Shown: positions 1 to 64,000 of the stretch, in pieces
Position numbering within the stretch: position 1 is the stretch's first letter
Layout: each line of letters starts with the position of its first letter
Source of the DNA: Bradyrhizobium sp. B097
GTDB lineage: Bacteria; Pseudomonadota; Alphaproteobacteria; Rhizobiales; Xanthobacteraceae
Assembly (NCBI RefSeq): GCF_038957035.1
Contig: NZ_CP152412.1
Coordinates: 5,328,501 to 5,392,500, forward strand
DNA length: 64,000 bases
Reading direction: 5' to 3'
Program-made: the position numbers and the translations under genes
The notes under the pieces: generated by a model
What the model saw: only the letters and a program-made list of their open reading frames with translations
What the model was told of the DNA's origin: nothing
The model's database searches: none

Positions 1-529
1 CATTACCGCCCTCGCCCGTGCCGAGCGTGACACCGGCCGTCGACAGGATCGCCGATTTCAGCGAGGTGGCGTTCTTGTCTTCGAGCACGTCCTTGGTCAG
101 CACCGTGACCGACTTCGGCGTGTTCAGGATCGGCTCGGGATACTTTCCGGATGCCTGCAAACGGTCGCCCTTGTACGGCGCGGCCGGATCCGCGTAGCGA
201 TCGCGATCAGCCGGAAGACCGCCGGCGTTGGGAAACGGCACCGGCGCCTGCTGGGCCTGCTGATTGGTGCGACGCGCGACGCGGCGCAGCGCGTTGCGGG
301 CGCGGACCTGGTCCGATGTGGGCTTTGACGTGACGGGCCGCGGGCGCGCGACCGGGGCATCGACATTCACCGGCGGCAGGCTGGATTGCTGCGCTTCGGC
401 CCCCGAAAACGACGCCACCGCGATCAGGCTCGCGACAGCGGAGACCTTCGTGGCGGAATAACCGGTATCATCAGCCGAACCGATCGCCGCATCGAAGCGC
501 AGCGATCTCGGCGCCTTCACATTGCTCAT
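1..529 (-). CDS. TonB-dependent siderophore receptor, N-terminal part (cut by window edge)
   Basis: Read leftward from an ATG at 529, the frame stays open to base 1, giving about 176 residues of a longer protein. Residues about 29-47 are a hydrophobic signal-like segment ending in GAEA before a polar start (QQSSLPPVNVDAP). A Pro/Ala/Arg-rich linker follows. From about residue 130 the sequence is a typical plug domain (GKYPEPILNTPKSVTVLTKD, then AILSTAGVTLGTGEGG), as in outer-membrane ferric-siderophore receptors energised by TonB-ExbBD. The beta-barrel lies outside the window. The n-region before the hydrophobic segment is long (about 28 residues). An iron-type repeat array lies just upstream. 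The substrate cannot be judged from this fragment. Confidence 0.85.
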   Translation of the reverse strand, partial: MSNVKAPRSLRFDAAIGSADDTGYSATKVSAVASLIAVASFSGAEAQQSSLPPVNVDAPVARPRPVTSKPTSDQVRARNALRRVARRTNQQAQQAPVPFPNAGGLPADRDRYADPAAPYKGDRLQASGKYPEPILNTPKSVTVLTKDVLEDKNATSLKSAILSTAGVTLGTGEGGN

Positions 530-668
530 GTCTTGCACGCCCCCAGAAAAGCAAGTCCGTTCGCGAAACCACCGTGCGACGAACTGTCTCTTTCGGTTAT
601 CGAGCGCGACTTTTTTTATCAATGCGATCAGCGCCACAGTTGGCTTGAATCGCCCCAAATCAAAGCGA

Positions 669-732
669 TTCTAATCTGTGGTTTGAAATCGTTCTAAACT
701 CTAGTTTTTAGGTGTTCTAATAGTCGTTCTAA
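669..732. promoter_or_regulatory. Array of four TTCTAA half-sites upstream of the TonB receptor (putative iron-control element)
   Basis: TTCTAA occurs at 669-674, 692-697, 715-720 and 727-732, all in the same orientation. The start-to-start spacings are 23, 23 and 12 bases. Around the second site the sequence TTTGAAA-TCG-TTCTAAA resembles the iron control element TTTAGAA-N3-TTCTAAA bound by Irr in Bradyrhizobium, with two mismatches in one arm. The array is 140-203 bases upstream of the receptor start, and on the receptor strand it reads as TTAGAA. Control by iron through Irr or a related regulator is inferred. Confidence 0.55.
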
Positions 733-756
733 ATTGGTGCCGAGATGCCTCGCCAA

Positions 757-996
757 TCACTCGGCGCTTGGCGGCTTCATCAGCGAGAACAACTCATCGA
801 TGGTCCGTTGCGCGACCTGCCGGACGCGGTCGCTATTCTCGAGGCCGGCGATATTGACGCCGCCGACGACCGCTTTGATCTCGTCGCGGAAGTCGGTGAG
901 AAAACGCAGCGGGTCACGCTGCTCGTTGGCGACGCGCGCGATCAACCCGGTGACCAGGATCTGGCACGCCATCATGCGCCCGTTCAATTCGTCCAT
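757..996 (-). CDS. Conserved-looking small hypothetical protein (79 aa)
   Basis: The chosen start is the ATG at 996 (MDELNGRMMACQILVTGLIA), preceded by a GAGGA-like ribosome binding site. An in-frame ATG further out at 1071 lacks one. The protein is mostly helical with no signal peptide. It has a moderately hydrophobic N-terminal stretch and a Arg/Asp-rich second half (VANEQRDPLRFLTDFRDEIK). I do not recognise the family. It lies leftward downstream of the marR gene with its own gap, so it may be a separate unit. Confidence 0.55.
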   Translation of the reverse strand: MDELNGRMMACQILVTGLIARVANEQRDPLRFLTDFRDEIKAVVGGVNIAGLENSDRVRQVAQRTIDELFSLMKPPSAE

Positions 997-1123
997 CGCT
1001 ACCCTCGTCCTCTCGCATCGTTGCTGCGCGATATGAACGACATCCCGCGGCGTTTCAACCGTGTCGCGCAAGCTGCATCAGGTGAACGGATGAAGAGCAG
1101 GTCTGGACGCGACGAGACGCGCG

Positions 1124-1585
1124 CTATTTCGCGGCGATGTGCGCGGCATCCTCGCCGAGCGCCTTGATGCGATCCTTGACCTCGCGCAGCGTGGCCAGTC
1201 CGCTCTCGACATGCTTGTCCGACACGTCACGGAGCACGTCGCCGGCGATCGCATCGCGCAGACTGTCGAGATCGTCGACGAGACGGCGCCCGCTCTTCGT
1301 CAAGAACAGCCGATTGGCGCGGCGATCCCGGGGATCGGGACGACGTTCGAGCAGGCCGTGTTCGACGAGGCGGTCAAGCAGCCGCACCAGCGAGATCGGC
1401 TGCAACTCGAGCACGTCGGCAAGATCGACCTGGGACAATCCTTCCTGCTCGCGCAGGCGGAACAGCACGATCCACTGTGCCCGCGTGGTGCCTCGCGCCT
1501 TGGCGCGATGATCGATATAGTTGCGCAGCAGCCGGGAACTCTCGACGAGCTGCGCAATGAATTGGCGTTTGAGATCGAGCGACAT
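1124..1585 (-). CDS. MarR-family transcriptional regulator
   Basis: 153 residues from an ATG at 1585 with GAGGA six bases upstream; an ATG at 1666 would add 27 unlikely residues. The winged helix-turn-helix is clear: RAQWIVLFRLREQEGLSQVD, then LADVLELQPISLVRLLDRLV as the recognition helix, and the wing LLERRPDPRDRRANRLFLT, which carries the MarR signature DPxDRRxxxxxLT. It is divergent from an RND adaptor/pump pair, the usual arrangement for a local MarR repressor of efflux. An inverted repeat sits between the two genes. The ligand is unknown. Confidence 0.9.
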   Translation of the reverse strand: MSLDLKRQFIAQLVESSRLLRNYIDHRAKARGTTRAQWIVLFRLREQEGLSQVDLADVLELQPISLVRLLDRLVEHGLLERRPDPRDRRANRLFLTKSGRRLVDDLDSLRDAIAGDVLRDVSDKHVESGLATLREVKDRIKALGEDAAHIAAK

Positions 1586-1634
1586 AGGGGTCCTCGGTGC
1601 GTTTCCCAGACGGAATGTTTCTGCACGTTTCTGG

Positions 1635-1658
1635 CCTAAACCTTTCCAAATGTTTAGG
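1635..1658. promoter_or_regulatory. Inverted repeat CCTAAAC-N10-GTTTAGG, candidate MarR operator
   Basis: Perfect 7+7 base inverted repeat in the 182-base gap between marR and the divergent RND operon, 50 bases upstream of the marR ATG and 110 upstream of the adaptor ATG. The centre-to-centre spacing of the half-sites is 17 bases. Size and place suit a MarR dimer operator acting on both promoters. Binding is inferred, not shown. Confidence 0.5.
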
Positions 1659-1767
1659 ATTCTCAAGCCTTGGTGTGTTTACACATTAAGTGCACGCATA
1701 TTATATCCGCAAGCTCTGTGAACCGTTTCGATCACCCTTTATTGTTACGTCGAGCCCAAGAGTCCGC

Positions 1768-2937
1768 ATGTCAAAGTCACGTACCATCGGTTGGGTTTTA
1801 GTGATCGCTGCGGTCGGCGCGGCCGGTTATTTCGGCTGGCAGAAGCACACGGACAATCAGCTGGCGGCAGCAGCCGCGCAAAAGCGTTCCGCCCAGCGCC
1901 CAGCCGTGCCGGTCAAGATCGCGCCGGTCGAGAAGGCCGACTTCCCGGTCTACCTGACCGGCCTCGGCACGGTGCAGGCATTCAACACCGTCCAGGTCCG
2001 CACCCGGGTCGACGGCCAGATCACCAGGATCGCGTTCAAGGAAGGCCAGTTCGTCAAGGCGGGCGACACGCTGGTCGAGATCGATCCGCGGCCCTATCAG
2101 GCGACGCTCGACCAGGCCAAGGCCAAAAAAGCCCAGGACGAGGCCAATATCGCCAACGCCAATCTCGACCTGCAGCGCTACACCAAGCTCGGCGAGTTCG
2201 CGACGCGCCAGCAGCTCGACACCCAGCGCTCCACAGTGGCCCAGCTCACGGCCCAGATCGCGGCCGACGACGCTGCCATCTTCAATGCCCAGACCCAGGT
2301 CGACTACGCCACTGTGAAATCGCCGATCGACGGGATCGTCGGCCTGCGACTGGTCGATGTCGGCAACATCGTCAACGCGTCGGCAGCGACCGGCATCGTG
2401 ACGATCACCCAGATCGAACCAATCACGGTGATCTTCACCGCGCCGGAAGACCAGCTGCCCGATATCAAGGCGGCGCTGGCCGTTGCGCCGCCCAAGACCA
2501 TTGCCCTGACCACCGACGGCAAGCGGGTGCTGTCCACCGGAACCCTGGCGCTGATCAACAATCAGGTCGACACCACCAGCGGGACTGTCCGGCTGAAGGC
2601 GGTGTTTGATAACAAGGACCATGCGCTGTGGCCGGGCCAGTCGGTCTCGACCCGGCTTCTGGTCAGAACCCTGAAGGATGCCACCGTCGTCCCGGATGAC
2701 GCAGTGCAGCACGGCACCGAGGGCCTGTACGCCTATTCAGTCAATCAGGAGAACAAGGCCGAGCTTCGCAAGCTCAAGGTCAGCCAGTCGATCGACGGCA
2801 AGTCGGTGATCGAGGATGGCCTGTCGCCGGGACAGCAGGTGATCACCGCGGGCCAGTACAAGGTCTCGCCGGGAACCTTGGTGACGACGGCGGTGGCGAG
2901 CACGGACCAGTCCCAGTCGAAGGTTACGCAGGAATGA
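1768..2937 (+). CDS. RND efflux periplasmic adaptor (membrane fusion protein, MdtA/AcrA family)
   Basis: 389 residues from the ATG at 1768 (MSKSRTIGWVLVIAAVGAAGYFGW); an earlier in-frame ATG at 1690 adds an implausible leader. An N-terminal membrane anchor (about residues 6-24) leads into a lipoyl/biotinyl half-motif (VYLTGLGTVQAFNTVQVRTR), an alpha-hairpin (about 110-185), the second lipoyl half (VKSPIDGIVGLRLVDVGNIV) and beta-barrel domains. The family links an inner-membrane RND pump to an outer-membrane channel. It overlaps the pump gene by four bases (ATGA), so the two are translationally coupled. Confidence 0.92.
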   Translation: MSKSRTIGWVLVIAAVGAAGYFGWQKHTDNQLAAAAAQKRSAQRPAVPVKIAPVEKADFPVYLTGLGTVQAFNTVQVRTRVDGQITRIAFKEGQFVKAGDTLVEIDPRPYQATLDQAKAKKAQDEANIANANLDLQRYTKLGEFATRQQLDTQRSTVAQLTAQIAADDAAIFNAQTQVDYATVKSPIDGIVGLRLVDVGNIVNASAATGIVTITQIEPITVIFTAPEDQLPDIKAALAVAPPKTIALTTDGKRVLSTGTLALINNQVDTTSGTVRLKAVFDNKDHALWPGQSVSTRLLVRTLKDATVVPDDAVQHGTEGLYAYSVNQENKAELRKLKVSQSIDGKSVIEDGLSPGQQVITAGQYKVSPGTLVTTAVASTDQSQSKVTQE

Positions 2938-5900
2938 GCGACGGAATTTCCGCACCATTCATTCGCTTCCCCATCGGCACCTCGCTGCTGATGGCCGGCA
3001 TCCTGTTCGTCGGTCTTGTCGCCTATCCCCTGCTGCCGGTCGCGCCGCTGCCGCAGGTCGACTTCCCGACCATCCAGATCACCGCGACGCTGCCGGGCGG
3101 CAGCCCGGAGACTATGGCGAGTTCGGTCGCCCAGCCGCTGGAGCGCCAGTTCGCGCAGATCCCCGGCATCGCGCAGATGACCTCGACGAGCTATCTGGGA
3201 ACGGCGTCGGTCACGATCCAGTTCGACCTCAACCGCTCAATCGACGGCGCCGCCAACGACGTGCAGGCCGCCATCAACGCCGCCAGCGGTCAGTTGCCGA
3301 AGAACCTTCCCTCGCCGCCGACCTATCGCAAGGTCAACCCGGCGGACGCGCCGATCATGCTGCTGTCGGCGACGTCGGACACGCTGCCGCTGACCACGGT
3401 CAGCGATTCCGTCGACGCCCAGCTTGCCCAGCAGATCAGCCAGATTTCCGGCGTCGCGCAGGTCATCATCGGCGGCCAGCAGAAGCCGTCGGTTCGCGTC
3501 CAGATCGACCCGGCCAAGCTGGTCGCGAAAGGCCTGTCGCTGGAGGACGTCCGCGCCGCGATCAACATCGCAACGGTCGACAGCCCGAAGGGCAATATCG
3601 ACGGCGCCACCCGCGCCTACACCATCTACGCCAACGACCAGCTGCTTACGGCGGACCCGTGGAACGACGTCATCATCGCCTACCGCAATGGCGGGCCGCT
3701 GCGCATCCGCGACATCGGCAAGGCCGTGACCGGACCTGAGGATGCCAAGCAGGCGGCTTGGGCCAACGGCAAGCGCGGCGTGTTCCTCGTCGTCTTCAAG
3801 CAGCCCGGCGCCAACGTCATCGACACCGTCGACAAGATCAAGGCGGCGCTGCCCCGGCTGGTCGCGGCAATTCCGCCGGCGGTCAAGATCGAGGTCATCA
3901 GCGACCGCACGACCACGATCCGCGCCGCGGTGGAGGACGTCCAGTTCACCCTGCTCCTGACCATCTTCCTGGTCGTGATGGTGATCTTTGCCTTCCTGCG
4001 CAGCTTCTGGGCCACCGTCATCCCGGCGGTAACCGTGCCACTGGCGTTGCTGGGCGCCTGCGCGCTGATGTGGATCTTCGGTTACACGCTCGACAATCTG
4101 TCGCTGATGGCGCTGACGATCGCGGTCGGCTTCGTGGTCGACGACGCCATCGTGATGCTGGAGAACATCAGCCGCTACATCGAGGAAGGCGAGCGGCCGA
4201 TGGCCGCCGCCTTCAAGGGTTCCAAGGAAATCGGCTTCACCATCGTCTCGATCAGCATCTCGCTGGTCGCGGTCCTGATTCCGCTGCTGCTGATGGGCGG
4301 CATCATCGGCCGCCTGTTCCGCGAATTCGCGGTCGTCCTGGCGATGACCATCTTCGTCTCGATGTTCGTGTCGCTGACGCTGACCCCGATGATGGCCTCG
4401 CGCTTCCTGCGCGCCCACAACGAGGAGCGGCACGGCCGGTTCTACCAGCTCAGCGAGCGCGGTTTCGACGCGATGCTGCGCGGCTATCAGAGCGGGCTCG
4501 ACCTCGCGCTGCGCTGGAAGTTCACGACCCTGATGGTCTTCTTCGCGACGCTGGCGCTGTCGATCTACATGTTCGTCATCATCCCGAAGGGCTTCTTCCC
4601 GCAGCAGGACGTCGGCCTGATCACCGCGACTTCGGAGGCCAGCCAGGACATCTCGTTCGCTGAGATGAAGGGCAAGCAGGAGGAGCTCAGCAAGATCGTC
4701 ATGCAGGATCCCGGCGTGGCGACGGTGGCGATGGCGATCGGCGGCAGCGGCCGGGCCGGCAACAACGGCAACATGTTCATCACGCTCAAGCCCCTGAACG
4801 AGCGCGATGCCAACGCGCAGCAGATCATCGCCCGGCTGCGGCCGAAGCTGGAGAAGGTGCTCGGTGCCCGGCTGTTCATGCAGGCCGCGCAGGACGTTCG
4901 CCTCGGCGGCCGCCCGACCCGAACCCAGTTCGAGTTCACGCTGCAGGATGCCAACCTCGCCGAGCTGAACGAATGGGCGCCGAAGATCCTCGGCAAGATG
5001 CAGACGCTGCCGCAGCTGCGCGACGTCGCCACCGACCAGCAGACCAACGGCACCACGGTCGAGCTGAAGATCAACCGCGACACTGCCTCGCGCTATGGCA
5101 TTCAGCCGCAGCTGATCGACGACACGCTCTATGACGCGTTCGGCCAGCGCCAGGTGACGCAGTACTTCACCCAGCTCAACAGCTACCACGTCATCCTCGA
5201 GGTGCTGCCGGAGCTGCAGGGCTCGATCAACACGCTCAACAACATCTACATCAAGTCGCCGCTGACCGGCGAACAGGTGCCGCTGTCGACCTTTGCGAAA
5301 TGGACCACCGTTCCGGTGCGGCCGCTGTCGATCAGCCACCAGGGCCAGTTCCCGGCGATCACCATCTCGTTCAACCTTGCGCAGGGCGTCGCGCTCGGCC
5401 AGGCGACGGACGCGGTGCAAAAGGCGATGATCGACCTCGGCGCGCCGCCAACCCTGAGCTCGAGCTTCCAGGGCACCGCGCAGGCGTTCCAGCAATCGCT
5501 GTCGACCGTGCCGCTCTTGATCCTGGCGGCGCTCGTGGTCGTCTACCTGATCCTCGGTATTCTCTACGAGAGCTACATCCACCCGATCACCATTCTGTCG
5601 ACGCTGCCCTCGGCCGGCGTCGGCGCACTGGCGATCCTGATGGCCGCCGGCTTCGACTTCTCGCTGATCGCGCTGATCGGCATCATCCTGCTGATCGGCA
5701 TCGTGAAGAAGAACGGCATCATGATGGTCGACTTTGCGATCGCCGCCGAGCGCGATCAGCACATGGAGCCCGTGGCGGCGATCCGCCAGGCCGCCCTGCT
5801 CCGCTTCCGCCCGATCATGATGACGACGATGGCCGCGATGCTCGGCGGCGTGCCGCTGATGTTAGGGACCGGCACCGGCTCGGAAATCCGCCAGCCGCTC

Positions 5901-6080
5901 GGCTACGCGATGGTCGGCGGGCTGATCGTCAGCCAGGCGCTGACATTGTTCACGACGCCCGTGGTTTATCTCTATCTCGACAGGCTCTCCAACGCGTTTG
6001 CGAACTGGGGCCGCTCGCCGCGCGTCGACCACGATGCCGACGATGGCGAGGACGGATCAGTCAAGCAGGCCGCCGAGTGA
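2934..6080 (+). CDS. RND-family multidrug efflux permease (AcrB/MdtB type)
   Basis: 1048 residues, full length for the hydrophobe/amphiphile efflux-1 family. TM1 is at about 12-30, followed by the porter domain beginning LPQVDFPTIQITATLPGGSP. TM4 carries the paired aspartates of the proton relay (VGFVVDDAIVMLENI, D403-D404). A second large periplasmic loop and six C-terminal helices follow, including IGIILLIGIVKKNGIMMVDF. Proton-driven export of drugs or lipophilic compounds from the periplasm is the family role. No outer-membrane factor gene is present nearby, so a TolC-like partner must be encoded elsewhere. The likely local regulator is the divergent MarR protein. Confidence 0.95.
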   Translation: MSDGISAPFIRFPIGTSLLMAGILFVGLVAYPLLPVAPLPQVDFPTIQITATLPGGSPETMASSVAQPLERQFAQIPGIAQMTSTSYLGTASVTIQFDLNRSIDGAANDVQAAINAASGQLPKNLPSPPTYRKVNPADAPIMLLSATSDTLPLTTVSDSVDAQLAQQISQISGVAQVIIGGQQKPSVRVQIDPAKLVAKGLSLEDVRAAINIATVDSPKGNIDGATRAYTIYANDQLLTADPWNDVIIAYRNGGPLRIRDIGKAVTGPEDAKQAAWANGKRGVFLVVFKQPGANVIDTVDKIKAALPRLVAAIPPAVKIEVISDRTTTIRAAVEDVQFTLLLTIFLVVMVIFAFLRSFWATVIPAVTVPLALLGACALMWIFGYTLDNLSLMALTIAVGFVVDDAIVMLENISRYIEEGERPMAAAFKGSKEIGFTIVSISISLVAVLIPLLLMGGIIGRLFREFAVVLAMTIFVSMFVSLTLTPMMASRFLRAHNEERHGRFYQLSERGFDAMLRGYQSGLDLALRWKFTTLMVFFATLALSIYMFVIIPKGFFPQQDVGLITATSEASQDISFAEMKGKQEELSKIVMQDPGVATVAMAIGGSGRAGNNGNMFITLKPLNERDANAQQIIARLRPKLEKVLGARLFMQAAQDVRLGGRPTRTQFEFTLQDANLAELNEWAPKILGKMQTLPQLRDVATDQQTNGTTVELKINRDTASRYGIQPQLIDDTLYDAFGQRQVTQYFTQLNSYHVILEVLPELQGSINTLNNIYIKSPLTGEQVPLSTFAKWTTVPVRPLSISHQGQFPAITISFNLAQGVALGQATDAVQKAMIDLGAPPTLSSSFQGTAQAFQQSLSTVPLLILAALVVVYLILGILYESYIHPITILSTLPSAGVGALAILMAAGFDFSLIALIGIILLIGIVKKNGIMMVDFAIAAERDQHMEPVAAIRQAALLRFRPIMMTTMAAMLGGVPLMLGTGTGSEIRQPLGYAMVGGLIVSQALTLFTTPVVYLYLDRLSNAFANWGRSPRVDHDADDGEDGSVKQAAE

Positions 6081-6138
6081 CTTGACTTTTGCCCGCATAC
6101 CGGCACACCCGAAAGATGTTCGTTTCGGAGCCGGTACC

Positions 6139-6699
6139 GTGAAGATTGTCGCAAAGTCGCTCTTCGTCCTGTTCACCGTGATCGGTATGGCCGGCCTTGG
6201 CCACGCCCAGTCCCCCAAGGGCAAGAACGCGCCCACGCCGGTTCCGGCGGCTGCTCCCGCCGCTCCTCAAGGTGACGCCCCATCCGGGACCAATACCGGC
6301 TGGGTTGCGCGCTGCACGAGCGCGAGCCGCGACGCGCCGCTCGAATGCGCGATGGAGCAGACCGCGGTGCTCACCAAGACCGGCCAGCTCATCGTGCTGG
6401 TCAACATCCGCGTTCCCGGCGACACCCGCGCGCCGGTTGCGCTGATCCAGCTTCCGCTCGGGTTGAACCTGCCCGTCGGCGCCAAGCTGCAAGTCGACGA
6501 CGGCAAGGCCGTCGATGTGCCGATCCAGACCTGCGAAGCGCGCGGCTGCTACATCAATGCGCCGATCGCGCCCGACGTCCTGGCCCAGCTGAAGTCGGGC
6601 AAGCAGCTCAAGGTGTCGTTCCAGAATCTCGGCAAGGAAACCATCAGCATCCCGATGCCGCTCGCAGACTTCGCGACGGTGTACGACAAGATCAAGTAG
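6139..6699 (+). CDS. Invasion-associated locus B (IalB) family periplasmic protein
   Basis: 186 residues from a GTG at 6139 with GGAG eight bases upstream; an in-frame ATG at 5998 lies inside the RND gene and is unlikely. The signal peptide is about residues 1-24 (IVAKSLFVLFTVIGMAGLGHAQ), followed by a Pro/Ala-rich linker. The core has the IalB pattern: WVARCTSASRDAPLECAMEQ, then a beta-rich stretch and TCEARGCYINAPI, with two cysteine pairs likely to form disulfides. The family is widespread in Rhizobiales; its biochemical role is unclear. It follows the pump gene by 58 bases and may be read from the same transcript. Confidence 0.88.
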   Translation: MKIVAKSLFVLFTVIGMAGLGHAQSPKGKNAPTPVPAAAPAAPQGDAPSGTNTGWVARCTSASRDAPLECAMEQTAVLTKTGQLIVLVNIRVPGDTRAPVALIQLPLGLNLPVGAKLQVDDGKAVDVPIQTCEARGCYINAPIAPDVLAQLKSGKQLKVSFQNLGKETISIPMPLADFATVYDKIK

Positions 6700-6721
6700 G
6701 TCGGCGCAGGCAGCCCTAGCG

Positions 6722-7129
6722 CTATCGCTCGCGCTTGTAGAGAAACGCGTTGTCCGGCTGCGGCATGCCGATGGTCTTGTAGAACCCGATCGAGTCGGGT
6801 GCCGACAGCAACAGGCACATCGATTCAGGTCCGGCGTGGCGCCGGGTTTCCGCGATCAGGCGCTTGCCGATGCCGTGCCCCTGAAATTCTCGATCGACCG
6901 CAAGGTCCGACAAATAGCAGCAATAGGCGAAATCGGTCAGCGCGCGCGAGACGCCGACGAGCTGGTGCGCCTTGCGCGCTGTCACGATCAGGTTCGCATT
7001 GGCGATCATGCGCGCCATCCGATCGGTATCCGCCAGCGGTCGCCGCTCGCCGAGACCCGACTGGCGCAACACGTCGATGAATTCGTCGACGCCGATCGAC
7101 GGCTCGCGGGCATAGAGAATTTCGTCCAT
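6722..7129 (-). CDS. GNAT-family N-acetyltransferase
   Basis: 135 residues from the ATG at 7129 (MDEILYAREPSIGVDEFIDV), which has an AGG-type ribosome binding site; an upstream ATG at 7150 is less likely. The GNAT core is visible: beta4 and motif A YLSDLAVDREFQGHGIGKRL contain the acetyl-CoA pyrophosphate loop Q-x-x-G-x-G-x. The C-terminal motif B ends in SIGFYKTIGM. Its acceptor substrate cannot be predicted. It is convergent with the IalB gene. Confidence 0.88.
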   Translation of the reverse strand: MDEILYAREPSIGVDEFIDVLRQSGLGERRPLADTDRMARMIANANLIVTARKAHQLVGVSRALTDFAYCCYLSDLAVDREFQGHGIGKRLIAETRRHAGPESMCLLLSAPDSIGFYKTIGMPQPDNAFLYKRER

Positions 7130-7311
7130 CACCTTAGACCTCTGTCGCAAAGGACCGCACTACAGGCGCGAGACCATGGTCGATCACGTCGGGCTAATCC
7201 ACCCTCGATGCCGTGATGGCACACGTCGCGCTACGAGCGGTCCCGCTTCAGGCGCAAGTCCGCCCGGCAAGTCGTCAGGATTTTGAGGATGATCGCGCCA
7301 TTGAGGCAGAT

Positions 7312-7385
7312 TGGCTGGGGAACCTGGATTCGAACCAAGACAAACAGAGTCAGAGTCTGTTGTGCTACCGTTACACCATTCCCCA
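7312..7385 (-). tRNA. tRNA-Gln (anticodon CUG)
   Basis: The minus strand gives a 74-nt cloverleaf: acceptor TGGGGAA pairs with TTCCCCA, the discriminator is G and CCA is encoded (7312-7314). The anticodon stem ACAGA/TCTGT encloses the loop CTCTGAC, so the anticodon is CTG (7351-7353). The T-loop TTCGAAT is present. The acceptor and anticodon both agree with glutamine, reading CAG codons. Confidence 0.95.
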
Positions 7386-7575
7386 AGAATTGTCCGTGGT
7401 ATCAACAACTTAGTTGGATGACTGGACATCTCGGTGCAGCGGGTTCGCCTGCCAAATCAGCGCCCGCGCGAGTGCGACCTTCTACCCGCTTGGTCCCACG
7501 CTTGGCAAGCATTGATGGCGTGGAAAGGGCGTGAAAATCGCGGCCAGGACGAGCGATCAGCGTTCGGCCAGAGGT

Positions 7576-7776
7576 TTACATTTCAGCGAGCAGTTCAAGC
7601 AGCACTTCGGGACAGGCCGCAAGCAGGGATCCAAGGCCAAATCCTGCAGTGCCAAGCGCGATGGCACCAATCCAGCCGCGCCACGCCCATCCGAGGACCG
7701 CGCCCATCAGAGTTGCGGCCCCAACCACGAGAACGGTCCAGATCAGCCGTACTACGACAAGCAGCGCCTTGATCAT
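7576..7776 (-). CDS. Possible small membrane protein (66 aa)
   Basis: Reading frame MIKALLVVVRLIWTVLVVGA, then GAVLGWAWRGWIGAIALGTA, then an acidic tail (PEVLLELLAEM). Two transmembrane helices are predicted (about 3-24 and 30-52), with GC-rich third positions like the neighbours. No strong ribosome binding site is seen and I recognise no family, so this is a tentative gene. It lies between the tRNA and the PBP1A gene. Confidence 0.4.
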   Translation of the reverse strand: MIKALLVVVRLIWTVLVVGAATLMGAVLGWAWRGWIGAIALGTAGFGLGSLLAACPEVLLELLAEM

Positions 7777-7915
7777 CGCGATCCACGGCTCAACACGCGC
7801 GGACGCGAAGGAAACGCCGCGCTTCAGGGGTTCTCCGGTCGAGGCCTCTATTTTGGGTCGGCGTCGCGCTCGGCACGTTCAACCACGGCGGCGTGATGCG
7901 CCCTGACAAAGCGCC

Positions 7916-7941
7916 GCACCGCCACGTTGCCGCGGCGGTGC
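7916..7941 (-). terminator. GC-rich hairpin downstream of the PBP1A gene
   Basis: GCACCGCC and GGCGGTGC form a perfect 8-bp stem with a 10-base loop, 38 bases past the PBP1A stop codon in the direction of transcription. No clear run of T follows, so intrinsic termination is uncertain. Confidence 0.3.
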
Positions 7942-7978
7942 ACGAGACTGAATGGATTCAGTTCCCTGTGGTGGGGCC

Positions 7979-10456
7979 TCAATACAGCCCGCTTGGACTG
8001 GACTGCATGACCGCACGGCCCGCGTCGGGTGAGATCGACTGCTGGGTCCCGTCGATCACATCCGTGCCGGCGACCAATGTCGGATCATAGAACGGCGGCG
8101 CCTGGCCCGGCTTGAAGGCTTCGAGCACCACGCCCCGGTTCTGACCGGGCGTGGCGCGCAGGCCGGTCTTGGCATCGACCAGCACCAGCCGGATGCCGAC
8201 CGGCTGCTTGAACGGGGTGGCGGGCTTGTCGGCCAATGCGAGCTTCAGGAAATCGCGCGCGATCGGCGCCGCGGTGTGGCCGGCCTGCGCGTTACGGCCG
8301 AGCGAGCGCGGCTTGTCGTAGCCGACATAGAGACCGACCACGAGGTCCGGCGAGAAGCCGACGAACCAGAGGTCCTTGGCCTCGTTCGAGGTGCCGGTCT
8401 TGCCGGCGAGCGGCTTACCGACGTCCTTCAGCGCAGTGCCGGTACCGGCCTGAATCACGCCCTCCATCAGCGAGGTGATCTGGTAGGCGGTCATCGCGTC
8501 GAGCACCCGCTCGCGGCGGTCGACGAGCTGCGGCTCGGGCTGGCTCTTCCAGCCTTCCGGCGCGTCGCAGCCGCGGCATTCGCGCTGGTCGTGCCTGAAG
8601 ATGGTGTGGCCGTAGCGGTCCTGGATGCGGTCGATCAGGGTCGGCTTTACCCGGACGCCGCCATTGGCGATCATCGAATAGGCCGTGGCCATCCGCATCA
8701 CCGTGGTCTCGCCGGCGCCGAGCGCATAGGCGAGATAGTTCGGCAACTCGTCATAGACGCCGAAGCGCTTGGCATACTCGCCGATGACAGGCATGCCGAT
8801 TTCCTGCGCCAGCCGCACCGTCACGGTGTTGAGCGACAGGCGGAGCGCGTTGCGCAGCGTGACCTGGCCCTGATACTTGCCGGTGGAGAAGTTCTCCGGC
8901 CGCCAGATATTGCCCTGCCCCTGGTCGATCTCGATCGGCCCGTCGATCATCACGGTCGATCCGGTGTAGCCATTGTCGAGCGCCGTCGAATAGACGATCG
9001 GCTTGAAGGTCGAACCGGGCTGCCGGTAGGCCTGCGTCGCGCGGTTGAACTGGCTCTGGTCGAACGAGAAGCCGCCGACCATCGCCAGCACGCGGCCGGT
9101 GTGCGGATCCATCGCCACCATCGCGCCCGACAGTTCGGGGATCTGGCGCAACCGGTACTGGCCTTCGACGGCCTTGCCGTCCTTGAACAGCGGATCGGCG
9201 TAGATGACGTCGCCGGGCTGCAGCACCTGCGAGACCGCGGTCGGCGTCTTGCCCTTGGTCCTGGCCCAGCGCACGCCGTCCATCGTGATGATGCCGGTCT
9301 CGCGCTGCTTGCTGACGGCGCCGCCGAGCTCGCGGCCGGGCTGGAAGCCGATCCGCGCCGACTGGTCGTTGCTTTCCAGCACCACCGCCATCCGCCACGG
9401 CGAGATGTCCGAGAGCGACTTAATCTCGGCGAGCGGGACGCCCCAGTCGCTGGTGAGGTCGAGCTTCTGGATCGCGCCGCGATAGCCCTGCTGCTCGTCA
9501 TAGTTCACGAGCCCCGCCACCATGGCCTTGCGCGCCATCACCTGGACCTTGGGGTCGAGCGTGGTGCGCACCGACAGGCCGCCTTCATAGAGCTTCTTCT
9601 CGCCATAGCGCTCGAAGATGTCGCGGCGGACCTCTTCGGAGAAATATTCGCCGGCGAAGGTGTGCGCGCCGTTGCTGCGGTTGGTGACGATCAGCGGGTC
9701 CTTGCGCGCCTTGTCGGCGTCGGCGGCGGTGATCCAGCCGTTCTCCTGCAGGCGGTCGATCACGTAATTGCGCCGCTCGATGGCGCGCGCACGGTTGCGC
9801 ACCGGGTGCAGGCTGGCCGGCATTTTCGGCAACGCCGCTAGATAGGCCGCTTCCGAGACCGTCAGTTCATTGACGGATTTGTCGAAATAGACCAGCGAGG
9901 CCGCCGCGATGCCGTAGGCACCGAGGCCGAGGTAGATTTCGTTGAGATAGAGCTCGAGGATCTTGTCCTTGGAATAGGCCCGCTCGATTCGCATCGCCAG
10001 CAGGGCTTCCTTGATCTTGCGGGTGAACGACACCTCGTTGGTCAACAGGAAGTTCTTGGCGACCTGCTGGGTGATCGTGGAAGCACCCTGCGGACGGCGG
10101 TTGGAACCGAAGTTCTGGATGTAGGAGACGCCGGCGCGCGCCATGCCGGTATAGTCGATGCCGCCGTGCTCGTAGAAATTCTTGTCCTCGGCCGCCAGGA
10201 ACGCGTTGATCACGAGCTTCGGCACGGCCTGGATCGGCAGATAGAGCCTGCGCTCCTTGGCGAATTCGCCCAGCAGCGATCCGTCGGCCGCGTGCACGCG
10301 GGTCATCACCGGCGGCTCGTAGTTCTGGAGCTGCGAATAGTCGGGCAGGTCCTTGGAAAAATGCCAGAACAGCCCTGCGACCGCGGCGAGACCAGCCAGG
10401 AACAGGATGGTTCCTGCGGTGAACAGGAACCCGAAGAACCGCAACAGAAATTTCAT
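7979..10456 (-). CDS. mrcA: Penicillin-binding protein 1A (bifunctional glycosyltransferase/transpeptidase)
   Basis: 825 residues, the usual class A PBP length. There is a short cytoplasmic tail, TM helix at about 9-31, then the GT51 glycosyltransferase domain with catalytic Glu90 in AAEDKNFYEHGG and the second motif RRPQGASTITQQVAKN. The transpeptidase domain shows the SxxK motif STFK (Ser482, Lys485), SLN at 541-543 and KTGTS at 686-690. An OB-like insertion (about 320-430) matches PBP1A. It polymerises and cross-links peptidoglycan on the periplasmic side of the inner membrane. All catalytic motifs are intact. Confidence 0.96.
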   Translation of the reverse strand: MKFLLRFFGFLFTAGTILFLAGLAAVAGLFWHFSKDLPDYSQLQNYEPPVMTRVHAADGSLLGEFAKERRLYLPIQAVPKLVINAFLAAEDKNFYEHGGIDYTGMARAGVSYIQNFGSNRRPQGASTITQQVAKNFLLTNEVSFTRKIKEALLAMRIERAYSKDKILELYLNEIYLGLGAYGIAAASLVYFDKSVNELTVSEAAYLAALPKMPASLHPVRNRARAIERRNYVIDRLQENGWITAADADKARKDPLIVTNRSNGAHTFAGEYFSEEVRRDIFERYGEKKLYEGGLSVRTTLDPKVQVMARKAMVAGLVNYDEQQGYRGAIQKLDLTSDWGVPLAEIKSLSDISPWRMAVVLESNDQSARIGFQPGRELGGAVSKQRETGIITMDGVRWARTKGKTPTAVSQVLQPGDVIYADPLFKDGKAVEGQYRLRQIPELSGAMVAMDPHTGRVLAMVGGFSFDQSQFNRATQAYRQPGSTFKPIVYSTALDNGYTGSTVMIDGPIEIDQGQGNIWRPENFSTGKYQGQVTLRNALRLSLNTVTVRLAQEIGMPVIGEYAKRFGVYDELPNYLAYALGAGETTVMRMATAYSMIANGGVRVKPTLIDRIQDRYGHTIFRHDQRECRGCDAPEGWKSQPEPQLVDRRERVLDAMTAYQITSLMEGVIQAGTGTALKDVGKPLAGKTGTSNEAKDLWFVGFSPDLVVGLYVGYDKPRSLGRNAQAGHTAAPIARDFLKLALADKPATPFKQPVGIRLVLVDAKTGLRATPGQNRGVVLEAFKPGQAPPFYDPTLVAGTDVIDGTQQSISPDAGRAVMQSSPSGLY

Positions 10457-10927
10457 CGACCAGATTTTCCGTGGCGAATACGTCGCTCGTTCTGAGTGCG
10501 CTGCGTGCCACTTAGGCCGCCCGGTATATCGGTCGCACCATGGACCTGCAATTCAACACAGGAGAATTAAAGCGCGCCAGGCGTCAAACTTATGCCATAG
10601 AGCCCGGCTCGCGCGCAGCCAAATCAGCCCCTCCCCACCCTTCGGACGCTCTACAGGACCGCATCGACCTCGGGCCCTCCGTGCCTCGATTCGCCTGGGC
10701 GCTCGGCGGACGGCACGCCGGTCACCACTCGCTGCGCTTGCGCGGTGAGCCGCTTGCGAAAGAAAAGCGCAGGCCGGACCGAGCGCTTGCACTACCCGGC
10801 TGCCTTTCCAGGCGCTGTGTCGTCAGAAACCGGTGGACAGTGCCGGCGGGCCGACAGGATTAATGGTTTGTTAGCCATAACTACCGCAAGTTGTTGTCAT
10901 ACACGCGACTCGCGAGGGCTGGTTTGC
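10457..10927. other. 471-base gap with no supported gene
   Basis: This stretch lies between the divergent PBP1A and coiled-coil genes and should hold both promoters. Open frames here are GC-driven and show no protein-like composition. No strong repeat or RNA structure was noticed. Confidence 0.5.
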
Positions 10928-11356
10928 ATGGCACTGCGCGGATTTAGACGGCCCTTTACGGCCGACCCGAATGTCCTCGGATTTCCGAGACCTCCCACAT
11001 CAGCGATGGGCACCGAAGCCTTGGACCTGGTCTATCAGGCGGCGGATCTGTTCCGCAGCATCGAGGACCGGGCCCGTGCCGGCGAGGCACGCGCCGAGGC
11101 CGCCGAACAGGCGCAGCTCGAAATCATCGCCGCCACCGAGCGCAAGCTGAGGGACGCGTCCCGGGCGCTCGAGGAGGCCCGACGGCGTATCGAGTCCCAG
11201 CAGGAGCAGCTCGACGCCGCCGAGTTCCGGGCCCAGGCCGCGGAAGCCGAGGCGCGTGAAGCCAAGCAATCGCTGGCCCTGGTCGAGGATGCGATCCGCC
11301 GGCGCCTGCTGCTCACGAGCGGGCACGACGACGGCAGGTCGACAGCCGTCGCCTGA
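10928..11356 (+). CDS. Coiled-coil hypothetical protein
   Basis: 142 residues from the ATG at 10928 (MALRGFRRPFTADPNVLGFP); a frame extension to 10745 has poor composition. The first about 40 residues are basic and proline-rich. From about residue 50 to 128 the sequence is one continuous Ala/Glu/Arg-rich coiled coil (AGEARAEAAEQAQLEIIAAT onward), and the C-terminal tail is polar. There is no membrane segment. A structural or scaffold role is possible; the family is not recognised. Confidence 0.7.
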   Translation: MALRGFRRPFTADPNVLGFPRPPTSAMGTEALDLVYQAADLFRSIEDRARAGEARAEAAEQAQLEIIAATERKLRDASRALEEARRRIESQQEQLDAAEFRAQAAEAEAREAKQSLALVEDAIRRRLLLTSGHDDGRSTAVA

Positions 11357-11380
11357 CCGGCATGCGGCCCAATTGGAGCG

Positions 11381-11452
11381 GTAGCCCGCATGAGCGAAGC
11401 GACATGCGGGAGCTCGACAAGACCCGGATATCGCTTCGCTCATCCGGGCTAC
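11381..11452. repeat. Paired REP-like palindromic element (BIME-like)
   Basis: Two 30-base arms (11381-11410 and 11423-11452) are inverted copies with 27 of 30 matches, separated by 12 bases. Each arm can also fold alone: CCCGCATG pairs with CATGCGGG in the first, CCCGGAT with ATCCGGG in the second. The changes at the tips are compensatory. It lies between the coiled-coil gene and the 3' end of ggt, where it could act as a two-way transcript end. Confidence 0.75.
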
Positions 11453-11474
11453 GCGTTGTCGTTGGGCGTCTCAA

Positions 11475-13211
11475 TCAATAGCCGGCGGCAAGCCCGGAGT
11501 TGCGGCGCGGATCGTTCGCCCCATAGAAGCGGTTGTTGCCGACCGGCTTGCCGCCCAGCGACGGCGCCCCGATGATGATGACCGCGAGGTGATTGGCCGG
11601 CTGCGGCGGCCCGAACTTTTGGCCCATGCCTTCCAAAATCTTCCGCGTGTCCGGCGACAGCGTGAAGTCCTCGAGGTTGGTCGCCTCCGGAAGCCATTGC
11701 TGGTGAAAGCGCGGCATGTCCACGGCTTCCTGCGCGTCCATACCGTAGTCGATGGCGTTGATCATCGTCAGCAGCACGGCGGTGATGATGCGGCTGCCGC
11801 CCGGAGTCCCCACCACCATGACCGGCTTGCCATCCCTGGTGACGATGGTCGGGCTCATCGAGGACAGCGGACGCTTGCCAGGGACGATGGAATTGGCCTC
11901 CCCCTGCACCAGGCCGTAGAGGTTCGGCACACCGACCTTGGCGGTGAAGTCGTCCATCTCGTCGTTCAGCAGCACGCCGGTCTTGGCCGCGGTCACCTTG
12001 GCGCCGAACCAGTCGTTGAGCGTGTAGGTCACCGACACCGCGTTGCCGTCCTTGTCGGCGATCGAATAGTGCGTGGTGTTGCTGCCCTCGTGCGGCGGAA
12101 CTCCGGGCTTGATGTCCTTGGACACGCCGGCCTTGGCCGGGTCGATCACGGCGCGGATCTTCGCGGCGTAGTCCTTGTCGAGCAAACGCTCGAGCGGATT
12201 CTTCACGAAGTCGGGGTCGCCGAGATAGCTGTTGCGATCGACATACGCGTGGCGCATCGCCTCGATCTGGTAGTGCACCGCCTGCGCCGAATGGTAGCCG
12301 AGGTCCTTCAGCGGGTAGCCCTCGAGGATGTTCAGGATCTCGCAGATCACCACGCCACCCGAGCTGGGCGGCGGCGCCGAAACGACGTGGTAGCCGCGAT
12401 AGTCGCATTCGACCGGCGCGAGCTCGCGAACCTTGTAGTTGTCGAGATCCTCCTGCGTGAGCAGGCCCTTGCCGGCCTGGCTCGAGGCGACGATCGCTGC
12501 GCCGACCCAGCCCTTGTAGAAGCCGTCGGTGCCGCGCTTGCTGATCTCGCGGAGCGTCTCGGCGAGTTCGTGCTGCGTCAGCCGTTCGCCGACCTGAAAC
12601 GGCTTGCCGTTGTTGAGGAAGATCGCGCCCGAGGCCGGATCGTCCTGAAAATCCTTGGTCGAGGTCTGCAGCATGCTGACGTCGCCCTGGTCCAGCACAA
12701 AGCCGTCCTCGGCGAGTTGCAGCGCCGGCGCGATGACGTCCGCGCGCTTCATCGTGCCGTATTTCTCGCGCGCATATTCCATGCCGGCCACCGAGCCGGG
12801 CACGCCGACCGCGAGATGCCCCTTGGTCGACAGGCCGGGAATGACGTTGCCGTCCTTGTCGAGGTACATGTTGGCGGTGGCGCCCTTCGGCGCCGTCTCG
12901 CGGAAATCCAGGAAGGTCTTGCGGCCGTCGGCGAGCTGGATGGTCATGAAACCGCCGCCACCGAGATTGCCGGCGGCGGGATAGGCGACCGCCAGCGCGT
13001 AACCGACCGCAACCGCGGCGTCGACCGCGTTGCCGCCCCGCTTCAACACCTCGATGCCGACCTGCGTCGCGAGATGCTGCGCGGATACCACCATGCCGTT
13101 CTCCGCGGCGACCGGCGCAACCGACGCGGCGTGGCCAGGAGCTGACGTCGTGAGGCCGATCGCGACAATGGCCGCGACCATCCATCGCGCGCCCGTTTGT
13201 GGATTTCGCAT
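11475..13211 (-). CDS. ggt: Gamma-glutamyltransferase (glutathione hydrolase) precursor
   Basis: 578 residues, matching the family. A cleavable signal peptide (about 1-29, ending APGHAA) sends it to the periplasm. The N-terminal substrate motif GGNAVDAAVAVGYALA and the glycine-rich GNLGGGGFMTIQL are typical. The autocatalytic cleavage site is NTTHYS, with Thr379 the expected nucleophile of the small subunit, followed by DKDGNAVSVTYTLN. The oxyanion motif is PLSSMSPTI. The enzyme removes the gamma-glutamyl group from glutathione and related peptides. It has its own promoter region to the right. Confidence 0.95.
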   Translation of the reverse strand: MRNPQTGARWMVAAIVAIGLTTSAPGHAASVAPVAAENGMVVSAQHLATQVGIEVLKRGGNAVDAAVAVGYALAVAYPAAGNLGGGGFMTIQLADGRKTFLDFRETAPKGATANMYLDKDGNVIPGLSTKGHLAVGVPGSVAGMEYAREKYGTMKRADVIAPALQLAEDGFVLDQGDVSMLQTSTKDFQDDPASGAIFLNNGKPFQVGERLTQHELAETLREISKRGTDGFYKGWVGAAIVASSQAGKGLLTQEDLDNYKVRELAPVECDYRGYHVVSAPPPSSGGVVICEILNILEGYPLKDLGYHSAQAVHYQIEAMRHAYVDRNSYLGDPDFVKNPLERLLDKDYAAKIRAVIDPAKAGVSKDIKPGVPPHEGSNTTHYSIADKDGNAVSVTYTLNDWFGAKVTAAKTGVLLNDEMDDFTAKVGVPNLYGLVQGEANSIVPGKRPLSSMSPTIVTRDGKPVMVVGTPGGSRIITAVLLTMINAIDYGMDAQEAVDMPRFHQQWLPEATNLEDFTLSPDTRKILEGMGQKFGPPQPANHLAVIIIGAPSLGGKPVGNNRFYGANDPRRNSGLAAGY

Positions 13212-13326
13212 TGGAGTTCCCCCGATTGCGCCGTTTGGGTGCGGCGTATGTTCCTTCTATCGGAGCGAGCAAGTGTAGCAGGCCGCGCGCCCGCGCACTA
13301 TAGGCTCGTCGCGCATCGCAACGGCC

Positions 13327-13569
13327 TTGACTTTCCGTCAGCCCGACGTGCGCGCCGTGGTTTGTCCGGCCGCGATCGATCTGAAGCCGCGCGACGGCGC
13401 GGTCGGCATGCGCGGTCCCGAATGCGCCCGGCGATGCTACGACGACGATAGCATCCTGATCCGCGCCGCCGCCGATACATTGATGATCTCACCGCCCCTG
13501 ATCATCACCGAGGAACAGATCGAGGCGATCTTCGCAGCGATCCGCCGCGCGTTGCACGCGATCGAGTGA
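13327..13569 (+). pseudogene. C-terminal remnant of a class III (PLP) aminotransferase
   Basis: The 80-residue frame starts abruptly and reads QPDVRAVVCPAAIDLKPRDG, then LIRAAADTLMISPPLIITEE, then QIEAIFAAIRRALHAIE. This is the last about 70 residues of omega-amino acid:pyruvate-type transaminases (pattern VGAIDLAPRDGAPG...GDTLAFSPPLII...QIDEIF...LR). The PLP-binding domain and active-site lysine are absent, and no other part of the gene is visible upstream. I read it as a decayed gene end; expression as a small protein is unlikely. Confidence 0.7.
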
Positions 13570-13614
13570 ATCTGGCCGCGGACGTTTGACTTTCAATGCC
13601 GCAACAAATTCGGT

Positions 13615-13736
13615 GTCGTCCCTGCGAAAGCAGGGACCCATAACCACGAATGTCGATTGGTTGGCTGCGCTAGAACAACGAATCCCATCCACAACACCCG
13701 CCGCAGCGTATGGGTCCCTGCTTTCGCAGGGACGAC
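13615..13736. repeat. Inverted-repeat intergenic element, GTCGTCCCTGC family, copy 1
   Basis: Arms of 28 bases (13615-13642 and 13709-13736) are perfect inverted copies. Each arm contains GTCCCTGC-GAAA-GCAGGGAC, a perfect 8-bp hairpin with a GAAA or TTTC loop. A second copy lies at 40974-41094. It sits between the aminotransferase remnant and the 3' end of the permease gene. Confidence 0.85.
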
Positions 13737-13809
13737 AGTCTCACGACAGTCTCTTGGCGGAGACGGGCTCGCGGTATCCCGCACAAGGCGAATCCTCGCC
13801 GCGCTTGAT

Positions 13810-15309
13810 CTACACCCCGCCCCTCGCCCGCAGCCGGCTGTGGCGTCGGCCATAGGCCGCATAGATCACAAGCCCGAGCACGAGCCACACCGCGAGCCTG
13901 ATCCAGGTGTCGAGCGGCAGGCCGAACATCAGGAACAGTGAGGTCCCCGCGGCAGCCGGCGCCACCAGCCAGATCGCCGGTGCCTTGAACGGACGCGGCA
14001 AGTCCGGATCGCGCAGACGCAGCACCAGCGTTCCGATCGAGACCACCGTGAATGCGAACAGTGTGCCGATCGAAACGAGCTCTCCGACCAGCCCGATCGG
14101 CAGCAGCCCGCCGAGAACAGCAGCGACGCTGCCGGCAAAGATGGTCGAGACATAGGGCGTCTGGAACCGCGGATGGATCCTTGCGGCGATGCCCGGCAGC
14201 AGCCCGTCATGCGCCATGGCGCGGAAGATCCGCGGCTGCGCCAGCAGCATGATGAGGATCACCGACGTCAGCCCGAACAGGATGCCGAGCTTGATGAAGG
14301 GACCGAGCCAGCCGATGCCAACGGCATCGATGCCGACGGCAATCGGATCGGGCACGCTCAGCTTGTCGTACGGTACGATGCCGGTCAGCACGAAGCCGAC
14401 CGCGACATAGAGCGCGGCGCAGATGACGAGCGAGCCGAGAATGCCGATCGGCATGTCGCGCTCCGGCGTCTTCGCCTCCTGCGCCGCGGTCGAGATCGCG
14501 TCGAAGCCGATATAGGCGAAGAACACCACCGCCGCGCCGCGGACCACGCCGGACCAGCCGAATGCACCGGGACCGGCGTTCGGCGGGATCAGCGCGCCCG
14601 ACGGATTGCCTGCCGTGACCCAGTTCGCCAGCGAGACCGAGGAGGCTGCGGTCGCGAGAAACAATGCGATGACGACGAGTTTCACCACAACGACGAAGCT
14701 GGTGAAGCGCGCGGACTCGCGGATGCCGACCACGAGCAGCGCGGTGACGAAAGCGATGATCGCCATCGCCGGGATGTTGATCACCGCACCGGTCGACGAC
14801 CACGCACCGCTGTTGGCGTCGTAGGCGAGCGGCGCCGAGGTGAATTGCTGCGGCAGGTTGATGCCGAAATCGCGCATGAAGCTGACGAAATAGCCGGACC
14901 ATCCGACCGAGACCGCGATCGCGCCGACCGCATATTCGAGGATCAGGTCCCAGCCGATGATCCAGGCGATCAGCTCGCCGAGCGTGGCATAAGCGTAAGT
15001 ATACGCGCTGCCGCAGATCGGCACGGTCGACGCCATCTCGGCGTAGCACAGGCCGGCGAAAGCGCAGGCGACGGCACCAAGCAGGAAGGAGAGCGTGACG
15101 GCGGGTCCGGCATTGGCGGCCGCCGCATGCCCCGTCAGCACGAAGATGCCGGCGCCGATGATGCCGCCGATGCCGAGCGTCACCAGCTGCAACGCCGAGA
15201 GCGAGCGCTTGAAGACCGGCGTCTCCGCGTCGCCATCGGCACGCGCCGCTTCCCGCAGCAGCTCCGCGGTCGACTTTCGGTCCCAGAAACCGGCCAGGGT
15301 GTCTGTCAC
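13810..15309 (-). CDS. APC-family amino acid permease (cationic amino acid transporter type)
   Basis: 499 residues from a GTG at 15309 with a strong GGAGG site; an ATG at 15351 would place that site inside the gene. The N-terminus [15 protein letters not shown] leads into about 12 to 13 helices. Helix 1 holds the APC substrate motif [39 protein letters not shown] and [20 protein letters not shown] are family signatures. Proton-coupled uptake of amino acids is the expected role; the exact substrate is unknown. It stands alone between repeats and a BA14K gene. Confidence 0.92.
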
Positions 15310-15456
15310 GCCAGCTGCCCTCCGCCGCTCGGGCCCGGCGGGGCCCGACACGATCAGCGGACTATAACGCGCCCGACGTCCAGGCGTTCGGGTTCAGGGC
15401 GACTGCCCGCGCGTTTTTCCACCGCCAAGAACGACGGCCAAGCGCGGTGCAGGGCC

Positions 15457-15762
15457 CTATTGGCAGGGATGACGGCGGCCGTCGCGGCCAAGGAAGGTGC
15501 CGGACGCAGGATCGAACGAATGGTAGCGCGCGCAAGACGAGGACGGCGCCGCGGGCATGGCCCCATAGGCATTCGCCGGGTTGCCGCCGCGTTGCGCCGC
15601 CTGCTGGGCCTCGCCCCACGGCGTCAGGGCGCCGCCGTTGATCGCGCTCCGCCCCGGATTTTGCGCATCGAAAAGCGCCGGCTCCGACATCTGAGCCGAG
15701 ACTGGCGTGAACGTCATTCCCACGAGCAGCACAGCGGCTGCAACGGCCTTGAGTCCGGCCAT
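15457..15762 (-). CDS. BA14K-family secreted protein
   Basis: 101 residues from the ATG at 15762 with GGAGAGG upstream; the longer frame from 15858 has no site. The signal peptide is about 1-24 (LKAVAAAVLLVGMTFTPVSA). The C-terminus CARYHSFDPASGTFLGRDGR is the BA14K signature (YxSFDPxSGTYxGxDGxRHxC), with cysteines that could pair. The family was described as an immunoreactive lectin-like surface protein in Brucella and is abundant in rhizobia. Function here is unknown. Confidence 0.8.
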   Translation of the reverse strand: MAGLKAVAAAVLLVGMTFTPVSAQMSEPALFDAQNPGRSAINGGALTPWGEAQQAAQRGGNPANAYGAMPAAPSSSCARYHSFDPASGTFLGRDGRRHPCQ

Positions 15763-15953
15763 AAGACCTCTCCGATGGATCAATTGAAATCTGTCCAAGA
15801 AACTGTGCAAGGGCGGCAGCGCCGTCCCTGTGCCCAGAACCGATGTGGTGACGGCCAAGGTCCCGATGCAGGGATCATCAGGTCACAATGCCGCGAGGCA
15901 GCCGTCGGCGTGGCACGACGACCGCGCCGCGCGACGTCCGCCCGGCCCGCGCT

Positions 15954-16499
15954 TTACCGATTATGCACGTCAGGCCGCGGGTCGGAGACGAACCCGTCGC
16001 GGTTCGGCATTTTGACTGCGGCGAGCGACTTCGCATCGAGCACCGCATTGGCGGGGACGATGCCGTTGAGGCTGAGGATGTAGGCGGACACCGCGTAGAC
16101 GTCCTCATTGCTCAGCGACTGTGGCGCGTTCTGGGGCATCGCGCGGCGGATGTAGTCGAACAGGGTCGGGGCGTAGGGCCAGTAGCTGCCGACAGTGCGG
16201 ATCGGCCTTGGGCTCGCCAGCGTGCCCTGTCCGCCGACCAGGCGGTCACCGACGCCGCCCTGCCCGCCGTCGCCATGGCACGCCGCGCATTGCTCACTGA
16301 ACACGATGCGGCCGCGCTCGACGCTGCCGCTGCCCGGCGGCAGCGCCGCGCCGTCACGGCCGATATCGATGTTCCAGCCGGCGATCTCCGCCGGCGTCGC
16401 CTCGCGGCCGATGCCGTAGCGCTCCTCGGCATGAACAGCGACGCCGAGCATCGCGATCGCACTCACCAGCGCGGCGGTCTTCAGATTACGCTTGGCCAT
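15954..16499 (-). CDS. c-type cytochrome subunit of sulfite/sulfane dehydrogenase (SoxD-like)
   Basis: 181 residues with a signal peptide (about 1-24, ending AVHA). One haem c site is present, CAACH at 71-75, and Met121 in RRAMPQNAP is the likely sixth ligand. The stretch RTVGSYWPYAPTLFDYIRRA and the ending VSDPRPDV resemble the cytochrome partner of SoxC-type dehydrogenases. It overlaps the molybdoenzyme gene by 14 bases and would accept electrons from it in the periplasm. It is shorter than the dihaem SoxD of Paracoccus, so it keeps only one haem domain. Confidence 0.85.
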   Translation of the reverse strand: MAKRNLKTAALVSAIAMLGVAVHAEERYGIGREATPAEIAGWNIDIGRDGAALPPGSGSVERGRIVFSEQCAACHGDGGQGGVGDRLVGGQGTLASPRPIRTVGSYWPYAPTLFDYIRRAMPQNAPQSLSNEDVYAVSAYILSLNGIVPANAVLDAKSLAAVKMPNRDGFVSDPRPDVHNR

Positions 16500-17763
16500 T
16501 GGTCACCTCGCCATTCGCATCGATGCGCCAGGGCCAGATCGCGTTGTTATGGTAGAAGGAGTTGAGACCACGCACGGCCACCAATTCCGCGAGCGTCGGC
16601 TGCACATAGCCGGTCTCGTCGATGGCGCGGCTCTGGATCACAGCGGGGGTGCCGTCCCAGTGCCAGGGCAGGCGGAAGCGCGTGAGCGCGCGCGTCAGCA
16701 CCGGTTCCTGCAGCACGGCCTGTTGCCAGATCTTGCCTTCGTCGAGCGAGATCTCGACGCTCTTGATCTTGCCGTGACCGCTCCAGGCTATCCCGGTGAT
16801 CTCGTGAAAGCCGTGCGTGGTCAGCTTCTGTCCGCCGGACGGCCGCGTGATGATCGACTTGGCCTCCATGTAGAAGGTGAATTCGCGCGACGTGCCGTCG
16901 GGCATCGGGTCGGTGTATTTCGAGGTCTCCTCGCGCGAATAGGCCGGCTCGGCGACGACCTTGAGCCGGCGCAGCCATTTCACGTTCATGTTGCCCTCGA
17001 AGCCCGGCAGCAACAGGCGCAGCGGATAGCCCTGCTGCGGACGCAACCGCTCGCCGTTCTGGCTGTAGACCAGCATGGCGTCGTCGAGGCATTTCTCGAT
17101 CGGGATCGAGCGCGTCAACGCGGCGGCATCGGCGCCTTCGGCCACGATCCATTTGGCGCCCGCCTGCAGCCCCGCTTCGTCCAGCACGGTTTTCAGCGGC
17201 ACGCCGGTCCATTCCGCGCAGCTCAGGAGACCGACGAGGTCGGAAGCCGTCTTGCCGTAGGGTTTGGTGTAGACCGGATTGCCGGAGCACTCGATGAAGT
17301 GGATGCGCGACTGCGACGGAAAGCGGCGGATGTCCTCCATCGTGAACACCAGCGGGCGATCGACCATGCCGTGCAACATCAGCCGGTGCTCGGCCGGATC
17401 GATGGTCGGCACGCCGCCATGGTGGCGTTCGTAGAACAGACCGTTCGGCGTGATGATGCCGTCGAGCTCCTGCAACGGCGTGCGGCCCGACGCGGAGATA
17501 TATTGCGGTAGCGTCTTCGAGATGTTCTTGACGACGCCCTTCTCGTGAACCGATGGCGCGCCATAGGGCTGGCTTCCCATCGGATCGCCGGGCGCTTTCA
17601 TCCATTCCGGCACGCTGGGCGGAAGATTATTCCCCTGTTCGGCAAGCGCGGTAGAACCGGCAACTCCAGATATCGCGGAGCCGCCCGCCAGTGCTGCGCC
17701 CGCCTGAAGGAATCGCCTGCGAGACGCCTCTCGCACGCGCTTGTCCGTCGTGTGTTCGCTCAT
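16486..17763 (-). CDS. soxC: SoxC-like molybdenum sulfite/sulfane dehydrogenase, Tat-exported
   Basis: 425 residues. A twin-arginine signal (SRRRFLQAGAALAGG, residues 14-28) precedes the mature protein. The sulfite oxidase fold starts near residue 95. ITPNGLFYERHHGGVPTIDP and RIHFIECSGN contain the molybdenum-ligating cysteine Cys159. The C-terminal dimerisation domain includes FHEITGIAWSGHGKIKSVEI. It is followed immediately by the cytochrome c gene. The pair should oxidise sulfite or a protein-bound sulfane in the periplasm. No soxXYZAB genes are in view, so a stand-alone sulfite dehydrogenase role is as likely as thiosulfate oxidation. Confidence 0.88.
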   Translation of the reverse strand: MSEHTTDKRVREASRRRFLQAGAALAGGSAISGVAGSTALAEQGNNLPPSVPEWMKAPGDPMGSQPYGAPSVHEKGVVKNISKTLPQYISASGRTPLQELDGIITPNGLFYERHHGGVPTIDPAEHRLMLHGMVDRPLVFTMEDIRRFPSQSRIHFIECSGNPVYTKPYGKTASDLVGLLSCAEWTGVPLKTVLDEAGLQAGAKWIVAEGADAAALTRSIPIEKCLDDAMLVYSQNGERLRPQQGYPLRLLLPGFEGNMNVKWLRRLKVVAEPAYSREETSKYTDPMPDGTSREFTFYMEAKSIITRPSGGQKLTTHGFHEITGIAWSGHGKIKSVEISLDEGKIWQQAVLQEPVLTRALTRFRLPWHWDGTPAVIQSRAIDETGYVQPTLAELVAVRGLNSFYHNNAIWPWRIDANGEVTNGQA

Positions 17764-17789
17764 CGACGTTTTCCTCTGACGTTACCACA

Positions 17790-17876
17790 GCATGATCCGG
17801 AAAAGTGCGAAGCGGTTTTCCGAAAGGATCATGCCAGGACAACAACCTAAAGCACGATGACGATTCATCGTGCTTC
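17790..17876. repeat. GCATGATCCGGAAAAGTG family intergenic element, copy 1
   Basis: Begins GCATGATCCGGAAAAGTG, continues AAGCGGTTTTCCG and ends with the palindromic AAGCACGATGACGATTCATC segment. Related copies are at 60016-60112 and, inverted, at 63879-63977. It lies just upstream of the soxC start, so it may touch its promoter. Confidence 0.8.
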
Positions 17877-18002
17877 AGTGCAGCCTAACACCAAACGCCC
17901 GCGACGAGGCAACGCTCGCGCGCGCAGAGCTGCATCAACTGCACGCGATGGCACACGATGCCGGACACGCAGATCGCGAACGCGGCCCAAAGAACGCGCG
18001 TT

Positions 18003-18959
18003 TCAGTCCTTCACCGGCGGCGTACCGTGGGTGTGGAACGACTCGATCGTCTTCAACCCCCAGGCCTGGCCCTTCTTGCGCTCCTCTTCGGTCCACACGA
18101 TCGACTTCCAGTCCGGCGCGAGGATCAGGCGGGCACCTGCATTGGCCACCTCGACGCGATTGCCGCCGGGCTCGTAGACGTAAAGAAAGAACGTCTGCTG
18201 GATCGCATGCTTGTGCGGTCCGGTTTCGATATGCACGCCGTTCTCGAGAAAAATATCCGCCGCGCGCAATATCTCCTCGCGGCTGTCGAGCGCGTAGGTG
18301 ACGTGATGGAAGCGGCCCATCTTGCCGTAATGATCGCGGGTATAAGCGAAGTCGTAGCTCTTGTTCGACATCGTCATCCACATCGCGGCTTCCGTGCCGT
18401 CGTTGAGCACTATCTGCTCGGTGGTGCGGCACCCCAGATAGGTCTCGAAGAACAGGCGATTGGCCTTGATGTCGACCGCGAGGCAATTGAGATGGTCGAG
18501 CCGGCGGACGTTGACGCCGCGCGCCGGAAAGCGCTGCGCCTGGTTCTTCAACGCGGGCTTCAGCTCGGCCGGCGCCTCGTACCATTCGGTCTCGTAATAG
18601 AGCTCGATGACGTGGCCGTCGGGATCGCGGCAGCGGAATGCCGGTCCCTGCCCCATGTCGCCATCGATCCAGCCGATGTCGAAGCCCGAGTCTTTCAGCG
18701 CGGCGACGCGGCGCTCGAGCGCCTGCGCGCTGCGGGCCCGCAGCGCCATATGCTCCATGCCGGAGGTGTTCGATGCGGTCAGCTTCAGCGAGTAGCGCTC
18801 GTAATCGTCCCAGCCGCGCAGATAGACCGACTCGCCCTTCCGGCCGCTGACCGTCATGCCCATGACATCGACGAAGAACTTCAGGCTCTCGTCCGGCTTC
18901 GGCGTCAGCAGCTCCATGTGCCCGAGATGAGCGAGATCGAAGATCGGTTCCGGCTGCAT
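18003..18959 (-). CDS. Extradiol ring-cleavage dioxygenase-like VOC protein (catechol 2,3-dioxygenase type)
   Basis: 318 residues from the ATG at 18959 (MQPEPIFDLAHLGHMELLTP) with AAGGAG upstream; an ATG six codons earlier is less likely. Two tandem vicinal-oxygen-chelate modules are seen. The second holds the expected iron ligands: His in RRLDHLNCLAVD, His in GRFHHVTYALDS and Glu in PGGNRVEVANAG. Tyr in FFLYVYEPGG matches the catalytic region. Type I extradiol enzymes cleave catechols next to the hydroxyls. The gene stands alone behind a perfect palindrome and has no aromatic pathway around it, so the substrate is open. Confidence 0.87.
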   Translation of the reverse strand: MQPEPIFDLAHLGHMELLTPKPDESLKFFVDVMGMTVSGRKGESVYLRGWDDYERYSLKLTASNTSGMEHMALRARSAQALERRVAALKDSGFDIGWIDGDMGQGPAFRCRDPDGHVIELYYETEWYEAPAELKPALKNQAQRFPARGVNVRRLDHLNCLAVDIKANRLFFETYLGCRTTEQIVLNDGTEAAMWMTMSNKSYDFAYTRDHYGKMGRFHHVTYALDSREEILRAADIFLENGVHIETGPHKHAIQQTFFLYVYEPGGNRVEVANAGARLILAPDWKSIVWTEEERKKGQAWGLKTIESFHTHGTPPVKD

Positions 18960-19034
18960 GGGGCGGGCTCCTTCCACGACGACGACGCCCGATCGACGGC
19001 TTGCCGCTCTGGCGCGCGAGCTTCGGTGCGTCGA

Positions 19035-19052
19035 TTTGTACTAGTGTACAAA
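19035..19052. promoter_or_regulatory. Perfect palindrome TTTGTAC-TAGT-GTACAAA, candidate operator
   Basis: An 18-base perfect inverted repeat (7-bp arms, centre TAGT) 76 bases upstream of the dioxygenase start. Its form suits a TetR- or GntR-type dimer. No regulator gene adjoins it, so the protein that binds is unknown. Confidence 0.6.
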
Positions 19053-19120
19053 GGATTAGGTCCCGTCAACAAAATGTTGATCCCGGAAATTGCGGCAGCC
19101 GTTGAGGCCAGCATCCGTGC

Positions 19121-19306
19121 CTAGCCCTTCGACACCATCACCGGTGCCGGAGCGTGCGGCCGGGATAGGGTCGCCGACACCGTCAGCGCGACGGCGAGCG
19201 CGCACACCATGCAGAGCTTCATCTGCGCCGTGCGGCGATCGGTCATCGGCAGGAAGAAGAAGAATGCGATTGCCAGAACGAGAAGCGCGTTCACGAGAAT
19301 GTACAT
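19121..19306 (-). CDS. Small membrane protein (61 aa), unknown function
   Basis: Starts at the ATG at 19306 (MYILVNALLVLAIAFFFFLP) with GAGGG eight bases upstream. Two hydrophobic helices (about 2-19 and 28-46) flank a short basic loop (MTDRRTAQMKL). The tail is Pro/Ser-rich. The clear ribosome site and membrane pattern make it a likely gene; I do not recognise a family. Confidence 0.6.
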   Translation of the reverse strand: MYILVNALLVLAIAFFFFLPMTDRRTAQMKLCMVCALAVALTVSATLSRPHAPAPVMVSKG

Positions 19307-19401
19307 GGCGGAGCCCTCTTGTTGCGTATCGACAAGATGGCCGGCGCTCGCGCGGCATTCCGTGGCTGGAATCACATATTGAAAGCGGCCGGGGCCGGCG
19401 G

Positions 19402-21294
19402 TCAGGCGACCGAGACGGCCCTCTCGCGATGCGACGACAGCAGCTTGCGGATTTCGACATCCGGCACCGGCCGACTGAACAGAAAGCCCTGCATCTCGGT
19501 GCAGCCAAGGCTGCGGAGCAGGTTGCGCTGCTGCTCGGTCTCGACGCCTTCGGCGGTCGTGGTCATGTCGCTTGCGGCAGCAATGTTCACGACGGCCTGG
19601 ACGATGGTGGACGACGCGCCGGTCCCCGCGAGATCCTTGATGAAGGCGCGATCGATCTTGATCTTGTCGAAGGGGAAGCGCTGCAGATAGCTCAGCGACG
19701 AATAGCCGGTGCCGAAATCGTCGAGCGCGATCCGGACACCGAGCTCGCGCAGCTGATGCAGGATATCGAGCGCGGCCTCGTCGTCACGGATCAGCACGGC
19801 TTCGGTGATCTCGAGCTCGAGCCGCGAGGGCGCGAGCCCCGACGCCGCGAGCGCGGCGGCGACATTCAGCGCCAGCGTCTGGCTCTTGAACTGGATCGGA
19901 GACACGTTGACCGCGACGTTGATGTGATCCGGCCAGTTCACGGCTTCCCGGCACGCGGTGTTGAGCACCCAGTGCCCGAGATCGTTGATCAGGCCGGTAT
20001 CCTCGGCGACCGGGATGAAATCTGCCGGCGAGATGGTGCCGCGCTCGGGATGGCGCCAGCGCACCAGCGCCTCGCAGCAGCTGACCCGGCGGTCCTCGAG
20101 ATGGAGCAACGGCTGATAGTGCAGCTCGAAGCTGCCGTCGGCGATGGCCTGGCGCAATTCCAGTTCGAGGCTGCGCCGCGCCTTGGCGCGCGCGTCCATG
20201 CCGGCTTCGAAGAACCGGTAGGTGCGGCGGCCATCGCTCTTCGCGCCATAGAGCGCGAGGTCGGCGTTGCGCAGCAGTTGATCGAGGTCGAGGCCGTCGG
20301 CGGGCGCGACCGCGATGCCGATGCTGGCGTCGGTCGTGATCAGGTGCCCGCTGCAATCGATCGGCTGGCGGATGGTCTGATAGATCGCGGCCAGGAGCTG
20401 CATGGTCTCGGTCTGATCGCGGACCGCAGTCTGGATCACGGCGAATTCGTCGCCGCCGAGCCGCGCCGCGACGTCGGCCCTCCTGACGCAGGAGCGCAGG
20501 CGTTCGGCGATGGCCCTCAGCAGTTCGTCGCCGATCTGATGGCCGAGCGCGTCGTTGACGCTCTTGAACTCATCGATGTCGATATACATGACCGCGATCT
20601 GTTCGTCGGGTCCGATCGCCTTCAGCGCCTGCTCGAGGCGCTGACGGAACAGCAGGCGGTTGGGCAGATCGGTGAGCGCGTCATAGTGCGCCATATGCGC
20701 GATCTTGTTCTCGGTGCGCGTCCGCTCGGTGACGTCCTCGATGGTCGCCACCCATCCGCCCTCCGGCAGCGGCTTGTTGACGATCTCGATCGCACGCCCG
20801 CCCGGCGCCTCGGTCAGCTGACGCGTCCCGCGGCCAAGCTTCACGTTGCGGATAATGGCATCGCAGAATTCGTCGACGTCGCCATCGAACGAGCCGGTCT
20901 CCTGCCGGTGCGCGATCAGCCGCTGCATGGTGCAGCCAGGCTTCGCCACATCGGGCGAGAGCCCGAACATCTCGATGTAGGGACGGTTGCAGATGATGAT
21001 GCGCGCCGACGCATCGTAAAGCACGAGCCCCTGCGGAATGTTGTCCACGGCGGTCGTGAGATTGCGACGTTCGGTGGCGAGCCGCGCGTCGGAGATCTCA
21101 TGCCGCTTCAGCAACAGGAAGACGATCACGGCCATGATCGCGAAGGCCGCCATCAACAGGCCTTCGCGCTCGCTCCACTGCGCGGTCACGCTTCCGAACA
21201 GGCTGCCGACGAGCAGGCCGGCACAGAAGGCCAGCCCCTTGGTCGAGCTGGCGTCGGCATTTCCTGACGATGAATTGCGGTGTTCGATGCGCAC
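19402..21294 (-). CDS. PAS-GGDEF-EAL cyclic-di-GMP signalling protein
   Basis: A GTG at 21294 has GGGAGAG six bases upstream; an ATG at 21318 without a site would add eight residues. The protein is about 630 aa. Two helices (about 20-62) anchor it in the membrane. A PAS domain follows (NIPQGLVLYDASARIIICNR). The diguanylate cyclase domain has an intact GGDEF with an inhibitory site RRAD five residues before it. The phosphodiesterase domain has EAL in SCCEALVRWRHPE and DDFGTGYSSLSYLQRFPFDK. Both activities look possible, so net direction of c-di-GMP change cannot be told. It is divergent from a HerA-like ATPase. Confidence 0.93.
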   Translation of the reverse strand: MRIEHRNSSSGNADASSTKGLAFCAGLLVGSLFGSVTAQWSEREGLLMAAFAIMAVIVFLLLKRHEISDARLATERRNLTTAVDNIPQGLVLYDASARIIICNRPYIEMFGLSPDVAKPGCTMQRLIAHRQETGSFDGDVDEFCDAIIRNVKLGRGTRQLTEAPGGRAIEIVNKPLPEGGWVATIEDVTERTRTENKIAHMAHYDALTDLPNRLLFRQRLEQALKAIGPDEQIAVMYIDIDEFKSVNDALGHQIGDELLRAIAERLRSCVRRADVAARLGGDEFAVIQTAVRDQTETMQLLAAIYQTIRQPIDCSGHLITTDASIGIAVAPADGLDLDQLLRNADLALYGAKSDGRRTYRFFEAGMDARAKARRSLELELRQAIADGSFELHYQPLLHLEDRRVSCCEALVRWRHPERGTISPADFIPVAEDTGLINDLGHWVLNTACREAVNWPDHINVAVNVSPIQFKSQTLALNVAAALAASGLAPSRLELEITEAVLIRDDEAALDILHQLRELGVRIALDDFGTGYSSLSYLQRFPFDKIKIDRAFIKDLAGTGASSTIVQAVVNIAAASDMTTTAEGVETEQQRNLLRSLGCTEMQGFLFSRPVPDVEIRKLLSSHRERAVSVA

Positions 21295-21667
21295 GCTGAT
21301 CTCTCCCAGGCGCGGCATCGTTACGCAGCACTGATGGAAAGGTCGTTACAACTCGCAGTTAGCAATCGGTTACACGATACCTGAAGACACGGCCTAACAC
21401 ATCGCGCCAAAACCTCCGTAAACCTACGGAGCTGCCGATGCACTCCTCGAAGATGGTGAATCCCGCCTTAACGGAAAAGCCGCGAAACAAACCCGGCTGT
21501 GCCGGAAAGCGACGATTTCGCCGCCGATGGGCGCGACCAAGCGCAATCTCGCTGCACGATAGAAACAAATCGTCACCGGGAAGGTGTAGATTTAGCCGAT
21601 GCGCAACCTCGGCGACTTAACGGTTTTTCCAAACCCGGGCGCGCATATTGGTCCGGACATTTAGATT
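21295..21667. other. Gap between divergent genes, with a small hairpin
   Basis: No gene is supported in these 373 bases. A perfect inverted repeat CTCCGTA-AACC-TACGGAG lies at 21414-21431. The region must hold promoters for both the GGDEF-EAL gene and the ATPase gene. Confidence 0.45.
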
Positions 21668-23437
21668 TTGCGAACGAGCCAGGCTGGAACTGTGACATCC
21701 TTTGGACGTGTGATCTCTGTGCGCGGCTCGCAGGCCCGGGTTGGGCTGCTGACGGGCGGCCAGATACAGCTTTCAGAAATGCGCGCGACCGTCGGCCGGT
21801 TCGTCAGTATCCGCTGCGCGAGCTCGGTCATCGTCGCGATGATCACCGAAGTGTCGTGCGAGAACCTGGCGGCGTCCGACGAATACATGGCGACCGCCTC
21901 GGTCGACCTGCTCGGCGAAATCCTCGGCGGCGACCGCCCGAAATTCCAGCGCGGTGTCACCCATTATCCGACCATCGGCGACAGCACCGATCTGATCACC
22001 AACCAGGAGCTGCGCACGGTCTATGCGCCGAGCGGCTCGGACCAGATCAATGTCGGCACCCTGCAGCAGGACCGTTCGGTTATCGCCTATGTCGACGTCG
22101 AGGAAATGCTCTCCAAGCACTTCGCGGTGCTCGGCTCGACCGGCGTCGGCAAATCCACCGGCGTGTCGCTGCTGCTCAACGAGATCCTGAAGTCGCGGCC
22201 GAACCTGCGCATCTTCCTGCTCGACGTGCACAACGAATACGGCCGCTGCTTCGGCGAGCGCGCGCAGGTGCTCAACCCGCGAAACCTGAAGCTGCCGTTC
22301 TGGCTGTTCAACTTCGAAGAGATCGTCGACGTGCTGTTCGGCGGCCGGCCCGGCGTGCCCGAAGAGCTCGACATCCTCGCCGAAGTGATTCCGATGGCGA
22401 AGGGCATCTACACCCAGTACCAGAACTCCGACCGGGTCGGCCTCGGGCTCAAGCGGGTCGACCCCAAGCAGGTCGGCTACACCGTCGATACGCCGGTGCC
22501 CTATCGCCTCGTCGACCTGATCTCGCTGATCGACGAGCGCATGGGCAAGCTCGAGAACCGCTCCTCGCGCATCATCTATCACAAGCTGATCTCGCGCATC
22601 GACGCGGTGCGCAACGATCCGCGCTACGCCTTCATGTTCGACAATGCCAATGTCGGCGGCGATACCATGGCCGAGGTGATCAGCCATCTGTTCCGCCTGC
22701 CCGCCAACGGCAAGCCGATGACCATCATGCAGCTCGCGGGCTTCCCGGCTGAAGTCGTCGATTCCGTGGTGTCGGTGCTGTGCCGCATGGCGTTCGATTT
22801 CGGGCTGTGGAGCGACGGCGTCTCGCCGATGCTGTTCGTCTGCGAGGAAGCGCACCGCTACGCGTCCGCGGACCGCAACATCGGCTTCGGGCCGACCCGC
22901 AAGGCGGTGTCGCGCATCGCCAAGGAAGGCCGCAAATACGGCGTCTATCTCGGCCTGATCACCCAGCGTCCGGCCGAGCTCGACGCGACCATCATCTCCC
23001 AGTGCAACACACTGTTCACGATGCGCCTCGCCAACGACCGCGACCAGGCGCTGCTGCGCTCCGCGGTGTCGGATGCCGCGGCCAATCTGCTGTCGTTCGT
23101 GCCTTCGCTCGGCACCCGCGAAGTGCTGGCGTTCGGCGAAGGCGTGGCGCTGCCGACCCGGCTGCGCTTCAAGGAGGTGCCGCCGCACCAGCTGCCGCGC
23201 GGCGAAGCCACCATCGCAACGGTGCCGTCGGTCACCGCCGGCCATGACATGCATTTCGTCAGCGCCGTGCTGGAGCGCTGGCGCGGCGCCACCTCGCATC
23301 GCGACACCCAGAGCGAGGCCAACTTCAACCCTCCCGCACCGCCGCGCACCGTGGCGCCCGCCGAGGCGCCGATGCTGCAGCCGTCACTGGGCCTCGATCC
23401 CGATCGCTTCTCGCTCCTGAAGAAGCCGCTGCGCTGA
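21668..23437 (+). CDS. HerA/DUF87-type ATP-binding protein
   Basis: 589 residues from a TTG at 21668; a GTG at 21692 is a possible alternative start. An N-terminal beta-barrel HAS-like domain (about 8-90) precedes a RecA-like ATPase with Walker A GSTGVGKST at 156-164 and Walker B LFVCEEAHRY (Glu393/Glu394). An arginine-rich RKAVSRIAKEGRKYGVYLGL and LITQRPAELD sensor region follows, as in HerA helicase/translocases. The C-terminus is a Pro-rich tail. Hexameric DNA translocation is the family role. The nuclease NurA, its usual partner in archaea, is not nearby. Confidence 0.85.
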   Translation: MRTSQAGTVTSFGRVISVRGSQARVGLLTGGQIQLSEMRATVGRFVSIRCASSVIVAMITEVSCENLAASDEYMATASVDLLGEILGGDRPKFQRGVTHYPTIGDSTDLITNQELRTVYAPSGSDQINVGTLQQDRSVIAYVDVEEMLSKHFAVLGSTGVGKSTGVSLLLNEILKSRPNLRIFLLDVHNEYGRCFGERAQVLNPRNLKLPFWLFNFEEIVDVLFGGRPGVPEELDILAEVIPMAKGIYTQYQNSDRVGLGLKRVDPKQVGYTVDTPVPYRLVDLISLIDERMGKLENRSSRIIYHKLISRIDAVRNDPRYAFMFDNANVGGDTMAEVISHLFRLPANGKPMTIMQLAGFPAEVVDSVVSVLCRMAFDFGLWSDGVSPMLFVCEEAHRYASADRNIGFGPTRKAVSRIAKEGRKYGVYLGLITQRPAELDATIISQCNTLFTMRLANDRDQALLRSAVSDAAANLLSFVPSLGTREVLAFGEGVALPTRLRFKEVPPHQLPRGEATIATVPSVTAGHDMHFVSAVLERWRGATSHRDTQSEANFNPPAPPRTVAPAEAPMLQPSLGLDPDRFSLLKKPLR

Positions 23438-23535
23438 CGTCATTCTGGCAGGGCGCCGATGCGCCTTGCGCCCAAGCCGTCATCCACTATGGTTTCGCGT
23501 GACGCCGCGTCCCCGCGGCACGCCGGAACCATCTC

Positions 23536-24114
23536 ATGACGCAGCCGACCGCAAAACGCTTCCCGACGCCCGCTCTCGACAAGCTCCCCGAGGATATCCG
23601 CACCCGCATCCTGGCGGTGCAGGAGAAGTCCGGCTTCGTGCCGAACGTATTCCTCACTCTGGCCTACCGCCCCGACGAGTTTCGCGCGTTCTTTGCCTAT
23701 CACGACGCGCTGATGGAAAAGGACTCAGGCCTCTCCAAAGCCGAGCGCGAGATGATCGTGGTCGCGACCAGCGCCGCCAACCAGTGCCAGTATTGCGTGA
23801 TCGCCCATGGCGCGATCCTGCGCATCCGCGCCAAGAACCCCGAGATCGCCGATCAGATCGCGATCAACTACCGCAAGGCCGACATCACGCCGCGGCAGCG
23901 CGCGATGCTCGATTTCGCCATGAAAGTCAGCCGCGCGGCCGAGGAGGTCGCGGAGGCGGACTTCGCCGCGCTCGCGACCCACGGCTTCAGCGACGACGAC
24001 GTCTGGGATATTGCCGCGGTCGCGGCCTTCTTCGCGCTCTCGAACCGCCTTGCGAACGTCACCGGCATGCGGCCGAACGCCGAGTTCTACATGCTCGGCC
24101 GGCAGCCGAAATAG
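23536..24114 (+). CDS. AhpD-like peroxidase-related protein (carboxymuconolactone decarboxylase family)
   Basis: 192 residues, all helical. The redox motif is CQYCVIAHG with Cys84, Cys87 and His91, the CxxC-x3-H pattern of AhpD alkylhydroperoxidases, and matches the longer uncharacterised peroxidase-related subfamily (FVPNVFLTLAYRPDEFRAFF at the start). It could reduce peroxides through a dithiol. It is followed nine bases later by an MgtC-like gene and may be co-transcribed with it. Confidence 0.88.
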   Translation: MTQPTAKRFPTPALDKLPEDIRTRILAVQEKSGFVPNVFLTLAYRPDEFRAFFAYHDALMEKDSGLSKAEREMIVVATSAANQCQYCVIAHGAILRIRAKNPEIADQIAINYRKADITPRQRAMLDFAMKVSRAAEEVAEADFAALATHGFSDDDVWDIAAVAAFFALSNRLANVTGMRPNAEFYMLGRQPK

Positions 24115-24122
24115 AGGAAGCC

Positions 24123-24635
24123 TTGGTAGACTGGAGCGAGATCATCCTGCGTCTCGGCGCGGCCACGCTTGCCGGTGGCGCGATCGGACTCGACCGCGAC
24201 CTGCGCGGCAAGCCGATCGGGCTGAAGACCCTGGGTCTCGTCAGCCTGTCGACGGCTACGGTCGTGCTGCTGGCATTGCAGGCCGTCGAGCCCGGCCATT
24301 TCACCGATGCCGTGAGCCGCGTGATCCAGGGCGTGCTGACCGGCATCGGCTTTCTCGGCGCCGGCGTGATCGTTCGCCAAGGCGACCGCTTTCAGGTCCG
24401 CGGCCTGACCAGCGCGGCATGTGCGTTCTTCGCCGCCTGCGTCGGGATTGTCTGCGGCGCCGGACACTGGCCGATCGTCATCACCGCGCTCGTGCTGGCA
24501 TTCCTGCTGCTGACCTTCGGCAAGCGGACCGAGCGTTGGCTGCACCACGCGCTCGGCGGCAAGGAGGACCCGCACAGACCGGAGGCCGCGCCCGGTCAGT
24601 CGTCAGATGCCGGCCCGCACCAGCCGGGCAAATAG
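24123..24635 (+). CDS. MgtC/SapB-family membrane protein
   Basis: 170 residues from a TTG at 24123 with GAGGAAG directly upstream; no ATG fits the conserved start. The family signature is clear: RLGAATLAGGAIGLDRDLRG, KTLGLVSLSTATVVLLALQA and GIGFLGAGVIVRQGDRFQVR with GLTSAACAFFAA. Four to five helices are predicted. MgtC proteins help growth in low magnesium and in hosts, partly by restraining the F1F0 ATPase. The short C-terminal tail lacks the ACT-like domain of Salmonella MgtC. The 3' end overlaps the convergent ParB-like gene by 40 bases. Confidence 0.88.
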   Translation: MVDWSEIILRLGAATLAGGAIGLDRDLRGKPIGLKTLGLVSLSTATVVLLALQAVEPGHFTDAVSRVIQGVLTGIGFLGAGVIVRQGDRFQVRGLTSAACAFFAACVGIVCGAGHWPIVITALVLAFLLLTFGKRTERWLHHALGGKEDPHRPEAAPGQSSDAGPHQPGK

Positions 24636-25222
24636 ATCGCGTCCTTGCTGCGGCCCAGCGCCAAGCCCTTCTCCAGCGCCTTGTCGAAATTGTTCTCCAC
24701 CGTCTTGCGCGGGATGTGGCGGCGCAGGAAATCGGCCCACAGGAATTCGCTGAACGGCGTCGTGTCCTTGGCAAAGCCGCCGGCCCGGCGCATCTCGCCG
24801 GCGAGGCTGCGGAACGGATCGTCCTTGAGATCCTTGATCGACTTCGGAATGTCCCTGAAATGGCAGCGCTCGCCCTTTGCATTATAGGGATAGACCCAGC
24901 GCTTGTTGTCCATCACGCCCCAGAACACGTCGCGCTCGACCATCGTGAGATCGCCGATCACCGTGACCAGGATGTCCTTGACGCCCTCCTCGTGCAGCGC
25001 ACGCGCCATATGATGGTGATCGACCACGTAGTAGCGATCGTCGGGACCATGGACGACCGGGATCATATGCTTGCCCAGCAGTTCGGCGCGCTTCTTGTCC
25101 GACTTGTGCTCACGCCAGCGCTCTCGCTTCTCCTTCACCTCATGCATGCCGACCGTCATCTGGGTCGGTCGCAGCGACATGATCGGGACCGGTTTGACGT
25201 AGGGCTCGCGCGTATGGGCCAT
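24596..25222 (-). CDS. ParB-like (ParBc_2) protein
   Basis: 208 residues. The sequence KPVPIMSLRPTQMTVGMHEV, then HMIPVVHGPDDRYYVVDHHH, MARALHEEGVKDILVTVIGD is the ParB/sulfiredoxin-like fold of the stand-alone ParBc_2 group, with the conserved DHHH. It has no helix-turn-helix for parS binding, so it is not a chromosome-partition ParB. Enzyme activity (nucleotide hydrolysis or phosphorylation) is conceivable from the fold but unproven. A short inverted repeat lies between it and the divergent potassium channel gene. Confidence 0.8.
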   Translation of the reverse strand: MAHTREPYVKPVPIMSLRPTQMTVGMHEVKEKRERWREHKSDKKRAELLGKHMIPVVHGPDDRYYVVDHHHMARALHEEGVKDILVTVIGDLTMVERDVFWGVMDNKRWVYPYNAKGERCHFRDIPKSIKDLKDDPFRSLAGEMRRAGGFAKDTTPFSEFLWADFLRRHIPRKTVENNFDKALEKGLALGRSKDAIYLPGWCGPASDD

Positions 25223-25267
25223 GCCTTGTACTCCCGTTTGACCGGCACTCCGGAATGGGTTCCATTA

Positions 25268-25280
25268 TGACATGATGTCA
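25268..25280. promoter_or_regulatory. Short inverted repeat TGACA-TGA-TGTCA
   Basis: It lies in the 87-base gap between the divergent ParB-like and Kir channel genes. Five-base arms are short, and chance is not excluded; it is a possible shared operator. Confidence 0.3.
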
Positions 25281-25309
25281 CAGGCAGGCGGAAGAGCCGG
25301 TTCATCGGA

Positions 25310-26221
25310 ATGGCACTGAGAGCAAGCGAACGCGTGAAGGCCCGCACGATTCGTTTCGGCAACCGCGAGGTCGTGACCGAGGGGTTGGAGCTCAGTTTCT
25401 GGGCAGACATCAGTCATCGCTGCATGACGGCATCCTGGCCCGCCTTTATTGGCGGTGCAGCATTGGTGTTCATCACCTTCAACGCCGTCTTCGCCTTGAT
25501 GTATTGGCTTGGCGATCATCCGATCGCCAACGTGCCTGACGGCCAATACATCGACTACCTCTATTTCAGCATCGAGACACTTTCGACCGCGGGCTATGGC
25601 GACATGCACCCGCAGACGCATTACGGGCACTTCATCGCCACCATCGAACTCTTCACCGGCATCTTCTCGATGTCGCTGATGACCGGGCTGATCTTCGCCC
25701 GCTTCTCGCGTCCGAGCGCGCGCCTGCTGTTCGCCGACAATCCCGTGATCTCGGACCATGAGGGCCAGCTCACGTTGATGATCCGCCTGGCCAACGAGCG
25801 GCACAACATCATCGCCAATGCCACCGCGCGGCTGTGGCTGTTCAAGAACGGCGTCAGCAAGGAAGGCATGCCATACCGCCGGTTCTACGAACTGCCGCTG
25901 CTGCGCAGCGAGAGCCCGGCGCTCGCGCTGAGCTGGACCCTGTTTCATGTGATCGACCAGGACAGCCCGCTCTACGGCCTCGACGCCGCGGAGCTGGAAG
26001 CTGTCAATGCCGGGCTCGGCCTCTTCGTGTCAGGCTATGACGACGTTGCAGCGCAAACTGTGCACGCGCGAAAATCGTACGAACATTCCGACGTCCGCTT
26101 TGGCCATCGCTATGCCGAGATCCTGCAGGCGACCGACGACGGCCGTCTGCGGATCGACTACAGTCGGTTCCACGAGACCATCGAAGGAAAAATACCACCT
26201 CTGCGCGCATCAAGATTTTAG
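25310..26221 (+). CDS. Inward-rectifier potassium channel, KirBac family
   Basis: 303 residues. A slide helix (ELSFWADISHRCMTASWPAF) is followed by outer helix about 45-68, pore helix YLYFSIETLSTAGYGDMHP with the selectivity filter TAGYGD (residues 93-98), inner helix about 104-128, then a cytoplasmic immunoglobulin-like domain (VISDHEGQLTLMIRLANERH). Most known KirBac filters read TVGYGD, so the Val-to-Ala change is worth noting. The protein should form a tetrameric K+ channel in the inner membrane. Confidence 0.93.
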   Translation: MALRASERVKARTIRFGNREVVTEGLELSFWADISHRCMTASWPAFIGGAALVFITFNAVFALMYWLGDHPIANVPDGQYIDYLYFSIETLSTAGYGDMHPQTHYGHFIATIELFTGIFSMSLMTGLIFARFSRPSARLLFADNPVISDHEGQLTLMIRLANERHNIIANATARLWLFKNGVSKEGMPYRRFYELPLLRSESPALALSWTLFHVIDQDSPLYGLDAAELEAVNAGLGLFVSGYDDVAAQTVHARKSYEHSDVRFGHRYAEILQATDDGRLRIDYSRFHETIEGKIPPLRASRF

Positions 26222-26239
26222 GTGTGAAGCGCAGCGAAC

Positions 26240-26635
26240 ATGCTAAACATAAGCGGCGACGCGACCGGACTGACAACAGTGAAGACGCAGCGGCCAATTT
26301 CCTCGGATGACGAGCACGTGGTGCTGAAATTCCGGCCGCGTACCTCGGCGCAGCCGCCCGGCAAGCGCGAGGAGGCGGTCCGATCGGCCCGCCCGGCTTC
26401 CATCACTCCTGTTTCCGTCGCCAACGACCTCTCCCGCTATGAGAAGCCGCGCGAGGAGCCGGACGATTTCCGCCAGCGCATGCTTGCCAACATCGCCGCC
26501 TTCGCCTTCACCGTGGCGCTCACTGCGGTCGGTATCTGGCTCGCCATGAGCATCGCCGATTTGCGCAAGACCCAGGATTGCGTGCTGATGGGACGCCGGG
26601 ATTGCGCGAAGATTACGGTGATGCCACGCAGCTAG
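26240..26635 (+). CDS. Hypothetical protein with one C-terminal membrane helix
   Basis: 131 residues. The first about 85 are polar, basic and proline-rich (VVLKFRPRTSAQPPGKREEA). One helix (about 88-108, NIAAFAFTVALTAVGIWLAM) is followed by a short tail with two cysteines (TQDCVLMGRRDCAKI). It starts 18 bases after the Kir stop and 178 bases before the acyl carrier protein gene. No family is recognised. Confidence 0.65.
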   Translation: MLNISGDATGLTTVKTQRPISSDDEHVVLKFRPRTSAQPPGKREEAVRSARPASITPVSVANDLSRYEKPREEPDDFRQRMLANIAAFAFTVALTAVGIWLAMSIADLRKTQDCVLMGRRDCAKITVMPRS

Positions 26636-26816
26636 GCAGGCCGGAACCGTACCCAAAAACCGTCCTCGCCAGGCCGGCCAAGCTCCATTGAACTAACGGC
26701 CCTGCTCCGATATACGGGCACACGACTCCGGCAGCAGCAATCAGGCAATCCGGGGCACCGCGCCCGCCTCCTCCGAGCCGACCCGGAATTACCTTCAATA
26801 TATCAAAGGCTTAATG

Positions 26817-27116
26817 ATGTCCTCCACATTCGAGCAGATCGCCAACATTATCGCGGAGACCTGCGACATCCCGCGCGATACGATCAAGCCGGAGAGCCAC
26901 GCGATCGACGATCTGGGAATCGACAGCCTCGACTTCCTCGACATCGCCTTTGCCATCGACAAGGCCTTCGGGATCAAGATGCCGCTTGAGAAGTGGACCC
27001 AGGAGGTCAACGACGGCAAGGCCACGACGGAGCAGTACTTCGTGTTGCAGAATCTCGCCGACCGCATCGACGAGCTGGTTGCGGCCAAGAACGCGGGCCC
27101 GGGCTCGGCCTCGTAA
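26817..27116 (+). CDS. acpXL: Acyl carrier protein AcpXL for very-long-chain lipid A acylation
   Basis: 99 residues from the second of two adjacent ATGs (26814/26817), chosen for its seven-base distance from AAGG. The phosphopantetheine serine sits in GIDSLDFLD (Ser37). [20 protein letters not shown] and [20 protein letters not shown] match the special AcpXL of Rhizobiales rather than the housekeeping AcpP. It heads an operon of fabZ-, fabF- and lpxXL-like genes that builds 26- to 28-carbon hydroxy fatty acids and passes them to lipid A. Confidence 0.92.
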
Positions 27117-27125
27117 TCGCCCATC

Positions 27126-27602
27126 ATGCAGCTTGAAACTTTTCAGCTGATCGATCGGATTGTCGACCTCAACCTCGACGCAAAGACGATTGTCGTCGAG
27201 GCGGATGTCCCGCCGGACAGCCACTCTGTGTTCGCGGGGCACTTCCCGGGCTACCCGATCATGCCCGGCGTGTTGCTCACCGAAGCAATGGCCCAGAGCT
27301 CGGGCTGGCTGATCCTCGGTCTGACCAAGTTCGAGCGCATGCCTTTCCTCGCCATGGTCAAGGAAGCCAAAATGCGTGGCTTCGTCAGCCCCGGCTCGGT
27401 GCTGACGATCGAAGCCAAGATCGAACACGAAGGTTCAGGCTTCACCGTAACCTCGGCGAAGGTCCGCGTCGGCAAGGAGCTCAAGTGCAACGCCGAGCTG
27501 ACCTTCCGTCATATCCCTTTCCCCAGCCCGGACTTGCGTGTGCACATGGATGCGCTCGCCAACAAGATCGGGTTTCCGCTGCAGGCAATGAGTCATGGCT
27601 GA
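27126..27602 (+). CDS. fabZ: 3-hydroxyacyl-ACP dehydratase of the VLCFA operon (FabZ type)
   Basis: 158 residues, single hot-dog domain. The catalytic His39 is in AGHFPGYPIMPGVLL and Glu53 in TEAMAQSSG, the FabZ arrangement. It starts nine bases after acpXL and overlaps the next gene by eight bases. In Rhizobium this gene (fabZXL) dehydrates the hydroxyacyl-AcpXL during elongation. Confidence 0.92.
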   Translation: MQLETFQLIDRIVDLNLDAKTIVVEADVPPDSHSVFAGHFPGYPIMPGVLLTEAMAQSSGWLILGLTKFERMPFLAMVKEAKMRGFVSPGSVLTIEAKIEHEGSGFTVTSAKVRVGKELKCNAELTFRHIPFPSPDLRVHMDALANKIGFPLQAMSHG

Positions 27603-28779
27603 TAAGGAAGTCTGGATCACCGGCGTCGGCCTGCTCTCCTCGCTCGGCGAGGGGCTGGACGCGCATTGGGAGGCGCTCGGCGCCAAGCGCGTCAATGCCG
27701 ACGAGAAGCGCCTCGCGCCGTACGTGATTCATCCGATCGCCCCCGTCAGCTTCGACGCCCAGATCCCGAAGAAGGGCGATCAGCGTCAGATGGAGACGTG
27801 GCAGCGGATCGGCACCTACGCCGCCGGGCTGGCGCTTGATTCCGCCGGCGTCAAAGGCAATCAGGAAATCCTGTCGCGGATGGACATGATCATCGCAGCC
27901 GGTGGCGGCGAGCGTGACCTCAATGTCGACCTGGCGATCATGAACGCCGATGCGCAGGGCAAGCTGCCGCCTGCCGTCCTCAACGAAAAGCTGATGAACG
28001 AGCTGCGCCCGACGCTGTTCCTGGCGCAGCTCTCCAACCTGCTTGCCGGAAACATCGCGATCGTTCATGGCGTGTGCGGGACATCGCGCACCTTCATGGG
28101 CGAGGAAGCCGCGAGCATCGACGCCGCGCGGATCGCCGTCGCACGCATCGGGGCCGGACAGAGCGACATCGCGCTGGTCGGCGCGGCCCATAATGGCGAC
28201 CGCGGCGACCTCTTGATGCTGTATTCGTTCGGCGACTTCGCCCTCAAGGATCAATACGCCTCGGTCTGGGCCCGCCGAAACAACCCGGGCTTCGCCATCG
28301 GCTCTGCCGGCGCCTTCCTGGTGATGGAATCGCGCGAGCACGCCGAGGCGCGCGGCGCCAAGCCGTACGCCAAGCTGACCAAGGTGGTCGCCGATCTTGC
28401 CAAGCGCAAGCAGCCCGGCGCAGTGACGAAGTCGCTGCAGGCGATGTGGCCGCAGCTCGGGGTCGGCAACGACAACGCCACGCTGATCACGGGCGCGACT
28501 GGCGCCGAGCCTGCGACCGCTGAGGAGCGCGAATTCCTCGGGCAGCATCCCGGCCTTGCCGTGCGCGCCACCGGAACGACCTTTGGGCACACCATGGAGG
28601 CGCAGTTCCCGCTCGGGCTCGCCCTGGCCGCGTTGTCGATTTCCCGCGGCGCGCTCTATCCGGCCAACGACCCGACCGGGCTGGAGGTTGAAAAGAGCGA
28701 AGCGCCAACCCAGATTGTCGTATTGGGGGTCGGCCACTGGCAGGGCGAAGGCATGGCACTGGTCGAGGCCGTCAAGTAA
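27595..28779 (+). CDS. Beta-ketoacyl-ACP synthase-like protein of the VLCFA operon (FabF2XL type), with altered active site
   Basis: 394 residues with the thiolase fold of KAS enzymes. The nucleophile is kept: Cys161 in HGVCGTSRTFMG. The second histidine motif is kept in TTFGHTMEAQ. The first histidine motif, normally NAHGTSTPxND, reads LITGATGAEPATAEE, so that His is missing, and the conserved Lys of SSNKS is replaced (RATGTTFG). It may act as a partner or chain-length subunit of the following complete synthase. It matches fabF2XL by operon position. Confidence 0.85.
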   Translation: MADKEVWITGVGLLSSLGEGLDAHWEALGAKRVNADEKRLAPYVIHPIAPVSFDAQIPKKGDQRQMETWQRIGTYAAGLALDSAGVKGNQEILSRMDMIIAAGGGERDLNVDLAIMNADAQGKLPPAVLNEKLMNELRPTLFLAQLSNLLAGNIAIVHGVCGTSRTFMGEEAASIDAARIAVARIGAGQSDIALVGAAHNGDRGDLLMLYSFGDFALKDQYASVWARRNNPGFAIGSAGAFLVMESREHAEARGAKPYAKLTKVVADLAKRKQPGAVTKSLQAMWPQLGVGNDNATLITGATGAEPATAEEREFLGQHPGLAVRATGTTFGHTMEAQFPLGLALAALSISRGALYPANDPTGLEVEKSEAPTQIVVLGVGHWQGEGMALVEAVK

Positions 28780-28806
28780 TTCGGCGCAAGCACCGACGGG
28801 GACACC

Positions 28807-30084
28807 ATGACAGCACCACGCGATAAATTCGGCCGACCGATCGTCGTCGTGACCGGCATGGGAATCGTGACGTCGCTCGGCGGCGGCAAGACCGACAATT
28901 GGAAGCGCCTCAGCGCGGGCGAGTCCGGCATCAAGACCGTGACGCGCTTCCCGCTCGACAGCCTGAAGACGACGATGGCCGGCGCCGTCGATTTCGTCAC
29001 TGTCGACCCGTTCTCCTCGACCAGCCTGTCGCAGCGCCTGGCGGAGATCGCGACTGAAGAGGCGCTGGAGCAGTCCGGCATCGGCAGCAAGGGCGACTTC
29101 CCCGGCCCGCTGTTTCTGGCGGTCGCGCCGATCGAGACCGAGTGGCCGCAGCGGCTTGAGGTCGCGCGCGAGGTTCCGACCAAGGACTTTGGCATCATCG
29201 ACTATCTGGCGACCTGCAGCGGCGGCAAGTTTACGCACTTCCACCGGCGCTTCACCTTCGGTTCGGTCGCGCTCAACCTCGCCGAGACCTTCGGCACCAA
29301 GGGGTCGCCGATCTCGCTCTCAACGGCTTGTGCGTCCGGCGCGACTGCGATCCAGCTCGGCGTCGAGGCGATCCGCCGCGGCGAAACCGATGCAACGCTG
29401 TGCGTCGCGACCGACGGCTCGGTCAATCCGGAAGCCCTGGTGCGCTTCTCGCTGCTCTCGGCCCTCTCCACCCAGAACGATCCGCCCCAGGGCGCCTCAA
29501 AGCCGTTCTCGAAGAACCGCGACGGCTTCGTGATGGCCGAAGGCGCCGGCGCGCTGGTGCTGGAGAGCTACGACGCGGCGATGGCGCGCGGCGCGCGCAT
29601 CCTGGGCGTCGTCGCCGGCTGCGGCGAGCTCACCGACTCCTTCCATCGCACCCGCTCCGCCCCGGACGGCAAGCCGGCGATCGGCTGCGTGCGCAAGACG
29701 CTTGCTGACGCGGGCATGGAGCCCGAGCAAATCGATCACATCAACGCACACGGCACCTCGACGCCGGAAAACGACAAGATGGAATATCTTGCGACCGCGG
29801 CGGTGTTCGGCGAACACACCAAAAACATTCCGGTGTCGTCGAACAAATCGATGGTCGGTCACACCATCTCGGCGGCCGGTGCGGTCGAGGCGATCTTCTC
29901 GCTGCTCACGCTCGAGCATCAGCGGATTCCACCGACCATCAATTACGAGGTGCCCGATCCCGCGATCCCGTTCGACGTGGTCGGCAACAAGGCGCGCGAC
30001 GCCAAGGTGACCGCCGTGATGTCGAACTCGTTCGGGTTCGGCGGGCAGAACGCTTCGCTCATCCTGACGCGCGAGCCGGCCTAG
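28807..30084 (+). CDS. Beta-ketoacyl-ACP synthase II of the VLCFA operon (FabF1XL type)
   Basis: 425 residues with a full Cys-His-His triad: Cys175 in LSTACASGAT, His in NAHGTSTPEND and His in SMVGHTISAAG, plus Lys in SSNKS. It condenses malonyl-ACP with a growing acyl chain. It lies 27 bases after its altered paralogue and 17 bases before lpxXL. Confidence 0.93.
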   Translation: MTAPRDKFGRPIVVVTGMGIVTSLGGGKTDNWKRLSAGESGIKTVTRFPLDSLKTTMAGAVDFVTVDPFSSTSLSQRLAEIATEEALEQSGIGSKGDFPGPLFLAVAPIETEWPQRLEVAREVPTKDFGIIDYLATCSGGKFTHFHRRFTFGSVALNLAETFGTKGSPISLSTACASGATAIQLGVEAIRRGETDATLCVATDGSVNPEALVRFSLLSALSTQNDPPQGASKPFSKNRDGFVMAEGAGALVLESYDAAMARGARILGVVAGCGELTDSFHRTRSAPDGKPAIGCVRKTLADAGMEPEQIDHINAHGTSTPENDKMEYLATAAVFGEHTKNIPVSSNKSMVGHTISAAGAVEAIFSLLTLEHQRIPPTINYEVPDPAIPFDVVGNKARDAKVTAVMSNSFGFGGQNASLILTREPA

Positions 30085-30101
30085 CGCTCTCGCCTGATCA
30101 G

Positions 30102-31037
30102 ATGAAACGCCTGCTCCTTCGCGCCCGCGCGCATCTGCGTGATGCCGCAAAGCCTGTGACCGATGCAGCGATCGGCGGGCTGACGATCGGCCTGCTGCGC
30201 ACCACGCGCTATTTCGATCCGGAGAAGACCGCACGGTTCTTCGGCCGCGCCGCGCATTTCATCGGCCGCCGGCTGCGCGAGGACCGCATCGGCCGCGAGA
30301 ACCTTACGGCGGCCTTCCCGGAAAAGTCGCCGCAGCAGATCGAAGAGATCCTGACGGGCGTCTGGCACAACCTCGGACGCATCGGCGCTGAATTCGCGCA
30401 TATCGACCGCATCTGGGACCACGATCCCCAGAATCCCGACAAGCCGGGCCGCGTCGAATTCTCGGCGCGCAGCAAGCAGCTGTTCGACCAGTTGCGAGAC
30501 GACGGCAAGCCGGCTTTGTTCTTTGCCGCACATCTCGGCAACTGGGAACTCTCTCCGATTGCCGCGGCGGCACATGGGCTCGATGCTACGATCCTGTTCC
30601 GGCGCCCGAACATCGAAGCCGCCGACCGCGCCATCGAACGCATCCGCGCAGTCAATCTGGGCACGCTGGTCCCGGCCGGCCGCGACGCGCCGCTCAAGCT
30701 GGCGCAGGCGCTGAAGAACGGCCAGCACGTCGCGATGCTGGTCGACCAGTATTTGACCAACGGCGTTCCCGTCACCTTCTTCGGCCGCAAGACCACCGCG
30801 AACCCGCTCTTGGCGCGCCTGCGCCGGCAGATCGATTGCCCGATCCACGGCACCCGGATCATCCGCCTGCCCGACGGCCGCTTCCGCGGCGAGGTCACCG
30901 AGGAAGTGAAGCCGGTGTTCGACGCATCCGGCCAGATCGATATCCAGGGCACGATGCAGGCGATCACCGACATCGTCGAGGGCTGGGTCCGCGAATATCC
31001 AGATCAGTGGCTCTGGCTGCACCGGCGCTGGCGGTAG
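30102..31037 (+). CDS. lpxXL: Lipid A very-long-chain acyltransferase (LpxXL, HtrB/MsbB family)
   Basis: 311 residues. An N-terminal hydrophobic anchor (about 22-34) precedes the acyltransferase motif HLGNWE (His144 to Glu149, the HX4E pair). Later family blocks are AMLVDQYLTNGVPVTFFG and WLWLHRRWR at the end, which matches the lauroyl/myristoyl acyltransferase family. At the end of the acpXL operon the expected job is transfer of the very long chain from AcpXL to lipid A. The dehydrogenase gene adh2XL found in Rhizobium clusters is absent here. Confidence 0.92.
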   Translation: MKRLLLRARAHLRDAAKPVTDAAIGGLTIGLLRTTRYFDPEKTARFFGRAAHFIGRRLREDRIGRENLTAAFPEKSPQQIEEILTGVWHNLGRIGAEFAHIDRIWDHDPQNPDKPGRVEFSARSKQLFDQLRDDGKPALFFAAHLGNWELSPIAAAAHGLDATILFRRPNIEAADRAIERIRAVNLGTLVPAGRDAPLKLAQALKNGQHVAMLVDQYLTNGVPVTFFGRKTTANPLLARLRRQIDCPIHGTRIIRLPDGRFRGEVTEEVKPVFDASGQIDIQGTMQAITDIVEGWVREYPDQWLWLHRRWR

Positions 31038-31047
31038 TTGACGATTG

Positions 31048-31168
31048 TCATTCCGGGGCGATGCGAAGCATCGAACTATGGTGCGCAATTGCGCACCTGA
31101 GAATCTCGAGATTCCCCGATGCGCAATTGCGCATCTGAGGTCTGGTCCTTCGGACCACCCCGGAATGA
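31048..31168. repeat. TCATTCCGGGG family intergenic element, copy 1
   Basis: Ends TCATTCCGGGG and CCCCGGAATGA are inverted. Inside are GTGCGCAATTGCGCAC and its variant TGCGCAATTGCGCA, and a CTCGAG-centred palindrome. It lies between convergent lpxXL and the binding-protein gene; the second copy is at 47120-47221. Confidence 0.85.
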
Positions 31169-31177
31169 CGCTTCACG

Positions 31178-32287
31178 TCACTTCCCGGTCTTCACGCGGG
31201 TCCACAGCCGGTTGATGACCCGCTGCGTCGCCGGATCGCGCGCCGTGATCACGAACAGCTTCTTCTGCATCGCCTCGTCGGGATAGATGTTCTTGTCGTT
31301 GAATATCTTCGGATCGATCAGCTTCTGGCTCGCCAGATTGCCGTTGGCGTAGGACAGGAAGTTCGAATTCTTCGCCGCGACGTCGGGACGGTAGAGGTAG
31401 TTGATCAGCTCATAGGCTTCCGCGACGTTCTTCGCGTCCGCCGGAATCGCGAGATTGTCGAAGAACATCTGCGCGCCCTCCTTCGGGATCGTGTAGCCGA
31501 TCTCGACATCGGTCTTGGCTTCCGCCGCGCGGCTGCGCGCCTGCATGATGTCGCCCGACCATCCGACCACAAAGCAGATCTCACCCGAGGCCAGCGCGCT
31601 GAGATATTCGGATGAATGGAATTTGCGCACATAGGGCCGAATCTTGATGACGAGATCGGCGGCCTTCTCGAGGTCGGCCTGCTTGGTCGAGTTCGGGTCC
31701 AGGCCGAGATAGCTCAGCGCCGCCGGCAGGATGTCGTCGGCGGAATCCAGCATGTGGATGCCGCAATCCTTGAACTTGGCGAGATTCTCCGGCTTGAACA
31801 CCATGTCCCAGCTGTCGATCCTGGCGTCGGGTCCGAGAACCTTCTCCGCCATCTTGACGTTGTAGCCGATGCCCGTGGTGCCCCACATGTAGTTGGCGCC
31901 GTAATTGTTGCCGGGATCGTAGGTCGCGAGCTGACCCGTCACCACCGGCCACGCATTGGCGAGGTTCGGCAGCTTCGACTTGTCGAGCTTGAGGAACACC
32001 TTCGCGGTGATCTGGCGTTGCAGGAAATAGCCGGTCGGCACCACGACGTCGTAGCCCGACTTGCCGGCGAGCAGCCGCGTCTCCAGCGTCTCGTTGGCAT
32101 CGAACGTGTCGTAGACCACCTTGATGCCGGTTTCCTTGGTGAAGTCCTCGAGGACTCCCGGCGCCATGTAGTTCGACCAGTTGTAGAAGTTGACCGTGCG
32201 CTCCTCCGCGCTGGCGGAGGCAGCAAACAACAGAACCGTGGCGATCGCACCGACAAAGTTGACGAGACGACGGCTCTGCTTCTGCAT
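31178..32287 (-). CDS. Polyamine-type ABC transporter substrate-binding protein (PotD/PotF family)
   Basis: 369 residues. The signal peptide is about 1-28 (FVGAIATVLLFAASASA). The mature start RTVNFYNWSNYMAPGVLEDF and ETLETRLLAGKSGYDVVVPT are the spermidine/putrescine-binding protein signature. MWGTTGIGYNVK and the KEGAQMFFDNLAIPADAKN region also fit. It captures a polyamine in the periplasm. No permease or ATPase gene adjoins it, so the transporter must be elsewhere. It is seven bases downstream of an aminotransferase gene, suggesting linked nitrogen metabolism. Confidence 0.9.
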   Translation of the reverse strand: MQKQSRRLVNFVGAIATVLLFAASASAEERTVNFYNWSNYMAPGVLEDFTKETGIKVVYDTFDANETLETRLLAGKSGYDVVVPTGYFLQRQITAKVFLKLDKSKLPNLANAWPVVTGQLATYDPGNNYGANYMWGTTGIGYNVKMAEKVLGPDARIDSWDMVFKPENLAKFKDCGIHMLDSADDILPAALSYLGLDPNSTKQADLEKAADLVIKIRPYVRKFHSSEYLSALASGEICFVVGWSGDIMQARSRAAEAKTDVEIGYTIPKEGAQMFFDNLAIPADAKNVAEAYELINYLYRPDVAAKNSNFLSYANGNLASQKLIDPKIFNDKNIYPDEAMQKKLFVITARDPATQRVINRLWTRVKTGK

Positions 32288-32293
32288 TCTGGT

Positions 32294-33463
32294 CTACCTC
32301 TTGCGACGATGTACTGCGTCGGACAGCCGCTCCAGCGCGGTGTCGAGCGTCGAGTCCTTCTTGGCGAAACAGAACCGCACGACCGACGTCACCGCATCCT
32401 GCTCGTAAAACGCCGACACTGGAATAGCCGCGACCTTGTAATCCTGCACAATTCGCCAGCAGAACTCCGCATCGGTCTCATTGAGCCCGAGCGGCGACAG
32501 ATCCACGGTGAGAAAGTAGGTCCCCTGCGACTTCAGCACCGGAAAGCCGATGCTCTCCAGCCCCTTGGTCAGGCGGTCGCGGCTGCGCGCCATGTCCTTG
32601 CGCATGTCGAAGAAATAATCGTCCGGCTTGCCGAGACCGTACGCCACGGCCGCCTGCAGATTCGGCGCCGTCGTGAAGGTGAGGAACTGGTGCACCTTAG
32701 CCGCCACGCGCAGCAGCGGCGGCGCGGCGCAGACGAACCCGATCTTCCATCCGGTCAGCGAGAAGATCTTGCCGGCGCTGCCGACCTTGATGGTGCGGTC
32801 GCGCATACCAGGAATCGTGATCAGCGGGATGTGCTCGCGGCCGTCGAACACGACGTGCTCCCAGACCTCGTCGCAGATCGCGACCACGTCGAACTCCTGG
32901 CAGTACCGCGCCAGCAGTTCGAGGTCCTCGCGCGGATAGACCACCGCCGCCGGGTTGAGCGGATTGTTGAACAGCACCGCCTTGGTCTTGTGGTTGAAGA
33001 CGCTGCGCAGCATCTCCTCGTTCAGCCGCCACTCCGGCGGTTCGAGCCGCAGCAGCCGCGGAATGCCGCCGGCCTGGCGGATGATCGGCAGATAGGAATC
33101 ATAAACCGGCTGGAAGCACACCACCTCGTCGCCGGGCTCGACCACGGACAGGATCGAGGAGGTCAGCGCCTCGGTGCCGCCGGAGGTGACCATCACCTCG
33201 GTCATCGGATCGAGCTTGAGCCCGTGCCAGTGGCCGTAATGCGACGCGATCGCCTGACGGAGTTCCGGAATGCCCATCATCGACGGATACTGATTGTAGC
33301 CGTTGATGGACGCGTCCGCGGCGGCGCGGCGGATGTCCTCCGGTCCGGGATCGTCGGGAAAGCCTTGGCCGAGATTGATGGCGTTGTTGTCGCGCGCAGC
33401 CTGCGACATCGCCTCGAAGATCGTGACGGGAAGGTCCGCGAAGACCTTGTTCATGGAGGTCAT
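32294..33463 (-). CDS. Class I/II PLP-dependent aminotransferase (methionine/aspartate aminotransferase-like)
   Basis: 389 residues of fold type I. Motifs are INLGQGFPDDPGPEDIRRAA, NNPLNPAAVVYPREDLELLA, the aspartate in ICDEVWEHVVFDG and the PLP lysine Lys232 in GSAGKIFSLTGWKIG. The pattern is closest to the YbdL/kynurenine aminotransferase branch. The amino donor is not certain. The start is the ATG at 33463; a second ATG nine bases on is possible. It lies between rhodanese and binding-protein genes with gaps under ten bases, so the three form one operon. Confidence 0.9.
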   Translation of the reverse strand: MTSMNKVFADLPVTIFEAMSQAARDNNAINLGQGFPDDPGPEDIRRAAADASINGYNQYPSMMGIPELRQAIASHYGHWHGLKLDPMTEVMVTSGGTEALTSSILSVVEPGDEVVCFQPVYDSYLPIIRQAGGIPRLLRLEPPEWRLNEEMLRSVFNHKTKAVLFNNPLNPAAVVYPREDLELLARYCQEFDVVAICDEVWEHVVFDGREHIPLITIPGMRDRTIKVGSAGKIFSLTGWKIGFVCAAPPLLRVAAKVHQFLTFTTAPNLQAAVAYGLGKPDDYFFDMRKDMARSRDRLTKGLESIGFPVLKSQGTYFLTVDLSPLGLNETDAEFCWRIVQDYKVAAIPVSAFYEQDAVTSVVRFCFAKKDSTLDTALERLSDAVHRRKR

Positions 33464-33471
33464 GTCAGGAA

Positions 33472-33801
33472 TCAGCCGCCGGTCTTGGTGGGCAGTCCTG
33501 CCGCCTTCCAGCCGATGATGCCGCCCGCCAAATGCTTGTCATAGGGCAGGCCCGCGGCCTGAGCCGCCAGCGAGGCCGTCACCGAGCGCTTGCCGGAGCG
33601 GCAGGCGAACACCACCTGCTTGCCCTGCGGATCCGGAATCGCTGATGGATCGAACGCCGACAGCGGCACCACGACGCCATCGGGATAGGCCTCCACAGTG
33701 ACCTCATTGGGCTCGCGGACGTCGACCAGGAGATAGCGGCCTTCCGCTATGCCCTTCGACACCTCGTCCGGAAACAAATCTTCCACCTTGTGATCCGCCA
33801 C
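33472..33801 (-). CDS. Single-domain rhodanese (sulfurtransferase)
   Basis: 109 residues. The fold elements YLLVDVREPNEVTVEAYPDG and the active-site loop CRSGKRS (Cys67) are intact, and the C-terminal LAGGIIGWKAAGLP is typical of small GlpE-like rhodaneses. It transfers sulfane sulfur to acceptors such as thiols or cyanide. It heads the leftward rhodanese-aminotransferase-binding protein group. Confidence 0.9.
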   Translation of the reverse strand: MADHKVEDLFPDEVSKGIAEGRYLLVDVREPNEVTVEAYPDGVVVPLSAFDPSAIPDPQGKQVVFACRSGKRSVTASLAAQAAGLPYDKHLAGGIIGWKAAGLPTKTGG

Positions 33802-33938
33802 GGAAATATCCTCCCGATATCAGCTTGGGCGAGCCTCGCGCGGCCCGCCGGTCCGGGCCGCAAAGTCGCCTCTCGCGCGCAGAAAATCAAGCACCCGAAA
33901 CGGGTTAGATGCCGCGCGGAAACGCTGGATCTTGGACC

Positions 33939-35864
33939 CTAGATCGTGACTTGCGTGCCGACCTCGACCACCCGCCCGGTCGGGATCTGGAAATAGTCGG
34001 TGGCATCGTTCGAGGAGCGGCTCAGCGCGATGAACAGATGGTCCTGCCAGCTCGGCATGCCCGAATGCGCCGCCGGCTTCAACGCACGGCGGGACAGGAA
34101 GAACGAGGTCGACATGATGTCGAACTGCCAGCCGAGCTTGCGGGCGATCGCCAGCGTCTTCGGCACGTTCGGCTGCTCCATGAAACCGAACTTCAGCGTC
34201 ACCTTGGAGAAGGTCTCGGTCAGCTGCTCCATCCGCACCCGCTCGGAAGGATCGATGCGCGGCGTCGGCGCTGTCTCGATGGTGAGGATGACGTTCTTCT
34301 CGTGCAGCACCTTGTAGTGCTTGAGGCTGTGCATCAGCGCGGTCGGCGCGCTGACGGGATCGCTGGTCAGGAACACGGCCGTCCCGGAGACGCGCTGCGG
34401 CGGCCGCTTCTCCAGCATCGCGACGAGATCGGCGAGCGGGAATTCCAGCTTGCGCGACTTCTCGAACAACAGCCGGCTGCCGCGCCGCCAGGTGTACATC
34501 ACCACGATCATGACCCCGCCGAGCGCAAGCGGCACCCAGCCGCCCTCAAACACCTTGAGGAGGTTGGCGGCCAGGAACGTGACGTCCAGGAACAGGAACG
34601 GCGCGACCAACGCCGCGGCGGCGAGCGGTGACCAGCGCCAGACCTTCCAGATCACCACAAAGCCCATCATCGCCGTCACCACCATGGTGCCGGTCACGGA
34701 GATACCGTAGGCCGACGCCAGCGCGCTCGACGAGCGGAACATCAGCACCAGCACGATGACCGCGATGAACAGCAACCGGTTGATGCGCGGCATGTAGATC
34801 TGGCCGGAATGCGCCTCCGACGTGTGGCGGATTTCGAACCGCGGCATCAGGCCGAGCTGGATCGCCTGCCGGGTCAGCGAGTAGGCGCCGGTGATGACGG
34901 CCTGGCTCGCGATCACGGTCGCCATGGTGGCAAGCGCGACCATCGGGATCAGCGCCCAGTCCGGGAACATCAGGAAGAACGGGTTCTCGATGCCCTTGGG
35001 ATCGCCGATCAGAAGCGCGCCCTGCCCGAGATAGTTCAGCGCCAGCGACGGCAGCACGATGAACAGCCACGCGGTCTGGATCGGGCGCTTGCCGAAGTGA
35101 CCGAGGTCGGCATAGAGCGCCTCCGCGCCGGTCACCGCGAGGAAGACCGCACCGAGCGTGATGAAGCCGATCACGCCGTGATGCAGCATGAACGACACCG
35201 CAAGGATCGGGTTGAACGCGTACAGCACCTCGGGGTGCCGCACGATCTGCGGCAGCGCCGCGACCGCGATCACGGCGAACCACACGCACATCACCGGGCC
35301 GAAGAACGCGGCGACGCGCGCGGTGCCGCGCGACTGCACGGCGAACAGGACGACCAGGATCACCACCGTGAGCGGGACGACATAGGGATCGAATGTCGAG
35401 GTGACGAGCTTGATGCCCTCGATCGCCGACAACACCGACAGCGCCGGGGTGATGACGGCGTCGCCGTAGAACAGCGCGCCGCTGATGATGCCGAGCAGCA
35501 CGATCGCGGCTCCGCCCTTGGTGACCGCGCGCTGCGCCAGCGCCATCAGCGCCAGCGTCCCGCCCTCGCCATTGTTGTCGGCACGCAGCAGGATCACGAC
35601 ATATTTCAGCGTCACGACGACGATCAACGCCCACAGGATCAGGCTGAGCACGCCGAGTACCGCATGCGCCGTCACGGCGCCCTCGCCGCCGGCAGCCGCG
35701 ACGACGGCTTCGCGCAGCGCGTATAGCGGGCTGGTACCGATGTCGCCATAGACGACGCCGATGCTGCCGAGCATCAGCGCCTTGAAGGTGGCGGTTGAAT
35801 GCGCCTCGCCATGGCCGTTTGCCGCGGGCGTTTCCGCCGCGGTGATCGCACTCTCGGATGACAT
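33939..35864 (-). CDS. kup: Kup-family potassium uptake transporter (distal copy)
   Basis: 641 residues from the ATG at 35864; a longer frame to 35939 has an odd leader. Twelve helices are expected in the first about 440 residues, starting [20 protein letters not shown], the Kup signature. A hydrophilic C-terminal domain (about 470-641) ends in [19 protein letters not shown]. It imports K+ with protons. The next gene upstream is a close paralogue with the same C-terminal sequence. Confidence 0.95.
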
Positions 35865-36018
35865 GGGAAGCTGCGCCTCTGTCTTCTGCCGCACTGCACA
35901 ATGCCGGGTCGCAGGCCTATACTCCCGGCAGGAATGCATAGGTTAGCCCGGATTCAGGCCTCCGCCATGCATATCACGCATAGATCACGGCTTTTCAACT
36001 GTCGAATCCGTCGCTGCA

Positions 36019-37941
36019 TCAAATAGTTACCTGAGTACCCACTTCAACGACCCGCCCGGTCGGAATCTGGAAATAGTCGGTGGCATCGTTGGCGGACCGG
36101 CTCATCGCGATGAACAGGTGGTCCTGCCACTGCGGCATCCCGGACTGGGCGGATGGCTTCAGCGACCGGCGCGACACGAAGAACGAGGTCGACATGATGT
36201 CGAACTGCCAGCCGAGCTTGCGCGCAACCGCAAGCGCCTTCGGCACGTTCGGCGATTCCATGTAGCCGAAGCGCAGCCGCACCGCGGTGAACTTGTCGCT
36301 GACCTTCTCCATGGTCACGCGCTCCGACAGGTCGACGCGCGGTGTCGGCGCGGTCTCGATGGTCAGGATCACATTGTGCTCGTGCAGCACCTTGTTGTGC
36401 TTGAGATTGTGTAAGAGCGCGGTCGGCACGAAGCTGGGATCGCTGGTCAGGAACACCGCGGTGCCCTTGACGATATGCGGCGGCCGCTTCTCCAGGCTGT
36501 GGATCAGGTCGCGTAGCGGCACCTCGATGCGGCGGGTCTTGGCGATCAGGATCGCGGCGCCGCGACGCCAGGTCCAGATCATCGTCGCCATCACGACGCC
36601 GAACAGCAGCGGCACCCACGCGCCCTCGAACAACTTCAAGAGATTGGCGCTGAAGAAAGTCATGTCGACGATCACGAACGGCAGGATCAAGGCGGCGGCC
36701 GACGCCACGCGCCAGTTCCACAGCTTCCAGATCACGATGAAGCCCATGATGCCGTCGGCGACCATGGTGGTGGAGACGGCGATGCCGTAGGCCGAGGCGA
36801 GCCCACTCGAGGTGCGGAACAGCAGCACCAGCAGCAGCACGCCGATCAGCAGCAGCCGGTTGACGCGCGGTAGGTAGATCTGCCCGGCGTGGGTCTCCGA
36901 GGTGTAGCGCACCTCGAAGCGCGGCAAGAGCCCGAGCTGCACCGCCTGGCTGATCAGCGAATAGGCGCCGGTGATCACCGCCTGGCTCGCGATCACGGTC
37001 GCAGCGGTGGCGAGCCCGATCAGCGGCAGCAGCAGCACCTCCGGCACCATGCGGTAGAACGAGTTCTCGATCGCGGCCGGATCGGACAGCACCAGCGCGC
37101 CCTGCCCGAAATAATTCAGCAGCAGCGAGGGCAGCACGAAGAACAGCCAGCCGGACTGGATCGGCTTGCGGCCGAAATGCCCGAGATCGGCGTAGAGCGC
37201 CTCGCCGCCGGTCACCGCGAGGAACACCGCGCCCAGCGTCACCAGGCCGACGGTGCCGTGGGTCAGCAGGAACTGGATCGCGTAATACGGATTGATCGCC
37301 GCCAGCACCGACGGATCGTCCATGATGTGGACCACCCCCATCACCGCGAGCGATGCGAACCACACGACCATCACCGGCCCGAAGGCAGAGGCAACGCGCG
37401 CGGTGCCCGAACTCTGCACCGAGAACAGCAGCACGAGGATCAGGATCGTCAGCGGCACCACATAGTGCTCGAGATGCGGCGTGGCGAGCTTGAGGCCTTC
37501 GACCGCCGACAGCACCGAGATCGCCGGCGTGATCATGGAATCGCCGATGAACATCGAGGCGCCGACCACGCCGAGCGCGAGCAGCGGCCAGCTGCGCCGT
37601 CCGATCGCGCGCTGGCCGAGCGCCATCAGCGACAGCGTGCCGCCCTCGCCATTGTTGTCGGCGCGCAGCAGCAGAAGGACGTATTTGGCGGTGACGACGG
37701 TGAACAGCGCCCACAGGATCAGGCTGAGCACGCCCAGCACCATGATGCGGGTCACCGGCTGGCCGTGCGCGGCGCCGCCGACCGCCTCGCGGAATGCGTA
37801 GAGCGGCGAGGTTCCGATATCGCCGAACACCACTCCGATGCTGCCCAGTGTCAGGGCCCAGAAGCCGGAGGTGCCTTGGCCCTTGCCCTGCCCCGTACCT
37901 TGGGTCTCCTGGGCTTCGGTGGATGAGACGCTGACAGCCAT
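36019..37941 (-). CDS. kup: Kup-family potassium uptake transporter (proximal copy)
   Basis: 640 residues from the ATG at 37941; the frame reaches 38016 but the extra residues look non-coding. Features are [20 protein letters not shown] at the start of TM1, about 12 helices and the same C-terminal ending as the distal copy. The two genes are clear tandem duplicates of nearly equal length that have diverged mostly at the N-terminus and in the cytoplasmic domain. It sits 112 bases after motB. Confidence 0.95.
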
Positions 37942-38053
37942 GGCGAGGTTGGAACGCCCGATCGGTTGATTTTGATCCGCGCGGCTATCGACGCTTCCGC
38001 CCCGCCTGTCAACCAACCAGCATGGCCAGCGACGGTAGCATGGTAACCCGGAG

Positions 38054-38884
38054 CTACGGCTTCAGATCCGGCGGCAATGGCGGATTTTCCCGCATCAACG
38101 TGATGGTCACGCGACGGTTCGCCGGCAGCGTCGGATCGTCGGGAAACAGCGGCTGGCCGTCGGCCTTGCCGGAAACCGCGAAGATGTGGGACGGCGGCAG
38201 CCCCTCACGCTCCAGGATCTGCCGCACCGCATTGGCGCGGTCCGCGGACAGGTCGAAGGCGTCGTAATCGCTTCGCGCCGGCACGAAGCCTGCGGCTGTA
38301 TGCCCCACGATCGCGATCCGCAGCGGCGTCGCCTTCAGTGGCGCGGCGAGCTTCTGGATCAGCCGGCGGGTGCGTTCATACGGCTCCCTGGAGCCGTCGG
38401 CGAACATCGAGCGGCCGTCCTGGTCGACGATCTCGAGGTTGAGCCCCTCCTTGGTCTCCTCGAACATGATGTTCTTGGAAATCTCGGTCAGCTCCGGCAT
38501 GTCCTGCAGCGCCTGGCGCAGCGAGGCGGAAGCGAGCGCGAACTCGCGGTCGATCTTCAGCCGCGCGCCATTGATCTGGCTGCGCTCTTTTTCGTCCGGC
38601 GTCGGATTGGCGGAGGATTCCTCCGGCGAGATGTGCTCGACATTCTTGAGCTTCGGCCGGGTCGGTAGGCCGTCGGACTCGACGATGCCGGAATAGCGCA
38701 CATTGGTCTGCACGCCGAAGGCGTCGCGCATCGAGCCGGCGACGATCTTCAGCTTGTTGTTGTCCATGGTGGAGAACGCAACGAGCATCACGAAGAAGCT
38801 CATCATCAGGCCCATCAGGTCGGCGAAGGTCACGAACCAGCCGTGACCTCCGGTATGGGCGTCGCCGCGCTTCTTCTTGGCCAT
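38054..38884 (-). CDS. motB: Flagellar stator protein MotB-like (OmpA domain)
   Basis: 276 residues. After a short basic tail comes a single helix ([20 protein letters not shown]) with Asp22, the expected proton-binding residue of the stator. A plug/linker region (about 60-125) precedes an OmpA-like peptidoglycan-binding domain with [10 protein letters not shown] and [20 protein letters not shown]. It pairs with the MotA-like gene 32 bases upstream. Peptidoglycan anchoring and ion flow for flagellar rotation is the family role. Confidence 0.88.
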
Positions 38885-38916
38885 CGCTGCTGTCCCCGGA
38901 GCGCCAGTCGGGGCCG

Positions 38917-39690
38917 TCAGGCCGGAACCGGCTCACCCTCCTCGTTGCGATGCTTCTCCGGCAGATAGGCCAGCAGCATCTCGCGCACCAGCGCCGGGCT
39001 CTTGGAATCGCGGATCATCAGGATGCCGTCGATGATCAGCGTGCGGTTGGTCTCCTCGTCGAGCAGCTTGCCGTGCAGCTTGTCGGCGATCGGAAGACAG
39101 AACAGGTTGGCCACCAGCGCGCCGTACAGCGTGGCGAGCAGCGCGGTCGCCATGAACGGGCCGAGCTTGGAAGGGTCGGTCATGTTGGCGAACATCTGCA
39201 CCATGCCGATCAGCGTGCCGATCATGCCGAAGGCCGGCGCGCAGTCGCCGATCGCGCGATAGATCTTGCTGCCCTCGTCGAGGTGCATCAGGAAATTGTC
39301 GCGGTCGCGCTCCATGTTGTCGCGGATGAATTCGAGGTCGTAACCGTCGGCGACGTAGCGGATGCCCTTGGCGAGGAACGGCTCGTCGGTCTCGACCTTC
39401 TCCAGGCCGACCGGGCCCTGCTTGCGGGCGATCTCGGCGATGCGGGCGAGCTCATCGACGAGGTCGCGGGCCGACAGCCGGCTCATGGTGAAGGCAAACT
39501 TGGCGCCGAGCGGCAGCCCGTGCAGCATCACGCCGAGCGGAAAGCGGATCATCGTCGCCGCGATCGAGCCGCCGAAGATGATGATCATGGCGTGTTCGGA
39601 GATGAACATGTGCAGGTCGCCGCCCATGAACATCATCACCGCGATGACGATGATGCCAGCCAGCAGCCCGGCGCCAGTCATGATATCCAT
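38917..39690 (-). CDS. motA: Flagellar stator protein MotA/PomA
   Basis: 257 residues from the ATG at 39690 with GGAG six bases upstream; four more residues would come from an ATG at 39702. Four helices: about 7-24, 31-51, 145-170 and 180-200. The cytoplasmic loop carries the charged LARIAEIARKQGPVGLEKVE region, and TM3 contains APAFGMIGTLIGMVQMFANM, a PomA/MotA signature. With MotB it makes the proton (or sodium) channel that drives the flagellum. Confidence 0.9.
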   Translation of the reverse strand: MDIMTGAGLLAGIIVIAVMMFMGGDLHMFISEHAMIIIFGGSIAATMIRFPLGVMLHGLPLGAKFAFTMSRLSARDLVDELARIAEIARKQGPVGLEKVETDEPFLAKGIRYVADGYDLEFIRDNMERDRDNFLMHLDEGSKIYRAIGDCAPAFGMIGTLIGMVQMFANMTDPSKLGPFMATALLATLYGALVANLFCLPIADKLHGKLLDEETNRTLIIDGILMIRDSKSPALVREMLLAYLPEKHRNEEGEPVPA

Positions 39691-39962
39691 AGGAGACTCC
39701 AACGCGTACGCAACCTGCCCGTCCTGGACGGCGCGCAGCCCAGTGCGGGCCGCGTGGAAAACCCTAACGTTAACGCCATTAAGGACGCGTTACCGAATTT
39801 GGTAGGGATAACAACGGGTAAACGTCCGCCTTTTCGCGATGTCGTTGAAGATGTTGGCTTTCCGCATGCGACACCGCCGCTGCATGCGCAAAAGGTCTCC
39901 CCGTAGAACAACGGACGTGAGATAGGTTCGGCCAGAGGAAACGAACCAATGAGCAGGACAGG

Positions 39963-40943
39963 ATGAAGGCGGTCGTCGTCGAGCAATACGCGCCCATCGA
40001 TCAGATCGGGCTGAAGGAGATCGCCACCCCAACACCCGCCGCCGGACAGATCCGCGTCCGGGTCCACGCCGCGAGCATCGGCTTCGTCGATGGGTTGAAG
40101 GTCGAGGGCCGCTACCAGACCAAGGATGCCGTGCCCTTTACGCCCGGTGCGGAATTCGCCGGCGTGGTCGACGAGGTCGCGAGCGATGTTGCCGGCATCG
40201 CGCCGGGCATGCGGGTGATGGGCGCGGCGCGCTCGGGCGCGCTGGCCGGGTACATCGTGGTGCCGGCTGCCGCCGTCGAGATCATGCCCGACGGCCTTTC
40301 GATGGAGGCCGCCGCGGCCTTCCGCACCAACTACCTCACCGCGTTGTATGCGCTCGCCGAGCGCGGCTCGCTCAAGGCCGGCGAGCAACTGCTGGTGCTG
40401 GGTGCCGCCGGCGGCACCGGCATCGCCGCGATCCAGGTCGGCAAGCTGCTCGGCGCGCGCGTCATTGCCGCCGCCTCGACCGACGAGAAGCGCAGCTTCG
40501 CCGCAAGCTTCGGCGCCGATGCCGTCGTCGACTACACGAAGCCCGATTGGCGCGATGCGCTGAAGGACGCAACCGGCGGCCATGGTCCCGACGTGATCTT
40601 CGATCCGGTCGGCGGCGAGGTCTCGCTGCAGGCGTTCCGCTCGATCGCCTGGAACGGCCGCCATGTCGTGGTCGGCTTTGCGGCAGGCCAGATCCCTGCT
40701 CTGCCGTTCAATCTGCCGCTTCTGAAGGGTGGCCTCCTGATCGGCGTCGATGCCGCGCAGATCGCGCGCCGCGAGCCCGAGGCGCAGGCGCGCGTGATGA
40801 CGCAATTGTCGGCATGGCTGAACGACGGCCGACTGACGCCTGTGGTCGGCAAGGTGTTCGAGCTTGAAGATTTCCGTGCGGCGTTCACGACGATGCAAAC
40901 CCGCGCCGCGCTCGGCAAGATGGTGGTGCGGATCGGACAGTGA
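39963..40943 (+). CDS. NADPH:quinone oxidoreductase-like, zinc-independent medium-chain dehydrogenase
   Basis: 326 residues. A GroES-like N-terminal domain (MKAVVVEQYAPIDQIGLKEI, then FTPGAEFAGVVDEVASDVAG) precedes a Rossmann domain with VLGAAGGTGIAAIQVGKLLG. No structural or catalytic zinc cysteines are present, which fits the quinone oxidoreductase/zeta-crystallin group. GHGPDVIFDPVGGEV is a typical family segment. It probably reduces quinones or enones with NADPH. It stands alone, followed by two repeat elements. Confidence 0.9.
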   Translation: MKAVVVEQYAPIDQIGLKEIATPTPAAGQIRVRVHAASIGFVDGLKVEGRYQTKDAVPFTPGAEFAGVVDEVASDVAGIAPGMRVMGAARSGALAGYIVVPAAAVEIMPDGLSMEAAAAFRTNYLTALYALAERGSLKAGEQLLVLGAAGGTGIAAIQVGKLLGARVIAAASTDEKRSFAASFGADAVVDYTKPDWRDALKDATGGHGPDVIFDPVGGEVSLQAFRSIAWNGRHVVVGFAAGQIPALPFNLPLLKGGLLIGVDAAQIARREPEAQARVMTQLSAWLNDGRLTPVVGKVFELEDFRAAFTTMQTRAALGKMVVRIGQ

Positions 40944-40973
40944 GAGAGGCAGCGCCGCCACCTCATCCTCGCT

Positions 40974-41094
40974 GTCGTCCCTGCGAAAGCAGGGACCCAT
41001 AACCACCGATATTTATCGTTTGAGGGACTGTGGCCCCAGCACAGCGTAGCAATTCGCATTTGGGGTAATGGGTCCTGGCTTTCGCCAGGACGAC
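40974..41094. repeat. GTCGTCCCTGC family intergenic element, copy 2
   Basis: The left arm (40974-41001) equals that of the copy at 13615. The right arm (41068-41094) has changed to GTCCTGGC-TTTC-GCCAGGAC, in which both sides of the hairpin have changed together so that pairing is kept. Confidence 0.85.
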
Positions 41095-41150
41095 AATGAG
41101 GATGGTGCTCGCGCGATACGACGCGTCGTCACTGGGTCCCTATCTCCGGT

Positions 41151-41253
41151 GTCATCGCCCGGCTTGACCGGGCGATCCAGTATTCCAGAGGCAGTTGTGC
41201 TCGAACCGAGAGGCCGCGGCGTACTGGATCGCCCGCCTTCGCGGGCGATGACA
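41151..41253. repeat. GTCATCGCCCG inverted-repeat intergenic element
   Basis: Inverted ends GTCATCGCCCG and CGGGCGATGAC flank inner inverted parts (GGCGATCCAGTA against TACTGGATCGCC). Only one copy is in this window, next to another family. Confidence 0.75.
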
Positions 41254-41552
41254 GATGTGCATGATGATCCGGCGCGGCCCCTTGGGTCACCCGAGCGCGC
41301 CGTCCCAACGCTGCCATTGCATCGCAGGAACCAACACCGCTGCGGCGCATTGACAGTTCACCCATCGGTTGAGAGGTAATATGCCGCCCGTATCGGTATC
41401 AGCGCCGATCCTGTAGCATTCCTGTCCGCCGAAGAGCCAATTAGCCGTCATCTGTTGTGTTTAAGGATTCTTCCCTTGGCACTTTTTGCATATCGAACAT
41501 CCAGCACCACGTCCCGATCGCGCGGGCTAACCACCGTTGCCTGAGACGCGCG

Positions 41553-41786
41553 ATGAAGACGGACAAGGCCATCTGGTACGTGTCGTTCGCCGTGAGAAGC
41601 CCTGACGCCGGACACCACCGCTGCGCGCGCCAGACCCGCACTTTCACCACCGAGCAGGACGCCAAGGCGTTTGCGCGCAGCCTGCTCGATCAGACCCAGG
41701 ACGTCAGCGCCGGAACGATCAATCCGCACACGCCGAGACGCGTGATTGCACCGGCTGCGATCACGGCCTGGGCCGGCGAGAGCTAA
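41553..41786 (+). CDS. Small hypothetical protein (77 aa)
   Basis: Starts at the ATG at 41553 (MKTDKAIWYVSFAVRSPDAG); the longer frame from 41457 has poor composition. Segments RTFTTEQDAKAFARSLLDQT and VSAGTINPHTPRRVI give a compact alpha/beta look and resemble small proteins frequent in Bradyrhizobium. It has no signal or membrane helix. Function unknown. Confidence 0.65.
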   Translation: MKTDKAIWYVSFAVRSPDAGHHRCARQTRTFTTEQDAKAFARSLLDQTQDVSAGTINPHTPRRVIAPAAITAWAGES

Positions 41787-41798
41787 GGCTTGCGTCCC

Positions 41799-43070
41799 CT
41801 ACAGGAAGCGTGACGGCGCGAACGGCTGCAACGGAATTTCCGGCGCCTTGCCGCTCAGCAGTTGCGCGACCAGCCGGCCGGTGCGGGCCGAACCGACCAG
41901 GCCGACATGGCCATGGCCGAACGCATAGACCACGTCGCGCGAGGCGCGGCTATGGCCGATGCAGGGCCGCCCGTCGGGCATGCTCGGGCGATGGCCGAAC
42001 CAGGTCTTGATCCGCGATGGTGGAATGTCCCTCGGCAGTTTCGGAAACATGCTGAAGAGATGCTCGCGCAGGATCTCGGCACGCCTCCAGTTCGGCTCGG
42101 CGTCGAGCCCCGCGATCTCCACCGTGCCGGCGGCGCGCAGGCCCTTATCGGTCCAGTTGACCACCATCTTGGCGTCCGAAGCCATCATCGAATTGCGCGG
42201 CCCGGATTCCGGATTCTCGATCATGACGTGATAGCCGCGCTCGGTCTCCAGCGGCAGAGGGTCGCCGATCGATGCGGTCAGCTGCTTCGAGCGCGCGCCG
42301 GCGGCAACCACCGCCGCATCGCAGGCGATCTCGCCGGTCTCGGTGACCACGGCGACGAGCCTGTCACCCGCAAGCCTGAGGCCTGTGGCCTTGGCAGCGA
42401 CGCGCTCGGCGCCGCTCGCGATCGCGTGCGCGGCGAGCGCTGCGACGTAGGCGCCGGGATCGCGGCAGCGGCCGGCCTCCTCGACCACGACGCCGAACTT
42501 GTAGCGCGGATGCAGATCGGGCTCGCGCTGGCGCATCTCGTTTTCATCGAGCTCCAGCCATTCAATGCCGACGCGCTTGCGGATGCGCCAGCCGAGGTCG
42601 CGGTCGAACGGCGTGCGCGAGGGAAACACGTGCATCACGCCGCGCCGCTCGATCAGCTCGGGCACGCCGGCTTCCTCGGCGAGCTGCCGGTGCAGAAGCG
42701 GCGCGTCCTTCAAGAGATCGCGCATCGCCCGCGCGGTGGCCTCGACCTGCGCCTCGGTCCAGCTCGACAGCAGATATTTGACCAGCCACGGCAACGCCTT
42801 CGGCAGATACGACCAACGGATCGCAAGCGGCCCGAGCGGGTCCATCAGATAGAACGGCACCTTCTTCCAGGTGCCCGGCTCGGCCGGCGGGATCACCGAA
42901 TGCGACGACAGCCAGCCGGCATTGCCATAGCTCGCCGCCTGGGTGCCGCCGGGCTCGCCCGGATCGATCAGCGTGACACGATGGCCCGCGCGCAGCGCCT
43001 CGATGGCACTGATCACGCCGACCGCGCCGGCGCCGATGATCGCGACGTGACGGCCGGCGGACTCTGCCAT
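41799..43070 (-). CDS. FAD-dependent D-amino acid dehydrogenase/oxidase-like (DadA family)
   Basis: 423 residues. The dinucleotide motif VAIIGAGAVGVISAIEALRA near the N-terminus binds FAD. AASYGNAGWLSSHSVIPPAE and the C-terminal DGRPCIGHSRASRDVVYAFG, GHGHVGLVGSARTGRLVAQL are DadA features. It would oxidise a D-amino acid or similar amine to the keto acid at the membrane. Its ATG overlaps the stop of the ThDP enzyme gene (TGATG), so the two are coupled and may act in sequence. Confidence 0.9.
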   Translation of the reverse strand: MAESAGRHVAIIGAGAVGVISAIEALRAGHRVTLIDPGEPGGTQAASYGNAGWLSSHSVIPPAEPGTWKKVPFYLMDPLGPLAIRWSYLPKALPWLVKYLLSSWTEAQVEATARAMRDLLKDAPLLHRQLAEEAGVPELIERRGVMHVFPSRTPFDRDLGWRIRKRVGIEWLELDENEMRQREPDLHPRYKFGVVVEEAGRCRDPGAYVAALAAHAIASGAERVAAKATGLRLAGDRLVAVVTETGEIACDAAVVAAGARSKQLTASIGDPLPLETERGYHVMIENPESGPRNSMMASDAKMVVNWTDKGLRAAGTVEIAGLDAEPNWRRAEILREHLFSMFPKLPRDIPPSRIKTWFGHRPSMPDGRPCIGHSRASRDVVYAFGHGHVGLVGSARTGRLVAQLLSGKAPEIPLQPFAPSRFL

Positions 43071-44731
43071 CAGCTAGAAGCCTGCGGCGCAAAATCCTTA
43101 CCGACCGACAGCGCACGCTGATCGACCAGGCAGTGCAGGATCGCGGGCTTGCCGGACGCCAGCGCCCGCTCGAACGCCGGCGCGAAGTCTTCGGTGCGCT
43201 CGACCCGCTCGCCATGACCGCCGAACGCCTTGGCGTAGAGCGCGAAATCCGGGTTCTTGAGCTGGGTGCCGACGACGCGGCCGGGATAGTCGCGCTCCTG
43301 ATGCATGCGGATGGTGCCGTATTGCGCATTGTCGATGACGACAACGATCAGCGGCGCGTCATACTGCACGGCGGTGGCGAACTCCTGCCCGTTCATCAGG
43401 AAGCAGCCGTCGCCGGCGAATGCGACGACCACGCGATCCGGATGCTGCCGCTTGGCCATCACAGCCGCCGGCACGCCGTAGCCCATCGAGCCCGAGGTCG
43501 GCGCGAGCTGGGCTGCGAAAGCGTGGAAGCGATGGTGGCGATGAATCCAACCGGCGTAATTGCCGGCGCCGTTGCAGACGATCGCATCCTTCGGCAGCCG
43601 ATCGCGCAGCCAGGTCACGACCTCGCCGTATTGGAAGTGCCCTGGCAGCTCGCGCGGCTTCTCGGTCCAGGCAAGATAGTCCACGTGCGCCTTGGCCGCC
43701 TCACCCTTCCAGGCGGGCGCGGCTGCGGGCTTCATGCTCTCGACCGCGGCAGCGAAGGCCGCAGGCGTCGCCTGGATCGCCAGCGCCGGCTGGTAGACGC
43801 GGCCGAGCTCTTCGGAGCCCGGATGCACGTGAATGAGCTTCTGGCTCGGTGTGGGAATGTCGAGCAGCGTGTAGGACGAGGACGGCATCTCCGACATGCG
43901 GCCGCCGATCAGGAGAATGACGTCGGCGCCGGTGAAGCGATCCCTGAGCTTCGGGCTCGGGCCGATGCCGAGATCGCCGGCATAATGCGAGTGGTCGGCG
44001 TCGAACAGCGAGGCGCGGCGGAACGAGGTCGCGACCGGGAGATCAAAACGCTCGGCGAAGCGCGCGATGCCCTTGGCGGCCTCCGCGGTCCAGGCCGAGC
44101 CGCCGAGCACCACGAGCGGCGCCTTGGCGCCCGCCAGCATCGCGCCGAGACGTTCGAGATCCGATGGCGCCGGCCAGCTCGCGGCGGGCTCGACCTTCGG
44201 CGCGTCGGCGACCGCTGCGGTTTCCGTCAGCATGTTCTCCGGCAGCGAGATTACGACCGGACCGGGGCGGCCCTGCAGCGCGACGCGGAAGGCGCGCGCG
44301 ACCAGTTCCGGAATGCGGTCCGGACGATCGATCTCGACCGCCCATTTCGCCATGGTGCCGAACACCGCCTTGTAATCGAGCTCCTGGAACGCCTCGCGCT
44401 CACGCATGCCGGTGTCGACCTGGCCGACGAACAGGATCATCGGGGTGGAGTCCTGCATCGCGATGTGCACGCCGTGCGCGGCGTTGGTCGAGCCCGGGCC
44501 GCGGGTGACGAAGCAGATGCCGGGACGCCCGGTGAGCTTGCCATAGGCCTCCGCCATCATCGCCGCGCCCCCTTCGGCACGGCAGATCACGACGTCGATC
44601 GGGCTGTCATGCAGGGCGTCGAGCGCCGCCAGATAGCTCTCGCCCGGCACACAGGTGACGCGCTCCACCCCTTGCGCGACCAGCTGGTCGATCAGGATCT
44701 GGCCTCCGGTGCGGGCGTTGCTTTTGGTCAT
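43070..44731 (-). CDS. Thiamine diphosphate-dependent enzyme, acetolactate synthase-like
   Basis: 553 residues from the ATG at 44731 with GGGAG upstream; the frame extends to 44890 without support. Three domains of the family: the Pyr domain with catalytic Glu53 in CRAEGGAAMMAEAYGKLTG, a central domain (VVLGGSAWTAEAAKGIARF), and the PP domain with GDGCFLMNGQEFATAVQYDA binding Mg-ThDP. The branch is close to acetolactate synthase large subunits, but there is no small subunit gene and the partner is an amino-acid oxidase, so a decarboxylase or carboligase role in a catabolic route is more likely. Confidence 0.88.
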   Translation of the reverse strand: MTKSNARTGGQILIDQLVAQGVERVTCVPGESYLAALDALHDSPIDVVICRAEGGAAMMAEAYGKLTGRPGICFVTRGPGSTNAAHGVHIAMQDSTPMILFVGQVDTGMREREAFQELDYKAVFGTMAKWAVEIDRPDRIPELVARAFRVALQGRPGPVVISLPENMLTETAAVADAPKVEPAASWPAPSDLERLGAMLAGAKAPLVVLGGSAWTAEAAKGIARFAERFDLPVATSFRRASLFDADHSHYAGDLGIGPSPKLRDRFTGADVILLIGGRMSEMPSSSYTLLDIPTPSQKLIHVHPGSEELGRVYQPALAIQATPAAFAAAVESMKPAAAPAWKGEAAKAHVDYLAWTEKPRELPGHFQYGEVVTWLRDRLPKDAIVCNGAGNYAGWIHRHHRFHAFAAQLAPTSGSMGYGVPAAVMAKRQHPDRVVVAFAGDGCFLMNGQEFATAVQYDAPLIVVVIDNAQYGTIRMHQERDYPGRVVGTQLKNPDFALYAKAFGGHGERVERTEDFAPAFERALASGKPAILHCLVDQRALSVGKDFAPQASS

Positions 44732-45606
44732 GAGGGCTCCCTGCGGCATTGGCGCGCGCTTGCGGCTCGCGCGGAATGTGGTCCGACGGGGGTATGATAG
44801 ACGGGAATATGGCGCAAGGCCGAAGCAGCCTCTCGCGGGAGAAGCGGGGTCAAGCCATGCGATAGGCAATGGGCATCGCCCTTTCGTCATCGATTTCCGC
44901 AGAGCGGACGAACGCCGGCGGGATCGGCGCGGCTCGGCCGGAGAGCAGGCAGGTAACCCTCCGCCGATTTGAGAGCGCCCTTGCCGTCAGCGTGCGGATG
45001 ACATGTTCCCTCGCCGGCCGGCAAGTTCGATCCGGTACCGCGGCGCCCGGATCAACCAGTGCGTGTTTCTTTCAACAGCAACCTCATCGGCGATGCGGCA
45101 GCCTCGCGGTCATCACGCGGCACCGACCGCTGCAGCAGATGATCCGCATGCATCGCAAAGACCGACGGCGCGCGGCTGCCGCACGGGACGCGTGAAAGCC
45201 AGCGCGTTGCGGCGCGCATGACAATAGCGTGGCACAAACTGCATGGACCATCGCGTCATATGCACGATAACAATCATTCGATGCGCGCGCGTGTGCTTCC
45301 GTAAGACTACGGTGCAGCGATCGGTCGCTTCGCACCGTTTGCTACACGATCGCGTCGATATCGCAGCAAATCGCCGTCTTGCGCGTCGATTTCGGCTGCG
45401 CTCATCGCACGCAGCGCGTGTGACGATAGCGTGGCACCAACTGCATGCACTTTGGAATGGAACTCGAATCGCCTACGGTTTCGTACAGTCTAAAATTGTA
45501 AATCGTGTATCGCACCTGCCCGCCGTCCCGCTGCGGAAGGCGTTCTGCTGCCGACCAGGTGCATCGTTTTCCGTTCACCAATTGATATCAATGCTGGAGG
45601 CAATGC
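44732..45606. other. 875-base gap without a supported gene
   Basis: The open frames here have arginine-rich, random-looking translations. The right half is less GC-rich than its surroundings and holds a 27-base direct repeat. The chemoreceptor promoter must lie within it. Confidence 0.5.
45219..45447. repeat. Pair of 27-base direct repeats upstream of a chemoreceptor gene
   Basis: Copies at 45219-45245 and 45421-45447 share 25 of 27 bases (core ATAGCGTGGCAC, then AACTGCATG) at a distance of 202 bases. They lie 160 to 390 bases upstream of the chemoreceptor start. Purpose unknown; candidate protein-binding sites or the footprint of a small duplication. Confidence 0.6.
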
Positions 45607-47097
45607 ATGTTGGGGATGAAGAGCGTCGCAAGCGTGATCGGCTCGGACAGTTCTTACCGGCTGTTCGACGACATGCCGATCAGTGTCATGCTCTGCGAGC
45701 TGGACAATTTCAGGATCACCTACATCAACGAGTCGACGCGGCAGAATCTGAAGAAGATCGAACATGTGCTGCCGGTGAAGGTCGACGCGCTGATCGGACA
45801 ATCGATCGACATCTTTCACAAGAACCCGCAGCATCAGCGCCGGCTCTTATCCGATCCGAAGAACCTGCCGCACAGGGCGCGCATCACCATCGGCGGCGAG
45901 ACGCTCGATCTCACCGTGACAGCGATGACCAATTCACGCGGCCGCTACACCGGGCCGATGCTGACCTGGGAGCTCGCGACCGAGAAGGCGCGGCTTGAAA
46001 CCCAGACCGAGCGGCTGTTGCAGATGCTCGACAACATGCCGATCAACATCATGATGTGCGATACCGAGTTCAACATCACCTACATCAACCAGACCAGCCT
46101 CAAGACGCTCGACACCGTGAAGCATTTGCTTCCGGTGGCGCCGGACAAGATCCTCGGCAACTCGTTCGACATCTTCCACAGGAACCCGGCGCATCAGCGC
46201 CGCATCGTCGGCGATCCCAAGAACCTGCCACACGCGGCCAAGATCAAGCTCGGCCCGGAAACGCTCGACCTGCGGGTCTCCGGGCTGACCGACAAACGCG
46301 GCAACTATACCGGCGCGATGCTGAGCTGGTCGGTTGTTACCGGCAATGTGAAGCTCGCCGACGATTTCGAGAAGGACGTCAAGGGCCTTGCCGGGATGCT
46401 GGCATCGGCCTCGACGCAGATGCAGGGCACCGCGCGATCGCTGACGACAACAGCCGAATTCGTCAATCAGCGCTCGGCGAGCGCGGCGTCCGCCTCCGAG
46501 GAGCTGTCGTCCTCGGTCAACGAGATCAGCCGTCAGGTGGCCGAAGCGAGCCGCATCGCCCGCATGGCGGTCGAGGAAGCCGCGAAATCCGACCAACTGG
46601 TCGCGGGCCTCGTGACCATGGCGCAGAAGATCGGCGACGTTGTCGCGCTGATCAGCCAGATCGCCGGCCAGACCAACTTGCTCGCGCTCAACGCCACGAT
46701 CGAGTCCGCGCGTGCCGGCGAGGCCGGACGCGGATTTGCGGTCGTCGCCTCCGAGGTGAAGGCGCTGGCCAACCAGACCGCCAAGGCCACCGAAGACATT
46801 TCGGCGCAGATCAACGAGATGCAGGCCGCGACCGGCAACACAGCCACGGCGCTGAAGGCGATCTCGCAGGTCATCGTCCAGATCAGCGAGATCTCGACCG
46901 TGATCGCCAGCGCCGTCGAGGAACAGGCCGCGGCCACCAAGGAGGTCACCGCAAACATCAACGGAACGACCAAGGCGATCGACGATGCCAGCAAGGCCGC
47001 CGAGAACGTTCTGGCGGCCTCCGGGGAGCTCGCCAGCAACGCCTCGGAGCTGGAAGTTCAGGTCGACAAGTTCCTGAAGAACGTGCGCGCGATGTAG
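45607..47097 (+). CDS. Soluble methyl-accepting chemotaxis protein with two tandem PAS domains
   Basis: 496 residues, ATG at 45607 with GGAGG six bases upstream. There is no membrane helix. PAS domains at about 17-125 and 137-250 are close copies: both contain the pattern DIFHxNPxHQRR followed by DPKNLPH. The signalling domain (about 285-490) has the conserved tip [20 protein letters not shown] with [17 protein letters not shown]. It should couple to CheA/CheW and sense an internal cue, such as redox state or energy. No CheR/CheB docking pentapeptide is at the C-terminus. Confidence 0.93.
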
Positions 47098-47119
47098 GAG
47101 CGCGATCACGTCCGGCTGG

Positions 47120-47221
47120 TCATTCCGGGGCGCGACTGAAGGGAGCGAACCCGGGTGCGCAATTGCGCACCTGGGAATCTCGAGATTCCGGGTTCGATGC
47201 TAACGCATCGCCCCGGAATGA
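47120..47221. repeat. TCATTCCGGGG family intergenic element, copy 2
   Basis: Same inverted ends as the copy at 31048, with GTGCGCAATTGCGCAC and GGAATCTCGAGATTCC inside. The second half differs in length. It lies between convergent chemoreceptor and acyl-CoA dehydrogenase genes. Confidence 0.85.
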
Positions 47222-47231
47222 CGGAGAATCG

Positions 47232-48377
47232 TCACAGCGAGCGCGCGATCAGGACCTTCATAATCTCGTTGGTGCCGCCATAGATCTTCTGGATGCGGGA
47301 ATCGACGAACATGCGCGAGATCGGATATTCCTGCATGTAGCCGTAGCCGCCATGCAGTTGCAGGCATTCGTCGGCGGTTTCGACCTGCTTCTGCGAGCAC
47401 CACCATTTCGCCATCGAGGCCGTCACGGTGTCGAGGTCGCCGGCGACCAGGCGCTCGACGCACCAGTCGACGAAGACGCGGGCGATCATCGCCTCGGTCT
47501 TGCGCTCGGCGAGCGTGAATGCGGTGTTCTGGAATTCGATCAGCGGCTTGCCGAACGCGGTGCGCGCCTTGGTGTATTCGGCGGTAATCTTGACCGCGCG
47601 CTCCATCGAGGCGACCGCCCCGATCGCGAGCGACAACCGCTCCTGCGGCAATTGCTGCATCAGCTGGACGAAGCCGTTGCCCTCCTCGCCTCCGAGCAGG
47701 TTTTCCGGCGGCACCGTGACATTGTCGAAGAACAGTTCCGATGTATCGGAGGCGTGCAGGCCGATCTTGTCGAGGTTGCGGCCGCGCCGGTAGCCCTCCG
47801 CGCCCGCAGTTTCAACGACGATCAGCGAGATGCCTTTCGCGCCCGGCGCTCCGGTGCGCGCCACCACGATCACGAGATCGGCGGCCTGGCCGTTGGTAAT
47901 AAAAGTCTTCTGGCCGTTGATGACGTAGGAATTGCCCTGCTTCTTCGCCGTGGTCTTGACGGCCTGCAGGTCGGAGCCGGTGCCGGGTTCGGTCATCGCG
48001 ATGGCGCCGACCATCTCACCCGACGCCATCTTCGGCAGCCAGCGCTTTTTCTGCTCCTCCGAGCCGTAGTTGACGATGTAGTGCGCGACGATCGCGCTGT
48101 GCACGGAAACGCCGGTGGTCAGCTCCGGGACCGTGCTCTCGAGGTCATCGAGCACGGCGGCCTCATAGGCGAAGCTGGCCCCGAGGCCGCCATAGGCCTC
48201 CGGCACGCTCGGCAGCAGCGCGCCCATCTCGCCGAGCGCGCGCCAGGCGGAGCGATCGACCAGCTTCTGCTCGCGCCATTTCTCGGCGTGTGGCAAAAGA
48301 TCCTTGGCGAGGAATTTACGGAACTGGTCACGGAAGGTGTCCAGCTCCTCAGTCATCCAGGACGATCGGTAGTGCAT
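47232..48377 (-). CDS. Acyl-CoA dehydrogenase, long-chain (LCAD)-like
   Basis: 381 residues from the ATG at 48377 with GGGGA nearby; an ATG at 48395 is less supported. Signatures are AIAMTEPGTGSDLQAVKTTA for FAD/substrate binding and LQLHGGYGYMQEYPISRMFV, DSRIQKIYGGTNEIMK at the end. The glutamate found in medium-chain enzymes (YEGT) is glycine here (YGGT), as in LCAD, so the base should sit elsewhere, probably in helix G. It would catalyse the first dehydrogenation of the beta-oxidation module to its right. Confidence 0.92.
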   Translation of the reverse strand: MHYRSSWMTEELDTFRDQFRKFLAKDLLPHAEKWREQKLVDRSAWRALGEMGALLPSVPEAYGGLGASFAYEAAVLDDLESTVPELTTGVSVHSAIVAHYIVNYGSEEQKKRWLPKMASGEMVGAIAMTEPGTGSDLQAVKTTAKKQGNSYVINGQKTFITNGQAADLVIVVARTGAPGAKGISLIVVETAGAEGYRRGRNLDKIGLHASDTSELFFDNVTVPPENLLGGEEGNGFVQLMQQLPQERLSLAIGAVASMERAVKITAEYTKARTAFGKPLIEFQNTAFTLAERKTEAMIARVFVDWCVERLVAGDLDTVTASMAKWWCSQKQVETADECLQLHGGYGYMQEYPISRMFVDSRIQKIYGGTNEIMKVLIARSL

Positions 48378-48396
48378 GATATCCCCGCTGCGCATT

Positions 48397-48453
48397 TTTT
48401 TGACGCGTTTTCTTGACGCGAACCGGCGTCCACTTCGCTTGAAAACGCTTTAG
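48397..48453. repeat. AAAACGCGTCAAAA family intergenic element, inverted copy
   Basis: Reads TGACGCGTTTTCTTGACGCG, then the ACCGG and CACTTCGCT parts and AAAACGCTTTA. It is the reverse complement, with small differences, of 63016-63070. It fills the gap between the dehydrogenase start and the SDR stop. Confidence 0.75.
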
Positions 48454-49281
48454 TCAGATCAAGAGACCGCCGCCGGCGACGATCACCTGACCACTGATGT
48501 AGTTCGATTCCGGCGCGCAGAACAGATAGACCGCGTCCGCCGCCTCTTCCGGCGTGCCGCCGCGGCCGAGTGGGATCATCCGGCCCATCGCCTCCAGCAT
48601 CTGCGGCTGGACGCCGACCTTGATGTCGCGGCCGGCGACGCCGATGGTCTTCTGCTGGCTCTCGATCGGCTGGGTCAGGCGGGTGTTGATCAGGCCGAAC
48701 GCCACGCAATTGACGTTGACCTTGTAGCGGCCCCACTCCTTGCACATCGTGCGCGTCAGCCCGATCAGCGAGGCCTTGGCCGAGGAGTAGCTCGCCTGCC
48801 CGGCATTGCCGTAGAGGCCCGCGATCGACGAGATGTTGACGACCTTGCGGAATACCTCGCGGCCGGCCTCCGCCTCCTTCTTCGCCATCACCCGGATCGG
48901 CTCCGATGCCGCGCGCAGGATGCGGAACGGGGCGACGAGATGGACGTCGAGCATCGCCTGGAACTGCTCGTCCGACATCTTCTGGATCGTCGAGTCCCAA
49001 GTGTAGCCGGCATTGTTGACGATGATGTCGAGGCCGCCGAATGTTTCGATGGCCGCACCGACGAAACGATCCGCGAAGCCGGTCTCGACCACGCTGCCAT
49101 TGACCGCGATCGCCTCGCCGCCCATGGCCTTGATCTCGGCGACAACGGCGTTGCCTGGCTCGGCGTCGAGGTCGTTGACCACGACCTTCGCGCCCTCGCT
49201 CGCGAGCTTCAACGCAATCGCGCGCCCGATGCCGCGGCCCGATCCGGAGACGAGCGCGACTTTGCCTTGCAGTTTCGACAT
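48454..49281 (-). CDS. Short-chain dehydrogenase/reductase (3-hydroxyacyl-CoA dehydrogenase type)
   Basis: 275 residues from the ATG at 49281 with GGAG upstream. The nucleotide motif is VSGSGRGIGRAIA (about 12-24), NNAG follows, then the catalytic Ser in VVNISSIAGLYG and Tyr-Lys in ASYSSAKASLIGL. The asparagine and NCVAFGLINTRLT region also fit. In this cluster the step served is oxidation of 3-hydroxyacyl-CoA with NAD(P)+. A repeat element at 49319-49439 separates it from the MaoC genes. Confidence 0.9.
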   Translation of the reverse strand: MSKLQGKVALVSGSGRGIGRAIALKLASEGAKVVVNDLDAEPGNAVVAEIKAMGGEAIAVNGSVVETGFADRFVGAAIETFGGLDIIVNNAGYTWDSTIQKMSDEQFQAMLDVHLVAPFRILRAASEPIRVMAKKEAEAGREVFRKVVNISSIAGLYGNAGQASYSSAKASLIGLTRTMCKEWGRYKVNVNCVAFGLINTRLTQPIESQQKTIGVAGRDIKVGVQPQMLEAMGRMIPLGRGGTPEEAADAVYLFCAPESNYISGQVIVAGGGLLI

Positions 49282-49318
49282 GAAATTCTCCCTCAAGCAA
49301 GATGATCTTCTTTCTTCA

Positions 49319-49439
49319 CCTCTCCCGCTTGGGGGGGAGGTCGCATCGCATCGAAGATGCAATGCGGGTGGGGGCTCTCTCCACGATCTGACTCGTGGAG
49401 AGAGCCCCCACCCCAGCCCTCTCCCGCAAGCGGGAGAGG
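49319..49439. repeat. CCTCTCCCGCTT family intergenic element, copy 1
   Basis: Outer ends CCTCTCCCGCTT and AAGCGGGAGAGG are inverted, and inner GGGTGGGGGCTCTCTCCACG pairs with CGTGGAGAGAGCCCCCACCC. Copy 2 lies at 60941-61062. It interrupts the putative beta-oxidation operon between the MaoC and SDR genes. Confidence 0.85.
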
Positions 49440-49474
49440 GAGCCCCAGTAACGCTGCGATAGCAGTTCGGCCAA

Positions 49475-49882
49475 TCAGAGCGCGATAACGGCTTCCCCAG
49501 CGAGCTTGATCTCGCCGTTCTGATCCTTCGTGGTCAGCGCGAGTTTTACCCGCTTCTCACCGCCCTGCTCGATCAGCTCGGTCACTGTGCCTTCGCAGGT
49601 CAACGCGGCGCCGAGCTGGGTGATCGCGGCAAAGCGGGTCGAGAATGAGCGGATGCGCGACGGGATGACCGCGTCCGTCAACGCCTGGCCGAGATAGCCC
49701 ATGACCAGCATGCCGTGCGCGAACACGTCGGGAAACCCCGCTTGCTTCGCGAAGTCGATGTCGACATGGATCGGGTTGTGGTCGCCCGAGGCGCCGCAGT
49801 ACAGCGCGAGGCGATGGCGGCTGATCGGCGGGAATTCCTTGTGGACGATGCGGTCGCCGACCGCGGGAACGCTGCTGCTCAT
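49475..49882 (-). CDS. MaoC-like (R)-specific enoyl-CoA hydratase
   Basis: 135 residues. The hydratase-2 motif is complete: YCGASGDHNPIHVDIDFAKQ with Asp and His, then AGFPDVFAHGMLVMGYLG. It overlaps the next MaoC gene by four bases (ATGA). Such pairs form heterodimers in which this half carries the active site. It hydrates the enoyl-CoA made by the dehydrogenase. Confidence 0.92.
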   Translation of the reverse strand: MSSSVPAVGDRIVHKEFPPISRHRLALYCGASGDHNPIHVDIDFAKQAGFPDVFAHGMLVMGYLGQALTDAVIPSRIRSFSTRFAAITQLGAALTCEGTVTELIEQGGEKRVKLALTTKDQNGEIKLAGEAVIAL

Positions 49883-50310
49883 GACGGCCTCGCATTGCGC
49901 ACCACGATGGTGCGCGAGGTATCGGCGACGTGGACGCCGGCCTGGTTGGTGACCGCGGTCTCGACCACGATCAGCGTCATCGCCCCGCCCTTCTTCTCGG
50001 TCACGCTGGTGACGCGCGGCCGGAAGGTCAGGGTGTCCCCGATCACCACGGGTGCATGATAGTCGAAGCGCTGCTCGCCATGCAGCACGCGGGCGAGATC
50101 GATGCCGAGCGCGGTCAGGAACTCGAACGGCTCAGCCGCATCCATCATCTCCAGACAGAACAGATAGGTCGGCGGCACCGGCGCCGTTGCCCCGTCGCGA
50201 TAGACCGCATTGGTCTCCCCGAGCGTGTCGAGGAAGAAGCGCAGGCGCCCCGGCTCGACGCGCGCGGTCACGGGCGTGAACGTACGCCCGACGGCGGATT
50301 GATCGACCAT
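49879..50310 (-). CDS. MaoC N-terminal-type dehydratase subunit
   Basis: 143 residues from the ATG at 50310; the frame extends to 50448 inside the thiolase gene. A hot-dog fold protein of the MaoC_dehydrat_N group: RLRFFLDTLGETNAVYRDGA, APVPPTYLFCLEMMD, then VLHGEQRFDYHAPVVIGDTL. It lacks the Asp-His pair, as expected for the partner half that shapes the acyl-CoA pocket. It lies between thiolase (eight bases) and the catalytic MaoC gene (overlap). Confidence 0.85.
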   Translation of the reverse strand: MVDQSAVGRTFTPVTARVEPGRLRFFLDTLGETNAVYRDGATAPVPPTYLFCLEMMDAAEPFEFLTALGIDLARVLHGEQRFDYHAPVVIGDTLTFRPRVTSVTEKKGGAMTLIVVETAVTNQAGVHVADTSRTIVVRNARPS

Positions 50311-50318
50311 GGGCTGCC

Positions 50319-51503
50319 TCAGGCGCGTTCGTAGAGCGTCACGACGCAGGCGCCGCCGAGGCCGAGATTGTGCTGCAAACCGAGCCGCGCGCCCTCCACT
50401 TGCGTTGCCGCGGCGGTGCCGCGCAGCTGCCGCGTCAGCTCGTAGCACTGCGCAAGGCCGGTGGCGCCGAGCGGATGGCCCTTCGACAGCAGCCCGCCGG
50501 ACGGGTTGGTAACGATCCTGCCGCCGTAGGAGTTGTCGCCGTCATCGATGAACTTCGCGGCCTCGCCCTCTCCGCACAGGCCGAGCCCTTCATAGGTGAT
50601 CAGCTCGTTATGGGCGAAGCAGTCGTGCAGCTCGACGACGTCGAGATCCGCAGGCCCGATGCCGGCCGCCTCATAGACCTTGCTCGCGGCATCGCGCGCC
50701 ATGTCGTAGCCAACCACCTGCATCATATCAGACGCGCCGAAGGTCGAGGGCGTGTCGGTCGTCATCGCCTGCGCGGCGATGCGGACGCTCTTGTTGAGGC
50801 CATGCTGGTCGGCGAACTTCTCCGAGACCAGGATCGCGGCGGCGCCACCGCAGGTCGGCGGGCACGCCATCAGCCGCGTCATCACGCCGGGCCAGATCAC
50901 CTGGTCGTTCATCACGTCGTCGGCGGTGACCTCCTTGCGGAACAGCGCCAGCGGATTGTTCTTCGCGTGACGGCTCGCCTTGGCGCGCACCTTGGCGAAC
51001 GCCGACAGCGGCGTGCCGTATTTCTTCATGTGGCTGAGGCCGGCGCCGCCGAAATAGCGCAGCGCCAGCGGCACGCCGGGCGCATCGACAAGCTTGTCGG
51101 CAGCCGCATCGAAATCGTCGAACGCGCTCGGGCGATCGGTGAACACAGCGCCGAGCGCGCCGGGCTTCATCTGCTCGAAGCCGAGCGCCATCACGCAGTC
51201 GGCCGCGCCCGATTCAATCGCCTGCCGCGCCAGGAACAGCGCGGTCGAGCCGGTCGAGCAGTTGTTGTTGACGTTGACGATCGGGATGCCGGTCATGCCG
51301 ACCGGATAGAGCGCGCGCTGCCCGCAGGTGGAGTCGCCATAGACATAGCCGACATAGGCCTGCTGCACACGGCCGTAATCGAGCCCGGCATCGGCGAGCG
51401 CGAGCTTCGCGGCCTCCGCACCCATCACATGATACGGCGCGTTGGCGCCGGGCTTGACGAACGGGATCATGCCGACCCCGGCAACATAGGTGCGTGACGT
51501 CAT
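50319..51503 (-). CDS. SCP2-type (SCPx) 3-ketoacyl-CoA thiolase
   Basis: 394 residues. The nucleophile Cys82 is in VNVNNNCSTGSTALFLARQA, near-identical in pattern to the thiolase domain of animal sterol carrier protein 2. The further motifs ELHDCFAHNELITYEGLGLC and LSKGHPLGATGLAQ hold the His and second Cys regions. SCP2-type thiolases favour branched or ring-bearing acyl-CoAs. There is no SCP2 lipid domain attached. It is the first gene of the leftward operon and faces tetR across a palindrome. Confidence 0.93.
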   Translation of the reverse strand: MTSRTYVAGVGMIPFVKPGANAPYHVMGAEAAKLALADAGLDYGRVQQAYVGYVYGDSTCGQRALYPVGMTGIPIVNVNNNCSTGSTALFLARQAIESGAADCVMALGFEQMKPGALGAVFTDRPSAFDDFDAAADKLVDAPGVPLALRYFGGAGLSHMKKYGTPLSAFAKVRAKASRHAKNNPLALFRKEVTADDVMNDQVIWPGVMTRLMACPPTCGGAAAILVSEKFADQHGLNKSVRIAAQAMTTDTPSTFGASDMMQVVGYDMARDAASKVYEAAGIGPADLDVVELHDCFAHNELITYEGLGLCGEGEAAKFIDDGDNSYGGRIVTNPSGGLLSKGHPLGATGLAQCYELTRQLRGTAAATQVEGARLGLQHNLGLGGACVVTLYERA

Positions 51504-51540
51504 CGCGTGTCCTCCCGGAAATTACCCACTGGACTATTTG

Positions 51541-51554
51541 TTACCCATGGGTAA
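51541..51554. promoter_or_regulatory. Perfect palindrome TTACCCATGGGTAA between divergent acyl-CoA operons, candidate TetR operator
   Basis: A 14-base perfect palindrome halfway between the thiolase start (51503, leftward) and the tetR start (51598). A further half-site ATTACCCA lies at 51521-51528, 19 bases away. Position suggests that the adjacent TetR protein represses both arms and is relieved by an acyl-CoA. Confidence 0.65.
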
Positions 51555-51597
51555 TATACGGACCACCTTCCGGAGTCAATGCGACAACAGCCACGCG

Positions 51598-52371
51598 ATG
51601 GACGCCCGCTTCCCCCTTTCCAACACCGAGTCGCCATGGCTGCCGTTCGAGAGCCGGCGCCGCGCCCGCGACGAGAAGCGCGAAGCCGTGCTGCGCGCCG
51701 CCGTGCAGCTGTTCCTCGAACAGGGCTATCACCGCGCCACGCTGAACGACGTCGCCAAGCGGCTGAACATCACCAAGCCCGCGCTGTATAATTACTTCCG
51801 CGGCAAGGACGAGATCCTGTTCGAGTGCTGGTCGATCGGCCACGAGTTGGTCGACGACTGCATTGCCGAGACCTCGGCCGGCAGCGGTAGCGGCCTCGAC
51901 AAGCTGCGCAAGCTCACCATCCGCTACGCCGAGCTGATGACGACGGACTACGGCAAGAGCCTTGTCCGGTTCGATCTTCGCGATCTCAGTGAGCATAACC
52001 GCAAGACCGTGCAGACCGCGAAGCGACGGATCGACCGCGCCTTCCGCGACTATATCGCTGCTGGCATCGCGGACGGTTCGGTGAAACCCTGCGACCCGAA
52101 GCTCGCGGCGTTCGCCATCGCCGGCTCGCTGAACTGGATCGGACACTGGTTCCAGCCCGGCGGTGAGCTGACCGGACGCGCCGTCGCCGAGGAATTCGCG
52201 ATCCGCCTCACCGAGGGGATTGCCACGACATCAATGCGCAAGAAGGCGGACAAACCGCCTCGCAAGGGAAACGTGGGAAACGCATCAAGGGAGGACGGGA
52301 GTGAACATCACACACGGGCTGCGGCGGGCGCTGCAGGTCAATCCAAACGGGCTCGCGGTCGTCTGCGGTGA
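51598..52371 (+). CDS. TetR-family transcriptional regulator of the acyl-CoA cluster
   Basis: 257 residues from the ATG at 51598, beyond the palindrome; a frame start at 51490 lies in the other gene. The DNA-binding domain is AVLRAAVQLFLEQGYHRATL, NDVAKRLNITKPALYNYFRG (helix-turn-helix about 46-68). The ligand domain resembles fatty-acid-responsive TetR proteins (TetR_C_17-like, FRDYIAAGIADGSV). The last about 40 residues are basic and overlap the ligase gene by 71 bases. Confidence 0.9.
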   Translation: MDARFPLSNTESPWLPFESRRRARDEKREAVLRAAVQLFLEQGYHRATLNDVAKRLNITKPALYNYFRGKDEILFECWSIGHELVDDCIAETSAGSGSGLDKLRKLTIRYAELMTTDYGKSLVRFDLRDLSEHNRKTVQTAKRRIDRAFRDYIAAGIADGSVKPCDPKLAAFAIAGSLNWIGHWFQPGGELTGRAVAEEFAIRLTEGIATTSMRKKADKPPRKGNVGNASREDGSEHHTRAAAGAAGQSKRARGRLR

Positions 52372-53857
52372 GCGGCGGCGCAGCTGGCGCGAGGTCGGCA
52401 CCCGCGTCGCCCGCCTCGCCTCAGCGATCCGCTCGCTTGGCGCCGGCAATGGCGACCGCGTCGCGATCCTGTCGCTGAACTCCGACCGCTATCTCGAACT
52501 GTACCTCGCCGTCGGCTGGGCCGGCGCCGTGATCGTGCCGCTCAACATCCGCTGGTCTCAGATTGAGAACGAGGACGCGCTGCGCGATTGCCGCGCCACG
52601 ATCCTGTTCGTCGACAAGGCGTTCGCGCCGGTCGGCACGGCGCTCGCGAACGCCCTCCCCGGCCTGAAGTTGATCTATGCCGACGAAGGCGAGACACCCG
52701 CGGGCATGGAGAATTACGAGACGCTGATCGCGCGCAGCCAACCCGTTCCGGACGCGATGCGCGCGCGTGACGATCTCGCCGGCATCTTCTACACCGGCGG
52801 CACCACCGGGCGCTCCAAGGGCGTGATGCTGAGCCACGGCAATCTGATGGCCAATGCGCTGAACGCGCTCGGCGAGGGCCTGTGGCCGGGCACCTCGATC
52901 TACCTTCACGCCGCGCCGATGTTCCACCTCGCCAACGGCGCTGCAATGTATTCGGTTCTGCTGTCCGGCGGCTCGAATGTCGTGATCCAGGGCTTCACGC
53001 CCGACGGCGTCGCGGCCGCCGTGCAGAAGGAGCGCATCACCGACGTGCTGCTGGTGCCGACCATGATCCAGATGTTCGTCGATCACCCGACGCTCGGCAG
53101 TTACGATCTGTCGTCCTTGAAGCGGATCTCCTACGGCGCCTCCGTCATCAGCGACGCCGTGATGATGCGCGCCATGAAGGCGCTGCCGCATGTCGAATTT
53201 ACCCAGGCCTATGGCATGACCGAGCTGTCGCCGATCGCGACGCTGCTGCACTGGAAGGAGCATATCGGCGACGGCCGCGCCAAGGGCCGGCACCGCGGCG
53301 CCGGCCGCGCCACGCTTGGCGCCGAAGTGAAGATCGTCGATGCAGAAGACAAGGTGGTGCCGACGGGCACCGTCGGTGAGATCGCGGTGCGTGGCGATAT
53401 GGTGATGATGGGCTATTGGGAGCGGCCCGAGGAGACCGCGCGCGCCGTGATCGACGGCTGGATGCATACCGGCGACGGCGGCTACATGGACGAGGACGGC
53501 TTCGTCTACGTCGTCGACCGCGTCAAGGACATGATCATCTCCGGCGGTGAGAACGTCTATTCGGCCGAGGTCGAGAACGCGCTGGCCCAGCACCCGGCGG
53601 TGGCGCAATGCGCCGTGATCGGCATCCCGAGCGAGCGCTGGGGCGAGCAGGTTCACGCCGTGGTGGTGACGAAGGGCGGCGCCAACGTCACGCCGGAGGA
53701 GCTGATGGAGCACTGCAAGACGCTGATCGCCGGTTACAAATGCCCGCGCAGCGTCGACATCACCGCGACCCCGCTGCCGCTCTCCGGCGCCGGCAAGATC
53801 CTGAAGCGCGAGCTGCGCAAGCCGTATTGGGAGAACCGCGAGCGGCGCGTCAGTTGA
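52301..53857 (+). CDS. AMP-forming acyl-CoA ligase
   Basis: 518 residues from a GTG at 52301 with GGAGG upstream. The phosphate-binding loop is YTGGTTGRSKGVMLSH (about 164-179). QAYGMTELSP, the TGD in WMHTGDGGYMDEDGFVYVVD and the hinge RVKDMIISGGENVYS follow. The adenylation lysine is in LPLSGAGKILKREL near the end. It activates a carboxylic acid to its CoA ester, feeding the divergent beta-oxidation genes. Confidence 0.93.
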   Translation: MNITHGLRRALQVNPNGLAVVCGERRRSWREVGTRVARLASAIRSLGAGNGDRVAILSLNSDRYLELYLAVGWAGAVIVPLNIRWSQIENEDALRDCRATILFVDKAFAPVGTALANALPGLKLIYADEGETPAGMENYETLIARSQPVPDAMRARDDLAGIFYTGGTTGRSKGVMLSHGNLMANALNALGEGLWPGTSIYLHAAPMFHLANGAAMYSVLLSGGSNVVIQGFTPDGVAAAVQKERITDVLLVPTMIQMFVDHPTLGSYDLSSLKRISYGASVISDAVMMRAMKALPHVEFTQAYGMTELSPIATLLHWKEHIGDGRAKGRHRGAGRATLGAEVKIVDAEDKVVPTGTVGEIAVRGDMVMMGYWERPEETARAVIDGWMHTGDGGYMDEDGFVYVVDRVKDMIISGGENVYSAEVENALAQHPAVAQCAVIGIPSERWGEQVHAVVVTKGGANVTPEELMEHCKTLIAGYKCPRSVDITATPLPLSGAGKILKRELRKPYWENRERRVS

Positions 53858-53948
53858 GACGCGCTGCATGGCGCCGCCTCAGCGGCGGGCGTTGACATCG
53901 GAGCACGCGGCCGATTGGATCGGCTGAGATTCAATCCAGCGAGTTCCG

Positions 53949-54545
53949 ATGTCCGCACCCGATACCAACGCCGACGGCAAACCCCGCCGCCTGATGCACC
54001 TCCGCTCCGTCGAATGTCTCGGCTACCTCCGTGACGACGGGCTGTGGGAAGTCGAGGCGCGGCTGGTCGACACCAAGCCTTATGCGCGGCAGGACAGGCA
54101 TCGCGGCCTGCAGCAGCCCGACGATCCCGTGCACGACATCAGGCTGCGGCTCGCGGTCGACGACAGCTTCACGATCCGCGAGACCGGCACCACGATGGCC
54201 TCGACGCCCTACCCGTCCTGCCTCGACGTCGAAGGCATCCTGCAGCGCCTGGTCGGCGAACGCATCGGCAAGGGCTGGCGAGAACTGGTCCGCCGCAAGA
54301 TCGGCAGACTGGAGACGTGCACCCATCTGGCCGAGCTGCTGGGCCCGGCGGTGACGACGCTGTTCCAGACCGCGACCTCAGGCAAGGACCCGCAGGGCCG
54401 CGGCGCGCTCGATCACCAGCAGGGCGCCACCGAGCCGCCGTTCTTCGTCGGCGGCTGCTATTCGTGGCGGCTGGACGGACCTGTCGTGGCCGAGACATTC
54501 CCGCAGTTCGCAAAGAAGCCTGTCGAGGTGAAGCAGGGTTCGTGA
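53949..54545 (+). CDS. DUF2889 protein
   Basis: 198 residues. LMHLRSVECLGYLRDDGLWE, VEARLVDTKPYA and the segments HDIRLRLAVDDSFTIRETGT and CTHLAELLGPAVTTLFQTAT are the DUF2889 pattern, including a conserved Cys-Thr-His. No signal or membrane helix. The family often accompanies acyl-CoA or aromatic degradation genes; its function is not known. It follows the ligase by 91 bases. Confidence 0.85.
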   Translation: MSAPDTNADGKPRRLMHLRSVECLGYLRDDGLWEVEARLVDTKPYARQDRHRGLQQPDDPVHDIRLRLAVDDSFTIRETGTTMASTPYPSCLDVEGILQRLVGERIGKGWRELVRRKIGRLETCTHLAELLGPAVTTLFQTATSGKDPQGRGALDHQQGATEPPFFVGGCYSWRLDGPVVAETFPQFAKKPVEVKQGS

Positions 54546-54602
54546 GCGGCGCCACGGCCGCTGCCTGCTTGATACTCTGTGAGAAGCAATCAGGGGGTCA
54601 AC

Positions 54603-55154
54603 GTGGAGAAGTACGGCGCCGGGTCGATCGTCGTCTCTGACTATGACCCCAACTGGCCCGCATTGTTCGCGCAGGAGCGCACGCGGATCGAGCAGGCTCT
54701 CGGCGCGTTCGCATTGGCCATCGAGCATGTCGGCAGCACGGCCGTTCCAGGTCTCCCGTCGAAGCCCATCATCGACCTGCTGGTTGGCGTGCGCAGCCTC
54801 GAAGCGGCCGGGCAACGCTGCATCGAGCGGCTCGAGGCGCTCGGCTATATCTACATGCCGGACTACGCGTCGTGGATCCCCGGCGAACTGTTCTTCCGCA
54901 AAGGACCGCCGGGTCCGTGGACCCACCATCTGCACATGATGGAGCCGTCGCATCCGCGTTGGGAGGCACGCCTGGTGTTTCGCGATTATCTGCGCGCGCA
55001 CGGCGAGGTGGCACGCGCCTATGCCGAGATCAAGCGGGCCCTCGCCGCCTCCTCAAAAGACGACATCGAAGCCTATCGGACCGGCAAGGATGCTTTCGTC
55101 CAGGAGACCACAGCCAAGGCGTGGGCGTGGCGCACAGCGGCACGAGACCAATAG
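54603..55154 (+). CDS. GrpB-family protein
   Basis: 183 residues from a GTG at 54603 with AGGGGG seven bases upstream; another GTG at 54579 has no site. Signature blocks are VVSDYDPNWPALFAQERTRI, AIEHVGSTAVPGLPSKPIID, LLVGVRS and PWTHHLHMMEPSHPRWEARL. The fold is a nucleotidyltransferase-like domain of unknown activity. It stands between DUF2889 and EamA genes on the same strand. Confidence 0.88.
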   Translation: MEKYGAGSIVVSDYDPNWPALFAQERTRIEQALGAFALAIEHVGSTAVPGLPSKPIIDLLVGVRSLEAAGQRCIERLEALGYIYMPDYASWIPGELFFRKGPPGPWTHHLHMMEPSHPRWEARLVFRDYLRAHGEVARAYAEIKRALAASSKDDIEAYRTGKDAFVQETTAKAWAWRTAARDQ

Positions 55155-55281
55155 CACAAGCGGACCGCGGCAAGCCTGCACGTTCCTCGCCGAAGAAGAC
55201 CCTCGCATTTGGCTGCTGCGCCAACCAGCCCTGCGTCGCGATGGGTTGATCGATCCTGGCAGCTAACGTACTCGTCCGGGC

Positions 55282-56199
55282 ATGAACGAACACAAGGCCG
55301 GCGCCAAGCCTGCAGCCCTTCCTGATAAAAAAGCCATTCTGCTCGGGGTCGCATGCGGTCTCGGCGCGGCGCTGTGCTGGGCTCTCGGCTTCGTGGCGAC
55401 CCGGCACGGCCTGAAAGTCGGGTTCACCCCTGTGGATCTCCTGATGCATCGCTTCCTGTGGTCGGGCATCGTGTTCATCCCGCTCGTTGTGCGCGCCGGC
55501 CTGAAAGACCTCTGCGGCATCGGATGGGGCCGCGGCATGGCGCTGATGATGCTGGGCGGGCCGGTGATGTCGCTCATCAGCTATGCCGGCTTCGTGTTCG
55601 TGCCCCTCGGGCATGGCAGCGTGATCCAGCCTTCCTGCGCGACCCTGGGCGGACTGTTCCTCGCGGTCGTCCTGCTGAAGGAACAGATCTCACCCTCACG
55701 GGTCGCCGGCGCCGTCGTCATCGTGATCGGGCTTGCCGTGATCGGGAGCGAGTCGATCGGCCATATGGGATTGAGCGCCGTGATGGGCGATCTGATCTTC
55801 GTTACGACCGGATTGATGTTTGCAGGCTTCGCCACACTGGTACGCTACTGGCGGGTGTCTGCGTTCTCGGTGGCGACCGTCATCAGCGTGCTGTCGCTCT
55901 CGCTGTTTCCGCTGTATGCCGCCTCGGGCGGGCTGGCACGCGATGCGGCCATCGGCCTGAACGAGAATGCGCTGCAGGCCGTCGCCCAGGGCATCCTGGC
56001 CGGGCCCGCAGCCATGTATTTGTTCGCGCTGTCGATCCAGCGGCTCGGAGTAGCCCGCGCGGCCGTATTTCCCGCGACCGTGCCGGTGCTGACCTTGCTG
56101 TTGGGCTGGCTCCTGATCGGCGAGCCGCCGACCACGCTGCAGGCGGCCGGATTGGTCACGGTGTTGGCCGGGTTCTACCTCGCGCAACGTCAGAGCTAG
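55282..56199 (+). CDS. EamA/DMT-superfamily metabolite transporter
   Basis: 305 residues with ten helices in two five-helix repeats. The first EamA block is ACGLGAALCWALGFVATRHG, and the second starts near GLSAVMGDLIFVTTGLMFAG. The GxPxT-like region near ARAAVFPATVPVLTLLLGWL fits. It may export amino acids or other small metabolites; the substrate is unknown. The stop overlaps the convergent AhpD-like gene by four bases. Confidence 0.9.
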   Translation: MNEHKAGAKPAALPDKKAILLGVACGLGAALCWALGFVATRHGLKVGFTPVDLLMHRFLWSGIVFIPLVVRAGLKDLCGIGWGRGMALMMLGGPVMSLISYAGFVFVPLGHGSVIQPSCATLGGLFLAVVLLKEQISPSRVAGAVVIVIGLAVIGSESIGHMGLSAVMGDLIFVTTGLMFAGFATLVRYWRVSAFSVATVISVLSLSLFPLYAASGGLARDAAIGLNENALQAVAQGILAGPAAMYLFALSIQRLGVARAAVFPATVPVLTLLLGWLLIGEPPTTLQAAGLVTVLAGFYLAQRQS

Positions 56200-56657
56200 C
56201 TCGTCAGCTCGCGAACGGCCTGCGGCGGATTGCGGAAGCCGATTGCGATCCGGTTGTAGGTGTTCATCAGGCCGATCGCGATGGTCAGGTCGACCAGCTG
56301 CATCTCGTTGAACACCGCGCGGGCCGCCTGGTAATCGGCATCCGGGATCGCGGTCTCCGCCACGCGCGTGACGATTTCGGCCCAGGCCAGCGCTGCGCGC
56401 TCCTCGGCGTCGAACAGAACCTCCGCCTCGCGCCAGACCTGCAACAGCGCCAGCTTCTCGACCGCAACGCCCATTTTCTGCAAGCTGCGCGTATGCATGT
56501 CGAGGCAATAGGCACAGCCGTTGATCTGCGAGATGCGCAGGTAGACGAGCTCGATCAGCGTCGCCGGGAGGCCGCATTGCGTGAGGTAGCCGTAGACGCC
56601 ACCAAGCGCCTTGATGCCCGCGGGCGCGACCTTGTTGTAATCGATCCGTATGCTCAC
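56196..56657 (-). CDS. AhpD-like carboxymuconolactone decarboxylase-family protein
   Basis: 153 residues from a GTG at 56657. The redox motif is QINGCAYCLDMHTRSLQKMG with Cys48, Cys51 and His55. LNEMQLVDLTIAIGLMNTYN style sequence (here FNEMQLVDLTIAIGLMNTYN) and RIAIGFRNPP end the fold, close to proteins labelled alkylhydroperoxidase AhpD. It overlaps the upstream cupin gene by four bases (GTGA), so the two are coupled. Peroxide or radical defence is likely. Confidence 0.9.
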   Translation of the reverse strand: MSIRIDYNKVAPAGIKALGGVYGYLTQCGLPATLIELVYLRISQINGCAYCLDMHTRSLQKMGVAVEKLALLQVWREAEVLFDAEERAALAWAEIVTRVAETAIPDADYQAARAVFNEMQLVDLTIAIGLMNTYNRIAIGFRNPPQAVRELTS

Positions 56658-57061
56658 GGCTTGTGCCCTTCCTTGTCGAAGACGGTCAGCGCCTTGTCGT
56701 TGCTGTCGACGACGAACACGGCAAGGATCTTGGCCGGCTCGGTCGCGCTGGCGTTTCGCCCGAGCACGTGATGGGCGCCGGGCGGCTCGAAGAAGCTGTC
56801 GCCGGCCCGATAGATGTGCGCGGCCTCGCCCTCCAGCTGGCTCTCGATCGCGCCCTGGAGCACGTAGACATAGAGAAACGCCGACTTGGCATGATGATGC
56901 GGCGCCGACGGCTCGCCCGGCGGGAAATTGACCTCGACCGCGATCAGCGACTTGCCGGGAATGTTGGTGATGGCATGCTCGAATTTCGGCGTCACCGATT
57001 GCGCTTTTGCCGGCGTCGCAAGCGCGGCGCAGGCCAGCAGCGCCATCCATGAATTCTTCAT
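56654..57061 (-). CDS. Exported cupin-domain protein
   Basis: 135 residues from the ATG at 57061 with GGAGG six bases upstream; a longer frame to 57316 runs into the divergent gene. The signal peptide is about 1-20 (NSWMALLACAALATPAKAQS). The single cupin barrel has the metal motif APHHHAKSAFLYVYVLQGAI with a His cluster, and motif 2 FFEPPGAHHVLG. It may bind a metal in the periplasm. It shares an operon with the AhpD-like gene and faces a MocR regulator. Confidence 0.88.
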   Translation of the reverse strand: MKNSWMALLACAALATPAKAQSVTPKFEHAITNIPGKSLIAVEVNFPPGEPSAPHHHAKSAFLYVYVLQGAIESQLEGEAAHIYRAGDSFFEPPGAHHVLGRNASATEPAKILAVFVVDSNDKALTVFDKEGHKP

Positions 57062-57132
57062 CTCGTGCCTCCATTGCTGACGGATAAATGCGAGCGCGCG
57101 GGCGTGAAAAGAAGCACCAAGAATGAACCGAA

Positions 57133-57144
57133 TTGGTGTACCAC
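57133..57144. promoter_or_regulatory. Inverted half-sites TTGGTGTACCA, candidate MocR/GntR operator
   Basis: TGGT-GT-ACCA lies between the divergent cupin and MocR genes, six bases before the chosen MocR ATG. Short TGGT/ACCA half-sites are typical of GntR-type regulators, so autoregulation is plausible. Confidence 0.4.
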
Positions 57145-57149
57145 GGGCC

Positions 57150-58601
57150 ATGCCCAACCCGCTTCCCATCGCGCTCGACCGCTCGGCCAGGACGCCGCTT
57201 TCGGAGCAGATACGCAAGGCGATTGCGGCGGCGATCGACAATGGCGTGCTGGTGCCGGGCGCCCGGCTGCCGTCATGGCTCGACCTTGCCGCGCAGCTCG
57301 GCGTTGCGCGCGGCACCGTGCGGACCGCTTACGACAAGTTGGCGGACGCCCAGCACATCGTGTCGTCGAAGGCGAACGGCACCACCGTCGCCAGGCGGCC
57401 GAGGAAGGCTGCAAAACCCGATGCGCCGATCGTTCCGGGATCGGTCGTGGAGATGTTTCATGACCTGAGCGGTCAAGGACATTTCCGGATGGGCGTCCCC
57501 GCGCAGGACGCTCTCCCCGCAAAGCTGCTGGCGCGAATCCGCGCGCGCGCCGTGCGGGCGGAGTTGAGCGCGGTGACCCGCACCATCGATCCGCGCGGCG
57601 AGCTCGAATTGCGGCGGGAGATCGCGGCGCACCTCGCGATCGCGCGCGGGCTTGAATGCTCGCCTGCGCAGATCGTCATCACCTCGGGCTTCAGCGGCGG
57701 ACTTGGCCTCGCGTTGCGCGTGCTCGGCCTCGAAGGCCGCCGCGCATGGATGGAAGACCCGGGATTTCCATTGACCCGAAAGGGGCTCGAGCTCGCCCGG
57801 CTGGAGCTCGCCCCGATCCCTGTCGACGGCGACGGCGTCGACGTCGACCACGGCCTCAGGCACGCGCCCGACGCGGCGCTCGCGGTCGTGACGCCGGGAC
57901 AGCAGGCGCCGCTCGGGCCGCCGCTGTCACTGAGGCGTCGCGCGCAACTGCTCGATTGGGCCGCGCAAACCGGCGCCTGGATCATCGAGGACGACTATCT
58001 CGGCGAGCTGCAGCTCGATGGCCGCGCCGCGCCCGCGCTGGCCTCGCTCGACCGCGCCGGCCGGGTGATTCATCTCGGCTCCTTTAGCAAGACGATCTCG
58101 CCGACGCTTCGGCTCGGCTTCCTGGTTGCGCCCGAGCAATTGGCGGCGCAGTTCGCCGATGTCGCGACATGCCTCGCCCCTGCTCCGGGACCAGCCGTGC
58201 AGCTTTCCACCGCCGAGTTCATGCGTGACGGCCACTACATCCGTCACCTCCGGCGAACCAAGCGGACCTATAGCGAGCGCCGCGACGCATTGACGGCTGC
58301 ACTGCGGCCATGCAGCAACGTGCGAGTGGCCGGCCTTGCGGTGATGCTGACGCTGCCCGACAAGGTCGACGATCTCGCGATCGCGCGGCAGGTGCTCGCG
58401 CATGGGCTGGCGCCCGCTCCGCTCTCGCCCTGGTATCTCTCACCGAAGCGGGCGCAGTCGGGCTTGCTGCTCGGCATTGCAACCATGCCCGATCGCGGCG
58501 TTCAGACCGCCTGCAAGCGTCTGTTCGAGGCGATCCGTGCCGAAGGTCGCACTCAAGGCGCGCCGGCCGCGCGCCGCGTCAGGAAATCCGCAGCCCGGTG
58601 A
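57150..58601 (+). CDS. MocR-type regulator (GntR winged helix fused to aminotransferase fold)
   Basis: 483 residues if begun at the ATG at 57150; an ATG at 57123 would add nine residues and cover the operator-like site. The winged helix is at about 5-75 (PLSEQIRKAIAAAIDNGVLV, SWLDLAAQLGVARGTVRTAY, DKLADAQHIV). The fold type I aminotransferase domain follows, with PLP lysine in GSFSKTISPTLRLGF. MocR proteins use PLP to sense vitamin B6 or amino compounds. The most likely target is the divergent cupin-AhpD pair. Confidence 0.9.
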   Translation: MPNPLPIALDRSARTPLSEQIRKAIAAAIDNGVLVPGARLPSWLDLAAQLGVARGTVRTAYDKLADAQHIVSSKANGTTVARRPRKAAKPDAPIVPGSVVEMFHDLSGQGHFRMGVPAQDALPAKLLARIRARAVRAELSAVTRTIDPRGELELRREIAAHLAIARGLECSPAQIVITSGFSGGLGLALRVLGLEGRRAWMEDPGFPLTRKGLELARLELAPIPVDGDGVDVDHGLRHAPDAALAVVTPGQQAPLGPPLSLRRRAQLLDWAAQTGAWIIEDDYLGELQLDGRAAPALASLDRAGRVIHLGSFSKTISPTLRLGFLVAPEQLAAQFADVATCLAPAPGPAVQLSTAEFMRDGHYIRHLRRTKRTYSERRDALTAALRPCSNVRVAGLAVMLTLPDKVDDLAIARQVLAHGLAPAPLSPWYLSPKRAQSGLLLGIATMPDRGVQTACKRLFEAIRAEGRTQGAPAARRVRKSAAR

Positions 58602-59406
58602 GCGCAAGGCTCAATGCCTTTAGCCGCTTGCGCGCCTCGGCATCATAGGCTTGGGCATGGGCGCGCGCCTCGCGCTTGCCGTCGAAGAACAGCCCGCTTT
58701 TTTCGGCGACGTCGTCGTCCTGAACCAGGCGCAAAATGGCGTCGCCGCCCTGCTCGACGGTCGAGATCGGCGTGGCACCGCTGGCGCGCACCATGGTCGT
58801 GTTCATGTAGGTCGCCGGATGCAGCGAATTGACGGTTACGCCGGAGCCTTCGAGCTCGGCGGCGAGGTCGATGGTGAACATGATCTGCGACAGCTTGCTC
58901 TGCGCATAGGCGCGGGCGCCGCTGTAGTTCCTGGTGATCATCACATCGCCGAAATCAATCGGGTGCTGGCCGAGCGAAGCAACATTGACGATGCGCGCCG
59001 GCGTGCTCGCCTTGAGCCGCGGCAGCAAGAGATGCGCGAGCAGGAAGCCGGCGAGATAGTTCACCGCGAAGCGCAGCTCGTGGCCGTCCTTGCTGGTCTG
59101 CCGCGCCGGCCCGTCGTTCTGTGAGCCGATGCCGGCATTGCTGACCAGAACATCGAGGCGCTCCTGGTCGTCGAGCACCAGCTGGGCGAACTCGCGGACC
59201 TCGGCGAGCGAGGACAGATCGGCCTGATAGAACATCGGCTCGCGACCGGAGACCCGCTTGATCTCGTCGGCAAGGGTCTGCGCCCGTTTGGTATCGCGGC
59301 CGTGGATCAGGACCCGGGCGCCGGCGGATGCCAGCTTCATCGCCACGTAGCGGCCGACGCCATCGGTGGAACCGGTGATCAGCACGGTCTTGCCTGCCAT
59401 ATTCAT
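58579..59406 (-). CDS. Short-chain dehydrogenase/reductase (retinol dehydrogenase-like)
   Basis: 275 residues from the ATG at 59406, eight bases from AAGGG; an ATG at 59412 is closer than usual. The cofactor motif is VLITGSTDGVGRYVAMKLAS, the core NAG is in VLVSNAGIGSQ, the catalytic Ser in RIVNVASLGQ and Tyr-x3-Lys in AYAQSKLSQIMF. LHPATYMNTTMVRASG follows as in the retinol/oxidoreductase branch. Substrate unknown. Its 3' end overlaps that of the MocR gene by 23 bases. Confidence 0.9.
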   Translation of the reverse strand: MNMAGKTVLITGSTDGVGRYVAMKLASAGARVLIHGRDTKRAQTLADEIKRVSGREPMFYQADLSSLAEVREFAQLVLDDQERLDVLVSNAGIGSQNDGPARQTSKDGHELRFAVNYLAGFLLAHLLLPRLKASTPARIVNVASLGQHPIDFGDVMITRNYSGARAYAQSKLSQIMFTIDLAAELEGSGVTVNSLHPATYMNTTMVRASGATPISTVEQGGDAILRLVQDDDVAEKSGLFFDGKREARAHAQAYDAEARKRLKALSLALTGLRIS

Positions 59407-59671
59407 GGACATAGCCCTTCGCTCGTTCTCCCAGCGTTGCGACTAAAGATAAATGCGCAGTCTGGACTTTGCCATGGCATGCCGCGGCGCGATCAGGCCC
59501 AAAACGGCGCCGAAATGGCCCGCCCACGGCCCTCGTCCGCGGCCCCAAGTGTACACTCTGTCGCGCGGCCTGCGGTCGCGCGGCGCCGCGCCGCGCCTCA
59601 ACGTGAACACGTTCTGATATCGTCGGGATGAACGACAAGGCTAGGATCGGCAAGGGTCGGCAAGAATTGGA

Positions 59672-60016
59672 ATGTCCTCGACCATTCCAGACAGGTTCTC
59701 GCGGAAGGCTCCCTCGCTGGAGCCGTTCGGCATGCTCCTGTTATTCGCGGTGCTGACCGCGCTGCCTATCATCCTGACCGTTCGTCTGGTTGAGCCCGCA
59801 CTCGTGCTGCCCGCGCTCAGCCTGGTGTTGTTCGCAGAGGCAGCCATTGCCGCGCTGGCGGCGCGCGTGATCCACATGCGTGCGAGCGTGGCGAACCTGA
59901 CGCTGTGGGATTTTGCCGGAGCATTCACCTTCATGGGGTGTGCGGCGGCAATCCTCGGCGAGCCGGATCAGGCGGCGCTGTTCTTCGAGGAACAGGCCGC
60001 GCTGCGTCCGGACTAG
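59672..60016 (+). CDS. Hypothetical membrane protein (114 aa)
   Basis: Three hydrophobic helices: about 18-38 (EPFGMLLLFAVLTALPIILT), 43-66 (ALVLPALSLVLFAEAAIAAL) and 75-95. The tail is acidic (EPDQAALFFEEQ). The composition is coherent and the frame uses host-like codons, but the family is not recognised. A repeat begins right at its stop codon. Confidence 0.65.
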   Translation: MSSTIPDRFSRKAPSLEPFGMLLLFAVLTALPIILTVRLVEPALVLPALSLVLFAEAAIAALAARVIHMRASVANLTLWDFAGAFTFMGCAAAILGEPDQAALFFEEQAALRPD

Positions 60017-60112
60017 CATGATCCGGAAAAGTGTGAAGCGGTTTTCCGAACAGATCATGCTCAAGCAAGAAGCGAAAGCGCGATGACGATTCATCGAAAT
60101 CTCATCGCGCTT
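60016..60112. repeat. GCATGATCCGGAAAAGTG family intergenic element, copy 2
   Basis: Begins GCATGATCCGGAAAAGTG and ends with a GCGCGATGACGATTCATC palindromic segment and ATCGCGCTT. It starts at the last base of the preceding gene and ends upstream of the riboswitch-like leader of the TerC gene. Confidence 0.8.
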
Positions 60113-60166
60113 GAGCGACCGTAAATCCCAGGCCGGGCCCCTCTGGCAGCCACAAGCTGCGATGTC

Positions 60167-60303
60167 GGACTGGAACTCAGTTGGAGTGGCCCTGCTTCGA
60201 CCCGCGACGCGGACACGCGCCGCGGTGGGTTTGCCGTCTACATGACGGCAACATCCTCTGTCGTCGAACGGTCCACTCCCCGACCTCAAGGGGAGCATTG
60301 CTG
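60167..60303 (+). ncRNA. Probable yybP-ykoY (manganese) riboswitch in the TerC leader
   Basis: Two adjacent helices: 60200-60230 (ACCC/GGGT closing, GCG/CGC, CGCG/CGCG with a GACA loop) and 60231-60251 (TTGCCGTC-TACAT-GACGGCAA). They are flanked by GGAGTGGC (60183) and GGCAACATCCTC (60247), which resemble the conserved GGGGAGTAGC and GTCAACATACTC loops of the Mn-sensing family. Downstream, CCACTCC (60273-60279) can pair either with GGAGTGG (60183-60189) or, through the overlapping CTCCCC (60276-60281), with the ribosome site GGGGAG (60290-60295). That is a translational on/off switch. TerC-family genes are classic targets of this riboswitch. The class assignment is inference. Confidence 0.62.
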
Positions 60304-60924
60304 ATGTCCGAACTGTTTTCACTCGACGCCCTCAGCGCCTTGCTGCAAGTCGTCGTCATCGACCTCGTGCTGGCCGCCGACAACGCGGTCGTGATCGGCC
60401 TTGCCGCGGCAGGCCTGCCGGCGAAGCAACGCGGCAAGGCGATCCTGATCGGCATCGGCGCCGCGACGCTGCTGCGCATCCTGTTCGCGCTGCTCGCCAC
60501 GCAATTGATGCAGATCGTCGGGCTCTTGCTGGCCGGCGGCATCCTGCTGCTGTGGGTGTGCTGGAAAATGTGGCGCGAGCTGCGCGCCACCGCGCATGAG
60601 ACGACGGCCGAGCATGCCGCCGATGGGGCGGAGGGACAGCGCAAGACGCTGTGGCAGGCCACGACCCAGATCGTCGTCGCCGACGTCTCGATGTCGCTCG
60701 ACAACGTGCTGGCGGTTGCGGGCGCGGCGCGCGAGCAGCCGATCGTGCTGGTGTTCGGCCTTGCGCTCTCGATCGCGATGATGGGCGCGGCCGCGACCTT
60801 CATCGCAAAACTGCTGCAGAACCACCGCTGGATCGCCTATGTCGGCCTCGCCGTGATCCTCTACGTCGCCGTCGACATGACCATTCGCGGCGCATCCGAG
60901 ATCGCGAAGGTCGCGCCGGCTTGA
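60304..60924 (+). CDS. TerC-family integral membrane protein (YjbE type), likely Mn2+ exporter
   Basis: 206 residues from the ATG at 60304 with GGGGAG eight bases upstream. Seven helices are expected. The two signature repeats are VVVIDLVLAADNAVVIGLAA with Asp26-Asn27, and IVVADVSMSLDNVLAVAGAA. These acidic sites are thought to handle a metal in TerC proteins, several of which exchange manganese. The leader looks like a manganese riboswitch, which supports a role in Mn homeostasis over tellurite resistance. Confidence 0.9.
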   Translation: MSELFSLDALSALLQVVVIDLVLAADNAVVIGLAAAGLPAKQRGKAILIGIGAATLLRILFALLATQLMQIVGLLLAGGILLLWVCWKMWRELRATAHETTAEHAADGAEGQRKTLWQATTQIVVADVSMSLDNVLAVAGAAREQPIVLVFGLALSIAMMGAAATFIAKLLQNHRWIAYVGLAVILYVAVDMTIRGASEIAKVAPA

Positions 60925-60940
60925 CGGCGGGCTCGTTGCA

Positions 60941-61062
60941 CCTCTCCCGCTTGCGGGGGAGGTCGGAACGCATCGTCGGATGCGTTCCGGGTGGGGGCTC
61001 TCTCCACGATATGACTCCTGGAGAGAGCCCCCACCCCAGCCCTCCCCCGCAAGCGGGAGAGG
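60941..61062. repeat. CCTCTCCCGCTT family intergenic element, copy 2
   Basis: Same outer and inner inverted parts as the copy at 49319-49439 with a few substitutions. It lies between the convergent TerC and RraA-like genes. Confidence 0.85.
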
Positions 61063-61104
61063 GAGCGCAGTTCTGTCGCGGCGGCCGATCGATCTCATCC
61101 AGCG

Positions 61105-61821
61105 TCAGTGGATTTCCGCCGAGCGCTTCAGCGCCTCCTTCAGCTTCTCGAGCGTGAAGTCCTTGCTGCGCGCGATGTCCAAGATCGGGGTCTCGCGGCG
61201 GCCGCAGAGTTCGGCGGCCTCGGGCAGCTTCGCCGCGATCTCGTAGGGAATCACGATCGCGCCGTGGCTGTCGGCGTGGATCAGGTCGTCGGAGCGCACC
61301 GTCATGCCGGCGACGCGGACCTCGCCGCCAAAGCTTTCGGCATGCACCCAGGCATGCGACGGGCCGATCGAGCCGGCCAGCGCCTGGAAGCCCGGCGCCC
61401 ATTGCGGAATGTCGCGGATCGAGCCGTCGGTGATGACGCCGAGGCAGCCGAGCGCCTTGTGCACGGCGCTCTGCACCTCGCCCCAGAACGCGCCGTAGCC
61501 GACATCGGGACCGTCGATGTCCTGGATCACGGAGATGCGCGGACCGAAACCGGTGCCGACATATTCATAATATTCGATGCGGCGCTTCGACTGCTCCTCG
61601 GCCGAGAGCCCGGACTTCAGCACCGAGCGGATCGCAACCGTGCGCGCATAGCCGACGATCGGCGGCAAGGTCGGGAACGGGCAGACCAGCGGCTTCACGG
61701 TGTAGCCGATCAGACGGCGCTCCGGCGCGACGACCTCCATCGCATTGCAGATCGTCGGCGTGTCGTAGCGCGCTAACGCCTCGAGGACGGACGCAGGCAG
61801 CGGGGCGGAAGCGGATGTCAC
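61105..61821 (-). CDS. RraA-like/HMG aldolase-family protein
   Basis: 238 residues from a GTG at 61821 with GGAGAG eight bases upstream; the long frame to 62019 crosses a repeat. LARYDTPTICNAMEVVAPER begins the family fold, and GVITDGSIRDIPQW carries the Arg-Asp pair that binds metal and substrate in HMG/CHA aldolases and marks the RraA superfamily. HADSHGAIVIPYEIAAKLPE fits the same group. It is longer than E. coli RraA (an RNase E inhibitor) and lies in the annotated ribonuclease-regulator-like branch; an aldolase or decarboxylase role is at least as likely. Confidence 0.85.
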   Translation of the reverse strand: MTSASAPLPASVLEALARYDTPTICNAMEVVAPERRLIGYTVKPLVCPFPTLPPIVGYARTVAIRSVLKSGLSAEEQSKRRIEYYEYVGTGFGPRISVIQDIDGPDVGYGAFWGEVQSAVHKALGCLGVITDGSIRDIPQWAPGFQALAGSIGPSHAWVHAESFGGEVRVAGMTVRSDDLIHADSHGAIVIPYEIAAKLPEAAELCGRRETPILDIARSKDFTLEKLKEALKRSAEIH

Positions 61822-61944
61822 GGCGTTTCTCTCCTGATTTTTGGCGTTCGCTGGGCCGTCCCAGCCTATAGCCGAGATCGCAGGCGAACCCAACCGAGCC
61901 ACGCTCATGGCTGATATTTGCTGGAGCGAAACAACTGCATCACC

Positions 61945-62055
61945 GTCACCCTGAGGTGGCCGCTTCTTCAGCGGCCCTCGAAGGGTCGACGGCCCGGTTG
62001 CGAGATCGAGGCCGTGCATCCTTCGAGGCTCGCTCCGCTCGCACCTCAGGATGAC
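61945..62055. repeat. GTCACCCTGAGGTG inverted-repeat intergenic element
   Basis: Ends GTCACCCTGAGGTG and CACCTCAGGATGAC are inverted with one change, and inner CCTCGAAGG/CCTTCGAGG parts pair. Single copy in the window, lying upstream of the RraA-like gene and downstream of pssA. Confidence 0.8.
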
Positions 62056-62075
62056 GGGTCAATCAGTGGGCGCGT

Positions 62076-62957
62076 TCAATGCAGATGCGTCGGACGATCG
62101 TCGTTGTCAGCATCCGCGACCGGCGCTGCATAGGGAGCCGCAGCCGATGCCGGCGAGGTCACACTTGCGCCGTGCGTCTGGGCCGCAAGCTGGCGCTCCT
62201 GGTCGCGGTAGGACTTCCAGCCCCAGGGCAGGCTGATCAAATAAGCGACCGAACCCGCCGAGAGGATGTGCCAGGGATAGCCGATCAGCAGCGCAACGAA
62301 GAACACCACCGAGACGAACACCGGCAGCACCATCTCCGGCGGCACGCGCATCTTCACAGTCTTGCCGGAGAACACCGGCAGCCGCGACACCATCAGGAAG
62401 GCGATCAGGAGCGTGTAGAACGCCGTCAGCGTCGCCGGCGGCATCGGCACACCGAGGAAGGCGAGATAGATCGGCAGCAGCACGGTGATCGCGCCGGCCG
62501 GTGCCGGCACGCCGGTAAAGTAATTCGCGGCGAAAGCCGGCTTGTTCGGATCGTCGATCGAGGCATTGAAGCGCGCCAGCCGCAGGCCGCCGGAGATCGC
62601 GAACACCATCGCGGCGATCCAGCCGCCATTGTTCAATTCATGCAGCTGCCAGAAATACAGGATCAGGCCCGGCGCGACGCCGAAATTGACGAAGTCGGCG
62701 AGGCTATCGAGCTCGGCGCCGAATTTCGACTGGCCCTTGATCATGCGGGCGACGCGGCCGTCGATGCCGTCGAGGATCGCGGCGAACACGATGGCGGCGA
62801 CCGCCAGCTCCATCCGCCCTTCCGTCGACAGCCGGATCGCGGTCAGGCCGGCGCAGATCGCCAGCAGCGTGATCATGTTGGGCACGAGCATCCGCACCGG
62901 GATCGGGCGGAACCGGCGGCGGCGAGACTCGGTGGAGTTGGGATCAAAGGGCATCAT
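62076..62957 (-). CDS. pssA: CDP-diacylglycerol-serine O-phosphatidyltransferase
   Basis: 293 residues from the ATG at 62957 (MMPFDPN). The CDP-alcohol phosphotransferase signature is complete: DGIDGRVARMIKGQSKFGAE, then LDSLAD, i.e. DG-x2-AR-x8-G-x3-D-x3-D. About eight helices follow PNMITLLAICAGLTAIRLST. It makes phosphatidylserine from CDP-diacylglycerol and serine in the inner membrane. It lies 177 bases downstream of psd, the next enzyme of the route to phosphatidylethanolamine. Confidence 0.95.
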   Translation of the reverse strand: MMPFDPNSTESRRRRFRPIPVRMLVPNMITLLAICAGLTAIRLSTEGRMELAVAAIVFAAILDGIDGRVARMIKGQSKFGAELDSLADFVNFGVAPGLILYFWQLHELNNGGWIAAMVFAISGGLRLARFNASIDDPNKPAFAANYFTGVPAPAGAITVLLPIYLAFLGVPMPPATLTAFYTLLIAFLMVSRLPVFSGKTVKMRVPPEMVLPVFVSVVFFVALLIGYPWHILSAGSVAYLISLPWGWKSYRDQERQLAAQTHGASVTSPASAAAPYAAPVADADNDDRPTHLH

Positions 62958-63015
62958 GGTCTTGCAATATAGCAAGCATGGCCCGGCTCCGCCATTGGCG
63001 CCGGAACCAGCTGGT

Positions 63016-63070
63016 TAAAGCGTTTTCCAGCGAAGTGGATACCGGTTCGCGTTAAGAAAACGCGTCAAAA
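63016..63070. repeat. AAAACGCGTCAAAA family intergenic element
   Basis: TAAAGCGTTTTCCAGCGAAG, then ACCGGTTCGCG and AAAACGCGTCAAAA. Inverted relative to the copy at 48397-48453. It occupies the psd-pssA gap. Confidence 0.75.
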
Positions 63071-63134
63071 TGGAAATCTGGAGCTCCCGTTCCGATTCCG
63101 AGCGGAACGGGAGCTCCGGCCTGCCGAAACAGCG

Positions 63135-63833
63135 TTAATCGGCGCGGTAGGTGCGGCCCGGGTCGGCGTTGCGGAAATCCGCAAGAATCGTCTCGCCGGC
63201 AACCGCGGTCTGCCCCTCGGAGACCAGGGCCTTGGTGCCCTCGGGCAGGTAGACGTCGAGCCGCGAGCCGAAGCGGATCAGGCCGAAGCGTTCGCCCGCG
63301 CCGATCGACTGGCCTTCCTTGACGAAGCAGACGATGCGGCGCGCCACGAGGCCGGCGATCTGGACCACGCCGATGCGGCCATTGGCGCCGGAGATCACCA
63401 GCGAGTTGCGCTCATTGTCCTCGCTCGCCTTGTCGAGCTCGGCATTGATGAAGGCGCCGGGCCGGTAGGCGATACGGTCGATGCGGCCGGCAACCGGGCT
63501 GCGGTTCACGTGGCAGTTGAACACGCTCATGAACACCGAGACCCGCGGCAGCGGCTTGTCGCCGAGGCCAAGCTCGGCCGGCGGCAGCGCCTGCACCACC
63601 ATGGAGACGCGGCCATCGGCCGGCGACACGACGATGCCGTCGCGCAGCGGCGTCACGCGGACGGGATCGCGGAAGAACAGCGCGCACCAGACCGTGAGCA
63701 GCGTCCCGATCCAGCCCAGCGGGGTCCAGATCCAGAACAGGATCAGGCTCGCCAGGGCGAAGCCACCGATGAACGGATAGCCCTCTGGGTGGATCGGCGG
63801 GATCTGCGCGCGGATGGAATTGGCGATCGACAT
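63135..63833 (-). CDS. psd: Phosphatidylserine decarboxylase proenzyme
   Basis: 232 residues, the short Psd form. Two membrane helices are near the N-terminus ([20 protein letters not shown] and following). The decarboxylase core has [20 protein letters not shown] and [20 protein letters not shown]. The self-cleavage site is [11 protein letters not shown] between Gly189 and Ser190, which makes the pyruvoyl group. It converts phosphatidylserine to phosphatidylethanolamine. It precedes pssA on the same strand. Confidence 0.95.
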
Positions 63834-63878
63834 CAGAGCTCGCTTGCGTTTCCCCGCCCTGTTTGGCGGGAGAGGCCT

Positions 63879-63977
63879 AAAGCGCGATGAGATTAGGTCG
63901 AAGCGTCATCGCGCTTTAGTTCATTGTTTAAGCATGATCTTTTCGGAAAACCGCTTCGCACTTTTCCGGATCATGCC
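63879..63977. repeat. GCATGATCCGGAAAAGTG family intergenic element, inverted copy 3
   Basis: Runs from AAAGCGCGATGAGATTAGG through GCATGATCTTTTCGGAAAAC to CACTTTTCCGGATCATGC, i.e. in the opposite direction to the copies at 17790 and 60016. It lies directly upstream of psd. Confidence 0.8.
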
Positions 63978-64000
63978 CTAAATCGACTATTCCGCGGCGG

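Follow-up and report, generated by a model that had tools for sequence, protein, structure and literature searches.

An elongated expression platform on the terC RNA preceding a yjbE-type terC gene in Bradyrhizobium: a proposed two-step translational relay

The terC RNA (Rfam RF03067, Cis-reg) was reportedly first described by Weinberg et al. in 2017. We know of no ligand for this orphan cis-regulatory family, and our literature search of titles and abstracts found no publication on its function or ligand. Translational riboswitches in general work through anti-Shine-Dalgarno (anti-SD)/anti-anti-SD platforms. TerC proteins have elsewhere been linked to Mn efflux and metalation (PMC10550928), and terC is named in connection with YkoY and in the references of PMC10898510. 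The Mn riboswitch (yybP-ykoY, RF00080) precedes terC-type genes in other bacteria. Its architecture is a four-way junction with L1/L3 metal pockets (PMC11087558).

The leader described here lies in the window (the whole stretch of 64,000 nucleotides of Bradyrhizobium sp. B097 DNA that was analysed), upstream of a TerC-family gene (PF03741; ATG 60304) whose product scored 216.6 bits against TIGR03717 (R_switched_YjbE; cut-off 134.8). A covariance-model search of the region 59700-60700 yielded ten Rfam matches at E<=10, among which RF03067 alone reached its gathering score. This match, which is full-length, lies directly upstream of the TerC gene and is the sole RF03067 match in the genome at E<=0.001; the family was present in 52 of 60 sampled genomes of the genus. 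RF00080 gave no match in the same region at E<=10, none in the whole genome at E<=0.001 (controls were detected), and none in any of 20 long-leader loci searched at E<=5, each of which did match RF03067. The initial annotation, which had itself named the yybP-ykoY covariance model as a check, was therefore wrong in assigning the leader to that class.

The leader gave no sign of the RF00080 four-way junction or of its L1/L3 metal-binding loops (PMC11087558), and the candidate insert is not conserved among homologous leaders. The loop segment previously placed near the yybP-ykoY consensus, ACATCCTC, is likewise not conserved, L101 keeping only a short remnant of the insert. Nor could the argument that TerC genes are known targets of the Mn riboswitch be transferred to this locus: a tblastn search with two TerC queries, covering up to 1.5 kb on each side, revealed no TerC homologue near any of 30 fetched RF00080 loci (56 genomes of the class had a match to this family). 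A yybP-ykoY Mn aptamer is an improbable sensor of the signal. The interval 60167-60303, in which that aptamer had been seen, shares no more than 11 nt with the terC RNA, and the supposed aptamer is therefore the region after the conserved core; the interval covers the expression platform of the terC RNA, which itself lies almost wholly upstream. The window leader belongs to an RNA family that is known but orphan, and its expression platform is elongated and conserved. It shares with the described terC RNA the above-gathering match over the full model, and differs from it by about 125 additional nt, the relay and anti-SD helices lying outside the 59-position model (Table 1).

Table 1. Coordinates of the terC RNA, its downstream segments and the terC gene in the window
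Feature	Position	Strand	Evidence
terC RNA, RF03067 core, model 1-59 of 59	60125..60177	+	54.2 bits, gathering 39.9, E 2.1e-8
GGGCCCCTCTG, last two P1 5'-strand bases and unpaired loop; complementary to GGAGTGGCCC	60135..60145	+	pairing energies
terC RNA inner hairpin, GCAGC/GCTGC	60146..60160	+	covariance-model alignment
GATG (unpaired, conserved) and TCGG (P1 3' strand)	60161..60168	+	model alignment; 60/60 RF03067-found loci
putative relay arm GGAGTGGCCC	60183..60192	+	SD and spacer in short leaders; would be the switching strand in the window
variable insert between relay strands	60195..60268	+	CTTCGAC/GTCGAA stem around two hairpins
3' relay arm GGTCCACTCC	60270..60279	+	pairs with 60183-60192 in 38/38
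anti-SD CTCCCC, overlapping 3' relay arm	60276..60281	+	SD pairing in 38/38
terC Shine-Dalgarno GGGGAG	60290..60295	+	8 nt before ATG 60304
TerC-family membrane protein, YjbE type, 206 aa	60304..60924	+	PF03741 E 1.4e-46; TIGR03717

The conserved terC RNA core, CCGGGCCCCUCUGG...GAUGUCGG, is present exactly at 60133-60168. Its segment GGGCCCCTCTG occurs in 58 of the 60 loci found by RF03067 (L001-L060) and is replaced by GGGACCCTCTG in the other two, while its invariance in sets A1 and A2 is partly forced by the extraction pattern. The pairing segments named in the initial annotation were confirmed in the window sequence: CCACTCC (60273-60279) can pair with GGAGTGG (60183-60189, extending as GGAGTGGCCC to 60192), or the overlapping CTCCCC can pair with the SD GGGGAG. 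As CCACTCC and CTCCCC share CTCC (60276-60279), the two pairings are mutually exclusive. The two adjacent hairpins were also found as described, CCCGCGACGCG/CGCGCCGCGGTGGG at 60201-60229 and TTTGCCGTC/GACGGCAA at 60230-60251. Folding z was -3.06 for the leader (60120-60310) and -3.80 for the segment 60167-60303, and in either case none of 200 dinucleotide shuffles was as good. An intrinsic terminator was not detected in the window sequence, where no T run follows CTCCCC/GGGGAG, which argues for translational control. A leader peptide or an N-terminal extension of TerC was rejected, since 28 of 38 related leaders contain a stop in the TerC frame and leader lengths fall into all three phases.

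Several other elements were observed around the locus. For a 114-aa ORF without a Pfam hit (window 59672-60016, + strand), tblastn gave 43 hits to homologues located before a terC RNA, and in three loci (L300, L311 and L330) the homologue follows it. A dispersed palindromic repeat, GATCCGGAAAAGTGYGAAGCGGTTTTCCG, with sub-threshold similarity to Rfam BASRCI408, is present in the window at 60020-60048, 17794-17822 and 63944-63972, and in 27 exact copies in the genome. Downstream of terC a large inverted repeat, CTCTCCCGCTTGCGGGGG... / ...CCCCCGCAAGCGGGAGAGG, was noticed by eye at approx. 60940-61065, and a piece of a Group II intron (RF02005, above gathering score) lies near the terC locus of a relative (L005:2917-3054).

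Leaders of the genus were collected in two ways. With a pattern that fixed GGAGTGG and left the following CCC free, 80 of 265 genomes were found, and leaders were taken from 78 of them (without G616 and G625), giving 38 distinct long and 31 distinct short leaders; CCC was invariant in all 69, although the pattern did not require it. In the second collection, obtained by RF03067 alone, 18 of 30 fetched loci directly preceded a YjbE-type TerC (8 long leaders, L001-L008, and 10 short ones), and GGAGTGGCCC / GGAGUGGCCC was present in all 18, though the strand had not been demanded; L001-L008 thus also carry GGAGTGG. Among the other 12 loci, eleven share a different downstream sequence, and L009 stands before an ORF with an Alx-like N-terminus and no Pfam hit. 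The next ORF was TerB-like in the four of these eleven that were examined (L010, L016, L019 and L028), with confirmation by Pfam for L019. In L010, L011, L016, L019, L021 and others, which form another group of the genus, the terC RNA is apparently followed by a TerB-like ORF, a small ORF and TerC, in this order.

The two leader forms differ in what they do with the same strand. In the short leaders GGAG is the SD and TGGCCC then runs to 1-4 nt before the ATG, so that GGAGUGGCCC comprises SD and spacer and is at the same time complementary to the terC RNA loop. All 38 long leaders retain the strand but have their start codon some 110 nt farther downstream, 98-147 nt past GATGTCGG. A tree of TerC proteins placed all 38 long leaders on one side of a single branch (support 100/97); L128, whose start was not pinned by the script, was omitted from the tree but counts as one of the 31 short leaders. 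L059, whose leader is distant and 81 nt long, belongs to neither group, and the starts of L002, L105 and L116 needed manual correction. The tree is unrooted, and by our reading the short leader would be the older form; against this it counts that other genera hold both forms.

Among the 38 long leaders, L131 pairs GGAGUGGCCC with GGGCCCCUCU of the terC RNA at -17.0 kcal/mol, and the other 37 do so at -15.5 kcal/mol. Per-sequence duplex prediction revealed in all 38 a relay helix between GGAGUGGCCC and the 3' arm before the SD (-12.7 to -18.6 kcal/mol) and an anti-SD:SD helix (-8.5 to -14.0 kcal/mol; interrupted in L101). Two exclusive pairings that share a strand, one of them covering the SD, are therefore present in each of the 38 long leaders, and to this extent the related leaders back the switch proposed in the initial annotation, though not as a Mn riboswitch. 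The registers of the relay differ, in that the 3' arm varies and the 5' arm is constant within the genus. Compared with shuffled partner segments, the relay reached a mean z of only -2.0 (range -0.3 to -3.9), and when the partners were slid, relay pairing fell from 90.9% to at most 60.1% and anti-SD pairing from 88.3% to at most 70.9%.

Pair counts on the genus alignment A3 showed no two-sided change in the relay, because its 5' arm never varies, and none above shuffles in the anti-SD helix; the comparison of Bradyrhizobium leaders, whose alignment had been suggested as a check, revealed both exclusive helices in 38 of 38 by duplex prediction and, on the alignment, no relay/anti-SD covariation above the control. 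The inner stems of the insert gave 34 cells with changes on both sides against 18.0 (sd 3.1) in shuffles, other measures being less clear; they are absent from a GTG-start subgroup and largely deleted in L101, and the relay is kept. RNAalifold on the MAFFT alignment A3 produced a different, weak consensus (-8.4 kcal/mol; CCC of the arm paired with GGG of the SD), which was not relied on, since the middle of the alignment is poor; the per-sequence duplexes were used instead.

Downstream of the terC RNA core (60125-60177) the window carries GGAGUGGCCC, a strand that is kept across relatives and is complementary both to the terC loop and to a downstream arm. This arm overlaps the anti-SD, to which the SD is complementary. 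We judge it rather likely that these segments form an extended translational expression platform of yjbE-type terC, a two-step relay built on the terC RNA. The mode and direction of switching, which we infer, would be as follows: (i) in the apo RNA of a short leader the loop would pair with the SD strand (OFF), and the terC RNA fold would remove the loop and free the SD (ON); (ii) in a long leader the former SD strand would serve as the relay, so that its capture by the loop would leave the 3' arm free to mask the new SD (OFF), while formation of the terC fold would let the relay arm capture the 3' arm and release the new SD (ON). The sign of control would be the same in both forms.

Equilibrium folding is consistent with ON upon terC folding in the short leaders; for the long ones it is equivocal and points only weakly in this direction. 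For the short leader L012, the unconstrained fold with the loop:SD pairing reached -31.8, against -24.8 with P1 imposed. When the terC fold was imposed on the short leaders, median SD accessibility rose from 0.00 to 0.50, with an increase in 31 of 31; folding of the terC RNA is accordingly predicted to turn them ON. For the window, a structure with loop:arm and anti-SD pairing (-83.9) was favoured over one with P1 and relay (-77.8), with the same sign as in the short leader and a similar gap; with the terC fold imposed, relay and anti-SD were nearly equal (-77.8 vs -77.5). The corresponding SD accessibility changed from 0.17 to 0.22, and among all 38 long leaders it rose by more than 0.1 in 19, fell in one and changed little in 18. 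The order of events during transcription may decide between the states of the long leader. As in translational riboswitches, one strand would be swapped between SD masking and a competing helix; what differs is the partner of the exchanged arm in the window, since sister leaders use this partner strand as their SD, which suggests a route linking one-step with two-step control.

A search with RF03067 alone, in which the arm was not demanded, found the terC RNA in 94 of 149 genomes and in 33 of 47 genera of the family. The test at this level used 90 loci of a longer list (L280-L369; 30 taken automatically and 60 by region, several sharing a genus), in which 85 sites were re-found, 46 of them before a YjbE-type TerC; the regular expression used demands most of the terC core and misses changed sites, and therefore cannot show core variation. 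Sorted by distance to the start codon, 13 of the 46 lie within 31 nt, 27 at 90-280 nt and 6 elsewhere. In 12 of the 13 short leaders the terC loop pairs with the SD region at -12.2 kcal/mol or better, in 7 of the 13 as GAGNGGCCC. Among the 27 longer ones, 14 from 9 genera had a relay of -14 or better together with an anti-SD helix of -8 or better, and the other 13 missed one or both of these cut-offs, which were set after the data had been seen. A single genus contributes four of the 14, and L332 has relay and anti-SD helices without overlap.

Changes on both sides of a helix were found in the relay of L286 (GGAAUGGG:CCCAUUCC), where the loop:arm pairing is weak (-10.2), in the anti-SD helix of L284 (GCCCUCC:GGAGGGC) and, by eye, in L309 (CUUCC:GGAAG) and L303 (CCCUU:AAGGG). 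Swapping partners among the 27 leaders and the window worsened both helices on average, with 104 and 194 of 20,000 permutations as good; in an earlier version, run on 35 leaders with wider segments, the corresponding numbers were 298 and 144. These permutation tests, as well as the rank tests on the class leaders, ignore relatedness, and start codons in both the class and the family leaders were picked by a script that favours good SDs, the rule for the background being similar but not identical.

At the level of the class, 99 of 155 terC RNA sites (class and GTDB loci) are followed within 1.5 kb by an Alx/YjbE-type TerC in the same orientation. Such a hit was lacking at 56 sites, 9 of which had no ORF to scan; the remaining sites provided 58 ORFs, 12 of which were DUF475/TerC-like, and further matches were to DUF4112, Zn-ribbon, NhaA, Tim44, TerB, Bax1-I, M48/HtpX, DAGK, a Na/Ca exchanger and carbonic anhydrase. 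Individual cases of non-terC genes after a terC RNA are NhaA (L032, L184), HtpX-like M48 (L195), the Na/Ca exchanger (L213), Bax1-I (L219), DUF4112 (L042, L058), TerB (L049, L263) and DAGK (L031, L185). The non-terC genes behind terC RNAs hint at a wider regulon.

In the 41 leaders whose Alx-type start codon is no more than 57 nt away from the terC RNA, loop:SD pairing is stronger than at other starts (median -14.5 vs -10.2 for 401 other starts; p 6.6e-7, and p 1.4e-4 when matched for SD), whereas the 45 distant leaders among the 86 Alx-type ones showed no such excess; the 57-nt split was chosen after the pooled result for the 80 class Alx leaders had been seen, in which the excess was marginal (p 0.045). 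Loop:SD pairing was accordingly rejected as a rule for all terC RNAs, only the compact leaders showing it.

RF00080 and RF03067 occur together in 25 of 385 genomes of the class, against 7.6 expected without correction for genome size and kinship, and comparison of the coordinates by inspection placed them at different sites. Pairs of terC RNAs on opposite strands, approx. 97-133 nt apart, were seen in G098:C2, G005:C19, G186:C157 and G187:C9, and in L042 the paired terC RNAs serve divergent genes, one each (Alx-type TerC and DUF4112). In L044, L053, L054 and L282 the 3' strand of P1, CGGACCGCATCG, can by eye pair with a downstream CGATGC..GGGTCCG in place of P1 formation, which is possibly another expression platform.

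Other explanations of the leader concern its input or its platform. It is quite conceivable, if short of probable, that the terC RNA fold is read by a protein, by pH or by temperature and is not an aptamer for a small molecule or ion, in which case the platform would be unchanged and only the input would differ. The 56 of 155 sites without an Alx/YjbE-type TerC in the 1.5 kb downstream speak for this, as do downstream ORFs (DUF475/TerC, NhaA, HtpX-like M48, Na/Ca exchanger, TerB, DUF4112) that fit alkaline/cation or envelope stress; on the other hand, the near-invariant unpaired loops (GCCCCUCUG, GAUG) fit an aptamer, although they would also fit a protein site.

The platform itself might be simpler, with the relay as a permanent stem that folds the insert away and places the SD next to the terC RNA, the loop CCCCU pairing directly with AGGGG of the SD and no second step. 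We regard this as unlikely, but it is a live rival, because in the minimum free energy structure of the window the relay helix is present and the terC loop pairs with the SD (CCCCU 60138-60142 with AGGGG). The relay also has a probability of 0.95 in the unconstrained ensemble of L001, and direct masking of the SD by the loop would be the arrangement of the short leaders. Against it, the anti-SD CC at 60280-60281, which lies beyond the relay, is retained whichever of its two registers the 3' arm has, and joint changes of anti-SD and SD are seen in L284 and, by eye, in L303 and L309; a stem that acted purely as a spacer need not be complementary to the SD, nor would it explain why GGAGUGGCCC is complementary to the terC loop.

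That 60183-60281 is an independent second aptamer in tandem with the terC RNA is very improbable: the segment folds strongly and its inner stems show some covariation, but the GTG-start subgroup lacks these stems and L101 has lost most of them, with the relay maintained, and a second aptamer in this non-conserved insert was rejected. Least probable of all is a divergent yybP-ykoY Mn riboswitch, for which speak the TerC genes targeted elsewhere (meeY of B. subtilis, PMC10550928) and the NCBIfam name R_switched_YjbE, and which was rejected in view of the missing RF00080 matches in the stretch, the genome and 20 relatives, the insert not conserved in the GTG-start subgroup, the separate locations of the two families in genomes that hold both, and the fetched RF00080 loci, none of which has a TerC beside it.

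Returning to the two-step relay, a joint reading of all levels, offered tentatively and as a possibility, is that the terC RNA would be an orphan switch separate from the Mn riboswitch and versatile in its use, controlling an alphaproteobacterial regulon for cation/alkaline or envelope stress (terC/alx, terB, nhaA, htpX, Na/Ca exchanger, DUF4112 and others). In compact leaders the near-invariant loop would also act as the anti-SD, and Bradyrhizobium and its kin would keep the former SD strand as a relay to a new SD approx. 110 nt downstream, with the sign of control unchanged, so that a one-step platform would have evolved, in a way that can be traced, into a two-step one.

The comparative set provides an explicit, testable mechanism for the terC RNA in this clade, in which the loop would be the anti-SD and the SD strand would be reused as a relay. 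Leaders of this kind should not carry a Mn riboswitch annotation, and the list of gene neighbours narrows the search for the ligand of the terC RNA. The set further points to a way in which an expression platform could gain a second step and keep its logic.
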